From positions 905,061 through 969,060 of the forward strand of contig NZ_JAODIW010000006.1 of assembly GCF_026586625.1 (NCBI RefSeq): 64,000 bases of DNA, in the 5' to 3' direction. The DNA comes from Halobium salinum (GTDB taxonomy: Archaea; Halobacteriota; Halobacteria; Halobacteriales; Haloferacaceae). The position numbers were made by a program, and so were the translations under genes. The notes under the pieces were generated by a model that made no database searches, had not been told where the DNA came from, and worked only from the letters and a program-made list of their open reading frames with translations. Shown here in pieces: positions 1 to 64,000 of this stretch (position 1 is the first letter of the stretch; each line of letters opens with the position of its first letter).

Positions 1-35
1 GGTGGCCGCGAAGCGGCCACCCGAGGGCGAAAAAA
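1..35 (-). terminator. Hairpin and T-run downstream of the KaiC-like gene
   Basis: Positions 1-9 and 13-21 are perfect 9-base inverted arms around a 3-base GAA loop. Read on the minus strand, six consecutive T (35 to 30) come just after the stop codon of the gene ending at 42, followed by the hairpin. Archaeal termination depends mainly on the T-run, so the T-run is the likely signal and the hairpin may only stabilise the 3' end. The window edge hides what lies beyond. Confidence 0.5.
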
Positions 36-41
36 GGTCGA

Positions 42-1262
42 TTAGAAGATATTCGCCTGCCGATGCACCGAGATGCCGTCGTCGGTGATATCGTAGGGCT
101 TCGTCTCGCGAGAGTGGTTCGCGTCGCGAATCTTCTGAATCTCGACGGCGAGGCGGGTCTCGCGGAAGTTCGACGGCCGGACGTACTGGAGGACGAACAC
201 GGCGTCGGTGAGGTACTCGACGATTCCGAAGCGGGAGGCGTACGGCGTGTCCTCGCTGGCTTCGGAGGTGAGCATCGTCGTCACGCCGATGCGCTTGAGC
301 GAGCGGGCGAACTCGAACACCTCGCTCCGACGTTTGGAGGGGTGGTCGTACATCATCTCGAGCAGGGAGACGGAGTCGAGGACGACGCGGTCGGCGCCGA
401 ACGCCTCGACGAGGCGGGGCAGGTCGTTGCGGATGGACTCGAGGGAGTTCGCCATCTCGACGGGGTCCATGGCGACGACGGCGAGGCGGTCCTCCTCGGC
501 GTACGAGCGGAACGGCCACCCCTTCTCCTCGGCGGTCGACAATACCGCCTCGCGGCTCTCCTCCAGCGTGATGTAGACGGCGCTGTCGCCCTCGCGGAGC
601 GCCTCGTGAAGGAACTGGAGCCCGAAGGTGGTCTTTCCGGTCCCGGCCGAGCCGATGACGGCGATGAGCGAGCGCTCGGGGACGCCCCCGAGCACCATCT
701 CGTCGAGTCCGTCGATGCCGAGCGCGATGCGTGGGATGGTCGACTCGAACTCCTCCTCGTCGGTCGCGTCGAACCCCGACCCGGATTGCTGACCGAACTC
801 CCCGAAACCGGGGGCGCCCCCGGCGTGGCCCTGCGGCGACCCCATGCCGAACCCGGCATCTGCGGGGCCGGTATCGTCGAAGCCGGCGTCGGCGTCGGCA
901 CCACTGGGGCCACCCAGCGACGGCGCGTTCTGAAACGCGGTCGCGAAGTCCTCCCCGAACGGGTCCGCGCTCGAGTCGCCCGTGTCGTGGCCCGAAGCGC
1001 CGGACGGGCCGGGGTCCGGGTTGGGGTCGACGCCCGACTCGGCGTCGAAGCCGGACGATTCGGCGTCGAAGCCGAAGGTCGACCCGTCGGCGGCGTCGGT
1101 CTGCTCGGCGTCGACCTCGCCGGTCGCTGGCGCCTCGTCACCGGATTCGACTCCCGAGTCACCGGATTCGACCCTCTGCTCGCCGGCGTCGGAGCCCTCC
1201 TCGACCGCCGGCTCCCGAATCGCCCGTTCGAACCAGTCGTCGCCGTCTTCGCCCTCACTCAC
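42..1262 (-). CDS. KaiC-like RecA-superfamily ATPase (HTR-like protein) with acidic N-terminal extension
   Basis: A 406-residue protein. Residues 1-170 are low-complexity, rich in Asp, Gly, Ser and Glu, with short repeats such as GFDAES and VESGD. Residues from about 175 to the end form one RecA/KaiC-type ATPase domain: Walker A GSAGTGKTT at about 204-212, a Walker B strand ending VVLDSVS, and a C-terminal part typical of archaeal KaiC-like proteins. There is only one ATPase domain, so this is not a cyanobacterial double-domain clock KaiC. Haloarchaeal relatives are often annotated HTR-like protein; some sit near signalling genes, but the function is unknown. The start gives a typical acidic haloarchaeal N-terminus. 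It is divergent from nadK. Confidence 0.85.
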   Translation of the reverse strand: MSEGEDGDDWFERAIREPAVEEGSDAGEQRVESGDSGVESGDEAPATGEVDAEQTDAADGSTFGFDAESSGFDAESGVDPNPDPGPSGASGHDTGDSSADPFGEDFATAFQNAPSLGGPSGADADAGFDDTGPADAGFGMGSPQGHAGGAPGFGEFGQQSGSGFDATDEEEFESTIPRIALGIDGLDEMVLGGVPERSLIAVIGSAGTGKTTFGLQFLHEALREGDSAVYITLEESREAVLSTAEEKGWPFRSYAEEDRLAVVAMDPVEMANSLESIRNDLPRLVEAFGADRVVLDSVSLLEMMYDHPSKRRSEVFEFARSLKRIGVTTMLTSEASEDTPYASRFGIVEYLTDAVFVLQYVRPSNFRETRLAVEIQKIRDANHSRETKPYDITDDGISVHRQANIF

Positions 1263-1476
1263 GGCCGGTCACGCTCCTCGTGGACCGCCTCCCGGTCGGC
1301 GGTGTCGGACTCCGCTCGAACCGGTCGTTCCGGCGGGTCGGCGTCGAATCGAGCGGGCCGGGTGCCGGGGCCACGGACATGGGCGGACCGTATGTCTCGG
1401 GCATCATGAATGTTGCCTTGCGGTGAACGACGGCGAGGACGGTGTGCTTTTGGAGAGCGGGCGAGAACCGCGGGCT

Positions 1477-2298
1477 ATGAACGTGGGAATCGTCGCCCAG
1501 AAGGGGAACGAGCGGGCGGCGCGCCTGGCTGACGACATCCGCGACCGGCTGGCGGAGACGGGGGTGTCGACCCGTCTCGACGAGGCGGCCGCGACGCTGC
1601 TCGGCGAGACGGGCACCCCGGTTTCGGAGTTCGGCACCTGCGACCTCGTCGTCTCCATCGGCGGTGACGGCACCTTCCTCCTCGCGGCCCGCGGTGCCGG
1701 CGACGCCCCGATGCTCGGCGTCAACCTCGGCGAGGTGGGCTTTCTCAACGCCGTCTCCCCGGAGGAGGCCGTCGACACCGTACACTCGGTCGTCGACGCC
1801 GGCCGGAAGCGCGGCATCGCCACGCGCGACATCGCCCGCATCGCCGCCGAGGGCGACGGCTGGCGCGGCGACGCGGCGATGAACGAGGTGGTCGTCCAGG
1901 GCCCCCGGCGCGGGCGGGGCGGCGGCATCGACGTGGAGGTACTGGTCGACGGCTCGCAGTACTCCGTGGGCCACGTCGACGGCGTGCTGGTCGCGACGCC
2001 GACGGGGTCGACCGCCTACAACCTCAGCGAGGACGGCCCGCTCGTCCATCCGGCGGTCGACTCCCTCGTCGTCAACGAGATGTGCGCCGGAGACGGGATG
2101 CCGCCGCTCGTCGCCGCACCCGATGCGACGGTGACGGTCCGCATCACCGGCGGTGACGAGGCCGTCGTCGTCAGCGACGGCCGGAGCAAGCAAGTCGTCG
2201 AGCCCCCGACGGAGGTGCAAATCGGTCGCACGGAGCCGCCCGTGCGGCTCGCCGGCCCGGCCTCCGACTTCTTCCGCGCGCTCGACAAGCTTGATTGA
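1477..2298 (+). CDS. nadK: NAD kinase
   Basis: Phosphorylates NAD to NADP with ATP or polyphosphate; cytosolic. The 273-residue protein opens MNVGIVAQKGN and carries the family GGDGTFL motif near residue 65, followed by the substrate-site segment NLGEVGFLNA and the conserved TPTGSTAYNLSEDGP block. The reading frame extends upstream without a stop, but ATG at 1477 is chosen because the conserved first beta strand begins there and the upstream translation is Pro/Arg/Ser-rich with no family likeness. Length fits archaeal NAD kinases. It converges on carB, with about 200 bases between them containing a short GATTGAGCGT tandem repeat at its stop codon. Confidence 0.93.
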   Translation: MNVGIVAQKGNERAARLADDIRDRLAETGVSTRLDEAAATLLGETGTPVSEFGTCDLVVSIGGDGTFLLAARGAGDAPMLGVNLGEVGFLNAVSPEEAVDTVHSVVDAGRKRGIATRDIARIAAEGDGWRGDAAMNEVVVQGPRRGRGGGIDVEVLVDGSQYSVGHVDGVLVATPTGSTAYNLSEDGPLVHPAVDSLVVNEMCAGDGMPPLVAAPDATVTVRITGGDEAVVVSDGRSKQVVEPPTEVQIGRTEPPVRLAGPASDFFRALDKLD

Positions 2299-2494
2299 GC
2301 GTGATTGAGCGTGACCGAGCGCGAGAACGCACAGGTCGGCCCGCCGGCGGTACAAGTGTTCGTGGGGTGACCAGGTCACCGGACCCCACCGGCGGACTCG
2401 TCCTGTAAGCGAGGGTACGACCGACGAGGAGATAACCGTAGCGAGCGCCGTCGACGGCGGGGTCCTGTCGCCGTGACGGGGGAACCGGGACCGC

Positions 2495-5749
<3,255 letters not shown>

Positions 5750-5803
5750 CGAATCCGCGAATCGTAATAAGCCCGGCGAATCGATACGAGATGCGAAATA
5801 GCG

Positions 5804-5818
5804 TTACGAATTTCGCAA
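5804..5818. promoter_or_regulatory. Candidate operator upstream of carB
   Basis: TTACGAATTTCGCAA is a 7+1+7 inverted repeat with one mismatch. It lies 55-69 bases upstream of the carB start and matches 14 of 15 bases of the site at 13653-13667 upstream of carA. A TATA-like stretch (GCTTATTA on the minus strand, about 5765-5772) lies between this site and carB. The divergent S66 peptidase begins 79 bases away on the other side. Binding by the nearby Lrp/AsnC protein is inference. Confidence 0.6.
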
Positions 5819-5896
5819 AGGATGTCGTGAACACGCCGTGGTACCGAACCACACGCCCGCCGTATCTTTTTGTGTCAGCGCCGGTCTCGCAGGGGT

Positions 5897-6934
5897 ATGC
5901 CCTCGTTCACCGTCCCGCCCGCCCTCGAACCGGGCGACACGCTCGCCGTTCTCGCCCCCTCCCGACCCCCGGCCGAGCCGTGGTTCTCGGTCGCACTCGA
6001 CCGCCTCCGCGAGACGTTCGGCCTCGACCCCGTCGTCTACCCGACCGCAGAGCGCGTCGGCGCCGAGGAACCGGTCCCGCCCGCGGAGCGCGCCACCGAA
6101 ATCGAACGCGCCTTCGCCGACCCCGAGGTCCGGGGCGTGATGGCCGTCACCGGCGGCGACGACCAGATTCGCGTGCTCCGTCACCTCGACGCCGACGTCC
6201 TCCGGGAGAACCCCACCCGGTTCTACGGCTTCAGCGACAACGACAACCTCCGGCTGTACCTCTGGAACCTCGGCATCGTCAGCTACGCCGCCCAACTTAT
6301 GCCGACGCTCGCGCTCGACCCCGACCTCCACCCGTACACCGAACGGTACCTCCGACGCGCCCTGTTCGAGGACGGGCTCGGCGTCGTCGACCCGGCCGAG
6401 GAGTGGACGGACGGATGGTACGAGTTCGACGGGGAGCCACGGGAGTGGCGTCCGACCGACGGCCACGGCTGGTGGCTCGGCCCCGACGCCGACGCGGAGC
6501 GGGCGGTCGAGGGACGGGTCTGGGGCGGCTGTTACAGCATCGTCTCGTGGCACCTGGAGACCTCGCGGTACCTTCCCGACCCGGACGACTTCGACGGTGC
6601 AGTCCTCGCCCTCGAAACGTCCGAGACGCTCCCCGACGCCGCCGACGTGGGGTACACGCTCCGCTCGATGGGCGAGCGCGGTCTGCTCGAACGGTTCGAC
6701 GGCGTCCTCGTCGGGCGACCGAAGAGCTTCAACCCGCGCGTCGACCGCGACCGCGACTTCGAGGAGTACCGGTCCGACATCCGGGACGCGGTGACGACGC
6801 AGTTGGCCGAGTACGCGCCCGACGCGGTCGCCGTGTTCGACGTCGACTTCGGTCACACCGACCCGCACGTGCCGCTGCCGCTGGGGGGCTTGGCGACGTT
6901 GGACGCGAGGGAGAATCAGTTGCGAGTCGACTGA
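5897..6934 (+). CDS. S66 family peptidase (LD-carboxypeptidase/MccF-like)
   Basis: A 345-residue serine peptidase of family S66. It starts with the typical PALEPGDTLAVLAPS strand, has a GFSDNDN segment containing the expected nucleophile Ser, a candidate Glu in LALETSE, and a C-terminal GHTDPHVPLPLG block with the catalytic His. In bacteria this family cleaves LD-bonds in murein or inactivates microcin C; haloarchaea lack murein, so an MccF-like amidase or peptide-recycling role is more likely. ATG at 5897 is chosen rather than the upstream in-frame Met because homology begins at MPSFTVPP and the upstream residues are Arg-rich. It is divergent from carB. Confidence 0.82.
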   Translation: MPSFTVPPALEPGDTLAVLAPSRPPAEPWFSVALDRLRETFGLDPVVYPTAERVGAEEPVPPAERATEIERAFADPEVRGVMAVTGGDDQIRVLRHLDADVLRENPTRFYGFSDNDNLRLYLWNLGIVSYAAQLMPTLALDPDLHPYTERYLRRALFEDGLGVVDPAEEWTDGWYEFDGEPREWRPTDGHGWWLGPDADAERAVEGRVWGGCYSIVSWHLETSRYLPDPDDFDGAVLALETSETLPDAADVGYTLRSMGERGLLERFDGVLVGRPKSFNPRVDRDRDFEEYRSDIRDAVTTQLAEYAPDAVAVFDVDFGHTDPHVPLPLGGLATLDARENQLRVD

Positions 6935-6959
6935 GGCGGGGGAGACGGCGGGTCGAGAC

Positions 6960-7493
6960 TCAGGCGTACACGTCGTCTTCGCTCAGGTCGCGCTCTTCCC
7001 GGTACTGTTCGACGAACTCGCTCACGTCGAACTGGAGCATCTGCTCTTCGAACTCGGTGGTCGCGCCGGTGTCGTCGCTGTGGGAGACGGCGTGTTCCAT
7101 GAGTTCGACGACGAGTTCGACGATAATCTCGTGGAGCCGGCGGGAGTCGAAGTCGGTCACCCACACCATCGCGTAGCCCACGTCCTGGTCGTCGGTGACG
7201 TCCTCGGCGACGACGCGTTTCGGGAACTCCTCCAGCACGATGCCCATCAGGTGAGGCGTGCCGAACTCCGGCATCTCCTCGCTGGTCGTCTCGATGGCCT
7301 CCCGGAGGACGGCGACGAGGAAGTCGGGCAGGAATCGATCCGGCGGGTGCACGTCGGTGACGACGGCGTGGGTCTCGCCACAGGCGCAGTCGAACTCCCG
7401 CATACCCATGTCGAGGTCGCGGACCCGCTTGGTCTCGCCGCAGGGCAGTTCGAGTTCGGCCCCCGGCGCCTCGGGGACGCGCGGTTCGGTCAT
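6960..7493 (-). CDS. DUF5815-like conserved haloarchaeal protein
   Basis: A 177-residue acidic protein that I recognise as resembling the haloarchaeal DUF5815 family. The N-terminal part has a Cys-containing segment (LPCGETKRVRDLDMG followed by FDCACGETHAVV) that looks like a small metal-binding or disulfide-forming hairpin; the rest is predicted mostly helical, including a PPDRFLPDFLVAVLREAI helix. No enzyme motif is visible and the function is unknown. It is separated by 26 bases from the convergent S66 peptidase gene and lies on the same strand as the genes downstream in coordinates up to the ABC transporter. Confidence 0.72.
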   Translation of the reverse strand: MTEPRVPEAPGAELELPCGETKRVRDLDMGMREFDCACGETHAVVTDVHPPDRFLPDFLVAVLREAIETTSEEMPEFGTPHLMGIVLEEFPKRVVAEDVTDDQDVGYAMVWVTDFDSRRLHEIIVELVVELMEHAVSHSDDTGATTEFEEQMLQFDVSEFVEQYREERDLSEDDVYA

Positions 7494-7574
7494 ACCCGGA
7501 GTTGCCCCTTCGGGCGTATAAACGACGCGCTCTCCGGGGCGGGTTCGGTCGGCTTCCGGGGGTCGCGTCGGGAA

Positions 7575-7859
7575 CTACGGCTCGTCGGTCGACTCGTCGT
7601 CGTCCTCTTCGTCGCCGGCCGACTCGTCGTCCTCCGCGCCCTCGAACTCTTCGAGGTCGGCTTCTTCTTCGTCCTCGTCTTCGTCTTCGTCTTCACCCTC
7701 GCGTTCGACCTCCACTTCGACCTCGATTTCGAGACCGTCCATCTCGAGTTCCGCCTCGGCCTCCGTCGCGCGGTCGACCTCGATTTCGAGTTCGTCCTCG
7801 TCGACCTCTACTTCGACCTCGACCTCGACCTCGACGTTCAGCTCGGACTCGTCGGACAT
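7575..7859 (-). CDS. Very acidic 94-residue protein built of alternating Glu/Val
   Basis: I do not recognise a characterised family. The protein starts MSDESELN, runs into alternating Val-Glu repeats (residues about 8-20, repeated near 42-56), and ends in an almost pure Asp/Glu tail. Alternating charged and hydrophobic residues would suit amphipathic beta strands. ATG at 7859 is followed by codons with the usual haloarchaeal third-position GC bias, and the frame stays open for 94 codons; the same DNA also stays open on the opposite strand, so coding status rests on composition and start context. It lies between the DUF5815-like gene and the ABC transporter operon, all on the minus strand. Confidence 0.62.
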   Translation of the reverse strand: MSDESELNVEVEVEVEVEVDEDELEIEVDRATEAEAELEMDGLEIEVEVEVEREGEDEDEDEDEEEADLEEFEGAEDDESAGDEEDDDESTDEP

Positions 7860-7928
7860 ACACGGTCGGCTTCGGACGGTCGGAGGAAAAGTCGCGTGGC
7901 CGTCAGCCGACGCGCGACGTCGGCCGCC

Positions 7929-8746
<818 letters not shown>

Positions 8747-8750
<4 letters not shown>

Positions 8751-9580
8751 CGGTCACCCCTCCCCGCGGGGTCCGCACGCGCCTCCAGATAACGCACGAG
8801 CATCCCCATCGGGACCGTGATGGCGAGGTAGCCGATGGCGACGAGCAGGAGCGGCGTCCACGCGTCGAAGTTGGTGCTGTTCACGTTCCGGAAGAAGGAG
8901 ATGAGCTCCGGGACGGCGATGAACGTCAGCAGCGACGTGTCCTTCACGAGGATGACCTGGTCGTTGCCGATGGCGGCCAGCGCGTTGCGCCACGCCTGCG
9001 GGAGCACGACCTCGCGCATCGACTGAATGTAGGACATCCCGAGCGAGCGGGCGGCCTCCATCTGGCCGTCCGGCACCGACTCGATGCCGCCGCGGATGGC
9101 CTCGCCGATGTACGCCGCGTGGTTCAGCGTCAGCCCGATGATGGCCGCCGGGTACGCGAAGTTCTGGAAGGGGAACTGCCCCGAGGGCCACAGCGCCGGG
9201 ATGCCGAAGAACACGACCGCGAGTTGGAACAGGAGCGGCGTCCCGCGGAAGAACTCGATGTACCCCTTCGCGACCGACCGCGTGAAGGTGGTCTTCGAGA
9301 CGCGTGCGAGTCCCACGATGACCCCCGCGGTCACCGAGAGGACGCTGCCGACCACGACGACGGTGAGGACGGTGTACAGCGCGTCGACGAACTGCGGCTG
9401 GAAGACCTCGACGAGCAGGGCGAAGTTCACCTGGACGACCACGATGTACGCGAGGAACGCGGCGATGACGAGGGTGAACAGCGCCGACCCGGCGACGCCG
9501 ACCCACTTCAGCGTCCGGTCGTTCAGGAACCCCTCCCCGGTCCCGTCGGTCGTCGTTCCGTCGGAATATGTCTCTGCCAT
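8747..9580 (-). CDS. Polar amino-acid ABC transporter, permease subunit
   Basis: A 277-residue membrane protein of the His/Glu/Gln/Arg permease family. About five membrane segments are visible after a short acidic N-terminus: one near residues 33-55, one near 68-90 and the rest in the C-terminal half. It carries the family's [13 protein letters not shown] segment and the EAA loop ([21 protein letters not shown]) that contacts the ATPase coupling helix. Gene order is binding protein, permease, ATPase, with 42 bases after the binding protein and a 4-base overlap before the ATPase, so this is one operon read on the minus strand. Confidence 0.93.
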
Positions 9581-9622
9581 TGGTATGCGTTGAACGAATC
9601 AGGTAAAAGCTCTACGGGGTGG

Positions 9623-10549
9623 TCAGCCCGAGAAGTACTCGCTGTATATCTCGTCGTACGTCCCGTTCTCGCGGATGGTCGCGAGCGCTTCGTTGACCTG
9701 CTCGCGGAGCTCGTCGTCGTCCTGTCGGAACGCGATACCGTACTCCTCGACCGTCAGCGTGAGATACGGCGGGGCGTTCTCCCCCTCCGCCGCGGCCTCG
9801 CCGTCGCCCTCGACGAACCGGACTGCGTCCTCGTTCTGATTGACGAACTCGGCGCTGACCGTGTTGTCGTTGATGACCGCCGACACCTGGTTGTTCATCA
9901 GCGCGCTGAACGCCGCCGGAATCTGGTCGTAGCTCTTGATGGTCAGGTCGCCGTCGAGCTCCTCTTTGAGCTCCTCGGCGGCGGTCTGACCGGTGGTCCC
10001 CTTCTGGACGCCGACGGACTTACCGGCGAGGTCCTCCGCCGACTGCACCTCGCTGTTCTGGAGGACCACGATGGTCTGGTACGCGGTGAAGTACGGGTCC
10101 GAGAAGTCGACCTTCTCCGCCCGCGTGTCGTTGATCGTCATCGCCGACATGATGACGCGGAAGTTCCCGTTGTTCAGCGACGGGATGATGGTGTCGAAGC
10201 TGGTCTGCTTGAACTCGGGGTCGTACCCCAGCTGCTCGCCGAAGACGGCCTCGGCGATGTCCACGTCGAAGCCGACCAACTCGTCCTCGTTCGTCCGGTA
10301 CTCGAAGGGCCGGTACGGGATGTCCGACCCGATGAGAATCTGTCCCTTCGACTCGCCGCCGGAGCCGCTCTCGTTACCGGAGGCGCTCCCGTTGCCCGAG
10401 GCGTTCCCCTCGCCGGAGCCACCCTCGGTCGTGGTCCCTTCGCTCGCGTTCCCGTCGCCCTCGCCGCCACCGCCGCCACCGATGCAGCCGGCGAGTCCGA
10501 GACCGGCGCCGATGCCGGCCGTCGACTTGATGTAGGTACGTCGGTCCAT
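9623..10549 (-). CDS. Amino-acid ABC transporter substrate-binding lipoprotein (Tat-exported)
   Basis: Captures a polar amino acid outside the cell and hands it to the permease. The N-terminus MDRRTYIKS is a twin-arginine signal, followed by a hydrophobic stretch and the lipobox LAGC with the lipidated Cys near residue 22, then a Gly/Ser/Asn/Glu-rich tether of about 45 residues before the periplasmic-binding-protein fold (family SBP_bac_3). Conserved blocks include PYRPFEYR, GFDVDIAEAV, and GVQKGTTGQ. ATG at 10549 is preferred to an in-frame ATG seven codons upstream because the Tat motif starts there and a TATA box lies about 26 bases before it, implying a leaderless mRNA. Confidence 0.92.
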   Translation of the reverse strand: MDRRTYIKSTAGIGAGLGLAGCIGGGGGGEGDGNASEGTTTEGGSGEGNASGNGSASGNESGSGGESKGQILIGSDIPYRPFEYRTNEDELVGFDVDIAEAVFGEQLGYDPEFKQTSFDTIIPSLNNGNFRVIMSAMTINDTRAEKVDFSDPYFTAYQTIVVLQNSEVQSAEDLAGKSVGVQKGTTGQTAAEELKEELDGDLTIKSYDQIPAAFSALMNNQVSAVINDNTVSAEFVNQNEDAVRFVEGDGEAAAEGENAPPYLTLTVEEYGIAFRQDDDELREQVNEALATIRENGTYDEIYSEYFSG

Positions 10550-10572
10550 GCCAAGACTCATCGGCCGCACGG

Positions 10573-10578
10573 TATAAT
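10573..10578 (-). promoter_or_regulatory. TATA box of the amino-acid ABC transporter operon
   Basis: On the minus strand the sequence GCATTATACC is centred about 26 bases upstream of the ATG at 10549. That spacing fits a haloarchaeal TATA box driving a leaderless transcript that begins at or next to the start codon of the binding-protein gene. Confidence 0.6.
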
Positions 10579-10690
10579 GCTTCTTCGGTCTTCTCCGGGC
10601 TCGTACGGCGATTTCTGCGGGAATCAGTACTCAGGATTCGTGATACGTTCGGCGTCGCTTCGTGTCGCCGCGGACCGTCGGTTGCGAGTT

Positions 10691-10860
10691 CCGCGACTGC
10701 GTCAGTCGCTCCCCTGCCGCGGTGGCGCGTGCTCGCGACACGGGTCGCTCGTACCGCCGCGGCGGCTCGTCGCGCTCGGAGCGGCCGCTTGGCTGCAACG
10801 CCGCGACCGCGTCAGTCTCCGCCCTGCCACGGTGGCACGTGCTCGCGACACGAGTCGCTC
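10691..10860. repeat. Two 60-base direct repeats, period 110
   Basis: 10691-10750 and 10801-10860 both begin CCGCGAC(T/C)GCGTCAGTC and both end GTGCTCGCGACACG(G/A)GTCGCTC. Over 60 bases I count about 8-9 mismatches. The 50 bases between them are unrelated apart from GC richness. The second copy ends 15 bases before the stop codon of the heme A synthase-like gene. Function unknown; it could be a duplicated noncoding element or part of a wider interspersed family. Confidence 0.7.
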
Positions 10861-10874
10861 GCGGTGCGACCGAG

Positions 10875-11738
10875 TCAGTCCCCACCCACGAACCCGCTCT
10901 CCGAAACCGTCCCCTCGTCCTCGCCGCGGAGCGCGAACCACGTCGCCAGCCCGACGACGGCGGCCGCGAGGACGACGATGGCGGCGTTCGCGACCCGCAC
11001 CGTCGGGCTGTAGATGAGCAGGTCGCGCCCGAGCAGCAGGTGGGCGAAGACGAGGACGAGCGCCGGCACGAGCGTCGTCCGGAGCCGCGGCATCGACCGC
11101 CCCGCCCAGAACGCCGCCGCCACGAGCGCGGCGAACAGCGCGAGCGACGAGAGCACGAACGCCGCCTGTGCGGCCGGCGTGTAGCCGAACAGGAGCGGCA
11201 CCCTGCTCGTCAGCAGCGAGATGGGGAGGAGCCCGCCCGCGGTGAACAGCGCGAGCCGCGTTCGCCGCAGCGACGAACTCGCGTAGTCGCCGTCGGACGC
11301 GAACAGCGTCGTCAGCAGCAGCGACGTGAAGATGCTCAGCGCGGCGAGCAGGTGGGCCGCCTGCGTCGGTGGCGAGTAGCCGCCGGGAATCAGTCCGGAG
11401 AGCGTCACCGTGACGGCGCCGATGCTCACCTGGAGCGGCAGGAGGACGAGCGCGAGCGTCGCCGTCAGCTTCGCCCGGCCGCCGACGCGCCACGACCAGA
11501 GCGCCGTGCCGAGGATGAAGAAGCCGACCACCATCGCCACGAGCCGGTGGAACCACTCGACGAAGTCCGGCAGGGTCTGCGGGAGCACCCCACCGCTACA
11601 CAGCGGCCACTGCGCCGAACAGGCGAGCCCCGACCCCGTCGCGGCGGTGTAGACGCCGAGCGCGACGAGGAGGCCGGTCAGCGCCGTCGTGAACGCGGCG
11701 AAGCCGCGAAAGGACGGCCGGAGGTCTGCACGGTCCAT
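10875..11738 (-). CDS. COX15/CtaA-type heme A synthase-like membrane protein
   Basis: Likely oxidises heme O to heme A for terminal oxidases. The 287-residue protein has about eight membrane segments in two halves. The first half has the Cys pair region GLACSAQWPLC in the outer loop and the heme-ligand-like His in VEWFHRLVAM and TQAAHLLAAL; the second half has FAHLLLGRDL. Two conserved extracytoplasmic Cys residues resemble the short archaeal/Gram-positive CtaA type. The frame runs far upstream, but ATG at 11738 (MDRADLRPSF) starts the homologous region, and a TATA-like CCTAAGTA about 28 bases upstream fits a leaderless start. No ctaB or oxidase subunits are in the window. Confidence 0.8.
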   Translation of the reverse strand: MDRADLRPSFRGFAAFTTALTGLLVALGVYTAATGSGLACSAQWPLCSGGVLPQTLPDFVEWFHRLVAMVVGFFILGTALWSWRVGGRAKLTATLALVLLPLQVSIGAVTVTLSGLIPGGYSPPTQAAHLLAALSIFTSLLLTTLFASDGDYASSSLRRTRLALFTAGGLLPISLLTSRVPLLFGYTPAAQAAFVLSSLALFAALVAAAFWAGRSMPRLRTTLVPALVLVFAHLLLGRDLLIYSPTVRVANAAIVVLAAAVVGLATWFALRGEDEGTVSESGFVGGD

Positions 11739-11824
11739 TATCCGGGACTCGGGGTCGGTCGTACTTAGGCCTGTCCGAACCGGGTCGGTCCGCGTCGGGC
11801 CGGGACGTGGCGCACGGTCGACGG

Positions 11825-12130
11825 CTACCCGCCGACGGCGTCCGGCTCGACGACGATGGTACCGTCGGCCCAGACGGTGACGAGGTGTCGTTCGAAGGGG
11901 AACCGGACGAGCCCTCGTCCGCGGGTACAGTCCTCGTTGCGGGGTGCGAACAGGGCGTCGAGCGCGTCGGTGTCGACCACGGACTCGAGCGGTGACGGGG
12001 CGTCGCCGGCGTCGACGCCCTCGACGGCCGCGATGGCCTCCGCGATGCTCGTTCCGATGTGGGCTCCGTCGTCCGGCTCGTGGTGGAAGGTTCGCTTCTC
12101 CGTCGGTCGGGTGTCGGTGGGGTCCATCAT
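11825..12130 (-). CDS. HalOD1 output-domain protein
   Basis: A protein of about 101 residues carrying the haloarchaeal HalOD1 domain, which is often found as an output domain of signalling proteins but also as a free-standing small protein. Visible features are the helix GTSIAEAIAAVEGVDAGD, the PLESVVDTDALDALF segment, and the C-terminal strands VRFPFERHLVTVWADGTIVVEP. The frame continues upstream 24 codons (to 12202), but that part is Arg-rich and unlike the family, so one of the two adjacent ATGs at 12130/12127 is preferred. It is followed at 86 bases by the divergently oriented-in-coordinate but same-strand heme A synthase-like gene. Its regulatory target is unknown. Confidence 0.75.
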   Translation of the reverse strand: MMDPTDTRPTEKRTFHHEPDDGAHIGTSIAEAIAAVEGVDAGDAPSPLESVVDTDALDALFAPRNEDCTRGRGLVRFPFERHLVTVWADGTIVVEPDAVGG

Positions 12131-12516
12131 GTAGTTGCGAGTGTGTTCCGTATCGGCCGCTTCGGCCCACCGCCGTAGTCGGGTCCGGCGCTTCGCCGTC
12201 ACCGTGACGGGCCGCCTCGACCCGGCTCCCGTCGCGTCGACTCACCACCCGCCGTGCCGACACGCCGCCGCTGCTCCCGGACGTGGACGCTCCCCAGGCT
12301 CTCCCCCTTCGTCCGTCCGGCGTCGATGCGCCGCTACGCCGGTTTCAGGGAAGAAGGTGCTGGCTATCCGTCGTTTTCACCGACCGGTTCGGAACTAAAC
12401 GGAAGCGGCGGTGCCGACGGTGATTGTCCGAGCGGCGACTACGGATGCCGTCGTCGCGGCAAAGAAGGAGCGGGTCGGTCGTCGTCGATTCCGCCGTCGT
12501 CGATTCCGTCGCCCAC
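12131..12516. other. Intergenic region between carA and the HalOD1 gene
   Basis: About 385 bases without a supported gene. Near the carA stop there is a 15-base tandem duplication (12481-12495 and 12496-12510, one mismatch, GTCGTCGATTCCG core), and a T-rich stretch on the minus strand at about 12463-12469 (TCCTTCTTT) that may end carA transcription. The open frames here have Arg/Ser/Pro-rich translations and look like shadows. Confidence 0.55.
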
Positions 12517-13602
12517 TCAGTCGTCGGCGACGACCGTCCGGCGGGCGCCGGCGTCGGTCATCGCGAGCACGTCGTCGAAGAAGCCCAGCGTGTCCTCCGG
12601 GCCGGGGTTCGCCTCGGGGTGGTACTGGCGCGTGAGAACGTCCAGTTCCTCGTTCTCCAGCCCTTCTGCGGTGTCGTCGTTGACGTTCACCTGCGTGACG
12701 GTCAGCTTCGGACCGGGCTCGGCGACGGAGTAGCCGTGGTTCTGGGTCGTCATCACGACCTGGCCCGACTCGAGGTCGCGCACCGGCTGGTTGACGCCGC
12801 GGTGACCGAACGTCATCTTCTCGGTGTCGCCGCCGAGCGCGCGGGCGACGATCTGCTGGCCGAGACAGATGCCGGCGACGGGCACGTCGCCGACGAAGTA
12901 CTCGACGAGCGCCCGTGCGGCCTCGAAGTTGGCCGGGTCGCCCGGCCCGTTCGAGACGAACAGCACGTCCGGGTCGAGCGACGCCACGTCCTCGATGCTC
13001 GCGTCGTAGGGGAGCACGTGCACGTCGGCGCCGCGTTCGACGAGTGAGTCCACGATGGAACCCTTCACGCCACAGTCGACGAGTGCGACCTGCGTGTCGG
13101 ACTCGCTCCCGGACTCGGCGCGGACGACGCGGGCGCGGTCGACGCTGACTTGCTTCCCGATGTCGACGTGGTCGCTCATCCCCTCGCAGGCTTCCAGTTC
13201 CTCGCGGGCGTCCTCGGGGGTGACGTCGTCGCCGACGGCGATGCCACACCGCATGGCGCCCTCTTCGCGTACGCTCGTAACGAGTTCCCGGGTGTCGACG
13301 TGGTCGATGGCGGGGACGCCCTCGTCGGCGAGCCACTCGACGACCTCGTCGGTGAGCTCGCGAGCGATGGCCGCGGTCGGGTGGACCCGCTCGGACTCCA
13401 TCCGTTCGGTTCGGACGCCGTAGTTGCCGATGAGGGGGTACGAGAACGTGAGGACCTGCTCCTCGTAGGAGGGGTCCGTGAGGCTCTCTTCGTACCCCGT
13501 GTATGCGGTCGTGAACACCAGTTCTCCGCGTGTCCGGCCGGGGGCGCGTCCGCGCCCTTCGAGTACGCGCCCGTCGGCCAGCGCGATGTAGGCGTCCGAC
13601 AT
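12517..13602 (-). CDS. carA: Carbamoyl-phosphate synthase small (glutaminase) subunit
   Basis: Releases ammonia from glutamine for CarB. The 361-residue protein has the small-subunit N-terminal domain (MSDAYIALADGRVLEGRG) and a class I glutamine amidotransferase domain from about residue 175: the SNGPGDP oxyanion segment, nucleophile Cys in AGICLGQQ, NHGYSV, and the His/Glu pair in QYHPEANPGP. ATG at 13602 is chosen because the conserved N-terminus begins there; the frame upstream crosses the regulator's promoter. It faces an Lrp/AsnC gene divergently across 96 bases containing a perfect 7+1+7 palindrome. Confidence 0.97.
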   Translation of the reverse strand: MSDAYIALADGRVLEGRGRAPGRTRGELVFTTAYTGYEESLTDPSYEEQVLTFSYPLIGNYGVRTERMESERVHPTAAIARELTDEVVEWLADEGVPAIDHVDTRELVTSVREEGAMRCGIAVGDDVTPEDAREELEACEGMSDHVDIGKQVSVDRARVVRAESGSESDTQVALVDCGVKGSIVDSLVERGADVHVLPYDASIEDVASLDPDVLFVSNGPGDPANFEAARALVEYFVGDVPVAGICLGQQIVARALGGDTEKMTFGHRGVNQPVRDLESGQVVMTTQNHGYSVAEPGPKLTVTQVNVNDDTAEGLENEELDVLTRQYHPEANPGPEDTLGFFDDVLAMTDAGARRTVVADD

Positions 13603-13652
13603 TACGAGAAGCGTATAGAGCCACGAGCATAAGTGTTGCTTTCGAAGCGATG

Positions 13653-13667
13653 TTACGAATTTCGTAA
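13653..13667. promoter_or_regulatory. Perfect palindrome between carA and the Lrp-type regulator
   Basis: TTACGAATTTCGTAA has arms TTACGAA and TTCGTAA around one central T. A longer imperfect symmetry exists: AGCGAT (13646-13651) and ATCGCT (13667-13672). The site is 51-65 bases upstream of carA and 32-46 bases upstream of the regulator start. Downstream of it toward carA is a TATA-like ACTTATG (about 13629-13635), and toward the regulator CGCTAAGG (13670-13676). A near-identical site precedes carB. Palindromes of this size suit an Lrp-family dimer; that assignment is inference. Confidence 0.68.
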
Positions 13668-13698
13668 TCGCTAAGGACGGCGATACCCACGTCGGTGT

Positions 13699-14112
13699 AT
13701 GGACGACCTGGACCGCCGCATCCTGAACGTGCTCAGACGGGACGCACGAACCCCGTACACGGAGATTGCCGAGCGCGTCGGCACGAGCGAGGGGACCGTC
13801 CGCAACCGCGTCGAGCGGATGACCGAGGACGGTGTCATCGAGCGGTTCACGGTAACGACCCACACGGGGAACGTGAAGGCGATGATAGAGGTGACCGTCG
13901 CCGTCGACGTGGACACCACCGGCGTGTCGGACGACATCGCCGACTGGGACGAGGTGGACTTCGTCTGGCAGGTGAGCGGCGAGGAGGACATCGTGCTCGT
14001 CGTCGACTGCGTGGACACGCGCGCGGTGAACGAACTCATCACGAAGGCCCGCGAGTTGGAGGAGGTAAAGAGCACGAAGACCCGGCTCATCCTCGACGAG
14101 CGACTGGGGTAG
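13699..14112 (+). CDS. Lrp/AsnC-family transcriptional regulator
   Basis: A 137-residue protein of standard family length. Residues 1-60 form the AsnC winged helix-turn-helix (MDDLDRRILNVLRRDART, recognition helix in GTSEGTVRNRVERM). Residues about 65-137 form the RAM/AsnC ligand-binding domain with VTVAVDVDTTGV and the EEDIVLVVDC strand. Such proteins bind amino acids and form dimers to octamers. It is divergent from carA, and the shared intergenic palindrome makes autoregulation and carA control plausible. The second copy of the palindrome upstream of carB extends the hypothesis to both CPS subunits. The effector could be arginine, glutamine or a pyrimidine-related amino acid; sequence does not say. 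Confidence 0.92.
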   Translation: MDDLDRRILNVLRRDARTPYTEIAERVGTSEGTVRNRVERMTEDGVIERFTVTTHTGNVKAMIEVTVAVDVDTTGVSDDIADWDEVDFVWQVSGEEDIVLVVDCVDTRAVNELITKARELEEVKSTKTRLILDERLG

Positions 14113-14132
14113 CCGGCCGAGGTGCGACGGTC

Positions 14133-14225
14133 GAACTGGGCTGGCCATCCGCGCCCGTCGAACCCAGTTGGTCGTCCGCGCTCGGCAAGCCGGGTTGGTC
14201 GGTCCGCACCCGAGGAACCGGGCTG
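14133..14225. repeat. Degenerate 27-28-base tandem repeat (three and a half units)
   Basis: Units at 14133-14159, 14160-14186, 14187-14214 and a partial at 14215-14225 share the pattern GAACCNGGTTGGTCGTCCGCGCNCG with substitutions. It occupies the space between the 3' ends of the convergent Lrp-type gene and PHP gene. Related in style, not in sequence, to the 26-base tandem repeat at 35131. Confidence 0.5.
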
Positions 14226-14286
14226 CGAATCTCGAAGGCGGCTCGAACGGCCTTGATTCTCGGACGCTCCCGGCCTTCGGCCGGTC

Positions 14287-14955
14287 TCAGTTCTCGACCG
14301 GCTCGGCGTCCATCCAGTCCTTCTGGGAGTGTGAGACGGTGTACGCCCGGTTGAGCAGCCGGTCGAGCGGCCCGAACTTCGTCATCGCCGTCACCCGCCC
14401 GTCCCGGATGGCGTCGGCGACGGCCCGCGGTTCGAGGGAGTCGGCGTCGATACGGGTGTACGCCCGGCCCACCTCGACGGGGTAGTGGGCGTCGCTGCCG
14501 CCGACGAGCGGGAGGCCGAGGTCGCGGGCGAGCTTTTTGGTGGCCTCGATGTGTTCGGGGTTCTTCCCGTTGATTTCGACGGCGTCGAAGTCGGCGTCGG
14601 CGTCGCGGGCGCCGCTGTTGCGGAACGGGTGGGCGAGAATCGCCGCACAGCCGTTGTCGTGGGCGTAGTCGACGACCTCCGCGGGGGTGTACCCCTGGAG
14701 CGCCGTCCGTCGCGGCGGACTCTCGCCGACGACGACGACGTGACCCTCCGTCGTCGACACCTCGATACCCGGGATTGTGGGGAGGCCGACCTCCGCCGAG
14801 TACGCGTAGTCGTGGTTCGTCGCGGCGAGGCCGTCGAGACCGCGGAGCCGAGCCCCCGCGGCGAGCAGCCGGAGTCCGACGGGGTCGAACCGTGTCGGGC
14901 GACCGGCCCACCCGTGGAAGAACCGACTGTGCGTGTGGAGGTCGACGGAGTACAC
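14287..14955 (-). CDS. PHP-domain metal-dependent phosphoesterase
   Basis: A 222-residue PHP-fold protein, probably hydrolysing a phosphoester with a multi-metal centre. Metal ligands are visible in order: DLHTHSR at the N-terminus, a Glu in PGIEVSTTEGH, NHDY, ILAHPFRN, and GGSDAHYPVEVG. PHP-C (RNase-P-unrelated tRNA 3'-end or polymerase-associated) types cannot be excluded, but this is the stand-alone YciV/TrpH-like size class. The GTG at 14955 (translating as MYSVDLHTHS) is favoured because the fold begins there; the upstream in-frame ATG at 15045 would add an Arg-rich leader. It is divergent from the NUDIX gene. Confidence 0.8.
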   Translation of the reverse strand: MYSVDLHTHSRFFHGWAGRPTRFDPVGLRLLAAGARLRGLDGLAATNHDYAYSAEVGLPTIPGIEVSTTEGHVVVVGESPPRRTALQGYTPAEVVDYAHDNGCAAILAHPFRNSGARDADADFDAVEINGKNPEHIEATKKLARDLGLPLVGGSDAHYPVEVGRAYTRIDADSLEPRAVADAIRDGRVTAMTKFGPLDRLLNRAYTVSHSQKDWMDAEPVEN

Positions 14956-15074
14956 GAGCCGACGTTCTCCGGGGCGGCTCTTTGTTCTTGTCTTCTCCGC
15001 GGCGCCCGTAGCGCGCGCACGGCGAAGGCGCCCGCACCGAAGCATCCTTAGCCCCCCTGTGCCATGAGACGGCC

Positions 15075-15680
15075 ATGAGTACGGAAGACGCCATGTCGTC
15101 CAAAGACGAGGCGACGCCGGCCGAGGGGTCGAGCGACGCGGAGACCCACAAGAACGCCCGGAAGAACGTCGTCGCCGTCGACGAGAACGACGAGGAACAG
15201 GACGTCGTCAACCGGCTGGACGCCCACATGGGCGACGGCATCCGCCACCGAGCGTTCACCGCGCTCGTCTTCGACGGCGAGGGGCGCATCCTGCTCGGCC
15301 AGCGCGCCCCCGGCAAGCGCCTCTGGGACACGTACTGGGACGGCACCGTCGCCTCCCACCCCGACCAGGGCCAGTCCCAGAAAGAGGCCACCCGCCTCCG
15401 CCTGGAGGACGAACTCGGCGTCACCCCCGACCAGTACGACGACCTCCGCGTGACGGACAAGTTCGAGTACAAGCGCTACTACCCCAACGAGGGCGTCGAG
15501 TGGGAGGTCTGTACCGTGCTGAAGGTGACGCTCGACGACACCTCCCTCGACCCCGACCCGGAGGAGATCGGCGGCATCCTGTGGGCCGACTACGAACACC
15601 TCTACGAGAACCCCCGGTTCTACCGTCAGCTGCGCTGGTGCCCCTGGTTCGAGATTGCCATGCGGCGTGACTTCTCGTAA
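15075..15680 (+). CDS. Type 1 isopentenyl-diphosphate isomerase-like NUDIX protein
   Basis: A 201-residue protein with an acidic 50-residue leader followed by a NUDIX domain that aligns with type 1 IPP isomerase. Metal-site residues are present: the His in GIRHRAFT (about 58), His95 in TVASHP, and the Glu pair in VEWEVC (E142, E144). However the position of the essential catalytic Cys (C67 of the E. coli enzyme, in SVCGHP) is Ala93 here. In characterised enzymes that Cys is required, so activity as an IPP isomerase is uncertain; a diphosphate hydrolase or a variant mechanism is possible. Its 3' end overlaps the JAMM protease gene, suggesting coupling. Confidence 0.8.
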   Translation: MSTEDAMSSKDEATPAEGSSDAETHKNARKNVVAVDENDEEQDVVNRLDAHMGDGIRHRAFTALVFDGEGRILLGQRAPGKRLWDTYWDGTVASHPDQGQSQKEATRLRLEDELGVTPDQYDDLRVTDKFEYKRYYPNEGVEWEVCTVLKVTLDDTSLDPDPEEIGGILWADYEHLYENPRFYRQLRWCPWFEIAMRRDFS

Positions 15681-16110
15681 CCTCCTCCTCGACGCTTCGG
15701 TCCGCGACGCCTTACGTTCGCACGCTCGGAGCGGGGCACCCCGAGAAGTGTGTGGCGTGCTGATCGGCTCGCGGGCCGACCCCGACGAGTCGGACGCCGT
15801 CCGCGACGCCCGTCCCGTCCCGAACGTCGCCGCCGACCCTCGGACGCACTACGAACTCGACCCCGAGGCGACGCTCGCCGAAATCGAGGCCGCCGAGGCG
15901 GCCGGCGACGACGTGGTCGGCTTCTACCACTCACACCCCCGTGGTCCACCGGAGCCGAGCGACACAGACCGGCGACAGGCGACGTGGCCCGGCTACGTCT
16001 ACTGTATCGTGGTTCCGGGTTCCGACGAGGACGAGGAGTTCGTCGTACGGGCGTGGCGCTGGACCGGGGAGGCGTTCGAGTCGCTGACGGTCGAGGTCGT
16101 GGACGACTGA
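15655..16110 (+). CDS. JAMM/MPN+ metalloprotease
   Basis: A protein of about 147-151 residues with the full JAMM zinc motif: an upstream Glu in REVCGVLIG, then HSHPRGPPEPSDTD, in which His-x-His and the Asp ten residues later bind zinc and the Ser shapes the site. In Haloferax volcanii JAMM proteases remove SAMP ubiquitin-like modifiers and free them for sulfur transfer, so a desampylase role is plausible. The start may be ATG at 15655 or GTG at 15667; both overlap the 3' end of the NUDIX gene in another frame. The overlap indicates a two-gene transcript. Confidence 0.85.
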   Translation: MPCGVTSRNLLLDASVRDALRSHARSGAPREVCGVLIGSRADPDESDAVRDARPVPNVAADPRTHYELDPEATLAEIEAAEAAGDDVVGFYHSHPRGPPEPSDTDRRQATWPGYVYCIVVPGSDEDEEFVVRAWRWTGEAFESLTVEVVDD

Positions 16111-16303
16111 TGCCGGAGCACCGGTGGGACGACTCACCTGCCGGCCGGGGAGCGACGGCCAGCCGAACCACCCGCGGGTGGGGCTCCGGAAGGGGCGACG
16201 GGGCTTCCGCAGACAATTCGAATCACGCTCCGGCCCGGACACCTCCAACCGGCTACACTCGAAAACGAATCCCTTTCCCACCACAGACGCCAACCCACGG
16301 GCG

Positions 16304-17062
16304 ATGACCGAGCCGGAACTCTACGACGACCTCAGCGGACAGGTCGCCCTCGTCACGGGCGCGAACCGCGGTATCGGGGCCGAAATCGCCACCCAGCTCT
16401 CCGAGCTCGGCGCGACCGTCTACGCCGGGTCCCGGAGTCAATCCAACGAGACGCCCGAAGGGACCGAGCGCGTCCTCCTCGACGTGACCCAGGAGGGAGA
16501 CGTCGAAGCCGCCGTCGACGGCATCTTCGACGAGGTCGGCCGCCTCGACGTACTCGTCAACAACGCCGGCGTCGGGGAGTTCGGGAACGTTCGAAAATCG
16601 CTCCGCGATTTTCGAGCCAACCAGAACGCTTCGCGTTCTGGTGACGACATCGTCGCGGAGCCCACCGCCGAAATCGACCGGACGCTGGCGACCAACCTCC
16701 GCGGCCCGATGGTCGTCTGCAAGCACGCCGTTCCCCTCCTTCTCCAGAACGAGGGCGGGCGCGTCGTCAACCTCTCCTCGGGGATGGGCGCGCTCAACGA
16801 GGCCCAGTCCGGCGGCTCCCCCTCGTATCGAATCTCGAAGACGGGCATCAACGGCCTCACCGCGTACCTCCACGGGGAGTACGCCGACGACGGCCTCATC
16901 GCCAACTCGGCGTGTCCGGGGTACGTCAAGACCGACATGGCCGGCGACGACGCCACCCGACCGGTGGAGAAGGGCGCCGAGACACCGGTGTGGCTGAGCC
17001 GGTTCGAGGCGGGGAGTCCCGCCGGCCGGTTCTGGCGGGACAAGGAAGTCATCGACTGGTAG
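16304..17062 (+). CDS. Short-chain dehydrogenase/reductase with in-frame palindrome insertion
   Basis: An NAD(P)-dependent SDR of 252 residues. The dinucleotide motif TGANRGIG is near residue 20, NNAG near 88, and the catalytic Ser (NLSSGMGA) plus Tyr-x-x-x-Lys (YRISKTG) follow at about 158-180, with the family PGYVKTDM segment. Between NNAGVGEFG and the EIDRTLATNL helix the protein carries about 17 extra residues (RKSLRDFRANQNASRSG) that are basic, unlike the rest. They are encoded by two adjacent perfect hairpins (see separate entry). The insertion preserves the frame. ATG at 16304 starts a normal SDR N-terminus; the upstream open frame is Arg-rich. Substrate unknown. Confidence 0.87.
   Translation: MTEPELYDDLSGQVALVTGANRGIGAEIATQLSELGATVYAGSRSQSNETPEGTERVLLDVTQEGDVEAAVDGIFDEVGRLDVLVNNAGVGEFGNVRKSLRDFRANQNASRSGDDIVAEPTAEIDRTLATNLRGPMVVCKHAVPLLLQNEGGRVVNLSSGMGALNEAQSGGSPSYRISKTGINGLTAYLHGEYADDGLIANSACPGYVKTDMAGDDATRPVEKGAETPVWLSRFEAGSPAGRFWRDKEVIDW
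16591..16642. repeat. Pair of perfect hairpins inserted inside the SDR gene
   Basis: Hairpin 1 has 11-base arms at 16591-16601 and 16605-16615 (TCGAAAATCGC and its complement) around the loop TCC. Hairpin 2 has 10-base arms at 16620-16629 and 16633-16642 (ACCAGAACGC and its complement) around the loop TTC. They are separated by GCCA. Their AT-rich arms contrast with the surrounding gene. The pair looks like a small palindromic element that entered the coding sequence without breaking the frame. Confidence 0.75.
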
Positions 17063-17177
17063 AGCGCGAAGACGACTATTTCTCCTCCCGACGGTTCGTC
17101 TCGACGCCGAGGGAGCCGACGCTGACGACTGCGGCGGCGGGCTCGAGACCCAACGGGACGACGGCGGTCGTCCCGCC

Positions 17178-18092
17178 TCAGAGGTTCGCGTCGAGGAACG
17201 CCGTCGCGTGGCCGACGACCTGCTCGAACGTCTCGCCGTGGTAGACGCCGAAGTGGTCCGTCGGGAGGCTGACGTACGTCGCGTTCGGCATCTTCCCGGC
17301 GGCGCTCGACACCGAGTCGGCCGAAGCGACCTCGTCGCGGGTCCCGCCGAGCAGGAGGGTCGGGCAGGTCACGTCGCCGACCGTCCCGACCGGGCGGTAC
17401 CGGAGCAGGGAGAGGAACGACCGGGCGGGGAGTTCGTTGTCCCACGCGTCGTCGCTGTCGAGGAGGTCGAGGTAGCCGGCGCGGGTCCCGGGCTGGACGA
17501 ACGCGGCCGTCCCGGTTTCGTCGGCGACGGGAAGCGTGTGGTCGCCGAGCGCGATAGACTGGAGTCTGTCGCGGACGCCGGCGGCGACGCGCTTGAGCCC
17601 GGTGACGACGCCGCCGGAGAGGACGAGCGACCGACCGTCCAGCAGCGGGGTGACGCCGACGACGGCGTCGACGCCGGTGTCCTCGGCGGCGACCCGGACC
17701 GCGTGGCCCGCCGAGAGCGAGATGCCCCAGAGCGCCAGCCGGTTCTCGTCGATGCCGTCCAACCGGCGGACCGCCGTGATGGCGGCGCGGAGGTCCGCGA
17801 GCTGTCGCTTCGGGCTGACGAGCCCCCGCGGTTCGCCCCGGCTGTCGCCGAAGCCGCGGTAGTCGAAGAGGTAGACGGCGTACCCGCGCTCGGCGAGGCG
17901 CTCTGCGTACGCCGGGAGGCCCCACCGTCGTTCGGCGGCGAAGCCGGGCGCCATGACGACCACGGGTGCGTCGACCGGTCGGTCCGGGCGGTAGAGCCAG
18001 CCGACACACTCGGTGTCGTCGCTACGAAAGCGGGCGCGGACCTTCGAGAACTCGAAGCGTGAGGGCTCGCGCTCGACGAGGAGGCGCTTCAC
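17178..18092 (-). CDS. Alpha/beta hydrolase (peptidase S9/DUF1100-like)
   Basis: A 304-residue alpha/beta-hydrolase. It shows the oxyanion strand VVMAPGFAAERRWG, the YLFDYRGFGDSRG strand-turn, the nucleophile elbow in LWGISLSAGHAV (G-I-S-L-S, nucleophile Ser), a candidate acid Asp in GGTRDEVASA, and a catalytic His in PTDHFGVYHG. Substrate unknown; similar proteins are esterases or thioesterase-like enzymes. GTG at 18092 is chosen because the protein starts there in the family pattern and its GTGA overlaps the stop codon of the upstream small gene, a typical coupled start. Confidence 0.83.
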   Translation of the reverse strand: MKRLLVEREPSRFEFSKVRARFRSDDTECVGWLYRPDRPVDAPVVVMAPGFAAERRWGLPAYAERLAERGYAVYLFDYRGFGDSRGEPRGLVSPKRQLADLRAAITAVRRLDGIDENRLALWGISLSAGHAVRVAAEDTGVDAVVGVTPLLDGRSLVLSGGVVTGLKRVAAGVRDRLQSIALGDHTLPVADETGTAAFVQPGTRAGYLDLLDSDDAWDNELPARSFLSLLRYRPVGTVGDVTCPTLLLGGTRDEVASADSVSSAAGKMPNATYVSLPTDHFGVYHGETFEQVVGHATAFLDANL

Positions 18093-18487
18093 GCCGCACC
18101 CCCGGAGGCGTCGGCGGTCTCGTCGAGGGTCTCCGACTCCTCGTCGACGGACTCCTCCAGCGTGTCGAGCACGCGCGTCGAGAACTCGGTTTCGCTGATG
18201 CGGTAGGAACACAGTGCGTCGAACCACTCGGGTTCGGCGTGCCACGTTCCCTGTACGTCGTCGTCGGCTCGGACCACGGTGGCCTCAACGCGGGCGGGCT
18301 CCCAGCGGTCGTCTTCGACGAGGTCGATGAAGGTGTTGAGCGCGCGGCCCATCTCGGGGTGGTGGACGCGCTCGCCGGGGAAGGCGGTGAGGTAGGTCAA
18401 CTCGACTTGATCCCCGCGTGAGAGTGCCTCCACGCTGATGCCGTTGCTACGGAGTTCGGCCTCCAACCCGGTCATGTCGTCGCTCAT
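18089..18487 (-). CDS. Conserved haloarchaeal protein, function unknown
   Basis: A 132-residue acidic protein I cannot assign. It begins with a short helix (MTGLEAELRSNGISVEAL), followed by a beta-rich middle (QVELTYLTAFPG, VEATVVRADD, GTWHAEPEWFDALCSYRISETEF) and a disordered Glu/Asp/Ser tail. The order helix, two to three strands, then Trp-containing segment looks like a small folded domain of about 105 residues. It is the first gene of a two-gene operon with the hydrolase, overlapping it by four bases. Confidence 0.7.
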   Translation of the reverse strand: MSDDMTGLEAELRSNGISVEALSRGDQVELTYLTAFPGERVHHPEMGRALNTFIDLVEDDRWEPARVEATVVRADDDVQGTWHAEPEWFDALCSYRISETEFSTRVLDTLEESVDEESETLDETADASGGAA

Positions 18488-18681
18488 ACAGTGCGCTACG
18501 ACCGCGGGGGGCTAAACGCTTGCCGCAGAAACGGGGAGACGGCGCCGGGCAACGCCGTCCCCCGTGGCGTGTGGGGTGCCGGGCGACACCACACACTGAG
18601 TCGATGCGTCGAACGGGGTACCGTACAGAGGCACAGACGACGGTCCCGGACGACGGCAACGGGGTTGAGGGGGTGATTCCT

Positions 18682-18710
18682 CTTAATTTCTGGGTGAAGA
18701 ACGTTTCACC
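18682..18710 (+). promoter_or_regulatory. Promoter with inverted repeat upstream of first zinc-ribbon regulator
   Basis: A TATA-like CTTAATTT at 18682-18689 is followed by an inverted repeat GGTGAA (18693-18698) and TTCACC (18705-18710) with six bases between. The repeat sits between the TATA box and the expected transcription start near 18712, a classic repressor position. The gene starts at 18770, so the 5' leader would be about 58 bases. Confidence 0.5.
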
Positions 18711-18769
18711 TCCTGTCGGCAGGCCGTCGGGAGCGAAGACCCCTTACGTCGGAGGCGGCCAGGGGACGT

Positions 18770-19720
18770 ATGACCGACGGTACCCGCCCGACCCACGACG
18801 CGCTCTTCGGCGTCCTGGCGAACGAGACGCGTCTCCGCATCGTCGAGGCGCTCGGTGACCTGAGCGAACCGGGCGAGTACTCCACGATTCCCTTCTCGGA
18901 GCTGCAGGAGGCCGTCGGCGTCGAGGACAACGGGAAGTTCTCCTACCACCTCAACAAACTGACCGGCTACTTCGTCGTCCGCTCCGAAGGGGGCTACCGC
19001 CTCGAACTCCCCGGGATTCGCGTCTATCAGGCGCTCCAGTTCTGGCTCCAGGAGCCGGTCACCGTCGAGCCCCACCACATGGGGTACGTCTGTGACTTCT
19101 GTGAGGAGGGCGGACTGTCCATCAGCTATCGGGACGGACGGTACCACGTCGGCTGTCGCGACTGCGGGACGAAGTATCAGGAGTACCCGCTCTCCGCGGC
19201 GGCGTTCGACCCCGACGACCCCGAGTCGCTCGAACGGGCGGCTGTACGGCGTAGCTGGCAGGACAAGTTCGCCTTTCTGCAAGCGGTCTGCCCGTACTGT
19301 TCGGGGCCGGTCTGGCGGTCGGTCGAGGGCGGCGACCGGATTCCTACCCCGCCGTGTGAGGATGCACACGTCTCGATGCTGCACTCCTGTGACCGGTGCA
19401 ACTGGTTTATCCACACGTACGCCGGGGCGGTCATGACGATACACCCCGCAGCCGTTTCGTTCTTCTACGAACGGGGGGTCGACATCTACGAGACGCCCCC
19501 GTGGGACAACGTCTACACACAGCTCGAACAGGTGGAGTCGACCGACCCCCTGCGAATCGAGTCGCGATACCTCTGTGCGGGGGACGAGTTACGGCTCCTG
19601 TTCGACGAATCGCTCGACGTACTGGAGTCTGTCGTCGTCGAGGACGTATCGTCGGACAGTCAGATAAAACAGGTCGCCCGCGGCGGCGGTCTCGCGGAGT
19701 TCGCCGAGGACGACGGATAG
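18770..19720 (+). CDS. ArsR-like winged-helix regulator with zinc-ribbon C-terminal part (copy 1)
   Basis: A 316-residue regulator. Residues about 6-75 form an ArsR-type winged helix (DALFGVLANETRLRIVEALGD, then VEDNGKFSYHLNKL). The rest has four Cys-x-x-Cys pairs, CDFC, CRDC, CPYC and CDRC, consistent with two zinc ribbons, and ends with a strand-rich C-terminal domain. It is the first of a tandem duplicated pair with the gene at 19871; the winged helices are almost identical while the C-terminal halves diverge. Such haloarchaeal proteins are usually annotated only as HTH regulators with uncharacterised domains. Its target is unknown. Confidence 0.85.
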   Translation: MTDGTRPTHDALFGVLANETRLRIVEALGDLSEPGEYSTIPFSELQEAVGVEDNGKFSYHLNKLTGYFVVRSEGGYRLELPGIRVYQALQFWLQEPVTVEPHHMGYVCDFCEEGGLSISYRDGRYHVGCRDCGTKYQEYPLSAAAFDPDDPESLERAAVRRSWQDKFAFLQAVCPYCSGPVWRSVEGGDRIPTPPCEDAHVSMLHSCDRCNWFIHTYAGAVMTIHPAAVSFFYERGVDIYETPPWDNVYTQLEQVESTDPLRIESRYLCAGDELRLLFDESLDVLESVVVEDVSSDSQIKQVARGGGLAEFAEDDG

Positions 19721-19841
19721 ACGACCGAAGTAGCTGCTGTCGACCGGATTCCGGTGACACCGCCCGTCCGGCGTCGGGCCACCCCGTCCGAGTCGCCGGC
19801 TCGACGACGGGCTCGTCGGTCCCGCTCTCAGAAGCGAAGGA

Positions 19842-19858
19842 CCCTTCCGTCGGAAGGG
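19842..19858. promoter_or_regulatory. Inverted repeat upstream of second zinc-ribbon regulator
   Basis: CCCTTCC (19842-19848) and GGAAGGG (19852-19858) are perfect 7-base arms around GTC, ending 12 bases before the ATG at 19871. The surrounding sequence (AGCGAAGGACCCTTCCGTCGGA) is clearly related to the segment just before copy 1 (AGCGAAGACCCCTTACGTCGGA, about 18730), so the duplication included the 5' flank, but the symmetry exists only here. Confidence 0.4.
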
Positions 19859-19870
19859 AGCAGGACGTTC

Positions 19871-20782
19871 ATGGCCGAGTCGGACGCTCCGACCCAAGAC
19901 GCCCTCTTCGGCGTCCTGGCGAACGAGACGCGCCTCCGAATCGTCGAGGCGCTCGGCGACCTGAGCGAGCCGGGCGAGTACTCGACGGTTCCCTTCTCGG
20001 AGCTGCAGGAGGCCGTCGGCGTCGAGGACAACGGGAAGTTCTCGTACCACCTCAACAAGCTGGTCGACCCCTTCGTCACCCGAACCGACGCGGGCTACCG
20101 CCTCGAACTCCCGGGCATCCGAGTGTACCAAGCGCTCCAGTTCTGGCTCGAATCCGACGTCACGGTCGACCCGCTCCCTTCCGGCGGCATCTGTGACTCC
20201 TGTGGCGAAGCGACGCTCCTCGGCTATCGCGGCGGGCGTATGCACATCCGCTGTCACGACTGTGACATCGAGTACTCCACCTACCCCCTTCCGGCGGCCG
20301 CGTTCGACCCCGACGACCCCGAGTCGCTGAAGCGTGCGGCGACGAATCGGCTCCGTCGTGACTACGCCGCGTTCCGCCAGAATCACTGTCCTTACTGTTC
20401 CGGGTCGGTCAGCACGACCGTCCAGGACGGTGAACGACTATCTGCGCCGTTACTGGAGGACGAGAACGTCGCAGTCAGACACGCGTGCAATCGATGTAAC
20501 TGGTACCTCCACACGCACGCGGGGTCGGTACTGACGGTTCACCCGCGTGCGGTGTCGTTCTTCTACGACCGCGGCGTCGACATCTACGCCGTTCTCCCCT
20601 CCGACAACGTCTACGAGCAGTTCGAACGGGTCGAGTCTACCGACCCGCTCCGAATCGACGTCCGGTTCTGCTGTGAAGGGGACGAACTCCGCTTCCTCGT
20701 CGACGACTCGCTCACCGTCCTCGACTCGTCAGTCGGCGCGATTCCAGACAGGGAGCCGAAGGAGAAACCGCCGGAGTTCTGA
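19871..20782 (+). CDS. ArsR-like winged-helix regulator with zinc-ribbon C-terminal part (copy 2)
   Basis: A 303-residue paralogue of the preceding gene. The winged helix (residues about 6-70) differs from copy 1 at only one or two residues, whereas the C-terminal two-thirds has many substitutions but keeps all four Cys-x-x-Cys pairs (CDSC, CHDC, CPYC, CNRC) and the GVDIYxxxPxDNVYxQxExVESTDPLRI segment. Start ATG at 19871 aligns exactly with the ATG of copy 1. About 150 bases separate the genes, so each may have its own promoter. The pattern suggests two regulators recognising the same DNA but sensing different signals. Confidence 0.85.
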   Translation: MAESDAPTQDALFGVLANETRLRIVEALGDLSEPGEYSTVPFSELQEAVGVEDNGKFSYHLNKLVDPFVTRTDAGYRLELPGIRVYQALQFWLESDVTVDPLPSGGICDSCGEATLLGYRGGRMHIRCHDCDIEYSTYPLPAAAFDPDDPESLKRAATNRLRRDYAAFRQNHCPYCSGSVSTTVQDGERLSAPLLEDENVAVRHACNRCNWYLHTHAGSVLTVHPRAVSFFYDRGVDIYAVLPSDNVYEQFERVESTDPLRIDVRFCCEGDELRFLVDDSLTVLDSSVGAIPDREPKEKPPEF

Positions 20783-20842
20783 CGGGTGCCGCCGGACGGC
20801 CGACGGCGGCCAGTCGGTCCGGACCGACCCGACGAGCCGAAC

Positions 20843-21034
20843 TCAGCGAACGTCTTCGAGCGACACCGCGGAGCCGGCGTCGACGGAAATCCACTGCGTC
20901 GCCAACTCGACGGTACGCGTGTCCGCGAACACCGTCACCTCCGTCGGGTCGTCGATGTCGTCGAGGTGACACTGTAGCTCGAAGCGAGGGAGAGCGTACA
21001 GCGAGTCGTCGTCGCGGCGTTCGGTGATGCTCAT
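20843..21034 (-). CDS. Small DUF7511-like haloarchaeal protein
   Basis: A 63-residue protein starting MSITERRDDD. The core pattern, FELQCHLDDIDDPTEVTVFAD then TQWISVDAGSAVSLEDVR, resembles small haloarchaeal proteins I associate with the DUF7511 family (Trp-Ile/Leu-Ser motif near the C-terminus), predicted all-beta. Function unknown. The longer open frame upstream is basic and lacks family likeness. A minus-strand TTTTTATA box at 21096-21103 lies about 60 bases upstream of the start, giving a leader of roughly 35 bases. Confidence 0.62.
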   Translation of the reverse strand: MSITERRDDDSLYALPRFELQCHLDDIDDPTEVTVFADTRTVELATQWISVDAGSAVSLEDVR

Positions 21035-21580
21035 CGACTCACGACCTCGGGCCTCGTTCCGCGTCCATGTTCGTCTGGTGGCGACACCGAACTCGTATAA
21101 AAATCTGTCACGCCGAGTATCACTGATGAGAACGCCTCGTGTCGACTCACGGTGAGCCGTCGGTACTCGCCTGCACGGAACCGACGCCGGCATCACAGTA
21201 ACCGGTCGGCCTCGGTGTCGCAGACCTCGATGCGGGCTCCACGCCGGGTCCGGCCGCCGCGTGCCAGCGTCTCGGCGGGTCAGTGAGGTGACTCGAAAAG
21301 TGACGCGTCCGACCGTCCCGTGGTCCGGCCGGACTCGCCTGCCGCACCGTCGCGTGCCATGCAGATACTCTCAACCACCTACAGTAATTAAACCTGACTA
21401 TGCTCGAGGTGGGTATCTCGCGGGTACGGTGGGAACCGACGGTCGTTCGGCCCGGACGCCCGACGAAGGTGTGTCGACCCGAGAGGGGCCGATACTGGTC
21501 GGCGGCGAAGACGGCAAACAGGCCGGCCACAGAAGGAGGTTCGTCCGCGACGGAGGGAGCCGAACTCGGGTTAGAGGTGG
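21035..21580. other. Gene-free region downstream of secY
   Basis: About 545 bases. I see a TATA-like box (TATAAAAA at 21096-21103, usable on either strand) near the left end and an AT-rich spot CAGTAATTAAACC near 21381-21393. None of the open frames here (Arg-rich, no start support) looks real. A noncoding RNA cannot be ruled out by eye. Confidence 0.5.
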
Positions 21581-23053
21581 CTACCCGTTGCCGAACATGG
21601 AGCGCATCATCGGATGCATCTCCATGAGCTGCTCCTCGGCGATCTCCTCGTACAGCTTGTACGTGATGGAGACGGCGAGCAGCAGCCCCGTGCCGGAGAC
21701 GCCGCCGATGGTGCCGAGCATGTTGGCGAGGACCGCGAGCAGGCCGACGAGCGCGCCGCCGATGACGGTCACCTGCGGGATGTAGCGTTCCATCACCTTC
21801 TCGATGACCTGCGGGTTACGCCGGAAGCCGGGAATCTGCATCCCGGAGTTCTGAATCTGTTTCGCCGTGGCCTCCGGCCCCATTCCGGTGGTCTCGACCC
21901 AGAAGACGGCGAAGATGGCGCCGCCGATGACCATGAACGTCAGGTCGATGGCGACGCGGAGGGCGACCTGCCACGGTTCCTGTGCGATACCGGTCCACCA
22001 CATCCAGTCACCCGGTGCCTGGATAGGGTTGAAGTAGTAGAAGAACCCGGCGGTGGGCTGGCCCTGCTGGTTGTACACGCCGAGCCAGTTGGGCATCCCG
22101 GCGGCGCCGAGCTGGCTCTGGAGGATGCGCCCGAGGAACTGGATGTTCGCCTGCAGGGCGCGGACGAGAATCATCGGCAGGACGGAGGCGTAGATGAGCT
22201 TCACCGGGAAGCGACCGCGAGCGCCCTTCACGCGGGCGTGACTCAGCGGAATCTCGATGCGGACGCTCTCCGCGTACACGACGACGACAAAGATGAGCAC
22301 CGTCGTGACGAGCGCGATGAGCTGCCCCTGGCCCATGAAGATGGCCTGGAGGCCTTCGGCGGTCAGCGGCGAGCCGATGTCGATGCTCCCGGTGATGATG
22401 CCGACCCACGCCGGCAGGAAGCCGATGTTGCCGGTGAGCCCCTGCCAGCCGAACAGCCCGCCGATGAGCTGCTGGCTCACGCCGGCGATGATGAACAGGC
22501 CGATACCGGAGCCGACGCCCCACTTCGAGACGATCTCGTCCATGAAGAGGATGAGAATCCCCCCGACGGCGATTTGGGCGAAGATGAGCACCTGAACGCC
22601 GAAGATTCCGACGCCGAGCGCGTCGGCGAGGTTGCTACTCGCCGGGAGGAATCCGCCCGCGAACACCATCGGGATGCCCGTCAGGAAGATCATCGCGACG
22701 ACGAGCAGCTTCTGGAGCCCCTGGTAGAGAATCTGGTCGCGCGGGTCGTCGGTGTCGAGTCCGAGCAAGTCCGCGCCGCCCAGTAGTTGGAGGACGATGG
22801 ACGCCGTGACGATGGGCCCGATTCCGAGCTGGAGAATCGACCCCTGGCTCCCGCCCAGAATCGAGCGGAACTGCCCGAATAGGTCGTTGCCTTGCTCAGC
22901 GAGCCCCCACACGGTGATGTTCGTGAGGAAGAAGTACAGTACGAGGATGCCGGCCGTCCACCCGAGTTTCCGCTTGAAGGGAACGTGCCCCTCGGGCCGA
23001 ACTACCGACGGCATGCGCGTCAGTAGTGGTTCGGCGGCTTCTTTCCATCCCAT
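21581..23053 (-). CDS. secY: Protein translocase subunit SecY
   Basis: The protein-conducting channel of the Sec pathway, in the cytoplasmic membrane. The 490-residue protein has ten membrane segments, the archaeal plug region after TM1 (GLAEQGNDLFGQFRSILGGSQGSIL), and long loops typical of archaeal SecY. It starts MGWKEAAEPLLTRMPSV, the usual haloarchaeal N-terminus; the longer upstream frame is basic and reads through the promoter. In most haloarchaea secY ends the large ribosomal-protein operon, but here no ribosomal gene lies within 500 bases upstream, so it may be separately transcribed. Length is slightly above E. coli SecY because of loop insertions. Confidence 0.96.
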   Translation of the reverse strand: MGWKEAAEPLLTRMPSVVRPEGHVPFKRKLGWTAGILVLYFFLTNITVWGLAEQGNDLFGQFRSILGGSQGSILQLGIGPIVTASIVLQLLGGADLLGLDTDDPRDQILYQGLQKLLVVAMIFLTGIPMVFAGGFLPASSNLADALGVGIFGVQVLIFAQIAVGGILILFMDEIVSKWGVGSGIGLFIIAGVSQQLIGGLFGWQGLTGNIGFLPAWVGIITGSIDIGSPLTAEGLQAIFMGQGQLIALVTTVLIFVVVVYAESVRIEIPLSHARVKGARGRFPVKLIYASVLPMILVRALQANIQFLGRILQSQLGAAGMPNWLGVYNQQGQPTAGFFYYFNPIQAPGDWMWWTGIAQEPWQVALRVAIDLTFMVIGGAIFAVFWVETTGMGPEATAKQIQNSGMQIPGFRRNPQVIEKVMERYIPQVTVIGGALVGLLAVLANMLGTIGGVSGTGLLLAVSITYKLYEEIAEEQLMEMHPMMRSMFGNG

Positions 23054-23581
23054 GCACGGTACTTCCGGTCGGGGTTTGTATGTGTGTCGCTTCGGTAACT
23101 TCCCTGTGAGTGTGTGAGGATGTAGCGTGTTTGTGTGCGGTAACGATGGCCAAACGTCGGGTGTCGGATTCGACTCTCGGTGGGTTCGTTTTCGGGCTGC
23201 TGGAGCAGTAGCGTCCGGAAGCCCTGCGAAAGCCCCCACGCTCTCGGCCCCTTTCGAAGCCCACCCTGCAGTACAACCTCACACCTCCCCAGCCTCCGGA
23301 CGGCCGCTACAAGGGCGGCCGTGGTCCCTCGCGCGTCGAGCCGCGACACGGGGTCGGGGCGGCGCGCGCCGGCGACCGTTGTATCGGTCGTCGCATCCGT
23401 GTGAGGACTCTGCTGAGTCACCGTTGCTCCGTTAGTTCCGAACCGATTCTGCTCCATTCGGCGATGAGCTGTGGGTCAAAACGAACCCACCGAGAGTTCG
23501 TCCCACCCACACGGAACGACAGAACGCCGAGAACCAACGTCCCTTTAATCGATACCCCGCGAACTACCACGCAAGAGAAAG
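23054..23581. other. Intergenic region between secY and the HFX_2341-type gene
   Basis: About 530 bases between divergently transcribed genes. The middle (about 23215-23345) contains a structured GC-rich segment described separately. The right end holds a TATA-like TTTAATC at 23544-23550, about 35 bases before the ATG at 23582. Translated frames crossing it are low-complexity and unsupported. Confidence 0.55.
23215..23345. repeat. Structured noncoding segment, possible haloarchaeal interspersed element
   Basis: The segment contains CGAAAG and CTTTCG inverted arms (about 23227-23232 and 23253-23258) and a longer inverted repeat ACGGCCGC (23300-23307) / GCGGCCGT (23315-23322) with a 7-base loop, then CCCTCGCGCGTCGAG. 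The string ACCTCACACCTCCCCAGCC in the middle resembles noncoding text I have seen repeatedly in haloarchaeal genomes, but I cannot confirm copy number here. Only one copy is evident in this window. Confidence 0.35.
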
Positions 23582-24535
23582 ATGCAGACACACATCGTGC
23601 CGGTCGGCTTCGACTACGACCGGCTCATCGCCCCGCTCATCCGGGACCAGATGGACGTCGACCGCGTGGTCCTCTTGGAGGGCGCCGTCGGGAGCGAGGC
23701 GAACGTCGAGTACTCCCGTCGACTGTCGGGGAAGCTGGAGAAGGACTTCCGGAACCTCCTCGGGGCACGTACCGAGCGCCTCGTTCTCGACGACGTGTAC
23801 GACTACGACGCCGCCTTCAAAGAGGCGTACGACCTGATCAACGCCGAACTCGACGCCGGGACGGCGGAAGGTGACGGGACCGGTAGCGAGGTGGAGAACG
23901 ACACCGACGCCCGGCCCGAACCCCGCGACGTGTGGGTGAACGTCAGCGCGATGCCCCGGCCGGTCTCCTTCGCCTTCGCGACCGCCGCCCACTCCATCAT
24001 GGTCGAACGGCAGGCCGACCGCGACCGCATCCACACGTACTACACGGCGCCCGAGAAGTATCTCGAGACCGAACTCGCCGAGGAGTTACGCGCCGCCGAA
24101 CGCCTCCTCTCGGACGTGCGCGCCGGCGACTTCTCCGAAGGGGAGGTCGACGAGCGCCTCGACTCCATCGCCGACCTGCTCTCGGAGTTCGACGAGCGCG
24201 GCACCACCATCGGGGCGAAGCGCATCGGCGAGAGCCACGTCGTCGAACTTCCGGTCGCCTCCTTCTCGAACGTCAAACCGTTCGAGGAACTCGTCCTCTT
24301 CACCCTCGGCGAACACGGGGAGTTCGCCTCCGTCTCGGAGCTCGCAGAGACCCTCGCCAGCGACCTCGACGAGGAGTACACCGACAGCTTCCGCTCCAAA
24401 GTCCTCTACAACGTCGACCGGCTCGGCCCCGGCGGGAAGGGGTACATCGAACAGGAGGAGCGCGGGAAGTCCTACCGGACGAAACTGTCCCGCATCGGTC
24501 AGCTGTGGGTCCGGGCGCACGCGGACGGGGAGTGA
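23582..24535 (+). CDS. HFX_2341-family transcriptional regulator (DUF6293-like plus winged helix)
   Basis: A 317-residue protein. The N-terminal domain (about 1-185) begins MQTHIVPVGFDYDRLIAPLI, the start of an alpha/beta Rossmann-like domain of the DUF6293 type; VDRVVLLEG is its second strand. A helical linker (about 160-205) precedes a C-terminal winged helix (about 225-317: EELVLFTLGEHGEFASVSELAETLASDLDEEY, then SKVLYNVDRL). The arrangement recalls CARF-winged-helix regulators such as Csa3, although no CRISPR locus is present here. Ligand and targets are unknown. The ATG at 23582 begins the conserved strand. Confidence 0.82.
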   Translation: MQTHIVPVGFDYDRLIAPLIRDQMDVDRVVLLEGAVGSEANVEYSRRLSGKLEKDFRNLLGARTERLVLDDVYDYDAAFKEAYDLINAELDAGTAEGDGTGSEVENDTDARPEPRDVWVNVSAMPRPVSFAFATAAHSIMVERQADRDRIHTYYTAPEKYLETELAEELRAAERLLSDVRAGDFSEGEVDERLDSIADLLSEFDERGTTIGAKRIGESHVVELPVASFSNVKPFEELVLFTLGEHGEFASVSELAETLASDLDEEYTDSFRSKVLYNVDRLGPGGKGYIEQEERGKSYRTKLSRIGQLWVRAHADGE

Positions 24536-24548
24536 CGCGGGAGCCCGC

Positions 24549-25628
24549 TCAGTTCCCGAACCCGGGCTCGCCCGCCGGAGCGGGAAGCGGACTCGCCGGC
24601 AACTCAGCAGGTACGTCGGGGTCGTTGTAGACGCCGGGGGCGACGTCGTTCGGGCCGTCGGGGTACAACAGCGACGCGAGCGCCTGAATCTGGTCGCGGC
24701 CGACCGCGAGTTCGAACTGTCCGCCGCCGTACAGTGACACCCCGCGTTCGTCCGCCCACTCGACGGTCTCGAACAGCGACTCGACGGTGCCGAACCGAGA
24801 CGGCTTGACGTTGAGCCAGTTTGGCTCGAACGGGAGTTCCTCGACGCTCTCGACGCCGGTGATGGGGTAGTCCCACGAGACGCGCCCCCCGTGCTCCTCG
24901 ACCAGCGCCGCCACCTCGTCGCTCACCCCCGGGTCCTCGACGACGGCGTCGGGGAACCCCTCGAACACCCGGCGGTAGAGGTCGGGGTCGGCCGGGTTGT
25001 CCACCTCGGTCCCCTCGTAGCGTCCCTTGAGGTCGAGCACTCGCACGGCGCCCGTCTCGGCGAGGTCGGCGACGAGGTCGTCCGTCCAGTCGGGTGTGGG
25101 GTCGAGTTTGAACTCGATGTCGGGGACGCGCTCCCGGATGGCCTCGACCCGGTCGGTCGTCGGCGGGTCGCCCAGCCGCGTGGAGGCGACGAAGCGGACT
25201 GGCGCGTACTCTCGCTCCAAGGTCTCCCCCAGACTCCGGTCGGACTGACGGAGCGCGAGGTCGAGCGCCGCACTCTCGACGGCCCACCGGCGGTAGTGCC
25301 GGGACGCCTCCCGCTCGGGAGGCTTGGTCGGGAAGAGGTCGACTTCGCCGTCCTCGATACCTTCGTCGAGCGCGCCGGAGAACTCGCCGAACGTCCACTC
25401 CCCGTCGAGGCCCCACTCCGAGACGAGGTCCGTCGGGGCGTCCGCGAGGGCGTCGTGGTCCTCGGCGTCGTAGGTCACGTCCTCGCCGCGGCCGGTCGCC
25501 GCCTCGCCGCGAAGCAGGAAGGTCGTGGACTTCCGGAGGAAGCCGCTGGAGGTGTCGCGCTCGTGGCGTTCGCGGCTCGACTCCTCGACGACGAGCGGCA
25601 GGTCGGCGACCCGGTCGAAAAGCGTCAT
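24549..25628 (-). CDS. Enolase-superfamily protein (mandelate racemase/muconate lactonizing-like)
   Basis: A 359-residue enolase-superfamily member, cytosolic. The N-terminal capping region (about 1-130) is followed by a TIM-barrel with strand-end residues typical of the superfamily: FKLDPTPDW (Lys candidate), LDLKGRYEG (Asp/Lys), VVEDPG (Glu, Asp), and a GGQFELAVG strand near the C-terminus. These give plausible metal ligands and acid/base residues but the substrate (for example o-succinylbenzoate, a sugar acid or a dipeptide) cannot be told. Start ATG at 25628 gives a typical N-terminus. It converges closely (13 bases) on the HFX_2341-type gene. Confidence 0.72.
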   Translation of the reverse strand: MTLFDRVADLPLVVEESSRERHERDTSSGFLRKSTTFLLRGEAATGRGEDVTYDAEDHDALADAPTDLVSEWGLDGEWTFGEFSGALDEGIEDGEVDLFPTKPPEREASRHYRRWAVESAALDLALRQSDRSLGETLEREYAPVRFVASTRLGDPPTTDRVEAIRERVPDIEFKLDPTPDWTDDLVADLAETGAVRVLDLKGRYEGTEVDNPADPDLYRRVFEGFPDAVVEDPGVSDEVAALVEEHGGRVSWDYPITGVESVEELPFEPNWLNVKPSRFGTVESLFETVEWADERGVSLYGGGQFELAVGRDQIQALASLLYPDGPNDVAPGVYNDPDVPAELPASPLPAPAGEPGFGN

Positions 25629-25730
25629 GACTCGCGCTACGGCGGGCGACGGGATAAATCGGATTGCAGGACGGACGCGGGACGCCCGTCGACGTGGGCG
25701 TCGGTCGGCGCCGGTCGCTTCGACCGCGAC

Positions 25731-26201
25731 TCAGGCGTCGAACTCGGCACCGCAGGTCGGACAGCGCAGCGTGAACCCGTCCTCGGCGAAAAAGACCGCG
25801 AGTTCGTCGCTGTCGCCACACTCGGGACAGGGCTGAGGGACGCGCATCTCGGTGCTCCCCTTCGGCGCGCCGAGCGCGAGCGCGACGACGTGCTCGCCGT
25901 CCGCGCCGACCTCGGCGTCGTTGCGGCCGGACTGGTAGTCACCGCGTGCGAACCGAATCGCCTCGCCGGCGCCGACTTCTACCTCGCCGTCACGGGTCTC
26001 GAACGTCGCCGTTCCGCTGATGACGTAGAACAGTTCCTCCTGGTCGAGGTGGGTGTGCATCCCCGCCGAGAAGGAGTCTCCCGGCGCGAGGTCGTAGTGG
26101 TTGATGGCGAGGTCTTCGGTGCCGAGAGGGTCGGAGAGTCGCGAGACGCTGACGCCCGCGAAGTTCGTCTCCTCGACGTCGTCGACGCTGACTTTCTCCA
26201 T
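25731..26201 (-). CDS. Cupin protein with C-terminal zinc ribbon
   Basis: A 156-residue protein. Residues about 30-110 are a cupin-2 barrel with metal-binding residues in HTHLDQEELFYV and the second motif GDYQSGRN (without the usual His, so the metal site may be altered). Residues about 120-156 form a zinc ribbon: CPECGDS and CPTCGAEF. The combination suggests a small regulatory or sensor protein rather than an enzyme. ATG at 26201 (MEKVSVDDVEE) is the family start; the longer upstream frame is Arg/Pro-rich. Confidence 0.82.
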   Translation of the reverse strand: MEKVSVDDVEETNFAGVSVSRLSDPLGTEDLAINHYDLAPGDSFSAGMHTHLDQEELFYVISGTATFETRDGEVEVGAGEAIRFARGDYQSGRNDAEVGADGEHVVALALGAPKGSTEMRVPQPCPECGDSDELAVFFAEDGFTLRCPTCGAEFDA

Positions 26202-26263
26202 GGTCCGTCGTGACGGGGCGGGCAGAAAAAGGGCGGAGTTCGCGTCGCCGTCGACGGGTGGCG

Positions 26264-27070
26264 TCAGTTCCGTCCCGACAGCGCCCCGACCTCCGCCTTC
26301 TTCGCGCGCGTCGACAGCGCGAGGAACGTCGCCGTCAGCGTCAGGACGACCGCGCCGGCGGCACCGACGTAGTGAATCGCCGCCGGGTGGGTGAAGTAGC
26401 CTGCCGCGTTCACCGTCTGGCCCGGCAGGAGGGTGTGGTGGGGCGTCCCGACGATGGGGACGAAGTAGTCCACGAGGTCGTTGAACCCGTACCAGAACAC
26501 GGCGACGCCGACCGCCCACACCGGGAAATCGGAGTAGCGGTGGATGAGAAACGCCTGTACGACCATCGCGAGGTGGCTGAAGAACAGAAAGAGGTACATC
26601 GGCAGAATCGTCGACGCAAGGAAGCCGTCGGCGAACGCGAGCAGGACGAACGGCGTCCACAGTCCGAGCTTCCAGCAGCCGAAGAAGGCGAGCGCGTTCA
26701 CCGCCTCGTTCGAGCGACCCAGCTTCCACAGGGCAAGCGACAGCGCGATGAACAGCGTCGCCGTCGGCGAGTCGGGGACGAGCGGCCACATCACCGGCGG
26801 CTCGAACGCCAACTGGCCCGTGATGACCGGCGTCGACAGGGGAATCGGAGTGACGCCGTAGTACCAGAATCCGAAGAGGGTACCGACGGCGTTGATGGCG
26901 ACGACGAGCCACGCGATGCGGAGCCCGAAGTCCTCGAGCCACCGCGGGAGCGGAGCGAGCCACTTGGGCAAGGCATCACGGTCAGGGAGCCGACCGCGGG
27001 ACGCCTGCCGTGCGGCCGAGTCGGACCCCGACCCGGGGTCGGACTCGGACGCGGCGTCGGACTGCGACAT
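26264..27070 (-). CDS. DUF1405 family membrane protein
   Basis: A 268-residue integral membrane protein with about seven hydrophobic segments after an acidic Ser-rich leader of about 35 residues. It resembles the DUF1405 family (also in Bacillus): the LRIAWLVVAINAVGTLFGFWYY first segment followed by WPLVPDSPTATLF and the YLFLFFSHLAMVVQAF segment are typical. Function is unknown. ATG at 27070 (MSQSDAASES) is chosen as a normal haloarchaeal N-terminus; the in-frame Met upstream adds nine residues only. Confidence 0.82.
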   Translation of the reverse strand: MSQSDAASESDPGSGSDSAARQASRGRLPDRDALPKWLAPLPRWLEDFGLRIAWLVVAINAVGTLFGFWYYGVTPIPLSTPVITGQLAFEPPVMWPLVPDSPTATLFIALSLALWKLGRSNEAVNALAFFGCWKLGLWTPFVLLAFADGFLASTILPMYLFLFFSHLAMVVQAFLIHRYSDFPVWAVGVAVFWYGFNDLVDYFVPIVGTPHHTLLPGQTVNAAGYFTHPAAIHYVGAAGAVVLTLTATFLALSTRAKKAEVGALSGRN

Positions 27071-27154
27071 GGGCGAACGCTCGGCGGTCGGCCTCAAAGC
27101 GGTGGCGATGCCGGTGAACCGGCCGCGACCCTCGACCCTCGACGCTACGAGCGT

Positions 27155-28225
27155 CTACCGTCCCTCGCCGATGCGTTCGCCGACCTCGTACCCGTTCCAC
27201 AGCGCCCGGTGGACCCGGCCCTCGCCGACGACCCAGTCGCCGGCGAAGTACAGTCCGTCGACCTCCCCACGCCGGAGGACGTCGGCGTCGGCACCCTCGT
27301 TCGGCTGGGCGTAGCGCCAGCGCTGGAGGTCCGTCCAGTCCGGGTCCGCGAGCCGGTCGTCGTCGAGGAGGGTGGCGGCCTTCGCGGCCGCGGCGTCGAC
27401 GACCGCTCCCTCCGGGTCGTCGTAGTGTTCGTCCGACCACTCGGCGCCGAGTTGGACCACGAGCAGGGTCTCGCCGTCGGGGACGTGGCCGCGCTTACAC
27501 TCCTCGCGGGAGAGCCACCCCACGTCGTGGTCCTTGTCGACGTTGACGAGGCCGTACCACGGGCGGTCGAGTTCGAAGGGGTAGTGGAGAATCGCCGACA
27601 GCGTCGGTCGGTAGGAGACGCTGCCCACGGCCTCGCGGAGGGCGGGGAGGTGTTCGCTCTGCCAGTGCGTGGCCGCCAGCAGGGCGGCCGTCTGGGGCGC
27701 CGGCGGCGTGAGCACCAGCGCGTCGAATGGGCCGTGAGCCTCGCCATCGGTGTCGGCGAGATGCCACCCCCACTCGTCTCGCGCCCCTTCGACGCCGTCG
27801 ACTCCGCCGGTCTCGACACGCTCGACCGCCTCGACTCGCGTCTCGCGTTCGACCGTCGCGTCCGTCCGGTCGAGCAGGCGCTTCGCCAGCTGGGTGATGC
27901 CCGTCTCCCACGTCCACTTGTGGGCGTCGCCGCGCTCCTCGTCGCCCGCCGAAATCGCGCCGTCGCTCGTGAACGTCCAGACGGGGAGCTCCACGTCGAC
28001 GAGACCGTCCTCGCCCAGTTCGCGGAGGAGGTCGTCGGTCCGGTCGTCCGCTTTCACGTAGTTGGCGCCGTGGTCGTACCGACAGTCGTTCCGCCGGCGC
28101 GTGGCGGCACGACCGCAGACGCCGCGACTCTTCTCGAGAATCGTCACGTCGACGTCTGCGTCGCGCAGGGCGTACGCGGCGCCGACACCGGCCGGACCGG
28201 CGCCGACGATGGCGAGAGACTCCAT
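27155..28225 (-). CDS. FAD-dependent oxidoreductase (renalase/amine oxidase-like)
   Basis: A 356-residue flavoprotein. The N-terminal Rossmann motif GAGPAGVGAAYAL and the following Glu strand VTILEKSRGVCGR bind FAD; the CGRAATRR segment is the renalase-like amine-oxidase signature region, and the C-terminal GLYFAGDWVVGEGRVHRAL block closes the FAD site. This family is often annotated NAD(P)/FAD-dependent oxidoreductase. The substrate (an amine or NAD(P)H isomer) is not evident. It is divergent from the HAD gene. Confidence 0.87.
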   Translation of the reverse strand: MESLAIVGAGPAGVGAAYALRDADVDVTILEKSRGVCGRAATRRRNDCRYDHGANYVKADDRTDDLLRELGEDGLVDVELPVWTFTSDGAISAGDEERGDAHKWTWETGITQLAKRLLDRTDATVERETRVEAVERVETGGVDGVEGARDEWGWHLADTDGEAHGPFDALVLTPPAPQTAALLAATHWQSEHLPALREAVGSVSYRPTLSAILHYPFELDRPWYGLVNVDKDHDVGWLSREECKRGHVPDGETLLVVQLGAEWSDEHYDDPEGAVVDAAAAKAATLLDDDRLADPDWTDLQRWRYAQPNEGADADVLRRGEVDGLYFAGDWVVGEGRVHRALWNGYEVGERIGEGR

Positions 28226-28352
28226 GCCGGGAGGTGGGACGCGCGGCGCAAAAGGGTTCGACTACCGGCCGTGTGTGTCGACCGGTGGCGAAGCTCTCCG
28301 TGGGGTCGGCCCCGGGAAACGCTCATTTCCGCGCACACCCAACCCTCGTGTA

Positions 28353-29027
28353 GTGAGTTACGACGCAGTTCTGTTCGACAACGACGGCGTGCTCGTGACG
28401 CTCGTCGAGCGCGCCGTGCTCCGGGAGGCCGCCGCTCGGACGTTCGCGGACTTCGACCTCGACCCGCACCCGGACGACGTGGAGGCGCTCACCGTCGGGG
28501 TCGCCCCCGACACCCTGCGCTCGCTCGCCGAGCGATACGGCGTCGACCGCACCGCGTTCTGGGCCGCCCGCGACCGCCGCTCCTCGGAGGCGCAGGTCGC
28601 CGAGGTCCGCGCGGGCCGCAAGCGGCTGTACGACGATTTCGACGCCGTTCGGTCGGTCGCCGGCGACGACACCCCCATGGGAATCGTCTCCTCGAACCAG
28701 CAGGCGACGGTGGACTTTCTCCTCGACCATCACGACGTGAACCACCTGTTCGAGACAGCCTACGGCCGCGAGCCGACGCCCGAGAGCCTCGAACTGAAGA
28801 AGCCGAACCCCCACTACCTCCGGCGGGCGCTCGCCGACCTCGACGCCGACCCCGAGGCGACGCTGTTCGTCGGCGACAGCGAATCCGACGTGGTCGCCGC
28901 CGACCGCGCCGGGCTGGACTCGGCGTTCGTCCGCCGGCCCCACCGCGCGGACGCCGTCCTCGACGCCGACCCGACCCACGAACTCGACGGGCTCGACGAG
29001 CTTCCGGACCTCGTCGACGGCGGATGA
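28353..29027 (+). CDS. HAD-superfamily hydrolase
   Basis: A 224-residue HAD phosphatase. Motif I is FDNDGV rather than the usual DxDGT/V (nucleophile Asp in FDNDGVLV), with a helical cap domain (residues about 15-85), motif II in MGIVSSNQQ, motif III Lys in LELKKPNPHY, and motif IV in FVGDSESDV. These are phosphoglycolate-phosphatase-like features. GTG at 28353 is the start because the first strand YDAVLFDNDG begins there; the much longer upstream frame is Arg-rich. It is followed by the aldo/keto reductase gene. Confidence 0.88.
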   Translation: MSYDAVLFDNDGVLVTLVERAVLREAAARTFADFDLDPHPDDVEALTVGVAPDTLRSLAERYGVDRTAFWAARDRRSSEAQVAEVRAGRKRLYDDFDAVRSVAGDDTPMGIVSSNQQATVDFLLDHHDVNHLFETAYGREPTPESLELKKPNPHYLRRALADLDADPEATLFVGDSESDVVAADRAGLDSAFVRRPHRADAVLDADPTHELDGLDELPDLVDGG

Positions 29028-29114
29028 ACGGGTTCCGGCCCGGCGATGGCCGAGTCGGACCCGACTCCCGGCGCGAACCGACGAGCCCTAAGTGCCCCGA
29101 CCCCTGGTGCCCGT

Positions 29115-29894
29115 ATGTACGACCTTCCGCCGGTCGGTCTCGGGACGATGGGTCTCGACGGCCCGACGGGCGCCGACGCGGTCGCGACGGCGCTCGACCT
29201 CGGCTACCGACACCTCGACACCGCACAGATATACGACAACGAGTCGGTCGTCGGCGACGGTCTCGCCGCGTCGTCCGTCCCGCGCGAGGACGTGCTCCTC
29301 GCGACGAAGGTGTGGGCCGACAGCCTCTCGCCGGCGACGACGCTGCGCGAGAGCGTCGAGGCGAGCCTCGACCGCCTCGGCGTCGACGCCGTCGACCTCC
29401 TGTACGTCCACCGGCCCATCGAGACGTACGACCCCGAGGTCACGCTCCCCGTCCTGGACGAGTTCGTCGACGACGGCCGCGTCGGCGCCGTCGGCGTGAG
29501 CAACTTCACTGTCGAAGAGCTGGACGAGGTACGGGAGCTGCTCGACTCGCCGCTCGGCGCCCACCAGACGGAGTACCACCCGCTCTTTCAGCGCCCGAAG
29601 CTGGTCGAGCACGCCCGCGAGGGCGGCTACCCGCTCGTCGCCTACTCGCCGCTGGCCGGTGGGCGAGTCTTCGACGTACCGGAGTTGACCGACGTCGCCG
29701 AGAAACACGACACCACGGAGGCCGCGGTGAGCATCGCGTGGCTCGCCGGCCTCGACGTCGTCGTCACGATTCCGAAGGCGTCGAGCCGAGCCCACTTGGA
29801 GGCGAACCTCGCCGCCGCGGAGCTCGAACTCGACGACGAGGACGTCGCGGCCATCGAAGCTATCGACCGCGAGGAGGAACTGTTCCCCGAATGA
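29115..29894 (+). CDS. Aldo/keto reductase
   Basis: A 259-residue NADPH-dependent carbonyl reductase with the full tetrad: Asp in HLDTAQ, Tyr in IYDNES, Lys in ATKVW, and His in YVHRP. The TIM-barrel is of the short AKR5-type (2,5-diketogluconate reductase-like) with the C-terminal GLDVVVTIPKASSRAH cofactor segment. ATG at 29115 is chosen since MYDLPPVGLGTMG is the family N-terminus. Its stop overlaps the next start (ATGA), so the two form a coupled pair. Confidence 0.92.
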   Translation: MYDLPPVGLGTMGLDGPTGADAVATALDLGYRHLDTAQIYDNESVVGDGLAASSVPREDVLLATKVWADSLSPATTLRESVEASLDRLGVDAVDLLYVHRPIETYDPEVTLPVLDEFVDDGRVGAVGVSNFTVEELDEVRELLDSPLGAHQTEYHPLFQRPKLVEHAREGGYPLVAYSPLAGGRVFDVPELTDVAEKHDTTEAAVSIAWLAGLDVVVTIPKASSRAHLEANLAAAELELDDEDVAAIEAIDREEELFPE

Positions 29895-30256
29895 CCGACG
29901 ACAGTGGCGAACCCGAAGCCGCGGACCCGACAGTCGGGGAGCGGACGACCGAGTACGACAAACTCGTCCGCGACCACGTCCCCGAGATCGTCCGCGAGAC
30001 GGGCGCCGAACCGGAGACACACGTCGCCGACGACGCGGAGTTCCAGCATCGGCTCGGCGAGAAGCTGGTCGAGGAGGCCCGCGAGTACGCGGAGAGCCGC
30101 GACCCGGAGGAGCTGGCCGACGTACTCGCCGTCGTCGGCGCCATCTGCCGGGCGAGCGACGTGGACCGGGAGGAGCTACAGGAGATCGGCCGGGAGAAGG
30201 CCCGCGAGCGGGGGACGTTCGCGGAACAGCTCGTCCTCGAACGCGTTCGGGAGTAG
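29891..30256 (+). CDS. MazG-like nucleotide pyrophosphohydrolase
   Basis: A 121-residue all-alpha phosphatase of the MazG/PRA-PH superfamily. The metal-binding motif is visible as EKLVEEAREY followed by EELADVLAV (E-x-x-E ... E-x-x-D), after the family opening YDKLVRDHVPEIV. Such short proteins hydrolyse (d)NTPs or related nucleotides, likely for pool cleaning. Translationally coupled to the aldo/keto reductase by a 4-base overlap, though no functional link between the two is known. Confidence 0.87.
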   Translation: MTDDSGEPEAADPTVGERTTEYDKLVRDHVPEIVRETGAEPETHVADDAEFQHRLGEKLVEEAREYAESRDPEELADVLAVVGAICRASDVDREELQEIGREKARERGTFAEQLVLERVRE

Positions 30257-30457
30257 CGAGACGACGCGGTAGCCGGCTCGGGGGCACGGCTGTGGAGGGG
30301 CGAACGGGCGACCACAGCACACCACCGGGGGTCGGTCACGCACCCACCTCGGCCCCGCGGCGGCGACTCGTCAGCGCATGGGACCGGATGGTCGCGTCTT
30401 CGCACTTCAACCTCCGGCGCCGAACGGCACTTCCCTGCGCGGTCCCTACCCTGCCCC

Positions 30458-30865
30458 GTGAGCGAATCCGACAGCCGCGGCCGACCGGAGACCGACGAGG
30501 AGTGGCGCGAGAAGCTGACCGAGGAGGAGTATCGCGTCCTGCGCGAACAGGGAACCGAGGCCCGTTTCTCGGGAGAGTACGTCGACCACGACGAGGCGGG
30601 CGTCTACCGCTGTAAGGGCTGCGGCGAGGTGCTGTTCGAGTCCGAGACGAAGTACGAGTCGTCGTGCGGGTGGCCGGCGTTCTACGCCGCCGAGGAGTCC
30701 GCCGTCGACACCCGCGAGGACCACAGCCACGGGATGCACCGCATCGAGGTCGTGTGTGCGAACTGCGAGAGCCACCTCGGACACGTGTTCGACGACGGCC
30801 CGGCGCCGACGGGCAAGCGCTTCTGCATCAACTCGGTCGCGCTGACGTTCGAAGACGACGAGTAG
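30458..30865 (+). CDS. msrB: Peptide-methionine (R)-S-oxide reductase
   Basis: Repairs oxidised methionine residues (R form). The 135-residue protein has the MsrB motifs in order: zinc Cys pairs in YRCKGCGE and VVCANCES, the SSCGWPAF segment, HLGHVFDDGPAPTGKR, and the catalytic Cys in RFCINSVAL. GTG at 30458 (MSESDSRGRP) is the first in-frame start before the fold. It lies about 115 bases upstream of the ferredoxin-reductase-like gene on the same strand. Confidence 0.95.
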   Translation: MSESDSRGRPETDEEWREKLTEEEYRVLREQGTEARFSGEYVDHDEAGVYRCKGCGEVLFESETKYESSCGWPAFYAAEESAVDTREDHSHGMHRIEVVCANCESHLGHVFDDGPAPTGKRFCINSVALTFEDDE

Positions 30866-30981
30866 CGGGTCGAGGTCGTCGGCGACGACCGTCGGAACGG
30901 CATCTCACCCACCCGTACGTCGTCCACGACGGCTCGCGACAGCCGTTGGAGATAACCTCCTGCTCGCCGAACCGACGAGCG

Positions 30982-32073
30982 ATGGCGCAGAATCCGGAGG
31001 ACGTGGACCCACACGACCCGGTCGCTCACGCGGAGGCCGAGGGGGACGTAGAGCCCCACGACCAGATGCTGACCGAGACGGACGCCACGGTGACGCTCGC
31101 CGAGGCGATGGACGAAGACCGCACCGAGGAGGTGCTCGACCGGCTCGCGGACCACTGGCCGATGGTCCAGGAGACCCTCGAATCGGAGGACCTCCCCGAG
31201 GAGCCGCCGGAGCGGGTCGCGGAGTGGAACGGTATCAGCGACACCCTCGCCGAGGCGGACGTGGGGTTCGCCGACACCGTCGACACCCTCGTGAGCCGGG
31301 CACAGCGCTCCTACCCGTCGCTGTTGAAGCTCCGCTTCGAACCCGACGAGGAGATAGAGTTCGTCCCCGGCCACTACACCCGCATCACCTTCGAGGACTA
31401 CCCGCCGCGGGTGTACTCCATCGCCAGTTCGCCCAACCGGGAGTACATCGAACTCACCGTCCGGCGCGTCCCGGGCGGCGGGCTCACCCCGCACCTCTGT
31501 GAGGAGGCCGAACCCGGCGACGAGCTGTTCGTCCGCGGCCCCTACGGCGACGACTTCGGCCTCGACGAGCCGACCGAGCGGGACCTCGTGTTCGTCGCGA
31601 CGGGCACCGGCGTCGCCCCCTTTTGGAGCATGATCAACTACGTCTTCGAGGAGGGGTGGGACGAGACCGACGGCGAGACACAGGACGTGTACCTCGTCCT
31701 CGGCTCGTCGTGGGAGGACGACCTCGCGTACCACGAGGAGTGGCAGGAGATGGACGAGGAACGCGAGAACTTCCACTACCTCCCGACGCTGTCGCGGGAG
31801 TCGAGACTCTCGGATTGGGAGGGCGAGACCGACTACGTCCAGCAGGTGTTCCTCAAGTGTCTCGACCCGGACGCCGTCGACACCGACGACCTCCCGGAGA
31901 AGCTCCAGGGGTTCGTCGGCGAGGAACTCGCCGGCGGCGAGACGCCGAACCTCGACCCCGATTCGCTCGAACTGTTCATCTGCGGAATCGGCGCGATGGC
32001 GAACCAGGTGAAGGAGGTCGCAGAACACGGCGGCATCCCCGAGCGGTTCCGGAACGTCGAGAGCTACGGGTAG
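30982..32073 (+). CDS. FAD-dependent ferredoxin/NAD(P)H reductase-like protein
   Basis: A 363-residue flavoprotein. The first 105 residues are an acidic helical extension rich in Asp, Glu and Leu. The FNR core begins about residue 108: PPRVYSIASSP (FAD binding Arg-x-Tyr-Ser), GTGVAPFWSMI (pyridine nucleotide site), and the C-terminal FICGIGAMANQVKE segment. It probably passes electrons between NAD(P)H and a small redox protein such as ferredoxin or flavodoxin. ATG at 30982 is chosen; the upstream longer frame overlaps msrB in another phase. Confidence 0.87.
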   Translation: MAQNPEDVDPHDPVAHAEAEGDVEPHDQMLTETDATVTLAEAMDEDRTEEVLDRLADHWPMVQETLESEDLPEEPPERVAEWNGISDTLAEADVGFADTVDTLVSRAQRSYPSLLKLRFEPDEEIEFVPGHYTRITFEDYPPRVYSIASSPNREYIELTVRRVPGGGLTPHLCEEAEPGDELFVRGPYGDDFGLDEPTERDLVFVATGTGVAPFWSMINYVFEEGWDETDGETQDVYLVLGSSWEDDLAYHEEWQEMDEERENFHYLPTLSRESRLSDWEGETDYVQQVFLKCLDPDAVDTDDLPEKLQGFVGEELAGGETPNLDPDSLELFICGIGAMANQVKEVAEHGGIPERFRNVESYG

Positions 32074-32110
32074 TTCCGGCCGGTTCGGCCTCGCGGGAGG
32101 GGTCGGGACC

Positions 32111-33799
32111 CTACTCCAGCCACCAGCGCGCGTCGTTCGCGCGGAGCTGGAGTCGGGCGGGGAGTCGGTGCATCGCGGCCTGTCCCGGGAACAGCTCCTC
32201 CGCGAGCCCACAGTCGGCGTACAGCCGTTCGCGGTCGGGCCACGCCGCCTCGAACGACTCACAGAAGGGGAGCTTCCGGCGGAGGAAGCGCTCGATTTCG
32301 TTGAGCCGGCGGGAGGCGTGGGGCTGACTCGGCGGCCGGTGGTGGAAGATGGAGGTGTCGATGCGCTCCAGCGCCCGCCAGAACGTCGCGTCGCGGCGGT
32401 GTTCCGGGGGGGTCGTCAGATGCCAGTCCAGCAGTTCGGCGTCGGCGGCGACGAAGCTCTCGAGGTAGTTGTCCGCCAGGTGGGTACGGAAGGGGAGCAC
32501 CGGCTGGTTGCGCACGACGAGCAGGTCCATCGCGTTGTGGACCGACTCGGCGCGGTCCCGGCCGCGGTCGAGCTCCGCTCGGAGTCGTCCGCGGAGGAAG
32601 TCACCCGGGTCGTCGAGGTGGAGGGAGTCCCCGTCGTCGAACGCGACTCCGTCGAACGTCTCCGCGACGGCGTCGGCGACGGTCGGGCTCTCCTCGGGGA
32701 AGTAGCCGAGCGTGTCGAGCAGGGACTCGACGGGGTCGGGGTCGGAAGCCAGCCGCGCGGAGGGGAGCTTCGAGCCGAACGCCTCGACGCCGGCTCGTTC
32801 GAGGAAGTACCCCTTGAGGAGAGTGTCGAAGAGGACGCCGTGGTACATCGTCGTCACGTCGAAGTGGTCGTCGTAGCCGGCGTGGTGGATGTGCAGGGAC
32901 TCCTTGATGGACTGGCCGTAGCGGACCTTGCTCCCGTCGCCCCGGAGGTAGCGCTCGTCGGGTTCGAGGATGGTGTGGTCGGCGCCGTACTGGGCCGCCA
33001 CCTTCGACGCCGCGCGCACCTCGCGCGACCCGGCGTCGCCGATGGTGTAACAGCGGTCGATGTCGAGCTGGGAGAGAAACACGCGGGAGTCCTTCCCGCC
33101 GGAGAGGAGAAGCCCGCGGGGACCCGGCAGTCCCGAGCGGCGGGCGAGCGCCCGTTGCATTCGGTGGGCGAGCGCCGCCGCGTGGTCGTCGAGCGTCCGG
33201 CGCTCGGCCCGGCCCGACTCGGGGCGGTAGACGAACCGGTCGAGTTCGCCGACCGCGTCGGGACCGAGGTAGCCGTCGAACGGCACCCGGTGGATATCGG
33301 CGAACAGCGTCCGCTCGCCGAACACGGTGCCGACGTGGAGGTACTCGAGAAGCGCTTCGCGGGAGAGCACCGGTCGGTCGACCTGCGAGCGGAGGGCACC
33401 CACGTCGGTGCCGAACAGACGGAGGCCACCGACGTCGACGTAGAACACCTCCCAGGAGCGCATCGCGTCGGTGACGACGCGGGCCCGGTCGCCGTCGTCG
33501 ACGACCGCCACGTAGGAGCCGTTGAGGTCGGCGACGGCGTCGAGGCCCTCCTCGGCGTAGCGCGTCGCGAGCCACTCGGCGACCTCGCTCGTGCCGTCGG
33601 GGGCGAACGCCTCCCCGAACACCGCACAGACCCCCTCCGGGCCGTCGTAGCAGTCGCTCCGGCCGGACACGTCGAGTCCGGGGTCGGTGAGCCCGACGGC
33701 GACGGCGTCGCCGGCGACGACCTCGTCGAACGCGTCGGGTCCGCGGACCCGCTCCAGCGCGTCCCGGCCGCCGAAGACGCCGAACAGCTCCTTGTTCAT
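32111..33799 (-). CDS. Asparagine synthetase B-like amidotransferase without the N-terminal Cys
   Basis: A 562-residue protein. The C-terminal half is an asparagine-synthetase-type ATP pyrophosphatase with the PP-loop LLLSGGKDSRVFLSQ near residue 240 and downstream KxRYGQS and HHAGYDDHFD segments. The N-terminal region (about 1-180) has the glutaminase (Ntn) fold in outline (VADLNGSYVAVVDDGDR, RLFGTDVGAL), but the protein begins MNKELFG, with no Cys at position 2. In AsnB the exposed Cys1 is essential for glutamine use, so this enzyme likely uses ammonia or another donor, or acts in a different amidation. ATG at 33799 is chosen over an Arg/Thr-rich upstream extension. Confidence 0.83.
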   Translation of the reverse strand: MNKELFGVFGGRDALERVRGPDAFDEVVAGDAVAVGLTDPGLDVSGRSDCYDGPEGVCAVFGEAFAPDGTSEVAEWLATRYAEEGLDAVADLNGSYVAVVDDGDRARVVTDAMRSWEVFYVDVGGLRLFGTDVGALRSQVDRPVLSREALLEYLHVGTVFGERTLFADIHRVPFDGYLGPDAVGELDRFVYRPESGRAERRTLDDHAAALAHRMQRALARRSGLPGPRGLLLSGGKDSRVFLSQLDIDRCYTIGDAGSREVRAASKVAAQYGADHTILEPDERYLRGDGSKVRYGQSIKESLHIHHAGYDDHFDVTTMYHGVLFDTLLKGYFLERAGVEAFGSKLPSARLASDPDPVESLLDTLGYFPEESPTVADAVAETFDGVAFDDGDSLHLDDPGDFLRGRLRAELDRGRDRAESVHNAMDLLVVRNQPVLPFRTHLADNYLESFVAADAELLDWHLTTPPEHRRDATFWRALERIDTSIFHHRPPSQPHASRRLNEIERFLRRKLPFCESFEAAWPDRERLYADCGLAEELFPGQAAMHRLPARLQLRANDARWWLE

Positions 33800-34182
33800 C
33801 GTGGGCCTCGTCCGCCGGGTAGTGGACGCGAACGGATTAATCGTGCTACTCACTGGATGTCACCCCGAAATCAGTTCCGGCCACCCGCCCGTCGCGGCGG
33901 ACGGTCCACGTGCCGGTGGCTCCCCGGTAGCACCGCCCCCGGCGACGACCGTCCGCGAGTCCCCGACTGGTCATCGACCCCTCCTTCGTCCCGGCGGCAC
34001 TTGCTTATGCGGCTCATAAGGGGCCGAGCGGCGCCATCGGTGCCGACCTCCGAGAAGTCGTCGGAAATACCGAGAGTCGACGCAGTGTGAACTTACGGCC
34101 CGGATAAATCGGCGTCGACGCCGCGTTCGTGTCGGCCTGCCGCCAATACGGGCGTTTGAAGCCCCCACGGGCGGGTCCCGGC
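33800..34182. other. Intergenic region upstream of the amidotransferase-like gene
   Basis: About 380 bases. A TATA-like GATTAATC at 33835-33842 suits the minus-strand promoter of the amidotransferase-like gene. A separate inverted repeat CTTATG (34004-34009) / CATAAG (34015-34020) with a 5-base spacer lies mid-region; its outer arms are AT-rich like a promoter element. No gene is supported. Confidence 0.5.
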
Positions 34183-35082
34183 TCAGTAGCCGAGCGACGA
34201 CAGCGTCCGGTCGACCACGTCGACGTAGTGGCCGCCGAACAGGCGGGCGTGTGTCAACTGCGGGTAGAGCGCGTACACCAGTTTCCGGCGGTCGAATCCG
34301 GGGTCGACCCCGCGGCGCTCCCGATACCGCTCGAAGAACGCCCGACCGAAGGTGTCGAGCCAGTCGACGTACGCGAGTTCGACCTCCGGGTGGCCGTAGT
34401 AGCACGCCGGGTCGACGAACGCCGCCACCGTGCCGTCGCGGACGAGCACGTTCGTTCGCCACACGTCACCGTGGAGTAGGGAGGGTGTCTCCGGTTCGGT
34501 CAGGAGGTCGTCGCAGTCGGCGGCCACGTCGGCGACGCGTTCGCGGAGCGACGCCGGGAGCGGCCCGTTCGCCGCCGCCTCGTCGGCCATGGAGGAGAGT
34601 CGGTGCTCGCGGAAGAACGCGACCCACGAGTCGGTCCAGGGGTTGGGCTGGCGGAGCGGCCCGGTGAGGGTGTCGCGCTCGAAGCCGAACGCGCCGGCGG
34701 TCTCGGCGTGGAGCGCCGCGAGGTGGTCGGCGGCGTCGCGTTCCACCGCCGGCGTGACCCGCCCGTCGTTCTCGACGTACTCTATCACGAGCAGGTCGTC
34801 CTCGGCGTGGAGTACGTCCGGCACCGGGAGGTCGCTCTCCCGACCGAGGTGGCGGAGCATCGCCGCCTCGATAGACAGCGGCGCCGGCCCGGTCTTCGCG
34901 ACGACGACCCGCCCGTCGACAAGTTCGACGCGGTGGACGGTTCCCACCTGTCCACCGTCGAGTTCGCCGGTGTCGCGGACGTCGCTCCCGAGGAGTGCGG
35001 CGGCACGTACCGTGGGCGGGTCGGGCTCGCCTGTATCGGACGGGTCCGGTCCGTCGGGGTCGTCCGGGGCGCCTCCGTTCAC
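34183..35082 (-). CDS. Fructosamine kinase/aminoglycoside phosphotransferase-like kinase
   Basis: A 299-residue small-molecule kinase. Kinase-fold marks are VVVAKTGP (lysine strand), LLHGDVWRTNVLV (catalytic loop with Asp and Asn), and FVDPACYYGHPEVELAY (the DFG-equivalent Asp followed by the fructosamine-kinase Pro-Ala-Tyr-Gly-His pattern). The ribulosamine/fructosamine 3-kinase subfamily repairs glycated proteins. GTG at 35082 (translating MNGGAPDDPDG) starts the acidic leader; further upstream frame is out of family. It is divergent from the flavin-binding gene at 35242. Confidence 0.85.
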   Translation of the reverse strand: MNGGAPDDPDGPDPSDTGEPDPPTVRAAALLGSDVRDTGELDGGQVGTVHRVELVDGRVVVAKTGPAPLSIEAAMLRHLGRESDLPVPDVLHAEDDLLVIEYVENDGRVTPAVERDAADHLAALHAETAGAFGFERDTLTGPLRQPNPWTDSWVAFFREHRLSSMADEAAANGPLPASLRERVADVAADCDDLLTEPETPSLLHGDVWRTNVLVRDGTVAAFVDPACYYGHPEVELAYVDWLDTFGRAFFERYRERRGVDPGFDRRKLVYALYPQLTHARLFGGHYVDVVDRTLSSLGY

Positions 35083-35130
35083 GGGAACGCGTTCACCCCG
35101 GTCGGCCGTAGCCGTTGTGGCGTTCCCGCC

Positions 35131-35207
35131 GTCGACGGGCCGTAGCCACCCGCGCCGTCGACGGGCCGTAGCCACCCGCGCCGACGACGGGCCGAAACCG
35201 CCCGCGG
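35131..35207. repeat. 26-base tandem repeat, two perfect copies plus one degenerate
   Basis: 35131-35156 and 35157-35182 are identical 26-base units beginning GTCGACGGGCCGTAGCC; 35183-35207 is a third, diverged copy. The repeat fills the space between the divergent kinase-like and flavin-binding genes, near both start regions. Confidence 0.75.
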
Positions 35208-35241
35208 AACCGTTATTCCGCCTCCGGTCCTGTTCGACCGC

Positions 35242-35643
35242 ATGACCGACCCGGTTCCCGACGCGGTCGCCGACCTGCTCGCCGACGCCCGGTCGCTCGC
35301 CCACCTCGCGACCTGTAGGGACGGCCGACCACACGCGGCGCCGGTGTGGTTCCACTACGACGCCGACGACGAGGCCGTCGAGTTGGTCACCACCGGGCGG
35401 AAGCTGTCGAACCTCCGGGCGAACCCCCGGGTGTCGCTGTCGGTCGCCCGCGAGCGCGAGGGGATGCCCGAGTGGAGCGTGACGCTCCTCGGCACCGCGA
35501 GCGTCGTCGAGGACGCGGACGCGACCCGGGCGGCGAACCGCCGTATCAACCGGAAGTACGGCGTCGACGAGGACGCGTGGGCCGGCGAGAACACGCTGGT
35601 CCGGGTCGACGTCGGGTCGGCGACCGTCCAGCGGTACGACTGA
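35242..35643 (+). CDS. Pyridoxamine 5'-phosphate oxidase-fold flavin/F420-binding protein
   Basis: A 133-residue split-barrel protein. The N-terminal helix (VADLLADARSLAHLATC) is followed by GRPHAAPVWFHYD and TTGRKLSNLRANPRVSLSVAR, the phosphate-binding Arg/Lys strand of PNPOx-like F420-dependent proteins (TIGR-class F420-dependent). Likely a small F420- or FMN-dependent reductase; substrate unknown. ATG at 35242 is the natural start. Confidence 0.85.
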   Translation: MTDPVPDAVADLLADARSLAHLATCRDGRPHAAPVWFHYDADDEAVELVTTGRKLSNLRANPRVSLSVAREREGMPEWSVTLLGTASVVEDADATRAANRRINRKYGVDEDAWAGENTLVRVDVGSATVQRYD

Positions 35644-35761
35644 CCGCGGCGCCGGGACGGCAGGGGCGGCGGGGTGCGCGGGGGTGTCGGATTTAATTTC
35701 CCGAACAACCTCTTCGAACCTATTCGTGGCTTTCCTGTCGGTAGCGCGGCAATGGGTCGGC

Positions 35762-35980
35762 GTGTCGTACACCTGGCAGTATTACGACGTCGTGCTGGTC
35801 GGAATCTTCCTGAGTATGACCGCCGGAGCCACGGTCGGCCTGTTCACGGCGGTATCACTGCCGCTGGCCGTTCTCGGCGCCGGTGCCGTCGCGGCGCTCA
35901 TCATGGCCCACGGGCTGTTCGTGAACGGGCCGGTCGACGCCCCGAGGGACCTCACGGACGAGGTAGAGCCGCTGAACTGA
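35762..35980 (+). CDS. Small two-helix membrane protein
   Basis: About 72 residues, no recognised family, with two hydrophobic segments (WQYYDVVLVGIFLSMTAG, then LPLAVLGAGAVAALIMAHGLFV) and a conserved-looking acidic tail (NGPVDAPRDLTDEVEPLN). The frame also opens upstream to a GTG at 35684, but a TATA-like GATTTAATTT at 35690-35699 would then lie inside the coding region, so GTG at 35762 is preferred. Similar small haloarchaeal membrane proteins with the NGPVD tail are common; function unknown. Confidence 0.62.
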   Translation: MSYTWQYYDVVLVGIFLSMTAGATVGLFTAVSLPLAVLGAGAVAALIMAHGLFVNGPVDAPRDLTDEVEPLN

Positions 35981-36073
35981 GCCCTCCCGCGGGCGTGTCG
36001 TCGACGGGTCGGGCGCTCGCCGGTGCCGTCAGGTTGTAGCCGACGGGACTCGAACCGTCGGCGACGAGATTCG

Positions 36074-38344
36074 ATGTCCCCCTCAGCCACCGTCGCCGAC
36101 CTCCTCGACCGCCTCACTCGGAGCGAGAAGCTCCGACTCGTCCGTGGCGGCGTCGACCCGGACGGCCGAGCGACGGGGTACGTCCCGCCGATTCCCCGAG
36201 TCGGAATCCCCGCCTCCTCGATGACCGACGGCCCGACCGGCGTTCGTGCCGGCCGGTCGACGGCGTACCCCGCCTCGATGGCGCTCGCGGCGGCCTGGGA
36301 CCCCGAACTCGCCGAGCGCTTCGGGGCGGCGCTGGCGACGGAGGCGCGGACGAAGGGGTTCGACGCCGTGCTCGGTCCGGGCGTGAACCTCCTTCGGGAC
36401 CCGCGCTGTGGCCGGAGCTTCGAGTACCTCGGCGAGGACCCGCTCCTCACGTCGAGCGTCGGCGCGGCGGTCGTCCGTGGAATCGAGTCCCGCGACGCCC
36501 TCGCCGTCGCCAAACACTTCGTCGCGAACCACCAGGAGCGCGACCGCCTCACCGTGAGCGCCGAGGTCGGCGAGCGCGCGCTCCGTGAGTTGTACTTTCC
36601 GGGGTTCGAAGCGGCGGTCCGGGCTGGCGCCGGGGGAGTGATGACCGCCTACAACCGCGTCGGCGGGGTCTACGCGAGCGAGCACCGCCGCCTGCTCACG
36701 GCCGTCCTCCGCGAGGAGTGGGGGTTCGAGGGCGTGACGGTGTCGGACTGGGGCGCCGTCCACGACGGGGCCGAGGCGGCCATCGCCGGACTCGACCTCG
36801 AGATGCCCGGCGTCTCCGCGCGCGACCTGCTCACCGACGACCGCGGGCGGCCGGTCGGTCCACGCCGATTCGCACGCCGGTGGCCCATCTGGCTCCCGAG
36901 CGACCGCGAAGACCTCCTCCGGGCCGTCTTCGCCCCCGCCGCCGACGAACCCGACGCGTGGGAACTGCTCCGACCGACGCCGTTCGCCCGGGACCTCCCC
37001 GAGGCGCTCGACCGGGGGGCACTTTCGCCGGCGCGCCTCGACGAGATGGTGGAACGCCTGCTCGGCCGGTACGAACGGCTGGGAGTAGTGGGGGCGCGAG
37101 ACAGGGTGGCCGTCGAGTCCGACCCCGGCGGCTGGCGGCGCCTCGCCCGGGAAGTCGCCGTCCGCGGGACGGTCCTTCTGAAGAACGCGGCGGGGACGCT
37201 CCCGCTCGACGCCGACCCGGGGACGGTCGCCCTCCTCGGCGCCGACGCGGACGAGGCGAAGGCGAGCGGCGGCGGGAGCGCGGCGGTGACCCCGCGACGA
37301 CGGGTGAGTCCGCTCTCCGGCCTCCGCCGGCGGGTCGGCGCCGGGAGCGAGGTGGTCTTCGAGCGCGGCGTCCCGCGGGTCGGCCGCCTCCCGCTCCCCG
37401 AGGTGCCCCTCCTCCCTCGACTCCGCGAGCGCGACCCGCGGTTCGAGGACGCGGTCGACGCGGCCGCGGGCGCCGACGTGGCGGTCGTCGTCGCCGGCGA
37501 CGCCGCCACCGAGGGTGCGGACCGCCCGGACCTCTCGCTTCCGGGCGCACAGGACCGGCTGATACGCGCCGTCGCCGACACCGGGACGCCGACGGTCGTC
37601 GTCCTCACGACGAGCGGTCCCGTGGAGATGCCGTGGCTCGACGCGGTCGACGCCGTCGTCGAAGTGTGGTACCCCGGGCAGGAAGCCGGCGACGCCCTCG
37701 CCCGCGTCCTGTTCGGCGACGACGACCCCGGCGGCCGACTCCCGGTGACGTTCGGCGCCGCCGCCGGCGACTACCCGGCGAAGACGCGGGCACAGTACCC
37801 CGGGGTCAGGGGCCGAGCGGGGTACCGCGAGGCCCGCTACGACGAGGGCATCTTCGTCGGGTATCGCGGGTTCGACGCCGGCGGGACGGCGCCGCTGTTC
37901 CCGTTCGGCCACGGGCTGTCGTACGCGAACTTCGCGTACCGCGACCTCGTCGTCGACGGCGAGGTTCCGGAGGTTCGGTCGGCGGGGGAGTCACCGACGC
38001 CGCTCGACTCGGTCGCCACGGCGGAGGCGACCGTCGAGAACGTCGGCGACCGGGCGGGACGGGAGGTGGTGCAGGCGTACGTCGAACCCGAGGGAAGCGT
38101 CGGCGCCGACGGCTCGAAGAGCACGTCCGAGCCCTTCCCTCGCCCGCCCCGCGAACTGGCCGGCTTCACGTCGGTCGAACTCGCTCCGGGCGAGTCCCGG
38201 ACCGTGTCGGTTCCGCTCGCCGACCGGGCGTTCGCCGTCTACGACGAGCGGGCGAGCGGGTGGGTCGTCGACCGCGACGCGTTCACGGTCGCCGTCGGGC
38301 GGTCCTCCCGGGACCTCCGGCCGTCGGCGCGGCTGGGAGAGTGA
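36074..38344 (+). CDS. Glycoside hydrolase family 3 (beta-glucosidase-like)
   Basis: A 756-residue GH3 enzyme. Catalytic domain 1 (about 40-290) carries the nucleophile Asp225 in VTVSDWGAVHDG and the KHFVANHQE loop. The alpha/beta sandwich domain (about 350-560) and a fibronectin type III-like domain (about 655-745) follow, the usual three-domain layout. No Sec or Tat signal is visible at the N-terminus (MSPSATVADLLDRL), so it is probably cytosolic. Substrate specificity (beta-glucoside, xyloside) is not predictable. ATG at 36074 is chosen; the upstream residues are Arg-rich. It sits before the GT2 and flippase-like genes. Confidence 0.93.
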   Translation: MSPSATVADLLDRLTRSEKLRLVRGGVDPDGRATGYVPPIPRVGIPASSMTDGPTGVRAGRSTAYPASMALAAAWDPELAERFGAALATEARTKGFDAVLGPGVNLLRDPRCGRSFEYLGEDPLLTSSVGAAVVRGIESRDALAVAKHFVANHQERDRLTVSAEVGERALRELYFPGFEAAVRAGAGGVMTAYNRVGGVYASEHRRLLTAVLREEWGFEGVTVSDWGAVHDGAEAAIAGLDLEMPGVSARDLLTDDRGRPVGPRRFARRWPIWLPSDREDLLRAVFAPAADEPDAWELLRPTPFARDLPEALDRGALSPARLDEMVERLLGRYERLGVVGARDRVAVESDPGGWRRLAREVAVRGTVLLKNAAGTLPLDADPGTVALLGADADEAKASGGGSAAVTPRRRVSPLSGLRRRVGAGSEVVFERGVPRVGRLPLPEVPLLPRLRERDPRFEDAVDAAAGADVAVVVAGDAATEGADRPDLSLPGAQDRLIRAVADTGTPTVVVLTTSGPVEMPWLDAVDAVVEVWYPGQEAGDALARVLFGDDDPGGRLPVTFGAAAGDYPAKTRAQYPGVRGRAGYREARYDEGIFVGYRGFDAGGTAPLFPFGHGLSYANFAYRDLVVDGEVPEVRSAGESPTPLDSVATAEATVENVGDRAGREVVQAYVEPEGSVGADGSKSTSEPFPRPPRELAGFTSVELAPGESRTVSVPLADRAFAVYDERASGWVVDRDAFTVAVGRSSRDLRPSARLGE

Positions 38345-38368
38345 CGGCCGACCGGGGCTCGGCCCTCC

Positions 38369-39676
38369 TCACCCCTGCTTCGTCACTCGGTACCACTCGC
38401 CGCTCCAGGAGAGCGGGTACTCGACGAACCCCTTGATGGCCGCGAGGCTGTAGAGCGGTGCGACCACCGGCACGAGCAGCCAGCCGAGACCGACCCCTTC
38501 GACGTGGCCGGCGCGGGCGTCGATAAGCCGGACCCCGAGGCAGACGACCCACACCGTCGCGACGGGGAGCGCGAGCACTCCGACCGCGCCGGCGGCGGCG
38601 AGCGCGGCCGCCTGCGAGGCCAGCGAGAGGAGAAAGAGGTTCCCCAGAATCGCGCCGGCGCAGATGAGGAGGGAGACGACGGTTCGCGGGGCGCCGACGG
38701 GGTCGACCGCCTCCAGTCGTCGGTGGAGCACCTGCGCGTAGCCGGTCATCCAGCGTTTCCGCTGGCCCCACCAGTCGGTGGGGGTGTGGGCGGCCTCGAT
38801 TTCGGAGGGGTACTCGAGGCGCTCCTCGACCCTGACTCCCTCCTCGTAACACCGGAAGGCGAAGTTGAAGTCCTCGGTGAGCATCGACGGGTCGTAGCCG
38901 CCAACGCGCCGGAACGCCTCGCGACGCATCACGAGGACGTTGCTCGTCGCCATCCGGAACCCCGTGAGCGCCGACAGCAGGCGGTGGGTCAGATAGCCGA
39001 GCACGACGGACTCGTAGTAGACGACGTTCTCGAGTAGCCCGTCGGGTCGGGGGAGGGTGCGCCCCTGCACGAGGTCGGCGTCGTCGAGCCCGGCGACCGC
39101 CGCGGCGACGAATTCGGGGTGGACGCGTTCGTCGGCGTCGAACACCCCGAGGTAGTCCTCGTCGGCGACCTGCGCGGCGAAGTTGACCGCCGCCGCCTTC
39201 GACCCCGGGTGGTCGGTGTTGACGAGACAGTGGACGCGTTCGTGGGCGGTCGCCAGCTCGCGGGCCCGTTCGACCGTCGGCTCGTCGCCCGGTTCACACA
39301 CCACGTACACGTCGAGGTCCTCGTACCGGGAGGCGAGGAGGCTCCCGACGCTCCGGTCGAGGACGGCGGCGTCGCCGTAGATGGGGACGATGGCGGCGAC
39401 GCTCGGGCCGGTCGTCGGATGCGCCCGCCCGCCGTCGCCCCGGACGACGTCGGCGAAGAAGACCGCCGCCGACAGGAGGAGCGTCGTCGAGAAGACGAGG
39501 CAGGCGACCGTGGCGTTGAGGAGGACGAGCGACCCCGCGTCGGCGACCCCGGCGAGCAGGCCGAGCGGGACGACGACCGAGGCGCGACCTTGGAGGAAGC
39601 CGACCACCACGACGACGGCCGAGACGAGCGCGAATCCGACCTGGTCGGCCCACGCCCGGCGGTCAGCGGTGGCCAC
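38369..39676 (-). CDS. Membrane glycosyltransferase family 2
   Basis: A 435-residue processive-type GT2. Two hydrophobic segments near the N-terminus (about 15-75) precede the GT-A domain with the first Asp in VAAIVPIYGDA, the D-x-D in LGVFDADERVHPEF, the TED in PSMLTEDFNF, and the QRKRWMTG motif (Q-x-x-R-W) that marks processive enzymes such as cellulose- or hyaluronan-synthase-like transferases. Two to three more membrane segments end the protein. GTG at 39676 is the chosen start; a much longer upstream frame exists but is Thr/Arg-rich. It converges on GH3. Confidence 0.9.
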   Translation of the reverse strand: MATADRRAWADQVGFALVSAVVVVVGFLQGRASVVVPLGLLAGVADAGSLVLLNATVACLVFSTTLLLSAAVFFADVVRGDGGRAHPTTGPSVAAIVPIYGDAAVLDRSVGSLLASRYEDLDVYVVCEPGDEPTVERARELATAHERVHCLVNTDHPGSKAAAVNFAAQVADEDYLGVFDADERVHPEFVAAAVAGLDDADLVQGRTLPRPDGLLENVVYYESVVLGYLTHRLLSALTGFRMATSNVLVMRREAFRRVGGYDPSMLTEDFNFAFRCYEEGVRVEERLEYPSEIEAAHTPTDWWGQRKRWMTGYAQVLHRRLEAVDPVGAPRTVVSLLICAGAILGNLFLLSLASQAAALAAAGAVGVLALPVATVWVVCLGVRLIDARAGHVEGVGLGWLLVPVVAPLYSLAAIKGFVEYPLSWSGEWYRVTKQG

Positions 39677-40136
39677 GGCTGGAGGGAAGTGGTGTCGAGC
39701 CCCGAGTCGACGGCGCCCGCTCCCGTCTCCCCGACGGAGCGTCGCGAGCGGGCTGCCTGGACGGAAGGACCGAACGACACGATGGCGAAGGGGACATACT
39801 GTTCGTCGGCCGTGAGGTACTCCGGCCGCGGGAGTAAGTCTTGTGACGGTCCGACGAGTCCGTCCGGACTCGTGACGGTGTCGACCCTGCCGTGACACTG
39901 TCGACCGTGGTGTGCCCGCCGCACTCGGACGGAACAGGGTTATCTCGTCGCCCGCCCTACAGGGGTCAGATGCAACCGAGCCGTGGAGCGGTACGTCACG
40001 ACCGTCGACCTGTCGGGCCGTCGGGACGGTCGAGACGGTCCGAACCGTCGATTTCGTCGCAGGAGGCGACGCCGTCGACGCCGTCCCGGAGGTCAGAGCC
40101 GTCGACGAAGCGGCCCGCGACGATGGAGGCCCGGAC
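39677..40136. other. Intergenic or unassigned region before the flippase-like gene
   Basis: About 460 bases, very GC-rich with many GTCGAC and CCGTCG motifs. A short imperfect tandem (CGTGACGGTGTCGACC then CGTGACACTGTCGACC, about 39872-39905) is present. Part of this region (from about 39990) could be an N-terminal extension of the flippase-like frame, but its translation is low-complexity. Confidence 0.45.
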
Positions 40137-41228
40137 GTGAGCGGGGGCGTCCGGTCGACGCTCGGGAGCCGACCGGGACGCGCGGCCGTCTGGCTCGCCG
40201 GCTCCGTCGCGGTGGTGCTCGTGGCGGCGCGGGTCGTCGGCGTCGAGACGCTCGTCGACGCCCTCGCCGGTGTCGACCGCGGGGTCGCCGCCGCCGTCGG
40301 TGCGCTCGCGCTCGCGACCCTCGCGGCTCGGGGGACGGCGCTGTGGGTCGTCCTCGGCGCGCTCGACCGCCCGGTGTCGCTCCCGCGGGCGCTCACGGCC
40401 TACGCGGCGGCGGCGTTCGTGAACACCGTGGCGCCGTCCGGGCAGGCCGGTGGCACCCCCGTCAGCGGTCTGCTCGTCGCCCGGTCGGCCGACGCCGACT
40501 ACGAGGAGGGGGTCGCGGCCGTGGTGAGTCTGAGTCTGCTCGCCAACGCGATGGTGGCCCTCTTCGGTCTCGTCGGCGTTGGGTACCTCCTCGCGACGGC
40601 GGTGCCGAGGGCCGGCGACGTCGCCGTGCTCGTCGTGAGTCTCGTCGCCGCCGGTCTCCTGGCGCTCGCGGCCGTCCACCGGTCGCGAACCCGGCTCGTC
40701 GCCGTCGCAACCGGCCTGCTCTGGTGGGCCGTCGCGACGGTCGGGCGGCTCCCCCGGGTGTCCGTTCCCGACCGGACGGCGGTCGAGGCCCGAGTGGACC
40801 GGTTCCTCGGGTCGTTCGGCCGGCTCCGGGCGGCCCCGCGGCGCAGACTCGTCGCCGTCGTCGCCCTGATGGCGCTGGCTCACGCGACGAGTCTCCTCGC
40901 GTTGTGGCTCTCGTTCGTCGCGCTGGGCCACGCCGCGCCCCTGGGTGTCATCGTCGCCGTCGTCCCCGCGGCCGTGTTGGCCGCGGTCGTCCCGTTGCCG
41001 GGCGGGGTCGGCGGCGTCGACGTGGCGCTCGTGGGGCTCCTCACGGCCGCGACGCCGGTCGCGGCGAGCGTCGTCGCCGGCGCCGTCGTCCTGTACCGGA
41101 CGGCGAGTTACTGGCCGCGACTCGTCCTCGGCGGAGGAATCGTGCTCGCCATGCTGGCGTTCGGCTGGCTGTCCGAGGCGGACGACGGCCGCCTCCCGAC
41201 GGCCGACGAGGGCAGCGTCGGCCGTTGA
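40137..41228 (+). CDS. Flippase-like/LPG synthase-type integral membrane protein
   Basis: A 363-residue membrane protein of the lysylphosphatidylglycerol-synthase transmembrane / UPF0104 family. Eight or more hydrophobic segments are visible, with the family region FVNTVAPSGQAGGTPVSGLL near residue 100 and a second Gly-rich turn PLPGGVGGVDVAL near 290. Such proteins are thought to move lipids or lipid-linked sugars. The GTG at 40137 (MSGGVRSTLG) is one of several possible starts; the frame is open much farther upstream. Next to the GT2 gene it may take part in cell-surface glycan export. Confidence 0.8.
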   Translation: MSGGVRSTLGSRPGRAAVWLAGSVAVVLVAARVVGVETLVDALAGVDRGVAAAVGALALATLAARGTALWVVLGALDRPVSLPRALTAYAAAAFVNTVAPSGQAGGTPVSGLLVARSADADYEEGVAAVVSLSLLANAMVALFGLVGVGYLLATAVPRAGDVAVLVVSLVAAGLLALAAVHRSRTRLVAVATGLLWWAVATVGRLPRVSVPDRTAVEARVDRFLGSFGRLRAAPRRRLVAVVALMALAHATSLLALWLSFVALGHAAPLGVIVAVVPAAVLAAVVPLPGGVGGVDVALVGLLTAATPVAASVVAGAVVLYRTASYWPRLVLGGGIVLAMLAFGWLSEADDGRLPTADEGSVGR

Positions 41229-41427
41229 CGCCGGCGACGAGTCTGCCCCCCGTCGCGGGCGACCGACCGTGATGGACCGTGTAGAACCTCTTCGATAATC
41301 GCACCATTTCGTTAAGACCTACCGTGCTGAATGTTCACGACACACGCGCGGTGACGGGGGGCGACGCCTGCGGCCGCCGGGCGGTCGCGACGAGCCGCTC
41401 TGCGTCGTCGCGGGCGGACTCCCAACC

Positions 41428-41859
41428 ATGACCACGACAGAGACCCCGGACAGGGCCGTAGACGAGCGACGAGCCGAGCACATCCGCGTCCTCCTCGTCG
41501 ACGACTCGCCGGACTACCTCGACGCCCTCGCGGGCGTCCTCGGCGGACGGTATCCGGACATCGAGGTGTCGACCGCCACCAGCGCACCCGACGCGTTCAC
41601 CGTCCTCAACGAGGAGCCGGTCGACTGCATCGTCAGCGACTACCGGATGCCGTCGGTCGACGGCCTGGAGTTCCTCTCCGCGGTCCGCGACGAGTACCCG
41701 AACACCTCCTTCATCATGTTCACCAACAAGGGAAACGAAACCGTCGAGGGCGAGGCGGCCGCCATCGGCGCGACCGACTACCTGCGGAAGGCGGGCGACG
41801 TCGGCGGAACGGACCGACTGGTCGAGCGAATCCGCGACGCGGTCGGGACGGGCGCGTAG
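41428..41859 (+). CDS. Response regulator (receiver domain only)
   Basis: A 143-residue single receiver domain. Acidic residues in LLVDDSPDYL, the phosphoacceptor Asp in CIVSDYRMPSVDG (near residue 71), the Thr in FIMFTNKGN and the Lys in YLRKAGDVG mark a complete site. After an acidic N-terminal leader of about 20 residues the fold starts at IRVLLVDDS. It ends three bases before the multi-PAS kinase, so the two are almost certainly one signalling unit in which this protein could receive phosphoryl groups from that kinase. Confidence 0.92.
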   Translation: MTTTETPDRAVDERRAEHIRVLLVDDSPDYLDALAGVLGGRYPDIEVSTATSAPDAFTVLNEEPVDCIVSDYRMPSVDGLEFLSAVRDEYPNTSFIMFTNKGNETVEGEAAAIGATDYLRKAGDVGGTDRLVERIRDAVGTGA

Positions 41860-41862
41860 GCG

Positions 41863-44800
41863 ATGGCCGTCGCGAGGCAGGAATCCCAGGCGGTCAGCGT
41901 GCTCCACGTCGACGACGAGCCGGGGTTCGCCGAGACGGTCGCGGAGGTGCTCTCCAGCGCGGACGACAGCCTCTCCGTCGTCCCGGTCACCGACGCGCGC
42001 GAGGCGCTCGACCGGCTCGACGACGACATCGACTGCGTCGTGAGCGACTACGAGATGCCGGGAATGGACGGGCTCTCCTTTCTCGAGGCCGTTCGCGAGC
42101 GCCGCCCGGAGCTCCCGTTCATTCTCTTCACCGGGAAGGGAAGCGAGGAGGTCGCGAGCGACGCGTTCGCCGCCGGCGCGACGGGGTACCTCCGGAAGGA
42201 GCGCGGGACCGCCCAGTACACCGTCCTCGCGAAGCTCATCACCGAGTCCGTCTCGCGGGTGCGAGCGGAGACGAGCTATCGGGAGATATTCGACGCCGTC
42301 TCCCAGGCGATCCTCGTGGTCGACCCCGACACCGAACGCATCGTCGAAGTGAACGACTTCGCCTGTGACCTGCTCGGATACGCCGAGGCGGAGGTTCTCG
42401 GACGTTCCATCGGCTCGATTACCGCACCGGAGGAGGCCGAGACGACGGGCGCCGGCATCTCGACGGTCATCTCTCGCGCGATGGAGGACGGCCCGCAGAC
42501 CTTCGAGTGGTGCGTCGAGACGGCCAGTGGGGGGCGCCGCTGGACCGAGATTCGGTTCCGGAGCGTCGAACTCGGCGGCGAGGCGCGGGTGCTCGCCATC
42601 GCGAGCGACGTCTCGGACCGGAAGCGTCGCCAGCGGGAGCTGGACCGCGAACGCGAGCGCTACCGCCTGCTGGTCGCGAGCGTCGAGGACCACGCCGTCT
42701 GCACGCTCGACCCCGAGGGCCGCATCTCGACGTGGAACGACGTCGCGACCGAGCTCACCGGCTGGACGGCCGAGGAGGTCATCGGCGAGCACCTCTCCGT
42801 TCTGTTCCCCGAGGAGTACACGGAGAACGAGCGCCCCGACGAACTCCTCACACGCGCCCGGTCGGAGGGTCGCTCGGAGGACGAGGGGTGGCACGTCCGC
42901 AAGGACGGCAGCCGTTTCTGGGCGAACCTGGTCGTCAGCCGGCTGGGTGACGATAGCACTCACGAGGACTGGGGGTTCGAGACGGTCACCCACGACCTCT
43001 CCGAGGTGCACGAGCGGACGGAGGAGCTCGAACGCGTACGGTCGGCGCGGGAGCTCGTCGAATCGCGCTACCGGACGCTCGTCGAGGAGAGTCTCGTCGG
43101 GGTGTACATCGTTCAGGACGGGGCGTTCGTCTACGTGAACCCCCGTCTCGCAGAGACCTTCGGCTACGACCGGAAGACGCTGCTCTCGACGCCGCCGAGC
43201 GAGCTCGTCGCCGCCGAGGACCGCGACCGCGTCGTCGACAACCTCCGGCTCCAGTGGTCGGCCGGTGTCGACCGCCTGCGCTACGAGTACACCGGCGTCC
43301 GTGCAGACGGCGAACTGGTGTACGTCGAGGCCCTCGACAGCCGCATCGACCACGACGGTCGGCCCGCGGTGCTCGGCTCGCTCGTCGACGTGACCGAGCG
43401 CGAGGAGCGCCGCGACGAACTGTACCGCTACACGCAGATATTCGAGACGATGGGCGACGGGGTGTACAAGCTCGACGCCGACGGGACGTTCAGGGACTGC
43501 AACCGCGCCATCGAGAGTATCACGGGGTACGACCGAACCGAACTCGTCGGCGAACACGTCTCGGTCGTGATGAACGAGGCCGACATCGAACGCTGTGAGG
43601 AGGGCATCCGCGAACTCCTCGCGGGGGAGGGCGAGCGGGTCCGCCGCTACGAGGTGACGCTGACCCGGAAGGGCGGCACGCGCCTCCCCTGTGAGCTGAA
43701 CCTGACGCTCATGCCGCTCGGGCCCGACGGCGAGTTCCGGGGGACCGTCGGGGTCGTCCGCGACGCCTCAGAGCGCGTCGAGCGCGAGCGGCAGTACGAC
43801 GCCATCTTCAACCAGACCTACCAGTTCACCGGGCTGTTGGAGCCCGACGGGACGGTCCTCGAGGCGAACGAGACCGCACTCCAGTTCGGCGACCTCGACC
43901 GGGAGGACGTGGTCGGCAAGCCGCTGTGGGAGACGGACTGGTTCCCGCGGACGGGGGACACCGGAGACGTCCTTCGAGGGGTCGTCGAGCGGGCCGCCGA
44001 CGGCGAGTTCGTCCGGCTCACCCTCGACGTCCACGGCAGCGACCGCGTCGCCACCACGGACTTCTCCGTCAAACCCGTCCGAGACGAGAGCGGCGAGGTG
44101 GTGTTGCTCATCCCCGAGGCCCGGGACATCACCGAGCGGGTCCGCATCGAACGCGAACTCAGGGAGAGCCGCCGGAAGTTCTCGACGCTCCTGTCGAACC
44201 TCCCCGGGATGGCCTACCGCTGTGAGAACACGCCGGACTGGCCGATGTCGTTCGTCAGCGAGGGGTGTACCGAGCTGACGGGGTACGCGAGGGAACAACT
44301 CGAGCGGAGCGAGGTCTCCTTCGGTCAGGACGTCGTCCACCCGGACGACCAGGCGGGCGTCTGGGAGTCGGTCCAGGCCGCCCTCGACCGGGACGAGCCG
44401 TTCGAGCTGGTGTACCGCATCCTGACGGCGGACGGCGAACTCAGGTGGGTGTGGGAGCAGGGGGTCGGCGTCGGCGACGACGGAGACGGGGTCGACGCGC
44501 TGGAGGGGTTCATCACCGACATCACCGAGCGCGTTCGCATCGAAGAGGAGCTCCGCACGGGCGAGCGGGCGCTCAGGCGGCTCTCGGAGACGGCCTCCCG
44601 GAGCGACCTCACCTTCGAGGAGAAGCTGCCGCAGATCCTCTCCATCGGCTGTGACCGGCTCGGGGTCGCGAACGCCCACCTGACCCGGGTTCGGACGGAG
44701 ACCGACCTGCGCGAGGTGGTGGCGGTCGGCGGCGACGAGTCGGTGGCCGAACCCGGCGCGACGACGAGGCTCTCTGCGACCCCGTGTCACGACACCGTCC

Positions 44801-45933
44801 GCGGCGAGGGGCTGAACGTGGTCGTCGACAACTCGGACGACCCGGACGGCGAGTTCGGCACCTACGTCGGGACCCGAGTGACCGTCGGCGGCGACCCCTT
44901 CGGGACGCTCTGCTTCGTCGACCCGGAGCCGCGGTCCGAGCCGTTGACGGAGGCCGAGAAGACGTTCGTCGCGCTCATGGCCCAGTGGATTCGCTACGAG
45001 TTCGAGCGCGTGGAGTACCAGCGCCAGCTCGAACGCGAGAACGCCCGGCTCGACGAGTTCGCCTCCATCGTCTCACACGACCTGCGCAACCCCCTCGACG
45101 TCATCACGCTGAACCTCGAGCTGGCTCGTACTGACCCCTCGGAGGAACGTCTCGACGCCATCGCTCGGGCGGCCGCCCGGACGAACGAACTCATCGACGG
45201 GTTGCTCACGCTCACCAGACAGGGGAAGGTCGTCGGCGAGACCGAACCGGTCGACGTGGGGGAGGTCGCCCGGGCCGCCTGGTCGAACGTCGACACGGGG
45301 GACGCCGACCTCGTCGTCGCCGACGACCTCCCGACCGTAGCGGCCGACCGTCCGCGGCTCGTCCAGGTGTTCGAGAACCTGTTCCGGAACAGCGTGGAAC
45401 ACGGTTCCACGAGCAGTCGGGCGAAGCCCGACGACCCGGTCGAGCACGGCTCCGTGGACGGCGACCACCCGACCGTCACCGTCGGTGCGTTGCCCGACGG
45501 GGCCGGGTTCTACGTCGAGGACGACGGCCCGGGCATCCCGGAGGCCGACGTCGGACACGTCTTCGAGTCGGGGTACACCACCGAAGCGGACGGGACGGGG
45601 TTCGGTCTCGCCATCGTGAAGAACGTCGTCGAAGCCCACAAGTGGACCGTCTCGGCCGCGAACGGGGTCGACGGCGGCGCCCGCTTCGAGGTCACCGTCT
45701 CCGCCGGTCCGGCGAGCGTGACCGCGGAGGCGGAGTCCGCGACGGACTCCGGACCGCTCCCCGACCGCGAGGTCGACTCCGACTCCGGGTCCGAACCCGA
45801 CCACGAACACGCCTCCGACCCCGGGTCCGAGCCCGACCACGAACACGCCTCCGACCCCGGGTCCGACCCGCACCCCGGCTCCGAGGCGGGGAGCCGACCG
45901 GAGGGCGCTCCCGAGTGGCCCGAAGACCGGTAG
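41863..45933 (+). CDS. Hybrid receiver/multi-PAS/GAF histidine kinase with acidic repeat tail
   Basis: A 1356-residue soluble sensor kinase. Order: receiver domain 10-130 (phosphoacceptor Asp62 in SDYEMPGMDG), six PAS-like domains beginning near residues 141, 266, 402, 523, 645 and 772, a GAF domain about 905-1055, then the phosphoacceptor helix with His1072 in SHDLRNP, and the ATPase domain (N-box LFRNSVEHG, G1 DDGPGIP, G2 GTGFGLAIV) to about 1290. The last 65 residues are Ser/Asp/Glu/His-rich with two near-identical copies of HEHASDPGSEPD. No transmembrane segment is seen, so it senses cytosolic or membrane-diffusible signals (redox, light, energy). It follows a free-standing response regulator. 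Confidence 0.93.
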   Translation: MAVARQESQAVSVLHVDDEPGFAETVAEVLSSADDSLSVVPVTDAREALDRLDDDIDCVVSDYEMPGMDGLSFLEAVRERRPELPFILFTGKGSEEVASDAFAAGATGYLRKERGTAQYTVLAKLITESVSRVRAETSYREIFDAVSQAILVVDPDTERIVEVNDFACDLLGYAEAEVLGRSIGSITAPEEAETTGAGISTVISRAMEDGPQTFEWCVETASGGRRWTEIRFRSVELGGEARVLAIASDVSDRKRRQRELDRERERYRLLVASVEDHAVCTLDPEGRISTWNDVATELTGWTAEEVIGEHLSVLFPEEYTENERPDELLTRARSEGRSEDEGWHVRKDGSRFWANLVVSRLGDDSTHEDWGFETVTHDLSEVHERTEELERVRSARELVESRYRTLVEESLVGVYIVQDGAFVYVNPRLAETFGYDRKTLLSTPPSELVAAEDRDRVVDNLRLQWSAGVDRLRYEYTGVRADGELVYVEALDSRIDHDGRPAVLGSLVDVTEREERRDELYRYTQIFETMGDGVYKLDADGTFRDCNRAIESITGYDRTELVGEHVSVVMNEADIERCEEGIRELLAGEGERVRRYEVTLTRKGGTRLPCELNLTLMPLGPDGEFRGTVGVVRDASERVERERQYDAIFNQTYQFTGLLEPDGTVLEANETALQFGDLDREDVVGKPLWETDWFPRTGDTGDVLRGVVERAADGEFVRLTLDVHGSDRVATTDFSVKPVRDESGEVVLLIPEARDITERVRIERELRESRRKFSTLLSNLPGMAYRCENTPDWPMSFVSEGCTELTGYAREQLERSEVSFGQDVVHPDDQAGVWESVQAALDRDEPFELVYRILTADGELRWVWEQGVGVGDDGDGVDALEGFITDITERVRIEEELRTGERALRRLSETASRSDLTFEEKLPQILSIGCDRLGVANAHLTRVRTETDLREVVAVGGDESVAEPGATTRLSATPCHDTVRGEGLNVVVDNSDDPDGEFGTYVGTRVTVGGDPFGTLCFVDPEPRSEPLTEAEKTFVALMAQWIRYEFERVEYQRQLERENARLDEFASIVSHDLRNPLDVITLNLELARTDPSEERLDAIARAAARTNELIDGLLTLTRQGKVVGETEPVDVGEVARAAWSNVDTGDADLVVADDLPTVAADRPRLVQVFENLFRNSVEHGSTSSRAKPDDPVEHGSVDGDHPTVTVGALPDGAGFYVEDDGPGIPEADVGHVFESGYTTEADGTGFGLAIVKNVVEAHKWTVSAANGVDGGARFEVTVSAGPASVTAEAESATDSGPLPDREVDSDSGSEPDHEHASDPGSEPDHEHASDPGSDPHPGSEAGSRPEGAPEWPEDR

Positions 45934-46012
45934 TCCCCGGTCGTCGTCCCGACCCCCGCCGAACCGAGCGGGTGGAGCCACACTGAAGCCGACGGGTCGC
46001 GAACGCCCGGCC

Positions 46013-46987
46013 GTGACACCCGCGACAGCCGACGCCGCCGTCCTCGACATCGGCAGCACCCGCCTCCGATACGGCCGGGGGACCCCCAGAGGGCCGGTCG
46101 ACGTGCGTTCCGAGCCGACGCGAGCGGACGCGCTCACCGAGCAGGTCCTCGACGCCGTCGACCGGGTGCGGCGTCGGTCGACCGGGGGACTTCGAGGTGT
46201 CGCGGTGGCGACGACCGGGTTGGTCGACGCCGACCGCGGCGCAATCGTCGAGTTCGACACGGCCGACGGCGGGACGGTCCGCGACCTCCGGCTCGCGGCG
46301 GCCGTCGACGAGCGGTTCTCGCTCCCGACGGTCGTCGAGAACGACTGCACGGCCGCCGCCGTCGGCGAGTGGGCCTTCGGTGCGGGCCGAGGGTGCGACA
46401 GCGTCGCGTACGTCACCTTCGGCACCGGCATCGGCGGCGGCGTCGTGGAGGACGGCCGCCCGATTCGGGGCGAGCGCGGGTACGCCGCAGAGGTCGGGCT
46501 GTTCCCAGTCGAGACCGAGGGGGAGCTGTGGAGCACCGGCGTCAGGGGCGCGTGGGAGGCGTACTGTTCGGGTCGGGGCATCCCCCGGTTCGCCGAGAGC
46601 GTGCTCGGCGCGACCGAGGACCCGTCCCGACTTCGGACCGTCGGCGACCTGACCGCGCCGGACGTGTTCGCGGCCGCCGAGGCGGGCGACGCCGTCGCGG
46701 AGCGCGTCCTCGACAGCGTGGCGCGGTACAACGCGGCCGGCGTCGGTGCGGTGGTGAACGCGTACGACCCCGGGGTGGTTGCGGTCGGCGGCTCCGTCGC
46801 GCTCTCGAACCCGGAGCGGACGCTGTCGGGAATCGAGCGCCATCTCGACGACTACACCCTCGCCGACCCGCCGGCGGTCCGCCTCTCGCCGCTCGGGGAG
46901 GACGCGGAGCTGTACGGCGCAGTCGCGTCGGCCACCGGAGTGGAGAACGGGGACGACAGAACCCGGGTGGTCCGAGACGAAGAGTAA
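46013..46987 (+). CDS. ROK-family (sugar kinase/repressor-type) protein
   Basis: A 324-residue protein of the ROK/ASKHA superfamily. The phosphate-1 motif DIGSTRLRYG, the GVAVATTGLVD region, and the phosphate-2 block YVTFGTGIGGGVVEDG are clear. The ROK zinc-binding Cys cluster is absent, and the GH dyad of typical ROK sugar kinases reads AEVGLF here, so the kinase type is uncertain; it could be a glucokinase-like or a regulatory member. GTG at 46013 is the chosen start. It lies 79 bases after the sensor kinase and may share transcription with it. Confidence 0.82.
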   Translation: MTPATADAAVLDIGSTRLRYGRGTPRGPVDVRSEPTRADALTEQVLDAVDRVRRRSTGGLRGVAVATTGLVDADRGAIVEFDTADGGTVRDLRLAAAVDERFSLPTVVENDCTAAAVGEWAFGAGRGCDSVAYVTFGTGIGGGVVEDGRPIRGERGYAAEVGLFPVETEGELWSTGVRGAWEAYCSGRGIPRFAESVLGATEDPSRLRTVGDLTAPDVFAAAEAGDAVAERVLDSVARYNAAGVGAVVNAYDPGVVAVGGSVALSNPERTLSGIERHLDDYTLADPPAVRLSPLGEDAELYGAVASATGVENGDDRTRVVRDEE

Positions 46988-47081
46988 CGACGGAGTGGGT
47001 GGTCCGGAACGGAGAGTCGGCATAGAGCGGAGAGATGCCCCGCGATAGGCGGAGTGCGACCTGTTAGCTCGAATCGCCAAT

Positions 47082-47090
47082 CACTTATCA
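47082..47090 (+). promoter_or_regulatory. TATA box of aIF1A
   Basis: CACTTATCA at 47082-47090 is centred about 26 bases upstream of the GTG at 47113, the spacing expected for a leaderless haloarchaeal transcript. Confidence 0.55.
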
Positions 47091-47112
47091 GGCTGTCTCC
47101 TCTAGGTAGCCC

Positions 47113-47400
47113 GTGAGTGAAGACACAGGGGGACGAAAGAACCTCCGAATGCCCAACAGTGACGAGCTGTTCGCCGTCGTGACCGAACACAACGGCGGGA
47201 ACCACGTCCGCGTCCGCTGCGAGGACGGGAAGAACCGCATGGGCCGCATCCCCGGCCGCATGAAGTACCGCACCTGGATCAACGAGGGCGACGTCGTCCT
47301 CGTCGAGCCGTGGGACTGGCAGGACGAGAAAGCCAACATCGAGTGGCGCTACAGCGGCCAGGACGCGGAGCAGCTCCGTCGCGAAGGCCACATCGACTGA
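47113..47400 (+). CDS. Archaeal translation initiation factor 1A
   Basis: A 95-residue S1/OB-fold factor that binds the small ribosomal subunit and helps position initiator tRNA. The conserved block [21 protein letters not shown], then [28 protein letters not shown], is diagnostic for aIF1A/eIF1A. The start is GTG at 47113 ([10 protein letters not shown]), with a TATA box 26 bases upstream. A T-containing stretch GTTAGTTTTCG follows the stop and may help termination. Confidence 0.96.
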
Positions 47401-47557
47401 GCGTTAGTTTTCGAACTGCGAGGGCGAGCGCCGCCGTGTAGCCGCGAGTCCGTCGACCGTTTTCCCGGAGTGACCACCGCCGTCCCCGACGAGCGACGGC
47501 TACGCCCCGACTCGGCCGCGAGAACCGTCCGATGTCCGATTCCCTGGAGCCGGCCGG

Positions 47558-48355
47558 TTAGCCGTCGAGCGCCGACGGGTCGAGCGGCGTCGCTCCCTCC
47601 CAGTACCGTTCGTGGGCCGCGAGCGCCCACTCGCGCACCGCCTCGTCCTCCGATTCGAGCGACGCCTGCAGGATTCCGCGGTCGTCGCGCAGCAGCAGGT
47701 GGACGGTGTCGTCGGCGATGGTGACCGCGAGGGGAACCTCCGCCTCGCAGATGCGGATTTCGGCGCGCTCCGTGTCGAGCAGTCCGCGGAGGTGTTCGCG
47801 GAGTCCGGCGTCGTCCGCGAGCGCCTCGATGGCACCCGGGGAGAACACGCCGTCGAGGCGCTGGTCGCCGGCCGCGGTTCGCCGCTCGACGACTTCGAGC
47901 GTCTGTTCGTTGAACGCGTGTGAGAGAAAGCGGACGTGGTCGGTGCGTTCGAGCAGGTCGAGCAGTCCCTGTACCGGCGCGTTGGGCCTGGTTCGGCTGG
48001 GTGCTGTGATGGTCGCCCCCCGCAGCCGCCGGAGGTCGAACTCCATTCCCTCGGTCGGCAGCCACTGAACGACCGACCTGAGCGTCCGTTCGGTCTCGAA
48101 GGTGTCGACGAGCTCGTCGAACCCGTCCGCGACGAGCCGACCCGTCGGGGTGGCGACGTACCGGCCGTCGTCGGTCCGCCGAACCCATCGGCGCTCCTCG
48201 AAGTCGCCGAGGATGCGCCCGAGCGTGGGCTGGGACGCTCCAGTGGCCGCGGCCAACTCCCCCCGGCTCCGCGGTCCCTCGGCGAGCCGGGTCAACGCCG
48301 TAACTCGGTTAGCCGACAGCGCGAGGAACTCGATATCTTCGAGCACCGACTCCAT
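47558..48355 (-). CDS. Winged-helix regulator with FilR1-like ligand domain
   Basis: A 265-residue regulator. Residues about 1-75 are a MarR/ArsR-like winged helix (NRVTALTRLAEGPRSRGELAAATG, recognition GASQPTLGRILGDF). Residues about 100-260 fit the methanogenesis-regulator FilR1-type ligand domain, with GMEFDLRRLRGATIT and the DDRGILQASLESEDEAV strands. Many haloarchaeal paralogues exist. It is divergent from the EamA exporter unit; two inverted repeats lie just upstream of its own TATA-like GTTATC (48380-48385), suggesting autoregulation and control of the exporter. Confidence 0.84.
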   Translation of the reverse strand: MESVLEDIEFLALSANRVTALTRLAEGPRSRGELAAATGASQPTLGRILGDFEERRWVRRTDDGRYVATPTGRLVADGFDELVDTFETERTLRSVVQWLPTEGMEFDLRRLRGATITAPSRTRPNAPVQGLLDLLERTDHVRFLSHAFNEQTLEVVERRTAAGDQRLDGVFSPGAIEALADDAGLREHLRGLLDTERAEIRICEAEVPLAVTIADDTVHLLLRDDRGILQASLESEDEAVREWALAAHERYWEGATPLDPSALDG

Positions 48356-48375
48356 ACCGTCCCCTCTCGGTCGGA

Positions 48376-48410
48376 GCGGATAACGGTTTCGAGCTGTGAA
48401 ACCCTTTCAC
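48376..48410. promoter_or_regulatory. Divergent promoter region with two overlapping inverted repeats
   Basis: GTGAAA (48396-48401) CCC TTTCAC (48405-48410) is a perfect 6-base inverted repeat. GGTTTC (48385-48390) and GAAACC (48398-48403) form a second, overlapping one. They sit immediately upstream of a minus-strand TATA-like GTTATC (48380-48385) that is about 26 bases from the regulator's ATG. The exporter-side elements are an AT-rich GAAAATATTT (48452-48461) and GGTATAACC (48471-48479). Confidence 0.5.
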
Positions 48411-48503
48411 GGTGTGAACGACAGTCGCGCCCCGCACCAATTTCTTTCTTTGAAAATATTTCTGAACAAAGGTATAACCCCGGCTCCCGTAGTGGTGACT
48501 AAG

Positions 48504-48611
48504 ATGAACTCCACGTTTCTCTCTCCGGCCGGAATCACGCCGGTCGTCGGTGACTCGCCGGTCGTCGGTGGCGCATCGGTAGCCGAACAGCCGACGGAGG
48601 CGAGCGAGTAG
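48504..48611 (+). CDS. 35-residue leader ORF preceding the EamA gene
   Basis: ATG at 48504 opens MNSTFLSPAGITPVVGD and ends at TAG (48609-48611), whose last G begins the GTG start of the exporter. A Shine-Dalgarno-like GGTGA at 48494-48498 lies five bases before the ATG, and a TATA-like GGTATAACC at 48471-48479 lies about 30 bases before it. The peptide contains an internal repeat PVVGDSPVVGG from duplicated CCGGTCGTCGGTG DNA. It is hydrophobic-poor and has no known domain. Tight coupling to the exporter suggests a regulatory leader or a translational start device rather than an independent protein. Confidence 0.55.
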   Translation: MNSTFLSPAGITPVVGDSPVVGGASVAEQPTEASE

Positions 48612-49609
48612 TGGTCGAGCGCCGTACCCTCGGCCTGTTCGTGTTGGCGAGCCTGCTGTTCGGCGGGACGTTCGTCGGCGCGAAAGCCGGTCTCGAGTAC
48701 TTCCCGCCCCTCCTGTTCGTCGCGTTCCGCTTCGACATCGCGGCGGTCGTCCTGTTCGCCTACGCCGCCGTCGCCACCGACCTGGGTGAGCTCCTGCCCC
48801 GGACCCGCGGCGACTGGGTCGGCGTCCTCGCCACCGGCGTGTTCGCCATCGGGCTCGCGAACGCGCTGTTGTTCGTCGGCCAGCAGTACGCGACCAGCGC
48901 GGTCGCGTCCGTCGTGTTCAGCCTCAACCCCATCCTGACGCCGGTGTTCGCGGCGGTGCTCCTCTCCGACGAGCGCCTCTCGCGGCGCGGGGCGGTCGGG
49001 ATGGTGCTCGGCCTGCTCGGTGTCGGTCTCGTCGTGAGTCCGGACCCGGCGAACCTCCTCGGCGGCGACGCCCTCGGGAAGGGAATCCTCTTTCTCGGGG
49101 CCGTCAGCGGCGCGCTCGGGAGCGTGCTCATCCGGTGGGCCGACACCGACGTGTCGAGCACCGTCCGGACGGCGTGGGCGCTCCCCTTCGCGGCCGCCCT
49201 CACCCACGGGATGAGCGTCGCCGCCGGGGAGTCGGTCGCGACGGTCCAGTGGACGCCGACGGCCCTGCTCGCGCTGGGGTACGTCGCCGTCTTCGCGGGC
49301 GCGGTCGCCTACGTCGCCTTCTTCGGCCTGCTCGACGAGACGGGCGCCATCAAGGCCAACCTGGTGTTCTACGTCGTGCCGGTCGTCACGACGGTCGCCG
49401 GCTGGGCGCTGCTCGGCGAGTCGGTGTCGGCCACGACGGTCGCCGGCTTCGCGGTGGTCTTCCTCGGCTTCGCGGTGCTCGGCGGCGACACGCTCGCGAC
49501 GACGGCCCGTCGCCTGTGGCCCGCCGTCGTCGAACGGTTCTCCGACGACGGCCGCTCCGGTCCCGTCCTGACCGACGGGTCGGGGAGCTACGGGCGCGAC
49601 TGCGACTGA
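48611..49609 (+). CDS. EamA-family (DMT superfamily) exporter
   Basis: A 332-residue transporter with ten predicted membrane segments in two EamA repeats (first starting LGLFVLASLLFGGTFVGAKAG, second around residue 150 near FLGAVSGALGSVLI). Members export amino acids, nucleotides or drugs, or import small metabolites; direction is not evident. It starts at GTG 48611, overlapping the stop of the 35-codon ORF by one base (TAGTG), with GGAGG (48596-48600) about 10 bases upstream inside that ORF. Divergent from a FilR1-like regulator. A second EamA gene lies 2.3 kb away. Confidence 0.9.
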   Translation: MVERRTLGLFVLASLLFGGTFVGAKAGLEYFPPLLFVAFRFDIAAVVLFAYAAVATDLGELLPRTRGDWVGVLATGVFAIGLANALLFVGQQYATSAVASVVFSLNPILTPVFAAVLLSDERLSRRGAVGMVLGLLGVGLVVSPDPANLLGGDALGKGILFLGAVSGALGSVLIRWADTDVSSTVRTAWALPFAAALTHGMSVAAGESVATVQWTPTALLALGYVAVFAGAVAYVAFFGLLDETGAIKANLVFYVVPVVTTVAGWALLGESVSATTVAGFAVVFLGFAVLGGDTLATTARRLWPAVVERFSDDGRSGPVLTDGSGSYGRDCD

Positions 49610-49732
49610 TCGCGACAGACCGAGGCTACGGCCGACGTCGCGACCGATGGGGACTACGACCGACCTCTGACCGGTCGGGAACCCCGTCGGCCCGCAGGCC
49701 TTTGAGGCGCTCCGTGCTACCCAACGAGCGGT

Positions 49733-50407
49733 ATGACTCTCCTCGAGACGGTGATGCAGTACTACGCGTACCTGTTCCACCCGGCCGTCGTGCTGGGATT
49801 GGGAGCACTGTTGACCGTCCACTGGGAGTGGGCGCGCACGGACCTCGGACGGTCGGCGCTGTACCGCCGGTGGGGGACCTTCCTCGCCGCGGGCGCCGCG
49901 TCGCTCGTCCCCTCACTCGCGTACATGCTCGTGACGGGACAGGGGCCGGTAGAGACGATGCAGGGCAACGGACCGCAGGTCGACACGCTCGTCGCCGGCG
50001 GCATCTTCCTCGCCGCGGGCGCGACGTGGGCGCTCTGGCGGCGTTTCGACTGGGGCGACGTGGTCCCCGCCCTCGTGGTCGCCTACGCCGCCGTCGCCGT
50101 CCCGTACGTCGTCCTCTCGCCGTTCTGGAACATCTCGGGTCACGTCCTCCTCTCGACGACGCCCGCCGCCTTCCTCGTCCTCCTCGACCGCCAGTACTGG
50201 CCGACGCTGGCCGTTCCGGTCGTGATGGTCCCGAACCGACCGGTCGTCGGCGCTCACACCTGGCCGCAGGCGGTCGGGGGGTTCCTCGTCGCTGCCACCG
50301 TCGTCGTCGCCGTGTACGCGCTCTACGACGGGGGGGTGGCGGGACGGTCCGGGTCGTCGACGGGCGCCGACTCGCCGGAGTCCTCGGCCCCGCGCCGGAC
50401 TGGATAG
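49733..50407 (+). CDS. PAP2-like integral membrane protein with degenerate motif
   Basis: A 224-residue membrane protein with about six hydrophobic segments. Near residue 135-150 NISGHVLLSTTPAA resembles the PSGH signature of PAP2 lipid phosphatases, and RPVVGAHTWPQAVGGFL near 175-190 resembles the second motif SR...H...D/G. The Lys-x6-Arg-Pro first motif is not evident, and the Pro of PSGH is Ile. It may be an inactive or specialised PAP2 member. The C-terminus is a Ser/Gly-rich tail. Confidence 0.6.
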   Translation: MTLLETVMQYYAYLFHPAVVLGLGALLTVHWEWARTDLGRSALYRRWGTFLAAGAASLVPSLAYMLVTGQGPVETMQGNGPQVDTLVAGGIFLAAGATWALWRRFDWGDVVPALVVAYAAVAVPYVVLSPFWNISGHVLLSTTPAAFLVLLDRQYWPTLAVPVVMVPNRPVVGAHTWPQAVGGFLVAATVVVAVYALYDGGVAGRSGSSTGADSPESSAPRRTG

Positions 50408-50449
50408 ACCCCCGGACGGTCCAGTCGGCGTCCGTCCCCATGCGACCGC

Positions 50450-50860
50450 CTACTGCATGTCCAACTCGCGGGCCGCGTCGGCCGCGAGGTCGGTAATCTC
50501 CTCGACGCTCGCGTTCGACCCGTCGGCGAGCACGCGGGTCAGCATCCCCAACTGGCGCGTCGCCGTCGACTGGAGTTCCGACTCGTCGACGTCGTTGCCG
50601 AAGAAGAACTCGTTGCGCCCGTCGTCGTGAATCAGCCCGACGTATACCGACGTGAGGTCGTCCTCGCCGAGCGCGTCGACCGCCCGTTCGCGGACACGGT
50701 CGAAGTCGCTCGCGGCGTCGCCCCCGCCCTCGGTGTCGGCGGTCGCCTCGTCGGCGTCGGTACCGGTGTCGTCGCCCGCTGGCGTCGGCTCCGACGTGTC
50801 GATGAGGTCACTCGGGTCCGTCTCCTCGCGGTCGTGGTCCGTGTGGTCGCCGTCCGTCAT
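50450..50860 (-). CDS. Conserved acidic haloarchaeal protein, function unknown
   Basis: A 136-residue protein. Residues 1-50 are a disordered Asp/Glu/Thr tail; from about 50 there is a compact domain (VRERAVDALGEDDLTSVYVGLIHDDGRNEFFFGNDVDE, then ATRQLGMLTRVLAD and SVEEITDLAADAARELDM) with alternating helix and strand. I do not recognise it. ATG at 50860 (MTDGDHTDHD) is preferred to the longer frame, which has a Pro-rich start. Confidence 0.62.
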   Translation of the reverse strand: MTDGDHTDHDREETDPSDLIDTSEPTPAGDDTGTDADEATADTEGGGDAASDFDRVRERAVDALGEDDLTSVYVGLIHDDGRNEFFFGNDVDESELQSTATRQLGMLTRVLADGSNASVEEITDLAADAARELDMQ

Positions 50861-50947
50861 GGTCTCCGGTTCGGACGGGTCGGCTAAAGCCCCGGCGACC
50901 ACGGCCGTCGGTGCCGAGACCGGAGTCCGTCAGTCGAACCCCGACGG

Positions 50948-51868
50948 TCACCCGTCCGGCGCCCCGCGTCCCGCGCCGGCGACGAGCGACGCCAGCGACC
51001 GACGTTTCAGGACGAGGAAGCCGACGAACACGAGGGCGAAGCCGGCCACGGTGAAGGCGGTGGCCTCCTCCCCGAGGAAGAACACGCCCGCGACGGTCGC
51101 GACGACGGGGACGAGGTAAGCGACGAGGCTCGTCTCCAGCGCGCCGCGCACGGAGAGCAGGGTGTAGTAGATGTAGAACGCGACGGCGGTGGCGAACACG
51201 CCGAGGTAGAGCACCGCGACCCGGGCGTCGAACGCGCTCGGTACCGCGAACGCCTCGCCGACCGCGAGACTGACCGCGTGGAGAATCAGTCCACCGACCG
51301 CCATCGACCAGCCCGAGAGCGCGGCCCGGTCGAGCGTCGGTTTCGCGCGCTGAATCAGGACGCCCCCGAGCGACACCGACGCAACCTGTGTGAGCACGAG
51401 CAGTTTGCCGAGCGTGTCGCCGACGAACAGGTTCGCCGGGTCCGGTCGGACGACGAGGGCGACGCCGACGAACGCGAGGAGGACTCCGGCGGCCCCGGTC
51501 GCGGAGAGGCGCTCCTCCGGGAGGATGCCGAACGCCCACAGCGCGGTCGCGACGGGGACGAGGCTCTGCATCACCGCCGCGACGCCGGCCGGGACCGTCT
51601 GCTGGCCCACGAAGAGGAAGGCGTTCCCGGCGACGAGGAACACGCCCCCGGCGAGGACGGCGAGGGCGTCGTTGCGCCGGCGCGGGAGCGAGTCGGTCGT
51701 CCGGAGGACGGCGAGTCCGACGAGCAGGACCGCCGCGATGTCGTATCGGAACGCGGCGAACAAGACGGGGTCCAGCGACCGGAGTCCGACGGTAATCGCC
51801 GGGAAGGAGAACCCCCAGAGCGTCGCGAGGAGGGCGAAGAGGGAGACCGCGACGGCGCGACTGTTCAC
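50948..51868 (-). CDS. Second EamA-family (DMT superfamily) exporter
   Basis: A 306-residue transporter with ten membrane segments and two EamA repeats; the first begins VAVSLFALLATLWGFSFPAITVG and the second near residue 150 at LGKLLVLTQVASVSLGG. It is similar in outline, not closely, to the one at 48611. GTG at 51868 is the start because the TM1 sequence follows it directly; the open frame farther upstream is an extension into the epimerase-like gene on the opposite strand. Function unknown. Confidence 0.88.
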   Translation of the reverse strand: MNSRAVAVSLFALLATLWGFSFPAITVGLRSLDPVLFAAFRYDIAAVLLVGLAVLRTTDSLPRRRNDALAVLAGGVFLVAGNAFLFVGQQTVPAGVAAVMQSLVPVATALWAFGILPEERLSATGAAGVLLAFVGVALVVRPDPANLFVGDTLGKLLVLTQVASVSLGGVLIQRAKPTLDRAALSGWSMAVGGLILHAVSLAVGEAFAVPSAFDARVAVLYLGVFATAVAFYIYYTLLSVRGALETSLVAYLVPVVATVAGVFFLGEEATAFTVAGFALVFVGFLVLKRRSLASLVAGAGRGAPDG

Positions 51869-51988
51869 TCCTCGATGCTCGGCCCGGCGGGGGTTATGAC
51901 TCACGGTTCCGGTGACTCCGACGACGACCCCTTCCCCGACTTCGTGCCGGCGAGAAGACGTAAACCGACGTCGACCGTAAGACCCCCA

Positions 51989-52942
51989 ATGCACGTTCTC
52001 GTCACCGGAGCGACCGGCTTCATCGGCAGTCGGCTCGTTCCCGTTCTCTCGGCTCGCGGCCACCACGTCACGGTTCTGACCCGCGACGCCGACGGGTACG
52101 AGGGCGAGGCGGACGCGGTGTACGAGGGTGACGTGCTCGAGCCCGGGAGCTTCGAGTCCGCCCTGGAGGGTGTCGACGCCGCGTACTACCTTATCCACTC
52201 GATGGGGGCGAGCGACGACTTCGCGGAGCGGGACCGCCGCGGGGCGGAGAACTTCCGCGACGCCGCGAGCGAGGCGGGCATCGAGCGCGTCGTCTACCTC
52301 AGCGGCCTCGGTGACGAGGACGCGGACCTCTCCCCGCACCTCGCCTCGCGTCGGGAGGTCGAACGGGTGCTCTCGGAGGGGTCGTTCGACCTCACCGTCC
52401 TCCGGGCGGCGGTCATCATCGGTGAGGGGAACACGAGCTTCGAACTCGTCTCCCAACTCGCACGGCGGTTCCCCTTCCTCCTCACGCCCGACTGGGTCGG
52501 TGTCGACTGTCAGCCTATCGCCGTCGACGACGTCATCGCCTACCTCGTCGGCGCCCTCGAAGTCCCCGAGACGGCGGCGGGCGTCTACGGCGTGGGCGGA
52601 CCCGAGGTCATCACCTACGGCGGGCTGCTCGAACGCACCGGGCTGGTCGCCGGCCGAACGCCGCGGATCGTCCCCACGCCGTTGATGACGCCTGGGGTGG
52701 CGGCGTATCTCGCATCTCTCGCCACGAGCCTCCCCGGTGACGTCGTCCGACCCCTCGTCAAGGGGCTGGAGAACGAGGTCGTCGCCGACGACGCAGCTAT
52801 CCGTGAGGCCGTTCCCGTCGACCTCGACGACTATGGGCCGGCGATTCGACGGGCACTCGACGCCGGTTCGGACGAGCCGACGAAGCGCGACCGCGTGCTG
52901 TCGAAGCTCGACCGGCTCCCCCCGAAACCGAGTGCCGACTGA
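51989..52942 (+). CDS. NmrA/atypical-SDR NAD(P)-binding protein (copy 1)
   Basis: A 317-residue NAD(P)-binding protein starting with the Rossmann motif TGATGFIGS at the N-terminus (MHVLVTGATG). It lacks a full Ser-Tyr-Lys catalytic triad: the YLSGLGDE segment has Ser, but no Tyr-x-x-x-Lys is obvious. Its shape (YLIHSMG, then HLASRREVERVL) is that of NmrA-like or YbjT-type proteins, which may act as redox sensors, quinone-related or repair enzymes. A close tandem paralogue follows at 53048. ATG at 51989 is the conserved start. Confidence 0.88.
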   Translation: MHVLVTGATGFIGSRLVPVLSARGHHVTVLTRDADGYEGEADAVYEGDVLEPGSFESALEGVDAAYYLIHSMGASDDFAERDRRGAENFRDAASEAGIERVVYLSGLGDEDADLSPHLASRREVERVLSEGSFDLTVLRAAVIIGEGNTSFELVSQLARRFPFLLTPDWVGVDCQPIAVDDVIAYLVGALEVPETAAGVYGVGGPEVITYGGLLERTGLVAGRTPRIVPTPLMTPGVAAYLASLATSLPGDVVRPLVKGLENEVVADDAAIREAVPVDLDDYGPAIRRALDAGSDEPTKRDRVLSKLDRLPPKPSAD

Positions 52943-53047
52943 CCGTCTTTTCGTCTCCGAGCCCTAGTTCACCGGCTGTTGCGGCTCTCAACCCCAGTCA
53001 TTGCGGCAGTGACAACACGTAAACGAGGTCCGATCGAACCCCCGGCG

Positions 53048-54046
53048 ATGCGCGTTCTCGTCACCGGCGCGACCGGGTTCGTCGGGAGTCGACTCGTCCC
53101 CGTCCTGACCGAACGGGACCACCACATCACGGTCCTGACTCGGGACGCGGACGGCTACGACGGTCCGGCGGACGCGGTCGTCGAGGGTGACGTACTGGAA
53201 CGGGGGAGCTTCGAGGCGGCGCTCGCCGACGTCGACGCGGCGTTCTACCTCATCCACTCGATGGGGGAGAGCGGTGACGAGGACTTTGCGGAGACCGACC
53301 GCCGGGCCGCGACGAACTTCCGGGACGCAGCCACCGAGGCGGGCGTCGGCCGCGTGCTCTATCTCAGCGGCCTCGGCGACGAGGAGGACGAGGAGCTGTC
53401 GGCTCACCTCGCCTCGCGCCGGGAAGTCGAACGGGTGCTCGTCGAGGGGAGCTACGAGCTCACCGTCCTGCGCGCGGCGGTGGTCATCGGCGCCGGGAAC
53501 ACGAGTTTCGAGGTCGTCTCCCAGCTCGTCCGGCGGTTCCCCGTACTCGTGACTCCACGGTGGGTCCGCGTCGACTGCCAGCCGATCGCCGCCGCCGACG
53601 TGATTGCCTACCTCGTCGGCGCGCTCGAGTCCGCCGAGACGGCCGGCGGGGTCTACGACGTGGGCGGTCCGCGGGTCGTCACGTGGAGAGACCTCCTGAC
53701 TCGGACGGGCCGCGTCGGCGGCTGGCCCACACGGGTCGTGCCGGTCTCGTGGCTCCGACCCGACCACGCGGCACGCCTCGCCGGTCTCGCGACGGAGCTT
53801 CCGGGCGAGGTCGTCCGACCGCTCGTCAAGGGACTGGAGAACGAGGTCGTCGCCGACGACGGCGACGTGCGCGACCTGCTGCCGATTCCCCTCGACGGCT
53901 ACGGGCTGGCGATTCGGCGGGCACTGGTCGGTCACGGAATCGAGGCGACGGTCGACCGCGTCCAGGCGAAGCTGGCTGAAGTCGAGGTGTCGACGCCGAA
54001 CACCGACGAGCGTCGTCGTCAGCGTCCGCTGTCCGATGGTGAGTGA
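53048..54046 (+). CDS. NmrA/atypical-SDR NAD(P)-binding protein (copy 2)
   Basis: A 332-residue tandem paralogue of the previous gene, same strand, about 105 bases downstream. The two align throughout, from MRVLVTGATGFVGS to PLVKGLENEVVADD, with roughly two-thirds identity by eye and an extra C-terminal tail (PNTDERRRQRPLSDGE). Both keep the SMG and SGLGDE segments. The tandem pair probably arose by local duplication. ATG at 53048 is the conserved start; the frame extends upstream by 23 codons without family likeness. Confidence 0.88.
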   Translation: MRVLVTGATGFVGSRLVPVLTERDHHITVLTRDADGYDGPADAVVEGDVLERGSFEAALADVDAAFYLIHSMGESGDEDFAETDRRAATNFRDAATEAGVGRVLYLSGLGDEEDEELSAHLASRREVERVLVEGSYELTVLRAAVVIGAGNTSFEVVSQLVRRFPVLVTPRWVRVDCQPIAAADVIAYLVGALESAETAGGVYDVGGPRVVTWRDLLTRTGRVGGWPTRVVPVSWLRPDHAARLAGLATELPGEVVRPLVKGLENEVVADDGDVRDLLPIPLDGYGLAIRRALVGHGIEATVDRVQAKLAEVEVSTPNTDERRRQRPLSDGE

Positions 54047-54160
54047 GTGACTCGTGTCGGTGAACATCCGACGAGAACTGACCGTTCGGTGGCGAGCGAT
54101 ATATGATTCGGAGAAACGAGCGTCTGCTCCGTCGCGGTCGGCGACGGTGCAAATCAGCCG

Positions 54161-54355
54161 TTAGTTACGGACGACGTTCGTCGCGCGGGGGCCCTTCGGG
54201 GCGTCCTCGATGTCGAACTCGATCTCGGTCCCCTCGGTGAGGTCCTCGCCGCCAACGTCCTCCATGTGGAAGAACACGTCGTCGTCAGCGTCGTCCGTCT
54301 TGATGAAACCGTAGCCGCCAGTGTCGTTGAAGAAGTCGACCTTACCGTTTGCCAT
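54161..54355 (-). CDS. Cold-shock protein
   Basis: A 64-residue cold-shock-domain protein that binds single-stranded nucleic acids. The two RNA-binding motifs are present: GYGFI (RNP-1) in DTGGYGFIKTDD and VFFHM (RNP-2) in DDVFFHMEDVGG. It starts MANGKVDFFND. It is acidic like other haloarchaeal cold-shock proteins. A TATA-like AACACTTACCC lies about 30 bases upstream on the minus strand (54385-54391). Confidence 0.93.
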   Translation of the reverse strand: MANGKVDFFNDTGGYGFIKTDDADDDVFFHMEDVGGEDLTEGTEIEFDIEDAPKGPRATNVVRN

Positions 54356-54571
54356 TGCAATTGAATCCAATCGAGTCACACGGGTAAGTGTTCCGTATTC
54401 GTCCGCAAATTCTGGATTAGATTGGACAAATATCTCGAATCGCCGGTTCGAGTCAGTCGTTCGGCCAAACCAGCAGTTCCCCCGTCTGGTCCCTCCCGGT
54501 CCGACAGTCCGCGGCCGTACTTCTGTCGAATCGACACCATCACAGCCGTTCACAGGGGTGCCGACGGGGAA

Positions 54572-55075
54572 TCACTCCGGAAGCGGGCCGAGGATGTCGA
54601 GTCCGTACTCCGCGGCCGCCGCGGTCAGGGCGGACACGTCCGGTTCCGCCGGCGGCGGCGTCTCCAGTCGCTCCGCCGGCTGGCCGGCCCCGGCCACGAA
54701 CCCCTCGAAGCCGGCGGGGGTCACCTGAATCAGCATCCGGCAGGGCTCGTCGCCGACGACGCGGAACCCGTGGGGTACGTCTCGGGGCAGAAACACGGTG
54801 TCGTTCGGGCCGGCACGGAAGCGCTCGTCGGCGTCGTCGCCGGCGACGCACTCGATTTCGCCCGAGACGACGTGGAACACCTCGTCCTCACCGTGGTGGA
54901 CGTGGTACGGCGACTCCCAGCCGGGGGCCGCGAGGTGGTCGACGAGCGCGTACGCGCCGTCGGTCGTCTCGGCGTCGGCCTTGACTATCATCAACGCGCC
55001 GGCGGTCCAGTACGCGGGGCAGTCGGTCTCGGTCGCTACGCTCGCGGTCGGTCCTAATGTGGCTCCTGTTGCCAT
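54572..55075 (-). CDS. Cupin-domain protein
   Basis: A 167-residue cupin. The metal motif PYHVHHGEDEVFHVVSG gives two His and a Glu, and the second motif DVPHGFRVVG gives another His, so the metal site is complete, unlike the cupin at 25731. The rest of the barrel is predicted standard. The start MATGATLGPT and the length match a stand-alone cupin-2 type protein often involved in sugar or aromatic chemistry. No partner gene suggests its substrate. Confidence 0.82.
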   Translation of the reverse strand: MATGATLGPTASVATETDCPAYWTAGALMIVKADAETTDGAYALVDHLAAPGWESPYHVHHGEDEVFHVVSGEIECVAGDDADERFRAGPNDTVFLPRDVPHGFRVVGDEPCRMLIQVTPAGFEGFVAGAGQPAERLETPPPAEPDVSALTAAAAEYGLDILGPLPE

Positions 55076-55153
55076 CCCTCAGTATCGGTCGGAATCGAGC
55101 ATAATCTAGCAACGACGTGTGCTATCATACGGGACGCGACTCGCGCGTCCTCG

Positions 55154-55345
55154 CTACCGGCACTCCCCGAACGCGCGGTCGTACTCGGCGTCGATGGTAT
55201 TGCGCTGGACCCGCTCGATCTGTACGTCGTGGTCGACCTCGGAACAGGTTCGGAGGTGCAGCGGTCGGTTGTGGACCGACTCCTGTCGACGGCAGAACGG
55301 GCAGGTGAACGAGGGGGTTGTTCGAGTCGGGGAGTTGATTGACAT
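55154..55345 (-). CDS. Small zinc-finger-like protein
   Basis: A 63-residue protein with one Cys-x-x-Cys pair (CPFC) near residue 15 and a His-x3-His-x2-Cys arrangement after it (about residues 25-34), probably one zinc site. A C-terminal Cys-x-Arg end follows. Haloarchaea carry many small CPxCG-type proteins, but this variant is not one I can name. The chosen ATG at 55345 starts MSINSPTRTT; a longer frame upstream lacks Cys residues. Confidence 0.55.
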   Translation of the reverse strand: MSINSPTRTTPSFTCPFCRRQESVHNRPLHLRTCSEVDHDVQIERVQRNTIDAEYDRAFGECR

Positions 55346-55640
55346 ACCGGAGAGACGCCATCGGGGGCTTGAATACGCGCTAACCCCGGCGTAACTGAAC
55401 CAGCTTCCCTCGCCGTTAGCGGCGCTGCACCGATTCACAGTAGCGTGTCGCACACGACGGAGCGACTCCGTGACGCGAGGTTACCCTGCTCTCGGCGAGA
55501 GAGCTGTGTCCGGAAAACGGGCCTCGGCACTCATAGGGCTCGTCGTCGCCGGGAGCCACCCCGGCTCGGAGTGGTGCTATCGTCATCGGCCGTCTTCGGA
55601 TAGCCCTGCGCCGTCGAAGTAATTTGAGGTTTCGTTCCGC

Positions 55641-56720
55641 TTACGCGTCCACCTCGACGCGCTCACCGCTCTCCGCCGACTCGTACAGCGCCTCGATCAG
55701 TCGCATGTCGACCAACCCGGTCTCGCCGTCCGGCTCGAACGGCTCGTCGCGTTGGAGGTGGTTGGCGAAGTAGTCGAACTCCTCGCGCATCTGGTTCGCG
55801 GTGTCGGGGCGGAACTCGCTCTCGGTGTCGCCGGTCGACAGTCGGAGGGTCTTCTCGGAGTCGGGGAAGAACGGCCCCTCCAGCGTCAACTCGCCCTCGG
55901 TGCCGACGAAGCGCAGGCTGGAGACCACCTCGGCGCTGTGACTCGCGGTGCAGGCCGCGAGCAGGGAATCCGAGAACTCAAGCGTGAAGGCGGTGTGCTC
56001 GTCGACGCCCTCGAACGCCTCCTGTGCGGCGGTCGTCGTCGCCTGCACGGCCCGTGGGTCCGCGTCGAGCACGAACCGCATCGTGCTGAGGGGGTAGATG
56101 CCGATGTCGTTGATGGTGGTGCCGCCCGAGAGCTCCGGGTCGAGGCGCCAGGAGTCCGGCCCGGCCGAGTCGAGGATGGTGTCGGACATGTGCCCGAGCA
56201 CGGAGACGACTTCGCCGATGGCGCCGTCTCGCACGAGTTCGCGCGCGCGGCGAGCGAGCGGGCTCGTGAGGACGCGGTACGCGACCATCAGCGGCACGTC
56301 GGCCGAGCGACAGGCGTCGACGGCCGTCTCGGCGCCCTCCAGGTCCGCAGCGAGGGGCTTCTCACAGAGCACGGCCTTTCCGTGGTCGGCGGCGGCCTCG
56401 ACGTGCTCGGGGTGGAGCGCGTTCGGCGTGCAGACGTAGACGGCGTCGTAGTCGTCGGTCGCGTCGCCGTCGGCGTACTCGTCGTAGTCGAGCGTCGCCG
56501 TCACCGTGTCGAGGTCGGCGGCGACGTCCTCGGCCTTCTCGGGCGACCCGCTGACCAGCACCGTCGGCTCGGCGTAGTCGGCGTCGACCATCGCGGGAAT
56601 CGCCTGCTCGCGGGTCCACCAGCCGAGGCCGACGAGGGCGAAGCGGACCGGTTCGGCGTCGGTCTCTCCCTCCCAGTCGCGGGCGGTCAAGTCGTCGATG
56701 TCGAGGTCGAAGTCGGACAC
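55641..56720 (-). CDS. Gfo/Idh/MocA oxidoreductase, D-xylose 1-dehydrogenase (Gfo6)-like
   Basis: A 359-residue oxidoreductase. The N-terminal Rossmann strand VRFALVGLGWWTREQA, the EKPLAADLE motif (catalytic Lys), and the C-terminal GTEGELTLEGPFF and DANQMREEFDYF segments are shared with haloarchaeal Gfo6 enzymes that oxidise D-xylose to xylonolactone with NADP. The GWWTREQA and EFDYF patterns are the clearest indicators. Sugar specificity should be treated as likely, not proven. A GH3 enzyme lies 17 kb away in the window. Confidence 0.8.
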   Translation of the reverse strand: MSDFDLDIDDLTARDWEGETDAEPVRFALVGLGWWTREQAIPAMVDADYAEPTVLVSGSPEKAEDVAADLDTVTATLDYDEYADGDATDDYDAVYVCTPNALHPEHVEAAADHGKAVLCEKPLAADLEGAETAVDACRSADVPLMVAYRVLTSPLARRARELVRDGAIGEVVSVLGHMSDTILDSAGPDSWRLDPELSGGTTINDIGIYPLSTMRFVLDADPRAVQATTTAAQEAFEGVDEHTAFTLEFSDSLLAACTASHSAEVVSSLRFVGTEGELTLEGPFFPDSEKTLRLSTGDTESEFRPDTANQMREEFDYFANHLQRDEPFEPDGETGLVDMRLIEALYESAESGERVEVDA

Positions 56721-57058
56721 GACTGTGCGTGTGCCCGCCGGCTCGAAAGCTCTTGTTCCCGACTCGGGAGCGACGGCGCAGGGACTCGGCGGTCCGGAGT
56801 CGTCGAAGAACGGACGTTTTCCTCCCGACTACCGTGTCCAAAACGGGTGTCCACGGGGGTGAGTCGCGGACGGGGGTGGGTGGGTGGTGCCTTACGCGCC
56901 GCGCCGGGTGGGGAGACGACGCAACGCTGCGGCGTTTCATCGGAGGGCCCCGACCCGGTTTACTATAGCCGTGCTAAACCGGCACTGGAAGTGACTAGTC
57001 ATCGACCGGACTTGTCGAATCTGTCCGCAACGGTCCTCAACCGCGGCTTAGGTGGCCG
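56721..57058. other. Intergenic region with an 8-base inverted repeat
   Basis: About 340 bases downstream of the deoxyhypusine synthase gene and upstream of the xylose dehydrogenase-like gene. CCGGTTTA (56955-56962) and TAAACCGG (56975-56982) are perfect arms around 12 bases. The region also holds GC-rich runs with GGGTGGG. A promoter of the dehydrogenase gene may lie near 56745-56755 on the minus strand. No gene is supported. Confidence 0.5.
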
Positions 57059-58168
57059 CTATTCCGGCCGCTCGATGGCTTCGAGACTCGCCGCCACGAG
57101 CAACGGGAGCGTGATGGTCGCGTCGCCGACGACGGTGACGTTGCGGGCGTCCTTCTCCAGTTTCCCCCACGAGCGCGCCTCGTCCAGTGTCGCCCCGGAG
57201 AGCCCGCCGGTGGCCTCGTGGTCCATCGTTAACTGGACGCCGTAGTCGTAGGCTCCGGGCGTGACGAGCATCGTCTGGAGCGTGAAGTTCTTCGGGACGC
57301 CGCCGCCGACGAGCAGACAACCCGCCGTCTCGGCCTCGAAGGCGAGGTCGGTGAGGGGGGTCATGTCCGCGAGCGCGTCGAGCGAGAAGTCGGAGGTCTG
57401 TGCGTACATCCACGCCTGCAGGCCGAGGACGGAGTCCTGCACCGCCGGACAGTAGATTGGCACGTCCGACTCGTAGGCCGCGGCGGCGACGCCGGCGTCC
57501 TCTTCGACCTCCTCCCGCTCGTTCACCTCGGCGTTCGCCCGCCCGAGTTCGCGGACGAACCGCTCGATGCTCACGACCCCCTCCTCCGCCAGGGGCGGGA
57601 ACACCTCCTCGCGCAGGTGGGACTCGAAGTGAGCGAAGTACTCCTGTGGGAGGTAGACGTTGAAGATGCGGTCCACTCCCTCGTCGCGCAGCGTCTCGTC
57701 GTGTTCGCGCGTCGTCTTCCCCTCGGCGTGCTCGGCCCCGTGGTGGTGCTTGCCGCCGATGGCCTCGATGGCGTCGTGGGTGAGGTTCGCCCCGGTCGTG
57801 ACGAGAGCGTCGACGTACCCGTCGCGAATCAGGTCCGAGACGATGCGGCGCATCCCGGTCGGTACCATCGCGCCGGCCAGCGAGAGAAAGACCGTACAGT
57901 CCTCGTCGGCGAACATCTCCGCCGTCACGTCGACCGCCTCGTGCATCTTGGCGGCGCCGATGCCGGCCTTCCCGTACTCGCCGGCGAGGTCGCCGACCGT
58001 CATCCCGGCGCGCACCTCGGCGTGGGAGACGGGGTCGTGGTCGAACGTCTCGCGGTGGGGGGTGTGGTGGCCGTGTTCGTCGCGGTCGTCCCGGTCGTCG
58101 TGGCCGTGGCCACCCTCGGAAGCAGAATCGGCGTCCGTCTCGGGGTCGTGTCCGGCGTCGTCTGTCAT
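57059..58168 (-). CDS. Deoxyhypusine synthase
   Basis: Transfers the aminobutyl part of a polyamine to a Lys of aIF5A in the first step of hypusine formation, using NAD. The 369-residue protein shows the family blocks LAGAMVPTGMRRIVSDLI, TTGANLTHD, and the catalytic Lys in GGGVPKNFTLQ. An unusual His-rich leader (HGHDDRDDRDEHGHHTPHRE, about residues 22-42) precedes the core and could bind metal. ATG at 58168 is chosen. It lies with a Nif3-like gene, a 31-residue ORF, an agmatinase-like gene and aIF5A, forming a hypusine-related cluster. In haloarchaea the polyamine donor may be agmatine. Confidence 0.94.
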   Translation of the reverse strand: MTDDAGHDPETDADSASEGGHGHDDRDDRDEHGHHTPHRETFDHDPVSHAEVRAGMTVGDLAGEYGKAGIGAAKMHEAVDVTAEMFADEDCTVFLSLAGAMVPTGMRRIVSDLIRDGYVDALVTTGANLTHDAIEAIGGKHHHGAEHAEGKTTREHDETLRDEGVDRIFNVYLPQEYFAHFESHLREEVFPPLAEEGVVSIERFVRELGRANAEVNEREEVEEDAGVAAAAYESDVPIYCPAVQDSVLGLQAWMYAQTSDFSLDALADMTPLTDLAFEAETAGCLLVGGGVPKNFTLQTMLVTPGAYDYGVQLTMDHEATGGLSGATLDEARSWGKLEKDARNVTVVGDATITLPLLVAASLEAIERPE

Positions 58169-58307
58169 GCAGGGAGGTGTGCGGGCGGGGAAGTTGAACG
58201 CCGCGGTTGGAGAAGCGCGGTTCGTCGTGACCGAGCGTCCCCCGGTCACCGTACTGTCGCCTCTCCGAGGTTCCCGGCCGTTTCGAAGCCCCACCCGCGC
58301 CGAACCC

Positions 58308-59075
58308 CTACAGCCCCGTCGGCTCGTCGACGTACGTCGTCTCCAGCCCCCACCCCTCGGCCAGCCCCATCAGGGAACGGACGCCGAACGTCTCGGTCGC
58401 GTAGTGACCGGCGAGAACGACGTTCAGGCCGGCCTCCTTCGCCTCGTGGTACGCTTTCTGCTTCCCCTCGCCGGTGACGAGGACGTCGGCGCCGACCTCG
58501 ACGGCCTCGTCCAGCCAGTCGACGCCGCTCCCCGTGACGACCGCCACGTCCTCGACCTCGTCGGGCCTGAAGTCGAGCACCTGTACGCCTTGGGCCCCGG
58601 TGTCGAGTTCGGCGTCGAGCGTCGTCGCCAGCCGCGAGACCGACATCGACTCGGGGAGTCGACCCCGCTGACCGATGTGCTCCGGCCCCAGCTCGCCGAA
58701 CGGCTCCCGACCGCCGAGGTCGAGCAGGTCGGCGAGGCCGGCGGCGTTGCCGAGTTCCCCATGGCCGTCGAGCGGGAGGTGCGAGACGTACAGCGGGAGG
58801 TCGTTCTCGACCAGCGGGGCGACGCGGTCGTACGCACGGCCGGTCACGCGGTCGAGGCCACCCCAGACGACGCCGTGGTGGGTGACGAGGAGGTCGGCGC
58901 CGGCGTCGACGGCGGTCTCCATCGTCGAGACCGCGGCGTCGACGGCGAACGCGACGTGCTCCACCTCGGCCTCGCGCGGGCCGACCTGCAGGCCGTTCGG
59001 GCTGGCGTCGAGGTCGGCGTAGGCGTCGGTCCGGAGGCGCTCGTCGTAACGGTCGACGACGTCGGATAGCTTCAT
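58308..59075 (-). CDS. Nif3-like dinuclear metal-center protein
   Basis: A 255-residue Nif3/DUF34-type protein, cytosolic. It opens MKLSDVVDRYDERLR and has the metal segments LVTHHGVVWGG and AGHYATETFGV, plus the central Glu. Members often bind two metals; GTP cyclohydrolase-1-like or hydrolase functions have been suggested, but the cellular role is unclear. Only 140 bases separate it from deoxyhypusine synthase and about 177 from the 31-codon ORF on the other strand. ATG at 59075 is the conserved start. Confidence 0.9.
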   Translation of the reverse strand: MKLSDVVDRYDERLRTDAYADLDASPNGLQVGPREAEVEHVAFAVDAAVSTMETAVDAGADLLVTHHGVVWGGLDRVTGRAYDRVAPLVENDLPLYVSHLPLDGHGELGNAAGLADLLDLGGREPFGELGPEHIGQRGRLPESMSVSRLATTLDAELDTGAQGVQVLDFRPDEVEDVAVVTGSGVDWLDEAVEVGADVLVTGEGKQKAYHEAKEAGLNVVLAGHYATETFGVRSLMGLAEGWGLETTYVDEPTGL

Positions 59076-59251
59076 GCGACGTCGATGGGCCGGACGGGGT
59101 TTGTAGCCGGCGGTCCGGGTCGCCGACACCGTCGAGTCGTGAAATCGAAGCGTCAACTCTGCCAGCAGCCTTATCGGGGACACCGGCGTAGTCGGAGTTA
59201 CCGTTCCTTGTGTGGGAGCGGCCGCGAGCGGTCAAGCAGGGTGAAACTGTC

Positions 59252-59347
59252 ATGGGTAAGTTCCGCAAGGCACTGTACGCGTGGCGACGTCTCCCGAGGA
59301 AGACGCAGAAACGCATCAAACGCAAAGTACGCCGTCTGTTCCGGTAG
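59252..59347 (+). CDS. 31-residue arginine/lysine-rich peptide
   Basis: ATG at 59252 opens MGKFRKALYAWRRLP and ends at TAG 59345-59347. About 16 of 31 residues are Arg or Lys and none is Asp or Glu, the opposite of the surrounding acidic proteome. A Shine-Dalgarno-like GGTGA (59240-59244) lies seven bases before the ATG. Hydrophobic residues (F4, L8, Y9, W11, L14, I22, V26, L29, F30) spread through the helix suggest an amphipathic helix. It lies on the plus strand between the minus-strand Nif3-like and agmatinase-like genes. I do not recognise a family; an RNA-, ribosome- or membrane-binding role is possible. Confidence 0.5.
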   Translation: MGKFRKALYAWRRLPRKTQKRIKRKVRRLFR

Positions 59348-59452
59348 GTCAGGCACGAGCCGACGCCTGCTGGAAGCCGCTCCGTTTCGACACCGAATCG
59401 ACGAGCCCCGGCTCCGTCTCGCCCGGTCGATACGTTCGACGTGCGCTACCGG

Positions 59453-60298
59453 TCAGTCCCCGGCCGCGTGAGCGAACACGAACTCCTTCAGCAGTTTCCC
59501 CGCCAGCGACGCGGCCTGCCCGTCGTCGCGGTCGTTCACCTCGACGACGTCGAAGCCGGCGGCGTGCGGGGCGACCGCGCGGACGACATCGCGCATCTCC
59601 CGGGGCGAGAGGCCGAACGGCTCCATCGTCCCCGTTCCGGGAGCGAACGCCGGGTCCGCGCCGTCGATGTCGACCGAGAGGTACACCGACCGGTCGCCGA
59701 AGTCGGGTTCCCAGTCGGCGACGTCCTCGGGCGGGACGACGGTCACGTCCGGTTCGTCGGCGCGCTCCCACTCCGCCTCGGAGCCGGTGCGGGCGCCCAG
59801 AATCACCGCCTCGTCGACCGGACCGTCGTCCTCGTCCGGGTCGTCGCCGACGCCGGGGTCGCCGTCGAGCAGGCGCCGGGTGACCGTCGCGTGGCTCCAC
59901 GGGTTCCCGTCGTACGCCGTCCGGAGGTCGAGGTGAGCGTCGAGGACGACGAGGACGTCGGGGGCGACGGCGCGGGCGCCCGCCGACGTGACGGTGTGCT
60001 CGCCGCCGAGGAGGAGGGGAACGGCGTCGTCCCAGACGACGTCCCGACAGGTCCCTTCGAGGTAGTCGAGATAGTCGGGGGCGTCGTCCCACGCCCGCAC
60101 GTCGCCAGCGTCGTGGACCGATAGCTCGGAGAAGCGCAGGTCGGTCCGGCGGTCGTAGTCGTCGAACGTCTCGGCGAACCGCCGGACGCGCTCGGGACCG
60201 AAGCGGGTGCCCGGCTGGAACGTGGTCGAGACGTCGAGCGGCGCGCCGACGACGACGTAGTCGGCGGTCTCGCGGTCGGCCGTTGCCCCGGGGAACAT
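59453..60298 (-). CDS. Agmatinase/ureohydrolase-family protein
   Basis: A 281-residue ureohydrolase. The manganese-binding motifs are complete: GGEHTV, DAHLDLR, and SVDIDGADPAFAPGTG, with the GTMEPFG extension. In most organisms agmatinase makes putrescine and urea from agmatine. It lies 33 bases downstream of aIF5A on the same strand, within the hypusine cluster. Work on Haloferax volcanii has linked an agmatinase-like gene to hypusine formation, possibly removing the guanidine group from an aIF5A-bound agmatine intermediate; I recall this from the literature and it should be checked. Family membership is certain; the exact substrate is not. Confidence 0.88.
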   Translation of the reverse strand: MFPGATADRETADYVVVGAPLDVSTTFQPGTRFGPERVRRFAETFDDYDRRTDLRFSELSVHDAGDVRAWDDAPDYLDYLEGTCRDVVWDDAVPLLLGGEHTVTSAGARAVAPDVLVVLDAHLDLRTAYDGNPWSHATVTRRLLDGDPGVGDDPDEDDGPVDEAVILGARTGSEAEWERADEPDVTVVPPEDVADWEPDFGDRSVYLSVDIDGADPAFAPGTGTMEPFGLSPREMRDVVRAVAPHAAGFDVVEVNDRDDGQAASLAGKLLKEFVFAHAAGD

Positions 60299-60331
60299 CG
60301 TAGTCGAGATAAAGAAGTCGGGTCGCGCCGT

Positions 60332-60706
60332 TCAGACGACCTTCCGCTGGCCCTCGTACTCAAGGTACTCGATCTCGTCGTCCGGCGAGAAGTCCTCGTC
60401 CTCGGGGACGCGCATCGTGAACGTCTGGTAGGTGTCGAGGTCCATGACCTGCGCGTCGTTGCCGCTGACGGAGACGACTTGGCCCCCCTTTCGCTCGATG
60501 ATGGGCACCCAGACTTTGGCGTCGACGGGCTGGCTCAGGCTACGCTTCTTGCCGTCGAACACGCCCTTCCCCTCGATACGGGCCTTCGCACTGCCGTGCT
60601 TGCCCGGCTTGGCCGTACTGTAGGCGTTGATTTTACAGGGGGAGTCCTCCATCATCAGGTAGCTTCCCTCCTGCAGTTCGCGGACCTGCTTCTGCTCTTT
60701 CGCCAT
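60332..60706 (-). CDS. Translation initiation factor 5A (hypusinated)
   Basis: Binds near the ribosomal P site and promotes translation of difficult sequences. The 124-residue protein has the SH3-like N-terminal half with the hypusination loop PGKHGSAK, whose Lys36 aligns with Lys50 of human eIF5A, and an OB-fold C-terminal half ([20 protein letters not shown]). It starts [14 protein letters not shown]. Immediately downstream is the agmatinase-like gene, and the deoxyhypusine synthase lies 2 kb away on the same strand, so the modifying and modified proteins are grouped. Confidence 0.96.
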
Positions 60707-60921
60707 GGGAGCGCGTTATCGGGACGGCGGTATAAACCGTTTGGAACGTCCCGAGGTCGGGCGCTACTCCGCCCGGTCGGGGTCGAGCCGCGGCGAGCCG
60801 AAGATGTCGTCCCTCGGCGGGGACGTGTCGAACGGACCTCCGGGTCGATATCCGCACACGGTGGGGCGACGCGTCGTCACCGAAGCGTTCGAAGTGCCGT
60901 CTTCGAGCGTCCGAAACGTCC

Positions 60922-61713
60922 TCACCGGGGCGTCCGGAGCGACGCCGTCGGGGTACTACGGTCGATGACGACGTTGATTACCGCGCCGACGAGGAGGACG
61001 ATGCCGCCGAAGTAGAGAAAGAGGACGAACAGGAGCAGGGCGCCGACGATGCCGTAGGCCGCGTACTTCCCGGCCGTCTGCGTGTAGTAGCTGAATCCCA
61101 CCTGGAGTACGACCCAGCCGACCGCCGCGAACAGCGTCCCGGGGAGCGCGTGGCGGACCGTCACCGGGACCGGTGGGAGGACGTAGTACAGCGGAAGAAA
61201 GGCGAGCACGAGGGCGACGACGGCGACGAGGTTGCCGAACAGCCGCGGGGCGGGAATCGTGAGGTTCACCGTCGCGAGTACCACGCCGGTCGTGACGAGC
61301 AGGGCGAACGCGAGGAGGAACAGTCCGAGCACGAGTAACCCCTTCTTCAGTTGCTCGACCAACCCGGGCTCCGAGGCGGTGTCGTACACCTCCGCGAAGG
61401 CGATGGAGAGCCCGCGGAACACCTTCAGTCCGCTCCACAGCGAGAGCAGAAGCCCGATTCCGCCGGCGACCCCTCGTCCGCTCTCGACCTGCAGGATGCG
61501 GTTGACGACCTGCGCGCCGCTGTCGGAGAGGTTCTGCCTGAGCACCTCGATGAGCGCGTCGGCGGCCCCGAAGTACGAGAGGAGCGCGAGCGCGACGAGC
61601 AACAGTGGGATGAGCGAGGCGAGCGCGTAGTGGGCAAAACTCGCCGCCATAAACGTCACGTCTCTGTCACGCACCGTGGCAACGATTCTTCGCGCGTCCG
61701 TCGTGAGACTCAT
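60922..61713 (-). CDS. YihY/BrkB-family integral membrane protein
   Basis: A 263-residue membrane protein with six hydrophobic segments, starting MSLTTDARRIVATVRDRDVTFMAASFAHYALASLIPLL. The FGAADALIEVLRQNLSD, VVNRILQVE, and YYVLPPVPVTVRHALPGTLFA segments fit the YihY/virulence factor BrkB family, whose biochemical role is unclear. ATG at 61713 is the first start before the fold. It converges on no neighbour closely; aIF5A lies about 215 bases away. Confidence 0.9.
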   Translation of the reverse strand: MSLTTDARRIVATVRDRDVTFMAASFAHYALASLIPLLLVALALLSYFGAADALIEVLRQNLSDSGAQVVNRILQVESGRGVAGGIGLLLSLWSGLKVFRGLSIAFAEVYDTASEPGLVEQLKKGLLVLGLFLLAFALLVTTGVVLATVNLTIPAPRLFGNLVAVVALVLAFLPLYYVLPPVPVTVRHALPGTLFAAVGWVVLQVGFSYYTQTAGKYAAYGIVGALLLFVLFLYFGGIVLLVGAVINVVIDRSTPTASLRTPR

Positions 61714-61844
61714 GTGCTGCAGACCTCCACACCCGGTATCTCTCGGAGACCACAATGAGCCTTATCGCCGTACTGCGGCCGACGCCAGCGAGTCGCGGCT
61801 CACCGGCGGTGGATTCAAACCGAGAACCGACCAAAGGGCGGGAC

Positions 61845-62375
61845 ATGTACGCGGTCGTCGGCTGCAACAACTGCGGCACCTACTGGATTCTCTCGGACCC
61901 CGGGGAGACGGCGCAGTGTCCCCGCTGTCGGAAACGCCACCAAGTGAAGAAGCTGAAGAAGTTCATCGAGACCGACCAGCGCGACGCCGCTCGACAGGCT
62001 CGGGCGGCCATCCTCGCGAAGAAACGCGACGAGAGCGAGACGTTCGCCGACCTCGACTCCGTCGCCGAGATGGGCCGACAGGTCGAGGACAGCGGGGTCG
62101 ACGACCGCGAGTACCTCGAAGCGTCCGGGCTGGACGCCGACGAGGTCGCCGCCGCCGGCGAGTCGACGAGCGTCGGAGCCGGCTCGGGAGCCTCGCGGAG
62201 TCGCCGTGAGGTGGTCGAGGACGCGATTCGCGAGGGCGACCGGCCGACCGAGGCGGCGGTCGTCGCCTACGCGACCGAATACGGCGTCCCCGAGGAGGCC
62301 GCGCGGGACCTGCTGACGAAGCTGACGCGACGGGGGGAGGTAAGCGAGAGTCGGGGTCGGTACCGACTGCTCTGA
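61845..62375 (+). CDS. DUF5817-like zinc-binding/winged-helix protein
   Basis: A 176-residue haloarchaeal protein. The N-terminus MYAVVGCNNCGTYWILSD has a Cys-x-x-Cys pair completed by CPRCRKRHQ, so one zinc ribbon. A helical middle (about 45-105) is followed by a C-terminal winged helix (EDAIREGDRPTEAAVVAYATEYGVPEEAARDLLTKLTRRGEVSESRGRYRLL). This fits DUF5817. A DNA- or RNA-binding function is plausible but unproven. ATG at 61845 is the conserved start. Confidence 0.85.
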   Translation: MYAVVGCNNCGTYWILSDPGETAQCPRCRKRHQVKKLKKFIETDQRDAARQARAAILAKKRDESETFADLDSVAEMGRQVEDSGVDDREYLEASGLDADEVAAAGESTSVGAGSGASRSRREVVEDAIREGDRPTEAAVVAYATEYGVPEEAARDLLTKLTRRGEVSESRGRYRLL

Positions 62376-62390
62376 GCGTCGACGTGGGGG

Positions 62391-62567
62391 CTACGGGAGC
62401 ATCCCCAACAGCTGCAGCGCCGTCAGCAGCGAGACGAGGGCGCCCAGCAGGAGCTTCGCGACGCGGAGCCAGCGGTAGGCGGTCGTCGCGGCCGGGTCGT
62501 CCGCGTCGTCGGGGCAGTCGTGGTCGTCGCTCAGACAGCGACGCGGGTGGCGAGTATCCTGGGACAT
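62391..62567 (-). CDS. 58-residue single-span membrane protein
   Basis: ATG at 62567 opens MSQDTRHPRRCLSDDHDCPDD and ends at TAG 62391-62393. The first half is acidic and polar with two Cys (residues 11 and 18); the second half is one hydrophobic helix (VAKLLLGALVSLLTALQLLG) ending two residues before the C-terminus. It is too short for many gene finders. A TATA-like CTTTAATT at about 62628-62635 on the minus strand lies about 60 bases upstream. Such tail-anchored small membrane proteins are common in haloarchaea; function unknown. Confidence 0.6.
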   Translation of the reverse strand: MSQDTRHPRRCLSDDHDCPDDADDPAATTAYRWLRVAKLLLGALVSLLTALQLLGMLP

Positions 62568-62849
62568 GGTGGAGTGCCCGCCGGTGCTCGCCGAACGGGC
62601 ACATTGTACGTTTGTGGAACGTTCGAATTAAAGGCGCGCCATGGCCGCGTGGTGAAAGTGAACGCCGAAGTGCGCTCGAAACCGGCGCCTCGGACGCGGT
62701 GAGCCGCCGGAATCCGGGGTGTGGCTGCCGGCGGAACTGATCACGACGCCCGGCCGCTGGTCACGTCGTCCGGCCGGCGGTCGTGTCAGCAGTATCGGAC
62801 GTGATAGTTGGCGCGCAACCGTTATGATATTCGACACGACGAGAACCGT

Positions 62850-64000
62850 ATGAGAGAGCGACTTCGGCGTATCCGTGGGGTAGGAAGGTCCGATGACGGA
62901 GTCGACGAGCGGTCGACCGGCGGTGACGCCGCGACGGACGCTCCGGCTGAACGAACCGACGGCGGGGCCGTCGCCGAGGGAGCGACCGGGGGGACGCAGT
63001 CGTCGCCGTCGTCAGCGTCGCGTCCGGAGTCATCGGGGTCACCGGGTGGACTTCGTCCGACACCGGGGGCGACCGAGGAGACGGAACGCCTCCGCTACGA
63101 GCGGAACTACTGGCGCGGACTGTTCGAGCAGGTGGTCGAGTCGTATCCGGAGTTCGCCTGGGTGATAGACGCAGACGACGAGGTGGCGTACTACAACCCC
63201 ATCGCCGAGGCCCAGTTGGGGTTCCCCAGCGCGGCGGTCGTCGGCGAGTACATCCACGACGTGCTCCCCATCCCGGAGGGTGTGGAGACGCAGGCACAGA
63301 CGGTGACCCGGCTGGGCGAGGCGCGACGCGAGGAGGAGTTCCGGCGCATCTCGACGGCCGACGGGGAAGGGTGGGTCCGGTCGAGCGCCGTCCCGCTACG
63401 GAACCCGGAGGGCGAAGTCGTGGGCGGCTTCGAGGTCGGCGTCGACGCCACGGACCACGTCGAGCGCCAGCAGGCGATGGCGAAGGTGCAGGCGCAGGTC
63501 TCCGAGGAGGTCGGCACGAAGGCGGCGCGAGCGTCGGAGACGACCGAGTGCGTCGAGACGGCGGTCGAGGAGGCGGAGGCGCTGGCCGAGATGCAGGCCG
63601 AGAACATGGAGGAGGTGTCGGCGGAAGTGGAGTCGCTCGCGGCGACCGTCGAGGAAGTGGCCGCCTCGGCCACGGAGATCAGCGACTGTGCTCGGGAGGC
63701 CGGCCGGCTCGCGACCGCGAGCACCGACGCCGGCGAGACAGCCACCGAGCGCTTGGAGAGCGTCGTCGAGAGTAGCGACGAGGTCGCCGAACAGACCCGC
63801 GCGCTCGCGGCGCAGGTCGCAGAGGTCGACGCAATCGTCGAAGTCATCAACGACGTCGCGGACCAGACGAACCTGCTCGCGCTCAACGCGAACATCGAGG
63901 CCGCCCGCGCGGGCGAGGCCGGCGAGGGGTTCGCCGTGGTGGCGAACGAGGTGAAGAACCTCGCCGAGGAGGTCCAGTCGGAGTCCGAACGAATCGAGAC
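62850..64000 (+). CDS. Soluble PAS-containing methyl-accepting chemotaxis protein (partial)
   Basis: The frame from ATG at 62850 stays open to the end of the window, at least 383 residues. After an acidic, Ser/Gly-rich leader of about 75 residues comes a PAS domain (about 78-210: [24 protein letters not shown] ... [15 protein letters not shown]), then coiled coil and the chemoreceptor signalling domain, including the hairpin tip [21 protein letters not shown] near 350. No membrane segment is visible, so it is a cytosolic receptor, perhaps sensing redox or energy. A TATA-like ACCGTTATGATAT lies about 25 bases before the start. Confidence 0.88.

Follow-up and report, generated by a model that had tools for sequence, protein, structure and literature searches.

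A paired-hairpin repeat of haloarchaea inserted in frame in a short-chain dehydrogenase/reductase gene of Halobium salinum

Introduction

Palindromic elements that lie in frame within protein-coding genes are best known from Rickettsia, and the habit has been described mainly in bacteria. Among other short palindromic repeats, the CGTC-tagged REPs have stems of 8-9 bp and loops of 4-5 bases and are said to lack a dedicated transposase (Di Nocera 2013, PMC3733652). The PATEs of Haloquadratum derive from IS605-type transposons with matching ends (PMC3119063).

Here, we report on a stretch of 64,000 nucleotides (hereafter, the window) from the 4.46-Mb genome of Halobium salinum, a haloarchaeon of the same family as Haloferax. 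A gene for a short-chain dehydrogenase/reductase (SDR) in this window contains two adjoining hairpins, which a preceding sequence-only reading had taken for a repetitive element inserted in frame. The analyses below support that view. They further make it very likely that the segment belongs to a non-autonomous haloarchaeal family of mobile paired hairpins, and that this copy inserted after (R)CG and has been tolerated as a hydrophilic loop, 19 residues long and free of stops.

Results

The host gene shows the features of a classical SDR, namely the adh_short domain and the TGANRGIG, NNAG, and Y-x-x-x-K motifs, and its reading frame is open throughout (Table 1). Two perfect hairpins, with 11- and 10-base arms, 3-base loops, and a GCCA joint, had been placed in frame in this gene at 16591-16642, and this description proved exact to the base. 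Covariance model R1 matches the site at 16585-16648 (E = 2.4e-27). As RNA, the hairpin tract folds at -34.2 kcal/mol (z = -6.9), and none of 200 shuffled sequences folded equally well; the DNA fold gave z = -7.0. The hairpin pair is far beyond chance expectation. A scan of the region for promoters and terminators found none, and an Rfam scan gave two matches, both far under the gathering scores and rejected as chance.

Table 1. Coordinates of the SDR gene and of the inserted element in the window.
Feature	Position	Strand	Support
SDR gene, insertion host, 252 aa, intact	16304..17062	+	Pfam PF00106 adh_short, E = 7e-38
Target side, AACG in the window; GACG in H. marisrubri and many empty orthologues	16586..16589	+	
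Paired-hairpin insert, 57 bp, in-frame product VRKSLRDFRANQNASRSGD	16590..16646	+	Orthologue alignment; covariance model match
Hairpin A, TCGAAAATCGC-TCC-GCGATTTTCGA, 11-bp arms, loop TCC	16591..16615	+	Sequence, fold
Linker GCCA, conserved family-wide	16616..16619	+	Copy comparison
Hairpin B, ACCAGAACGC-TTC-GCGTTCTGGT, 10-bp arms, loop TTC	16620..16642	+	Sequence, fold
Right-end tag GACG (other strand, CGTC), element-borne	16643..16646	+	GACG in 20 of the 23 listed in-gene copies

An AlphaFold2 model of the window SDR (pTM 0.77) reproduced the core well and assigned pLDDT values below 50 to residues 90-123, which include the insert. With low confidence, the insert is predicted to form a loop that lies after the NNAG strand and before the next helix, and such pLDDT values are what a flexible loop would give. 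This agrees with the position that the sequence-only reading had given it; the role in specificity that was also suggested carries no data, and neither an effect on specificity nor SDR activity has been tested. The basic character ascribed to the added residues holds for this copy, whose peptide has a net charge of +3, but does not extend to the family, because most in-gene members encode near-neutral or acidic peptides.

The SDR orthologue search covered 170 genomes of the family and gave a good match in 92 of them. Only two of the aligned full-length proteins are longer by 19 residues, both at one and the same place: the window SDR and its counterpart in Haloferax marisrubri SB3 (G030, L099). 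All the others lack them, including those of Haloferax, Salinigranum, Halogranum, Halogeometricum, and further genera, so that the absence of the segment from close relatives, a check set beforehand, was borne out. The first estimate of the addition, 51-54 bp or about 17 residues, was too short, as the orthologues give 57 bp and 19 residues. Both filled genes are interrupted at the identical base. Some empty sites read GGTGACG followed by AC, and the filled sites consist of AACG (window) or GACG (H. marisrubri), then 57 bp, then AC, with both inserts ending in GGTGACG. On the evidence of these alignments, the SDR segment is a true insertion.

The inserts of the window and H. marisrubri are identical at 46 of 57 positions. 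Their differences fall in the loops and in three base pairs of hairpin A, each of which is changed on both sides, and none are found in the hairpin B arms, the linker, or the ends. A tree of the SDR genes without the insert requires two gains, with the filled genes united in 0% of the bootstrap trees, and the H. marisrubri gene is 97.4% identical to that of an empty sister. Independent insertion at one site in the window lineage and in H. marisrubri is the simplest reading of these data.

The main rival to two insertions is transfer of the insert alone. A single insertion would mean that the filled sites share their origin through recombination between lineages or that the insert was precisely lost many times, which we consider unlikely but worth weighing. 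Cross-species recombination occurs in haloarchaea and would fit such an origin, and the identity between the inserts is comparable to the 79.7% identity between the two SDR genes; however, the flanks in H. marisrubri are of Haloferax type right to the junction, with no surplus similarity to the window, and the inserts differ as random family copies do, with loops and hairpin A varying and hairpin B and linker constant. It also speaks for a single event that the same site is filled even though 57-bp copies are few in both the window genome and H. marisrubri (one match listed for the latter). Yet the empty SDR site holds GGTGACG, the very letters of the element's right end, which suggests an insertion hot spot, and two UspA paralogues are likewise filled at an equivalent position. 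Independent insertion in the two lineages remains our preferred reading.

Further copies in the window genome (G000) have the layout hairpin-GCCA-hairpin-GACGAC with different arm sequences. Five copies, in part 57-bp ones, served to build a covariance model. At E<=1e-9 it detected the element in 128 of the 170 family genomes; among 391 haloarchaeal genomes, 241 gave matches at E<=1e-10, spread over 68 of 86 genera. In a high-copy genus, G053 had 90 matches and G055 had 60 at E<=1e-5, some of them representing one copy matched on both strands. Across 86 distinct 64-column copies, 95.7% of the stem cells are standard pairs, compared with 37-39% when the partners were slid. G-C, C-G, A-T, and T-A replace one another at the majority of stem A positions and at several in stem B; the loops of 3 bases vary almost freely. 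Comparison of the copies shows the stems to be maintained by compensatory changes and assigns the SDR segment to a repeat family. Recurrence of the hairpin pair in its own genome and throughout haloarchaea fulfilled the search for a repeat family proposed by the sequence-only reading, and neither outcome named as refuting it, a segment conserved across many genera or the lack of any other genomic copy, was seen.

Other hairpin arrangements were observed alongside these copies. Intergenic chains of at least four perfect hairpins (8-11 bp, loops of 3 bases, linkers of 3-7 bases) occur in the window genome (L124, G000:C11:1203629; L123, G000:C10:71798) and in Halobaculum saliterrae (L116, ~1290-1600), and the paired element resembles a single unit of a wider modular hairpin repertoire. 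Copies of 55 bp are embedded in a longer repeat between genes, whose flanks resemble GGGACTCCGGAAGGGGCCGG ... GGGGCTTCCG (L119, L120, and L122; G000:C2:431942, C13:458544, and C13:279055). A related pair, GCCAGAACGC..GCGTTCTGGC-TATCCA-GCCAGAAACC..GGTTTCTGGC, is repeated beside A-rich/T-rich tracts (L126, L128, L131, and L133; G000:C11:514456, 1057987, 904969, and 341731), and one copy of this TATCCA-linked pair sits just beyond the window start.

We queried 21 sites with their joined flanks and obtained gap-free matches in congeners across most junctions; the alignments of about 14 of the 21 were inspected. In one example, AAGTACGACG is directly followed by CC in congeners, and in the filled gene AAGTACGACG is followed by 57 bp ending in GACG and then CC. 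Left targets in the in-gene set are mostly GACG or GGCG and always end in CG. Since 20 of the 23 listed in-gene copies terminate on the right in GACG, even where GGCG stands on the left and in the empty site, the right tetranucleotide belongs to the element, and insertion makes no long target duplication. A 2-bp CG duplication is possible and not excluded. Beyond the two hairpins, no more than about 4 bases mirror each other (CGTY...RACG), and there are no clear terminal inverted repeats of the MITE/DDE type.

In-gene status was called by applying a haloarchaeal codon model to the flanks of a sample of high-scoring matches, which is no full census. In this sample, 31 of 89 copies with a length that is a multiple of three lay in a gene with the frame kept, compared with none of the 48 whose length is not (Fisher p = 2e-7). 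All 19 of the confidently in-gene copies in G053 share the orientation and frame of the SDR copy, whereas the phasing of G[AG]CG targets in coding sequence leads one to expect only 39-45% for that frame. All frames of the element but one are mostly stop-free. The frame in use encodes the hydrophilic V-x-E-S-x-x-D-S-x-A-N-Q-N-A-x-R-S-G-D; the A loop cannot supply a stop in it, and the B loop does so only when it reads xTA. This is the case for a 57-bp copy in a small conserved ORF of Natronococcus jeotgali (L115, 1501-1560), where the loop TTA creates a TAG stop. Within genes, only copies whose length is a multiple of three occur, and nearly all of them use a single strand and frame.

There are exceptions to this orientation: antisense copies that are nevertheless in frame exist in an OBG-like GTPase gene (G080) and in TnpB genes. 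The GTPase gene with its antisense copy is present twice in G080 (L184 and L185; C2:1126389 and 1130681), identical over at least 1 kb and about 4.3 kb apart. The TnpB copies form an open, in-frame hairpin pair in the C-terminal tail (L093, Halorussus halophilus; L356, G306), and similar hairpin-pair remnants are found on plasmids of Halomontanus, Haloterrigena, Natrinema, and Natribaculum (L094-L097).

The host genes are conserved ones and, named by eye from their ORFs, encode FAH-family and HAD proteins, S9 peptidases, two UspA paralogues, a phosphohexomutase, an aldo/keto reductase, TrpE-like, TruA, Nif3-like, GH3, and AstE-like proteins, and a DnaK-like C terminus. In-frame entry with survival of the gene had been thought uncommon; it is no rarity in haloarchaea. 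The UspA paralogues (L178 and L186, both in G053) are filled after KYD and RFD, respectively, suggesting that a conserved GACGCC target was struck repeatedly. Only one in-frame gene copy was recognized in the window genome. Two copies in its IS6-type transposase genes (C10:404268 and C10:168233) were rejected as in-frame survivors, as their lengths are indivisible by 3 and the first, read by eye, has an in-frame stop.

Domestication would mean that the hairpins or the 19-residue loop are now useful, as mRNA structure or as a specificity loop. The perfect stems have been retained, which speaks for it, but recent or parallel insertion explains them equally well. Two AstE-like orthologues (L196 in G136 and L208 in G127) also lend it some weight, because their elements differ at 1 base, in a loop, over about 54-61 and their flanks are only 84% identical; this near-identity could mean that the element is strongly constrained, was transferred recently, or was inserted in parallel. 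Given unrelated host proteins, which speak against a common function, and a loop that AlphaFold2 predicts to be unstructured, we judge domestication to be improbable.

Two further explanations find almost no support. An ancestral SDR segment, or an origin at the site itself through chance or template switching and without mobile DNA, has only the intactness of the gene across the hairpins in its favor and can hardly be upheld against the empty site in nearly all orthologues and the homologous copies elsewhere with the same linker and ends. Removal of the tract from the RNA as an archaeal BHB intron, or its skipping by ribosome bypassing, would suit the strong RNA fold but is scarcely credible, as the flanks are direct and not inverted repeats, leaving no BHB helix evident by eye, no Rfam match was obtained, and in-gene copies shun stops and shifts of the frame, a restraint for which an excised intron has no need.

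Discussion

We interpret the SDR segment as a mobile copy as follows. The family unit is 51-57 bp long and consists of hairpin A, a GCCA-type linker, hairpin B, and a GACG end. An enzyme acting in trans and recognizing the hairpins would insert this unit next to (R)CG; we infer such an enzyme from the lack of a long target duplication, the element's own right GACG, and the hairpins being the conserved part. Our best guess for the transposition step is an HUH/Y1-like single-strand mechanism, which we put forward tentatively. Y1_Tnp had no match in the window genome, and Y1 loci were found in 8 of 13 genomes searched, none bounded by the hairpin pair (tnpB-only elements lay outside this survey). 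In these searches, no Y1 transposase came to light as a neighboring autonomous partner; where R1 matches coincide with Y1 loci, they are insertions in their own right. Transposition is thus an inference; no event was observed, and no mobilizing enzyme was found.

Purifying selection may then clear frame-shifting, stop-bearing, and hydrophobic outcomes, as inferred from the bias in length, strand, and frame. The SDR gene presumably survived because its insert is a multiple of three and yields a stop-free hydrophilic loop in that strand and frame. We infer that the SDR with its loop stays active, although there are no activity data.

These elements might represent an undescribed class of coding-compatible mobile micro-elements in haloarchaea, a proposal that we regard as evenly poised. 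They would usually add a tolerated loop of 17-19 aa near (R)CG through an unknown mobilizing enzyme, hit the same sites repeatedly in orthologues and paralogues, and form an ongoing source of loops. The hairpins would suit such a role by a length that is a multiple of 3, a stop-proof A loop, and a hydrophilic, near-neutral frame.

No description of such an element in haloarchaea was found in the open full-text literature, the subscription literature being outside the search, and the word stem "halo" is absent from the paper on CGTC-tagged REPs (PMC3733652). Like the Rickettsia palindromic elements (RPEs), the haloarchaeal element is a short palindromic repeat found in frame within protein genes of many unrelated kinds, to which it contributes a peptide of its own, and it meets the RPE-type criterion of in-frame insertion with the ORF kept open. 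It differs from RPEs in being archaeal and in comprising two hairpins of 10-11 bp with 3-base loops in a total of 51-57 bp. With the CGTC-tagged REPs it shares CGTC/GACG at one end, a hairpin, frequent dimers, some intragenic copies, and the lack of a known dedicated transposase, whereas its stems are longer (10-11 bp), its loops have 3 bases, its tags stand at the outer ends, and it has the GCCA linker.

PATEs resemble the element in being haloarchaeal, in having palindromes near both ends, and in size range, with terminal-only versions of PATEs measuring 52 bp. No target duplication is reported for PATEs (PMC3119063); for our element, one of 2 bp (CG) is not excluded. In contrast to PATEs, no matching IS605 partner was found for our element, and its two palindromes are unlike each other; in-frame gene insertion is also not a theme in the passages on PATEs that were consulted. 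REPIN/RAYT systems (GTAG REPs) likewise consist of short paired palindromes that spread non-autonomously, but the haloarchaeal ends are of the GACG/CGTC type without a GTAG tag, and no RAYT-like gene flanked by the hairpins was found.

The haloarchaeal element matches none of these systems in all tested features. It provides a widespread archaeal counterpart to them, with dozens of insertions and matching empty sites in close relatives. Its hosts, Haloferax among them, are in part tractable, so that one can measure how new protein loops enter, are tolerated, and fare, and its strand and frame bias amounts to a natural experiment on the peptides that proteins accept. Finally, the CGTC tag that it has in common with the bacterial REPs raises the question of whether one mechanism operates in both domains.

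Follow-up and report, generated by a model that had tools for sequence, protein, structure and literature searches.

The catalytic residues of the RelE fold, known from the RelE/ParE toxins (phrog_1213, PF05016), sit in the beta sheet. Among ribosomal proteins, eL41 and bS22 are short peptides of alpha-helical form in which positively charged residues make up 55-65%, and bS22 and bL37 are lineage-restricted proteins found in ribosome structures (excerpts of PMC10085706). For the type I toxins aapA and hok, 5'-3' closed mRNAs have been described (excerpts of PMC6733600). In haloarchaea, excerpted descriptions of Haloferax volcanii report zinc-finger micro-proteins of less than 70 amino acids, which carry two C(P)XCG motifs.

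The window analysed here is a stretch of 64,000 nucleotides from Halobium salinum. Its positions 59252-59347 are almost certainly a real, overlooked and conserved microprotein gene of haloarchaea (the microgene; Table 1). It adds to the proteins of haloarchaea a widely distributed family that is absent from Pfam and NCBIfam and sits within a well-conserved translation-factor cluster.

Residues 5-30 of the microprotein align with residues 8-33 of RelE-like proteins and share the pattern A-(6)-L-(6-7)-R-I/V-(2)-K. In contrast to RelE/ParE, the microprotein possesses no beta sheet; its 30-42 residues are predicted to be all-helical, whereas the RelE-like model comprises 88 positions. It is therefore not expected to cleave mRNA in the manner of RelE. 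Moreover, the microprotein is extremely basic whereas the hairpins of haloarchaeal RelE-like proteins are acidic, and no antitoxin gene was seen adjoining the microgene. With eL41, bS22 and bL37 the microprotein shares a very short, highly basic, helical chain; it differs from eL41 and bS22 in its two predicted helices with a Leu-Pro break and in that its ribosome binding is putative. An identity with eL41 was rejected, as PF05162 is not among the matches of 43 family members at E<=10. This model found nothing over its cut-off in 20 haloarchaeal genomes, and the control M. jannaschii also stayed under the cut-off, so that the model is weak. Like the type I toxin genes aapA and hok, the microgene is a short ORF with a Shine-Dalgarno (SD) sequence, and its flanks tend to be complementary across the ORF; unlike them, it shows no general SD masking over all loci, encodes a peptide that is not hydrophobic, and occupies a stable chromosomal position. 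The zinc-finger micro-proteins are likewise short and haloarchaeal, but all 45 distinct microprotein peptides are devoid of Cys.

Table 1. Features of the microgene locus, with positions counted within the window.
Feature	Position	Strand	Sequence or extent	Basis
Microprotein ORF	59252..59347	+	MGKFRKALYAWRRLPRKTQKRIKRKVRRLFR, 31 codons, then TAG	Translation; intact orthologues at 49 loci, the window's own among them; purifying selection
SD-like sequence	59240..59244	+	GGTGA, 7 nt before ATG	Read in sequence
Promoter-like element with TATA-like part	59161..59176	+	GCCAGCAGCCTTATCG, start at -91	Scores 12.8, where the 99th percentile of shuffles is 10.5
5' arm of putative 5'-3' stem	59215..59222	+	GGAGCGGC	Complementarity; the permutation test spans all 49 loci, not this locus alone
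3' arm of putative 5'-3' stem	59376..59383	+	GCCGCTCC, then GTTTC	Complementarity; the permutation test spans all 49 loci
Deoxyhypusine synthase (DHS) gene	57059..58168	-		Pfam PF01916, E 3.3e-93
DUF34/NIF3 gene, divergent to microgene	58308..59075	-		Pfam PF01784, E 4.5e-61
Arginase-family (agmatinase/SpeB-like) gene, convergent to microgene	59453..60298	-		Pfam PF00491, E 1.6e-54
Translation factor IF5A gene	60332..60706	-		Pfam PF21485, E 4.2e-16

Composition, neighbourhood and distribution

A preliminary description of this DNA had proposed a 31-codon, Arg/Lys-rich ORF without acidic residues on the plus strand. Translation confirmed this proposal: Lys accounts for 6 and Arg for 9 of the residues (together 48%), and the peptide has neither Asp nor Glu. 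The GC-rich DNA of haloarchaea contains many spurious Arg-rich frames, and composition alone is therefore unconvincing. The microgene nevertheless stands out from the 75 ATG-initiated ORFs of 25-60 amino acids in the window. Among these, the microgene alone reaches a K+R content of at least 45%, and it alone combines at least 40% K+R with zero acidic residues. Its Lys fraction is 19%, compared to 7.5% for the next highest ORF; it is therefore not an ordinary GC-rich out-of-frame ORF. A chance Arg-rich ORF is ruled out by this outlier position in combination with the orthologue matches across 392 genomes.

As had been suggested, the genes on either side are read from the opposite strand, according to their Pfam assignments. 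The gene order corresponds to that of HVO_2300-2297 in Hfx. volcanii, whose agmatinase-like gene is essential and has been placed in IF5A modification by clustering (excerpts of PMC5178350). For the count of synteny, 48 loci were considered, with the window excluded. SpeB lies downstream of the microgene in 42 and Nif3 upstream in 41 of them, always on the opposite strand; both genes flank the microgene in 38 loci and neither does so in 3 at the threshold used. At loci L159, L160 and L185 the neighbours are lost.

The conserved position within the IF5A-agmatinase-NIF3-DHS cluster and the findings on the Hfx. volcanii agmatinase-like gene would fit a basic peptide that adjusts the modification of IF5A by binding either to the agmatinase-like enzyme or to IF5A itself, which is acidic. 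We consider such a role in the hypusine pathway, be it as a partner or as a regulator, rather improbable. The link to hypusination is drawn solely from the neighbourhood, the microgene is located on the opposite strand with a promoter element of its own, the neighbours can be lost, and the cluster occurs without the peptide in many haloarchaea.

A first protein search in 60 genomes yielded 12 strong matches with E values up to 7.1e-5, own genome included. Profiles with 12 and then 43 rows were used to search 392 genomes of the order. The 43-row profile gave 49 matches in 48 of the 392 genomes and in 16 of 95 genera, all with E values up to 1.6e-12; scoring was confined to 19 candidates in each genome, and more distant relatives may have escaped it. 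The weak hits L187, L188 and L189, which belong to the 51 fetched stretches, were left out of the counts, as were four further weak hits in the survey of SpeB loci and the E<=10 lists obtained with the window peptide alone. Outside the order, 294 genomes of the phylum (haloarchaea included) gave one match, which is weak and lies within a 535-aa frame.

In the preliminary description, absent orthologues or disrupted frames were regarded as evidence against the gene. All 49 retrieved loci contain an ATG start and an intact frame, and the conservation of the microgene is well beyond chance. The orthologous peptides have a length of 30-42 aa and a median K+R content of 45%, and acidic residues are absent from 38 of the 45 distinct peptides. 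Invariant over 43 aligned peptides are M1, K3, W11, P15 and I22.

The distribution is patchy. A microgene is found beside 15 of 80 named SpeB loci, in Halegenticoccus, Halogranum, Haladaptatus, Halogeometricum, Haloprofundus, Halomarina and Halalkalicoccus. A clean empty site, with a SpeB-Nif3 gap of just 32-160 bp, is present in 13 of the 65 SpeB loci without microgene; the others have a wider gap, or their Nif3 is outside the stretch read. No microgene occurs in any Haloferax locus read. The distances between the peptides correlate with those of SpeB, IF5A and Nif3 (Spearman 0.38, 0.22 and 0.33; 0 of 999 permutations each). These data fit a mainly vertical inheritance with many losses, and transfer may also have contributed. 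Because of the patchy distribution with clean empty sites, the microprotein is not a core ribosomal protein.

Halocatena salina possesses two copies with identical peptides on the plasmids NZ_CP096021.1 and NZ_CP096020.1 (L182, L183, L219). Both adjoin short, decaying SpeB remnants, and the annotation of NZ_CP096020.1 calls its remnant a hypothetical protein of 49 aa. On these plasmids, the microgene has outlasted the enzyme gene that was copied along with it. The PLSDB table lists no annotated feature for either microgene copy, in agreement with the earlier view that the gene is below the reach of gene finders. One pattern scan for viral carriage resulted in a single hit, which is a different 61-aa peptide.

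Selection and coding strand

The preliminary description had proposed low nonsynonymous change and the same location in relatives as marks of a genuine gene. Both were observed, the latter in the 38 of 48 loci that have the microgene between SpeB and Nif3. In 192 pairs at 70-99% identity, the mean pS is 0.43 and the mean pN is 0.15; within six groups, pN is comparable with that of the flanking SpeB and Nif3. Changes at the third codon position amount to 2021, compared to 1116 and 586 at the other positions. However, in 49/49 loci the first 90 nt are also free of stops in an antisense frame that has this wobble phase too, and the third-position pattern by itself therefore leaves the strand unfixed. 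It is the invariant ATG, the SD sequence and the drop of identity past the sense stop that fix the sense strand. In 7/7 groups, identity peaks over the ORF relative to the stretch past the stop.

The pS value of the microgene is lower than those of SpeB and Nif3 in 6/6 groups (one of which contains a single SpeB pair) and lower than that of IF5A in 4/6 groups. This lower synonymous divergence suggests a second constraint at the level of the RNA, namely RNA structure, or a strong codon preference. Taken together with the open antisense frame and with the 5'-3' complementarity described below, it could also be ascribed to a conserved structured or antisense RNA with a fortuitous frame, or to a gene on the other strand. 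Such a reading without a protein product is very improbable in view of the fixed ATG in all loci, the SD sequence at the sense start and the loss of conservation past the sense stop. Furthermore, the two remaining sense frames stay open in just 25/49 and 20/49 loci, the antisense open frames have no common ends and lengths between 42 and 461 codons, and no Rfam family matches the microgene. On the minus strand of the window, a GTG frame of 52 codons (59198-59356) covers the microgene from the opposite side.

Expression signals and mRNA structure

The SD sequence GGTGA, noted earlier at a distance of seven bases from the ATG, is present. An SD match of 5 nt or more precedes the microgene in 38/49 loci, as opposed to 8.8% of 882 control stretches. 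At the starts of the neighbouring genes such matches amount to 3/41 for Nif3, 2/34 for SpeB and 4/41 for IF5A (9/116 in total). The supposition that the microgene may have its own promoter is strengthened by a 16-nt element, GCCACCACGGTTAAGA, which scores above the 99th percentile of shuffles in 39/49 loci, this one included, and mostly starts 74-91 nt before the ATG. The element is kept where Nif3 is more than 1 kb distant (L145, L146) or missing (L160) and is therefore not merely the promoter of Nif3. Its position predicts a leader of approximately 40 nt. A leadered, SD-driven and structured mRNA would be unusual in comparison to Hfx. volcanii, where 72% of transcripts are leaderless (excerpts of PMC4983044). 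In the related loci L164 and L168, which lack an SD sequence, a TATA-like TTTATA stands approximately 30 nt ahead of the ATG, as if their microgene had become nearly leaderless.

The 40 nt past the stop were examined for complementarity to the leader (-42 to -10), using pairings within and between loci. The longest stem has a mean length of 6.24 within loci and of 5.36 between loci (0 of 5000 permutations). Stems of at least 6 bp occur in 30/49 loci, compared to an expectation of 18.4, and some loci lack one. Examples of paired arms are GCGAGCGA/TCGCTCGC (Haloprofundus), CGAGCGG/CCGCTCG and GAAAAGCG/CGCTTTTC (two Haladaptatus-like groups), AGCCGTTCGCT/AGCGAACGGCT (L177) and GGAGCGGC/GCCGCTCC (the window). 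The motif CGAGCG, which constitutes one stem arm, is found in the leaders of 16/49 loci and in 1 after shuffling. When each of 24 lineages was represented by a single locus, the test weakened to a median permuted fraction of 0.0033, and the values for five control comparisons were 0.02, 0.018, 0.41, 0.93 and 0.45. As two of these controls are close to 0.02, the test is not perfectly clean. When the flanks were shuffled and the SD sequence and the ORF were kept fixed, the folding energy (MFE) of the whole transcript had a mean z-score of -1.43, with values below -2 in 17/49 loci and of -2.0 for the window. A putative 5'-3' stem closing the mRNA is moderately supported. Taken over all loci, the data give no support to a general masking of the SD sequence by the 3' end, the mean helix being 6.10 and 6.07 with native and shuffled 3' ends, respectively.

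Because 5'-3' closed mRNAs have been described for aapA and hok (excerpts of PMC6733600), behaviour like that of a type I toxin is the main rival explanation, albeit an unlikely one. The microgene would then encode a basic amphipathic peptide that inhibits growth. Pairing of the 5' and 3' flanks would keep its mRNA silent, perhaps together with antisense RNA produced when transcription reads through the IF5A-speB-NIF3-DHS strand. The short, cationic and amphipathic peptide, the strong SD sequence, the complementary flanks with low folding energies, the aapA mRNA of the same anatomy, the patchy distribution with plasmid copies in Halocatena and the RelE-like sequence would all be compatible with such a module. 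They have to be weighed against the missing SD masking, the lack of a membrane-spanning hydrophobic stretch and the stably conserved chromosomal position; furthermore, no antisense RNA is known for the microgene. If the peptide is toxin-like, it would provide an archaeal case of type-I-like control.

A minor point is a local hairpin within the leader. A perfect stem of at least 5 bp is found in 24/49 loci, compared to 7.9 after shuffling, but the mean folding z-score of the leader is just -0.4, and the leader of the window contains no more than a 3-bp stem at the hairpin site.

Predicted structure and possible role of the peptide

AlphaFold2, supplied with the 43-row alignment, predicted helices at residues 3-13 and 16-30 with an LP break in between (mean pLDDT 87, pTM 0.36). 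The helical moments are 0.48 and 0.47, compared to 0.27 and 0.23 after shuffling. The peptide is thus predicted to be an extremely basic pair of amphipathic helices joined at a conserved Leu-Pro.

Searches by sequence in Pfam, NCBIfam, PADLOC and the PDB and by fold with Foldseek/VIA identified no convincing relative, and literature searches for the peptide motifs and for archaeal small or ribosome-associated peptides found no description of the microgene among the papers listed. Chains named RecA (1357-2050 residues, E 0.00094 to 0.02) were taken as chance hits, which were gone in the profile search. In PHROGs, the most frequent match is phrog_1213, a RelE-like toxin, with 7/43 members and a best E value of 0.0024. 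An hhalign comparison with a profile of 14 haloarchaeal RelE-like proteins covered 26 columns with a score of 20.0, a single-comparison E value of 0.0011 and a probability of 20%. This score was reached by none of 100 column shuffles on either side; scores did not exceed 13.4 among four neighbouring families or 12.1 among 135 window tiles. The Pfam model PF05016 (RelE/ParE) matches 0/43 members. It is plausible to assume that the peptide has either descended from, or converged on, the N-terminal hairpin of RelE-type proteins.

The basic helix pair, the RelE-like hairpin sequence, the IF5A neighbourhood and the signs of post-transcriptional control in the mRNA lead us to favour, tentatively and at somewhat less than even confidence, an accessory RNA-binding protein. 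It would most likely be ribosome-associated and work like a detached RelE-type N-terminal hairpin. The helix pair might dock on rRNA via its Arg/Lys faces, and the microprotein, lacking the catalytic beta sheet, would be incapable of cutting mRNA. Its mRNA would probably be under post-transcriptional control by means of the structured leader and the 5'-3' closing stem. The clean empty sites and the patchy distribution argue against an essential ribosomal role; the microprotein may rather be a dispensable, repeatedly lost modulator of translation. The hhalign probability of just 20% and the lack of PF05016 matches weigh against the favoured interpretation, and so does the outcome of the complementarity test with one locus per lineage and its two low controls.

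Alternatively, the high hydrophobic moments of both helices and the median K+R content could reflect another role of an abundant basic helix pair, such as binding to DNA or to an acidic membrane surface. This role appears quite unlikely, given that the sequence leads to RelE-type proteins instead. A more far-reaching version of the favoured ribosome-associated role is distinctly doubtful: a RelE-type hairpin without nuclease sheet would have become a free ribosome-binding haloarchaeal microprotein, its gene would run antiparallel within the IF5A/hypusine cluster, its mRNA would be 5'-3' closed, and read-through of this cluster would exert natural antisense control. The result would be a self-regulated translation brake with the mRNA architecture of a type I toxin.

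If the microprotein binds to the ribosome, it would be an archaeal counterpart to overlooked proteins of the bS22/bL37 type. Haloferax volcanii is a genetic model. Since the microgene is absent from the Haloferax loci read, the ribosome-binding and the toxin-like interpretation are directly testable in this organism.

At positions 4001-4100 of L187, a long transducer-like protein also bears a weak similarity to the microprotein in its N-terminus (MGKFGAAWRTIERRLPNRIRKRY...; domain E 7e-4). This likeness is probably that of a chance amphipathic start.
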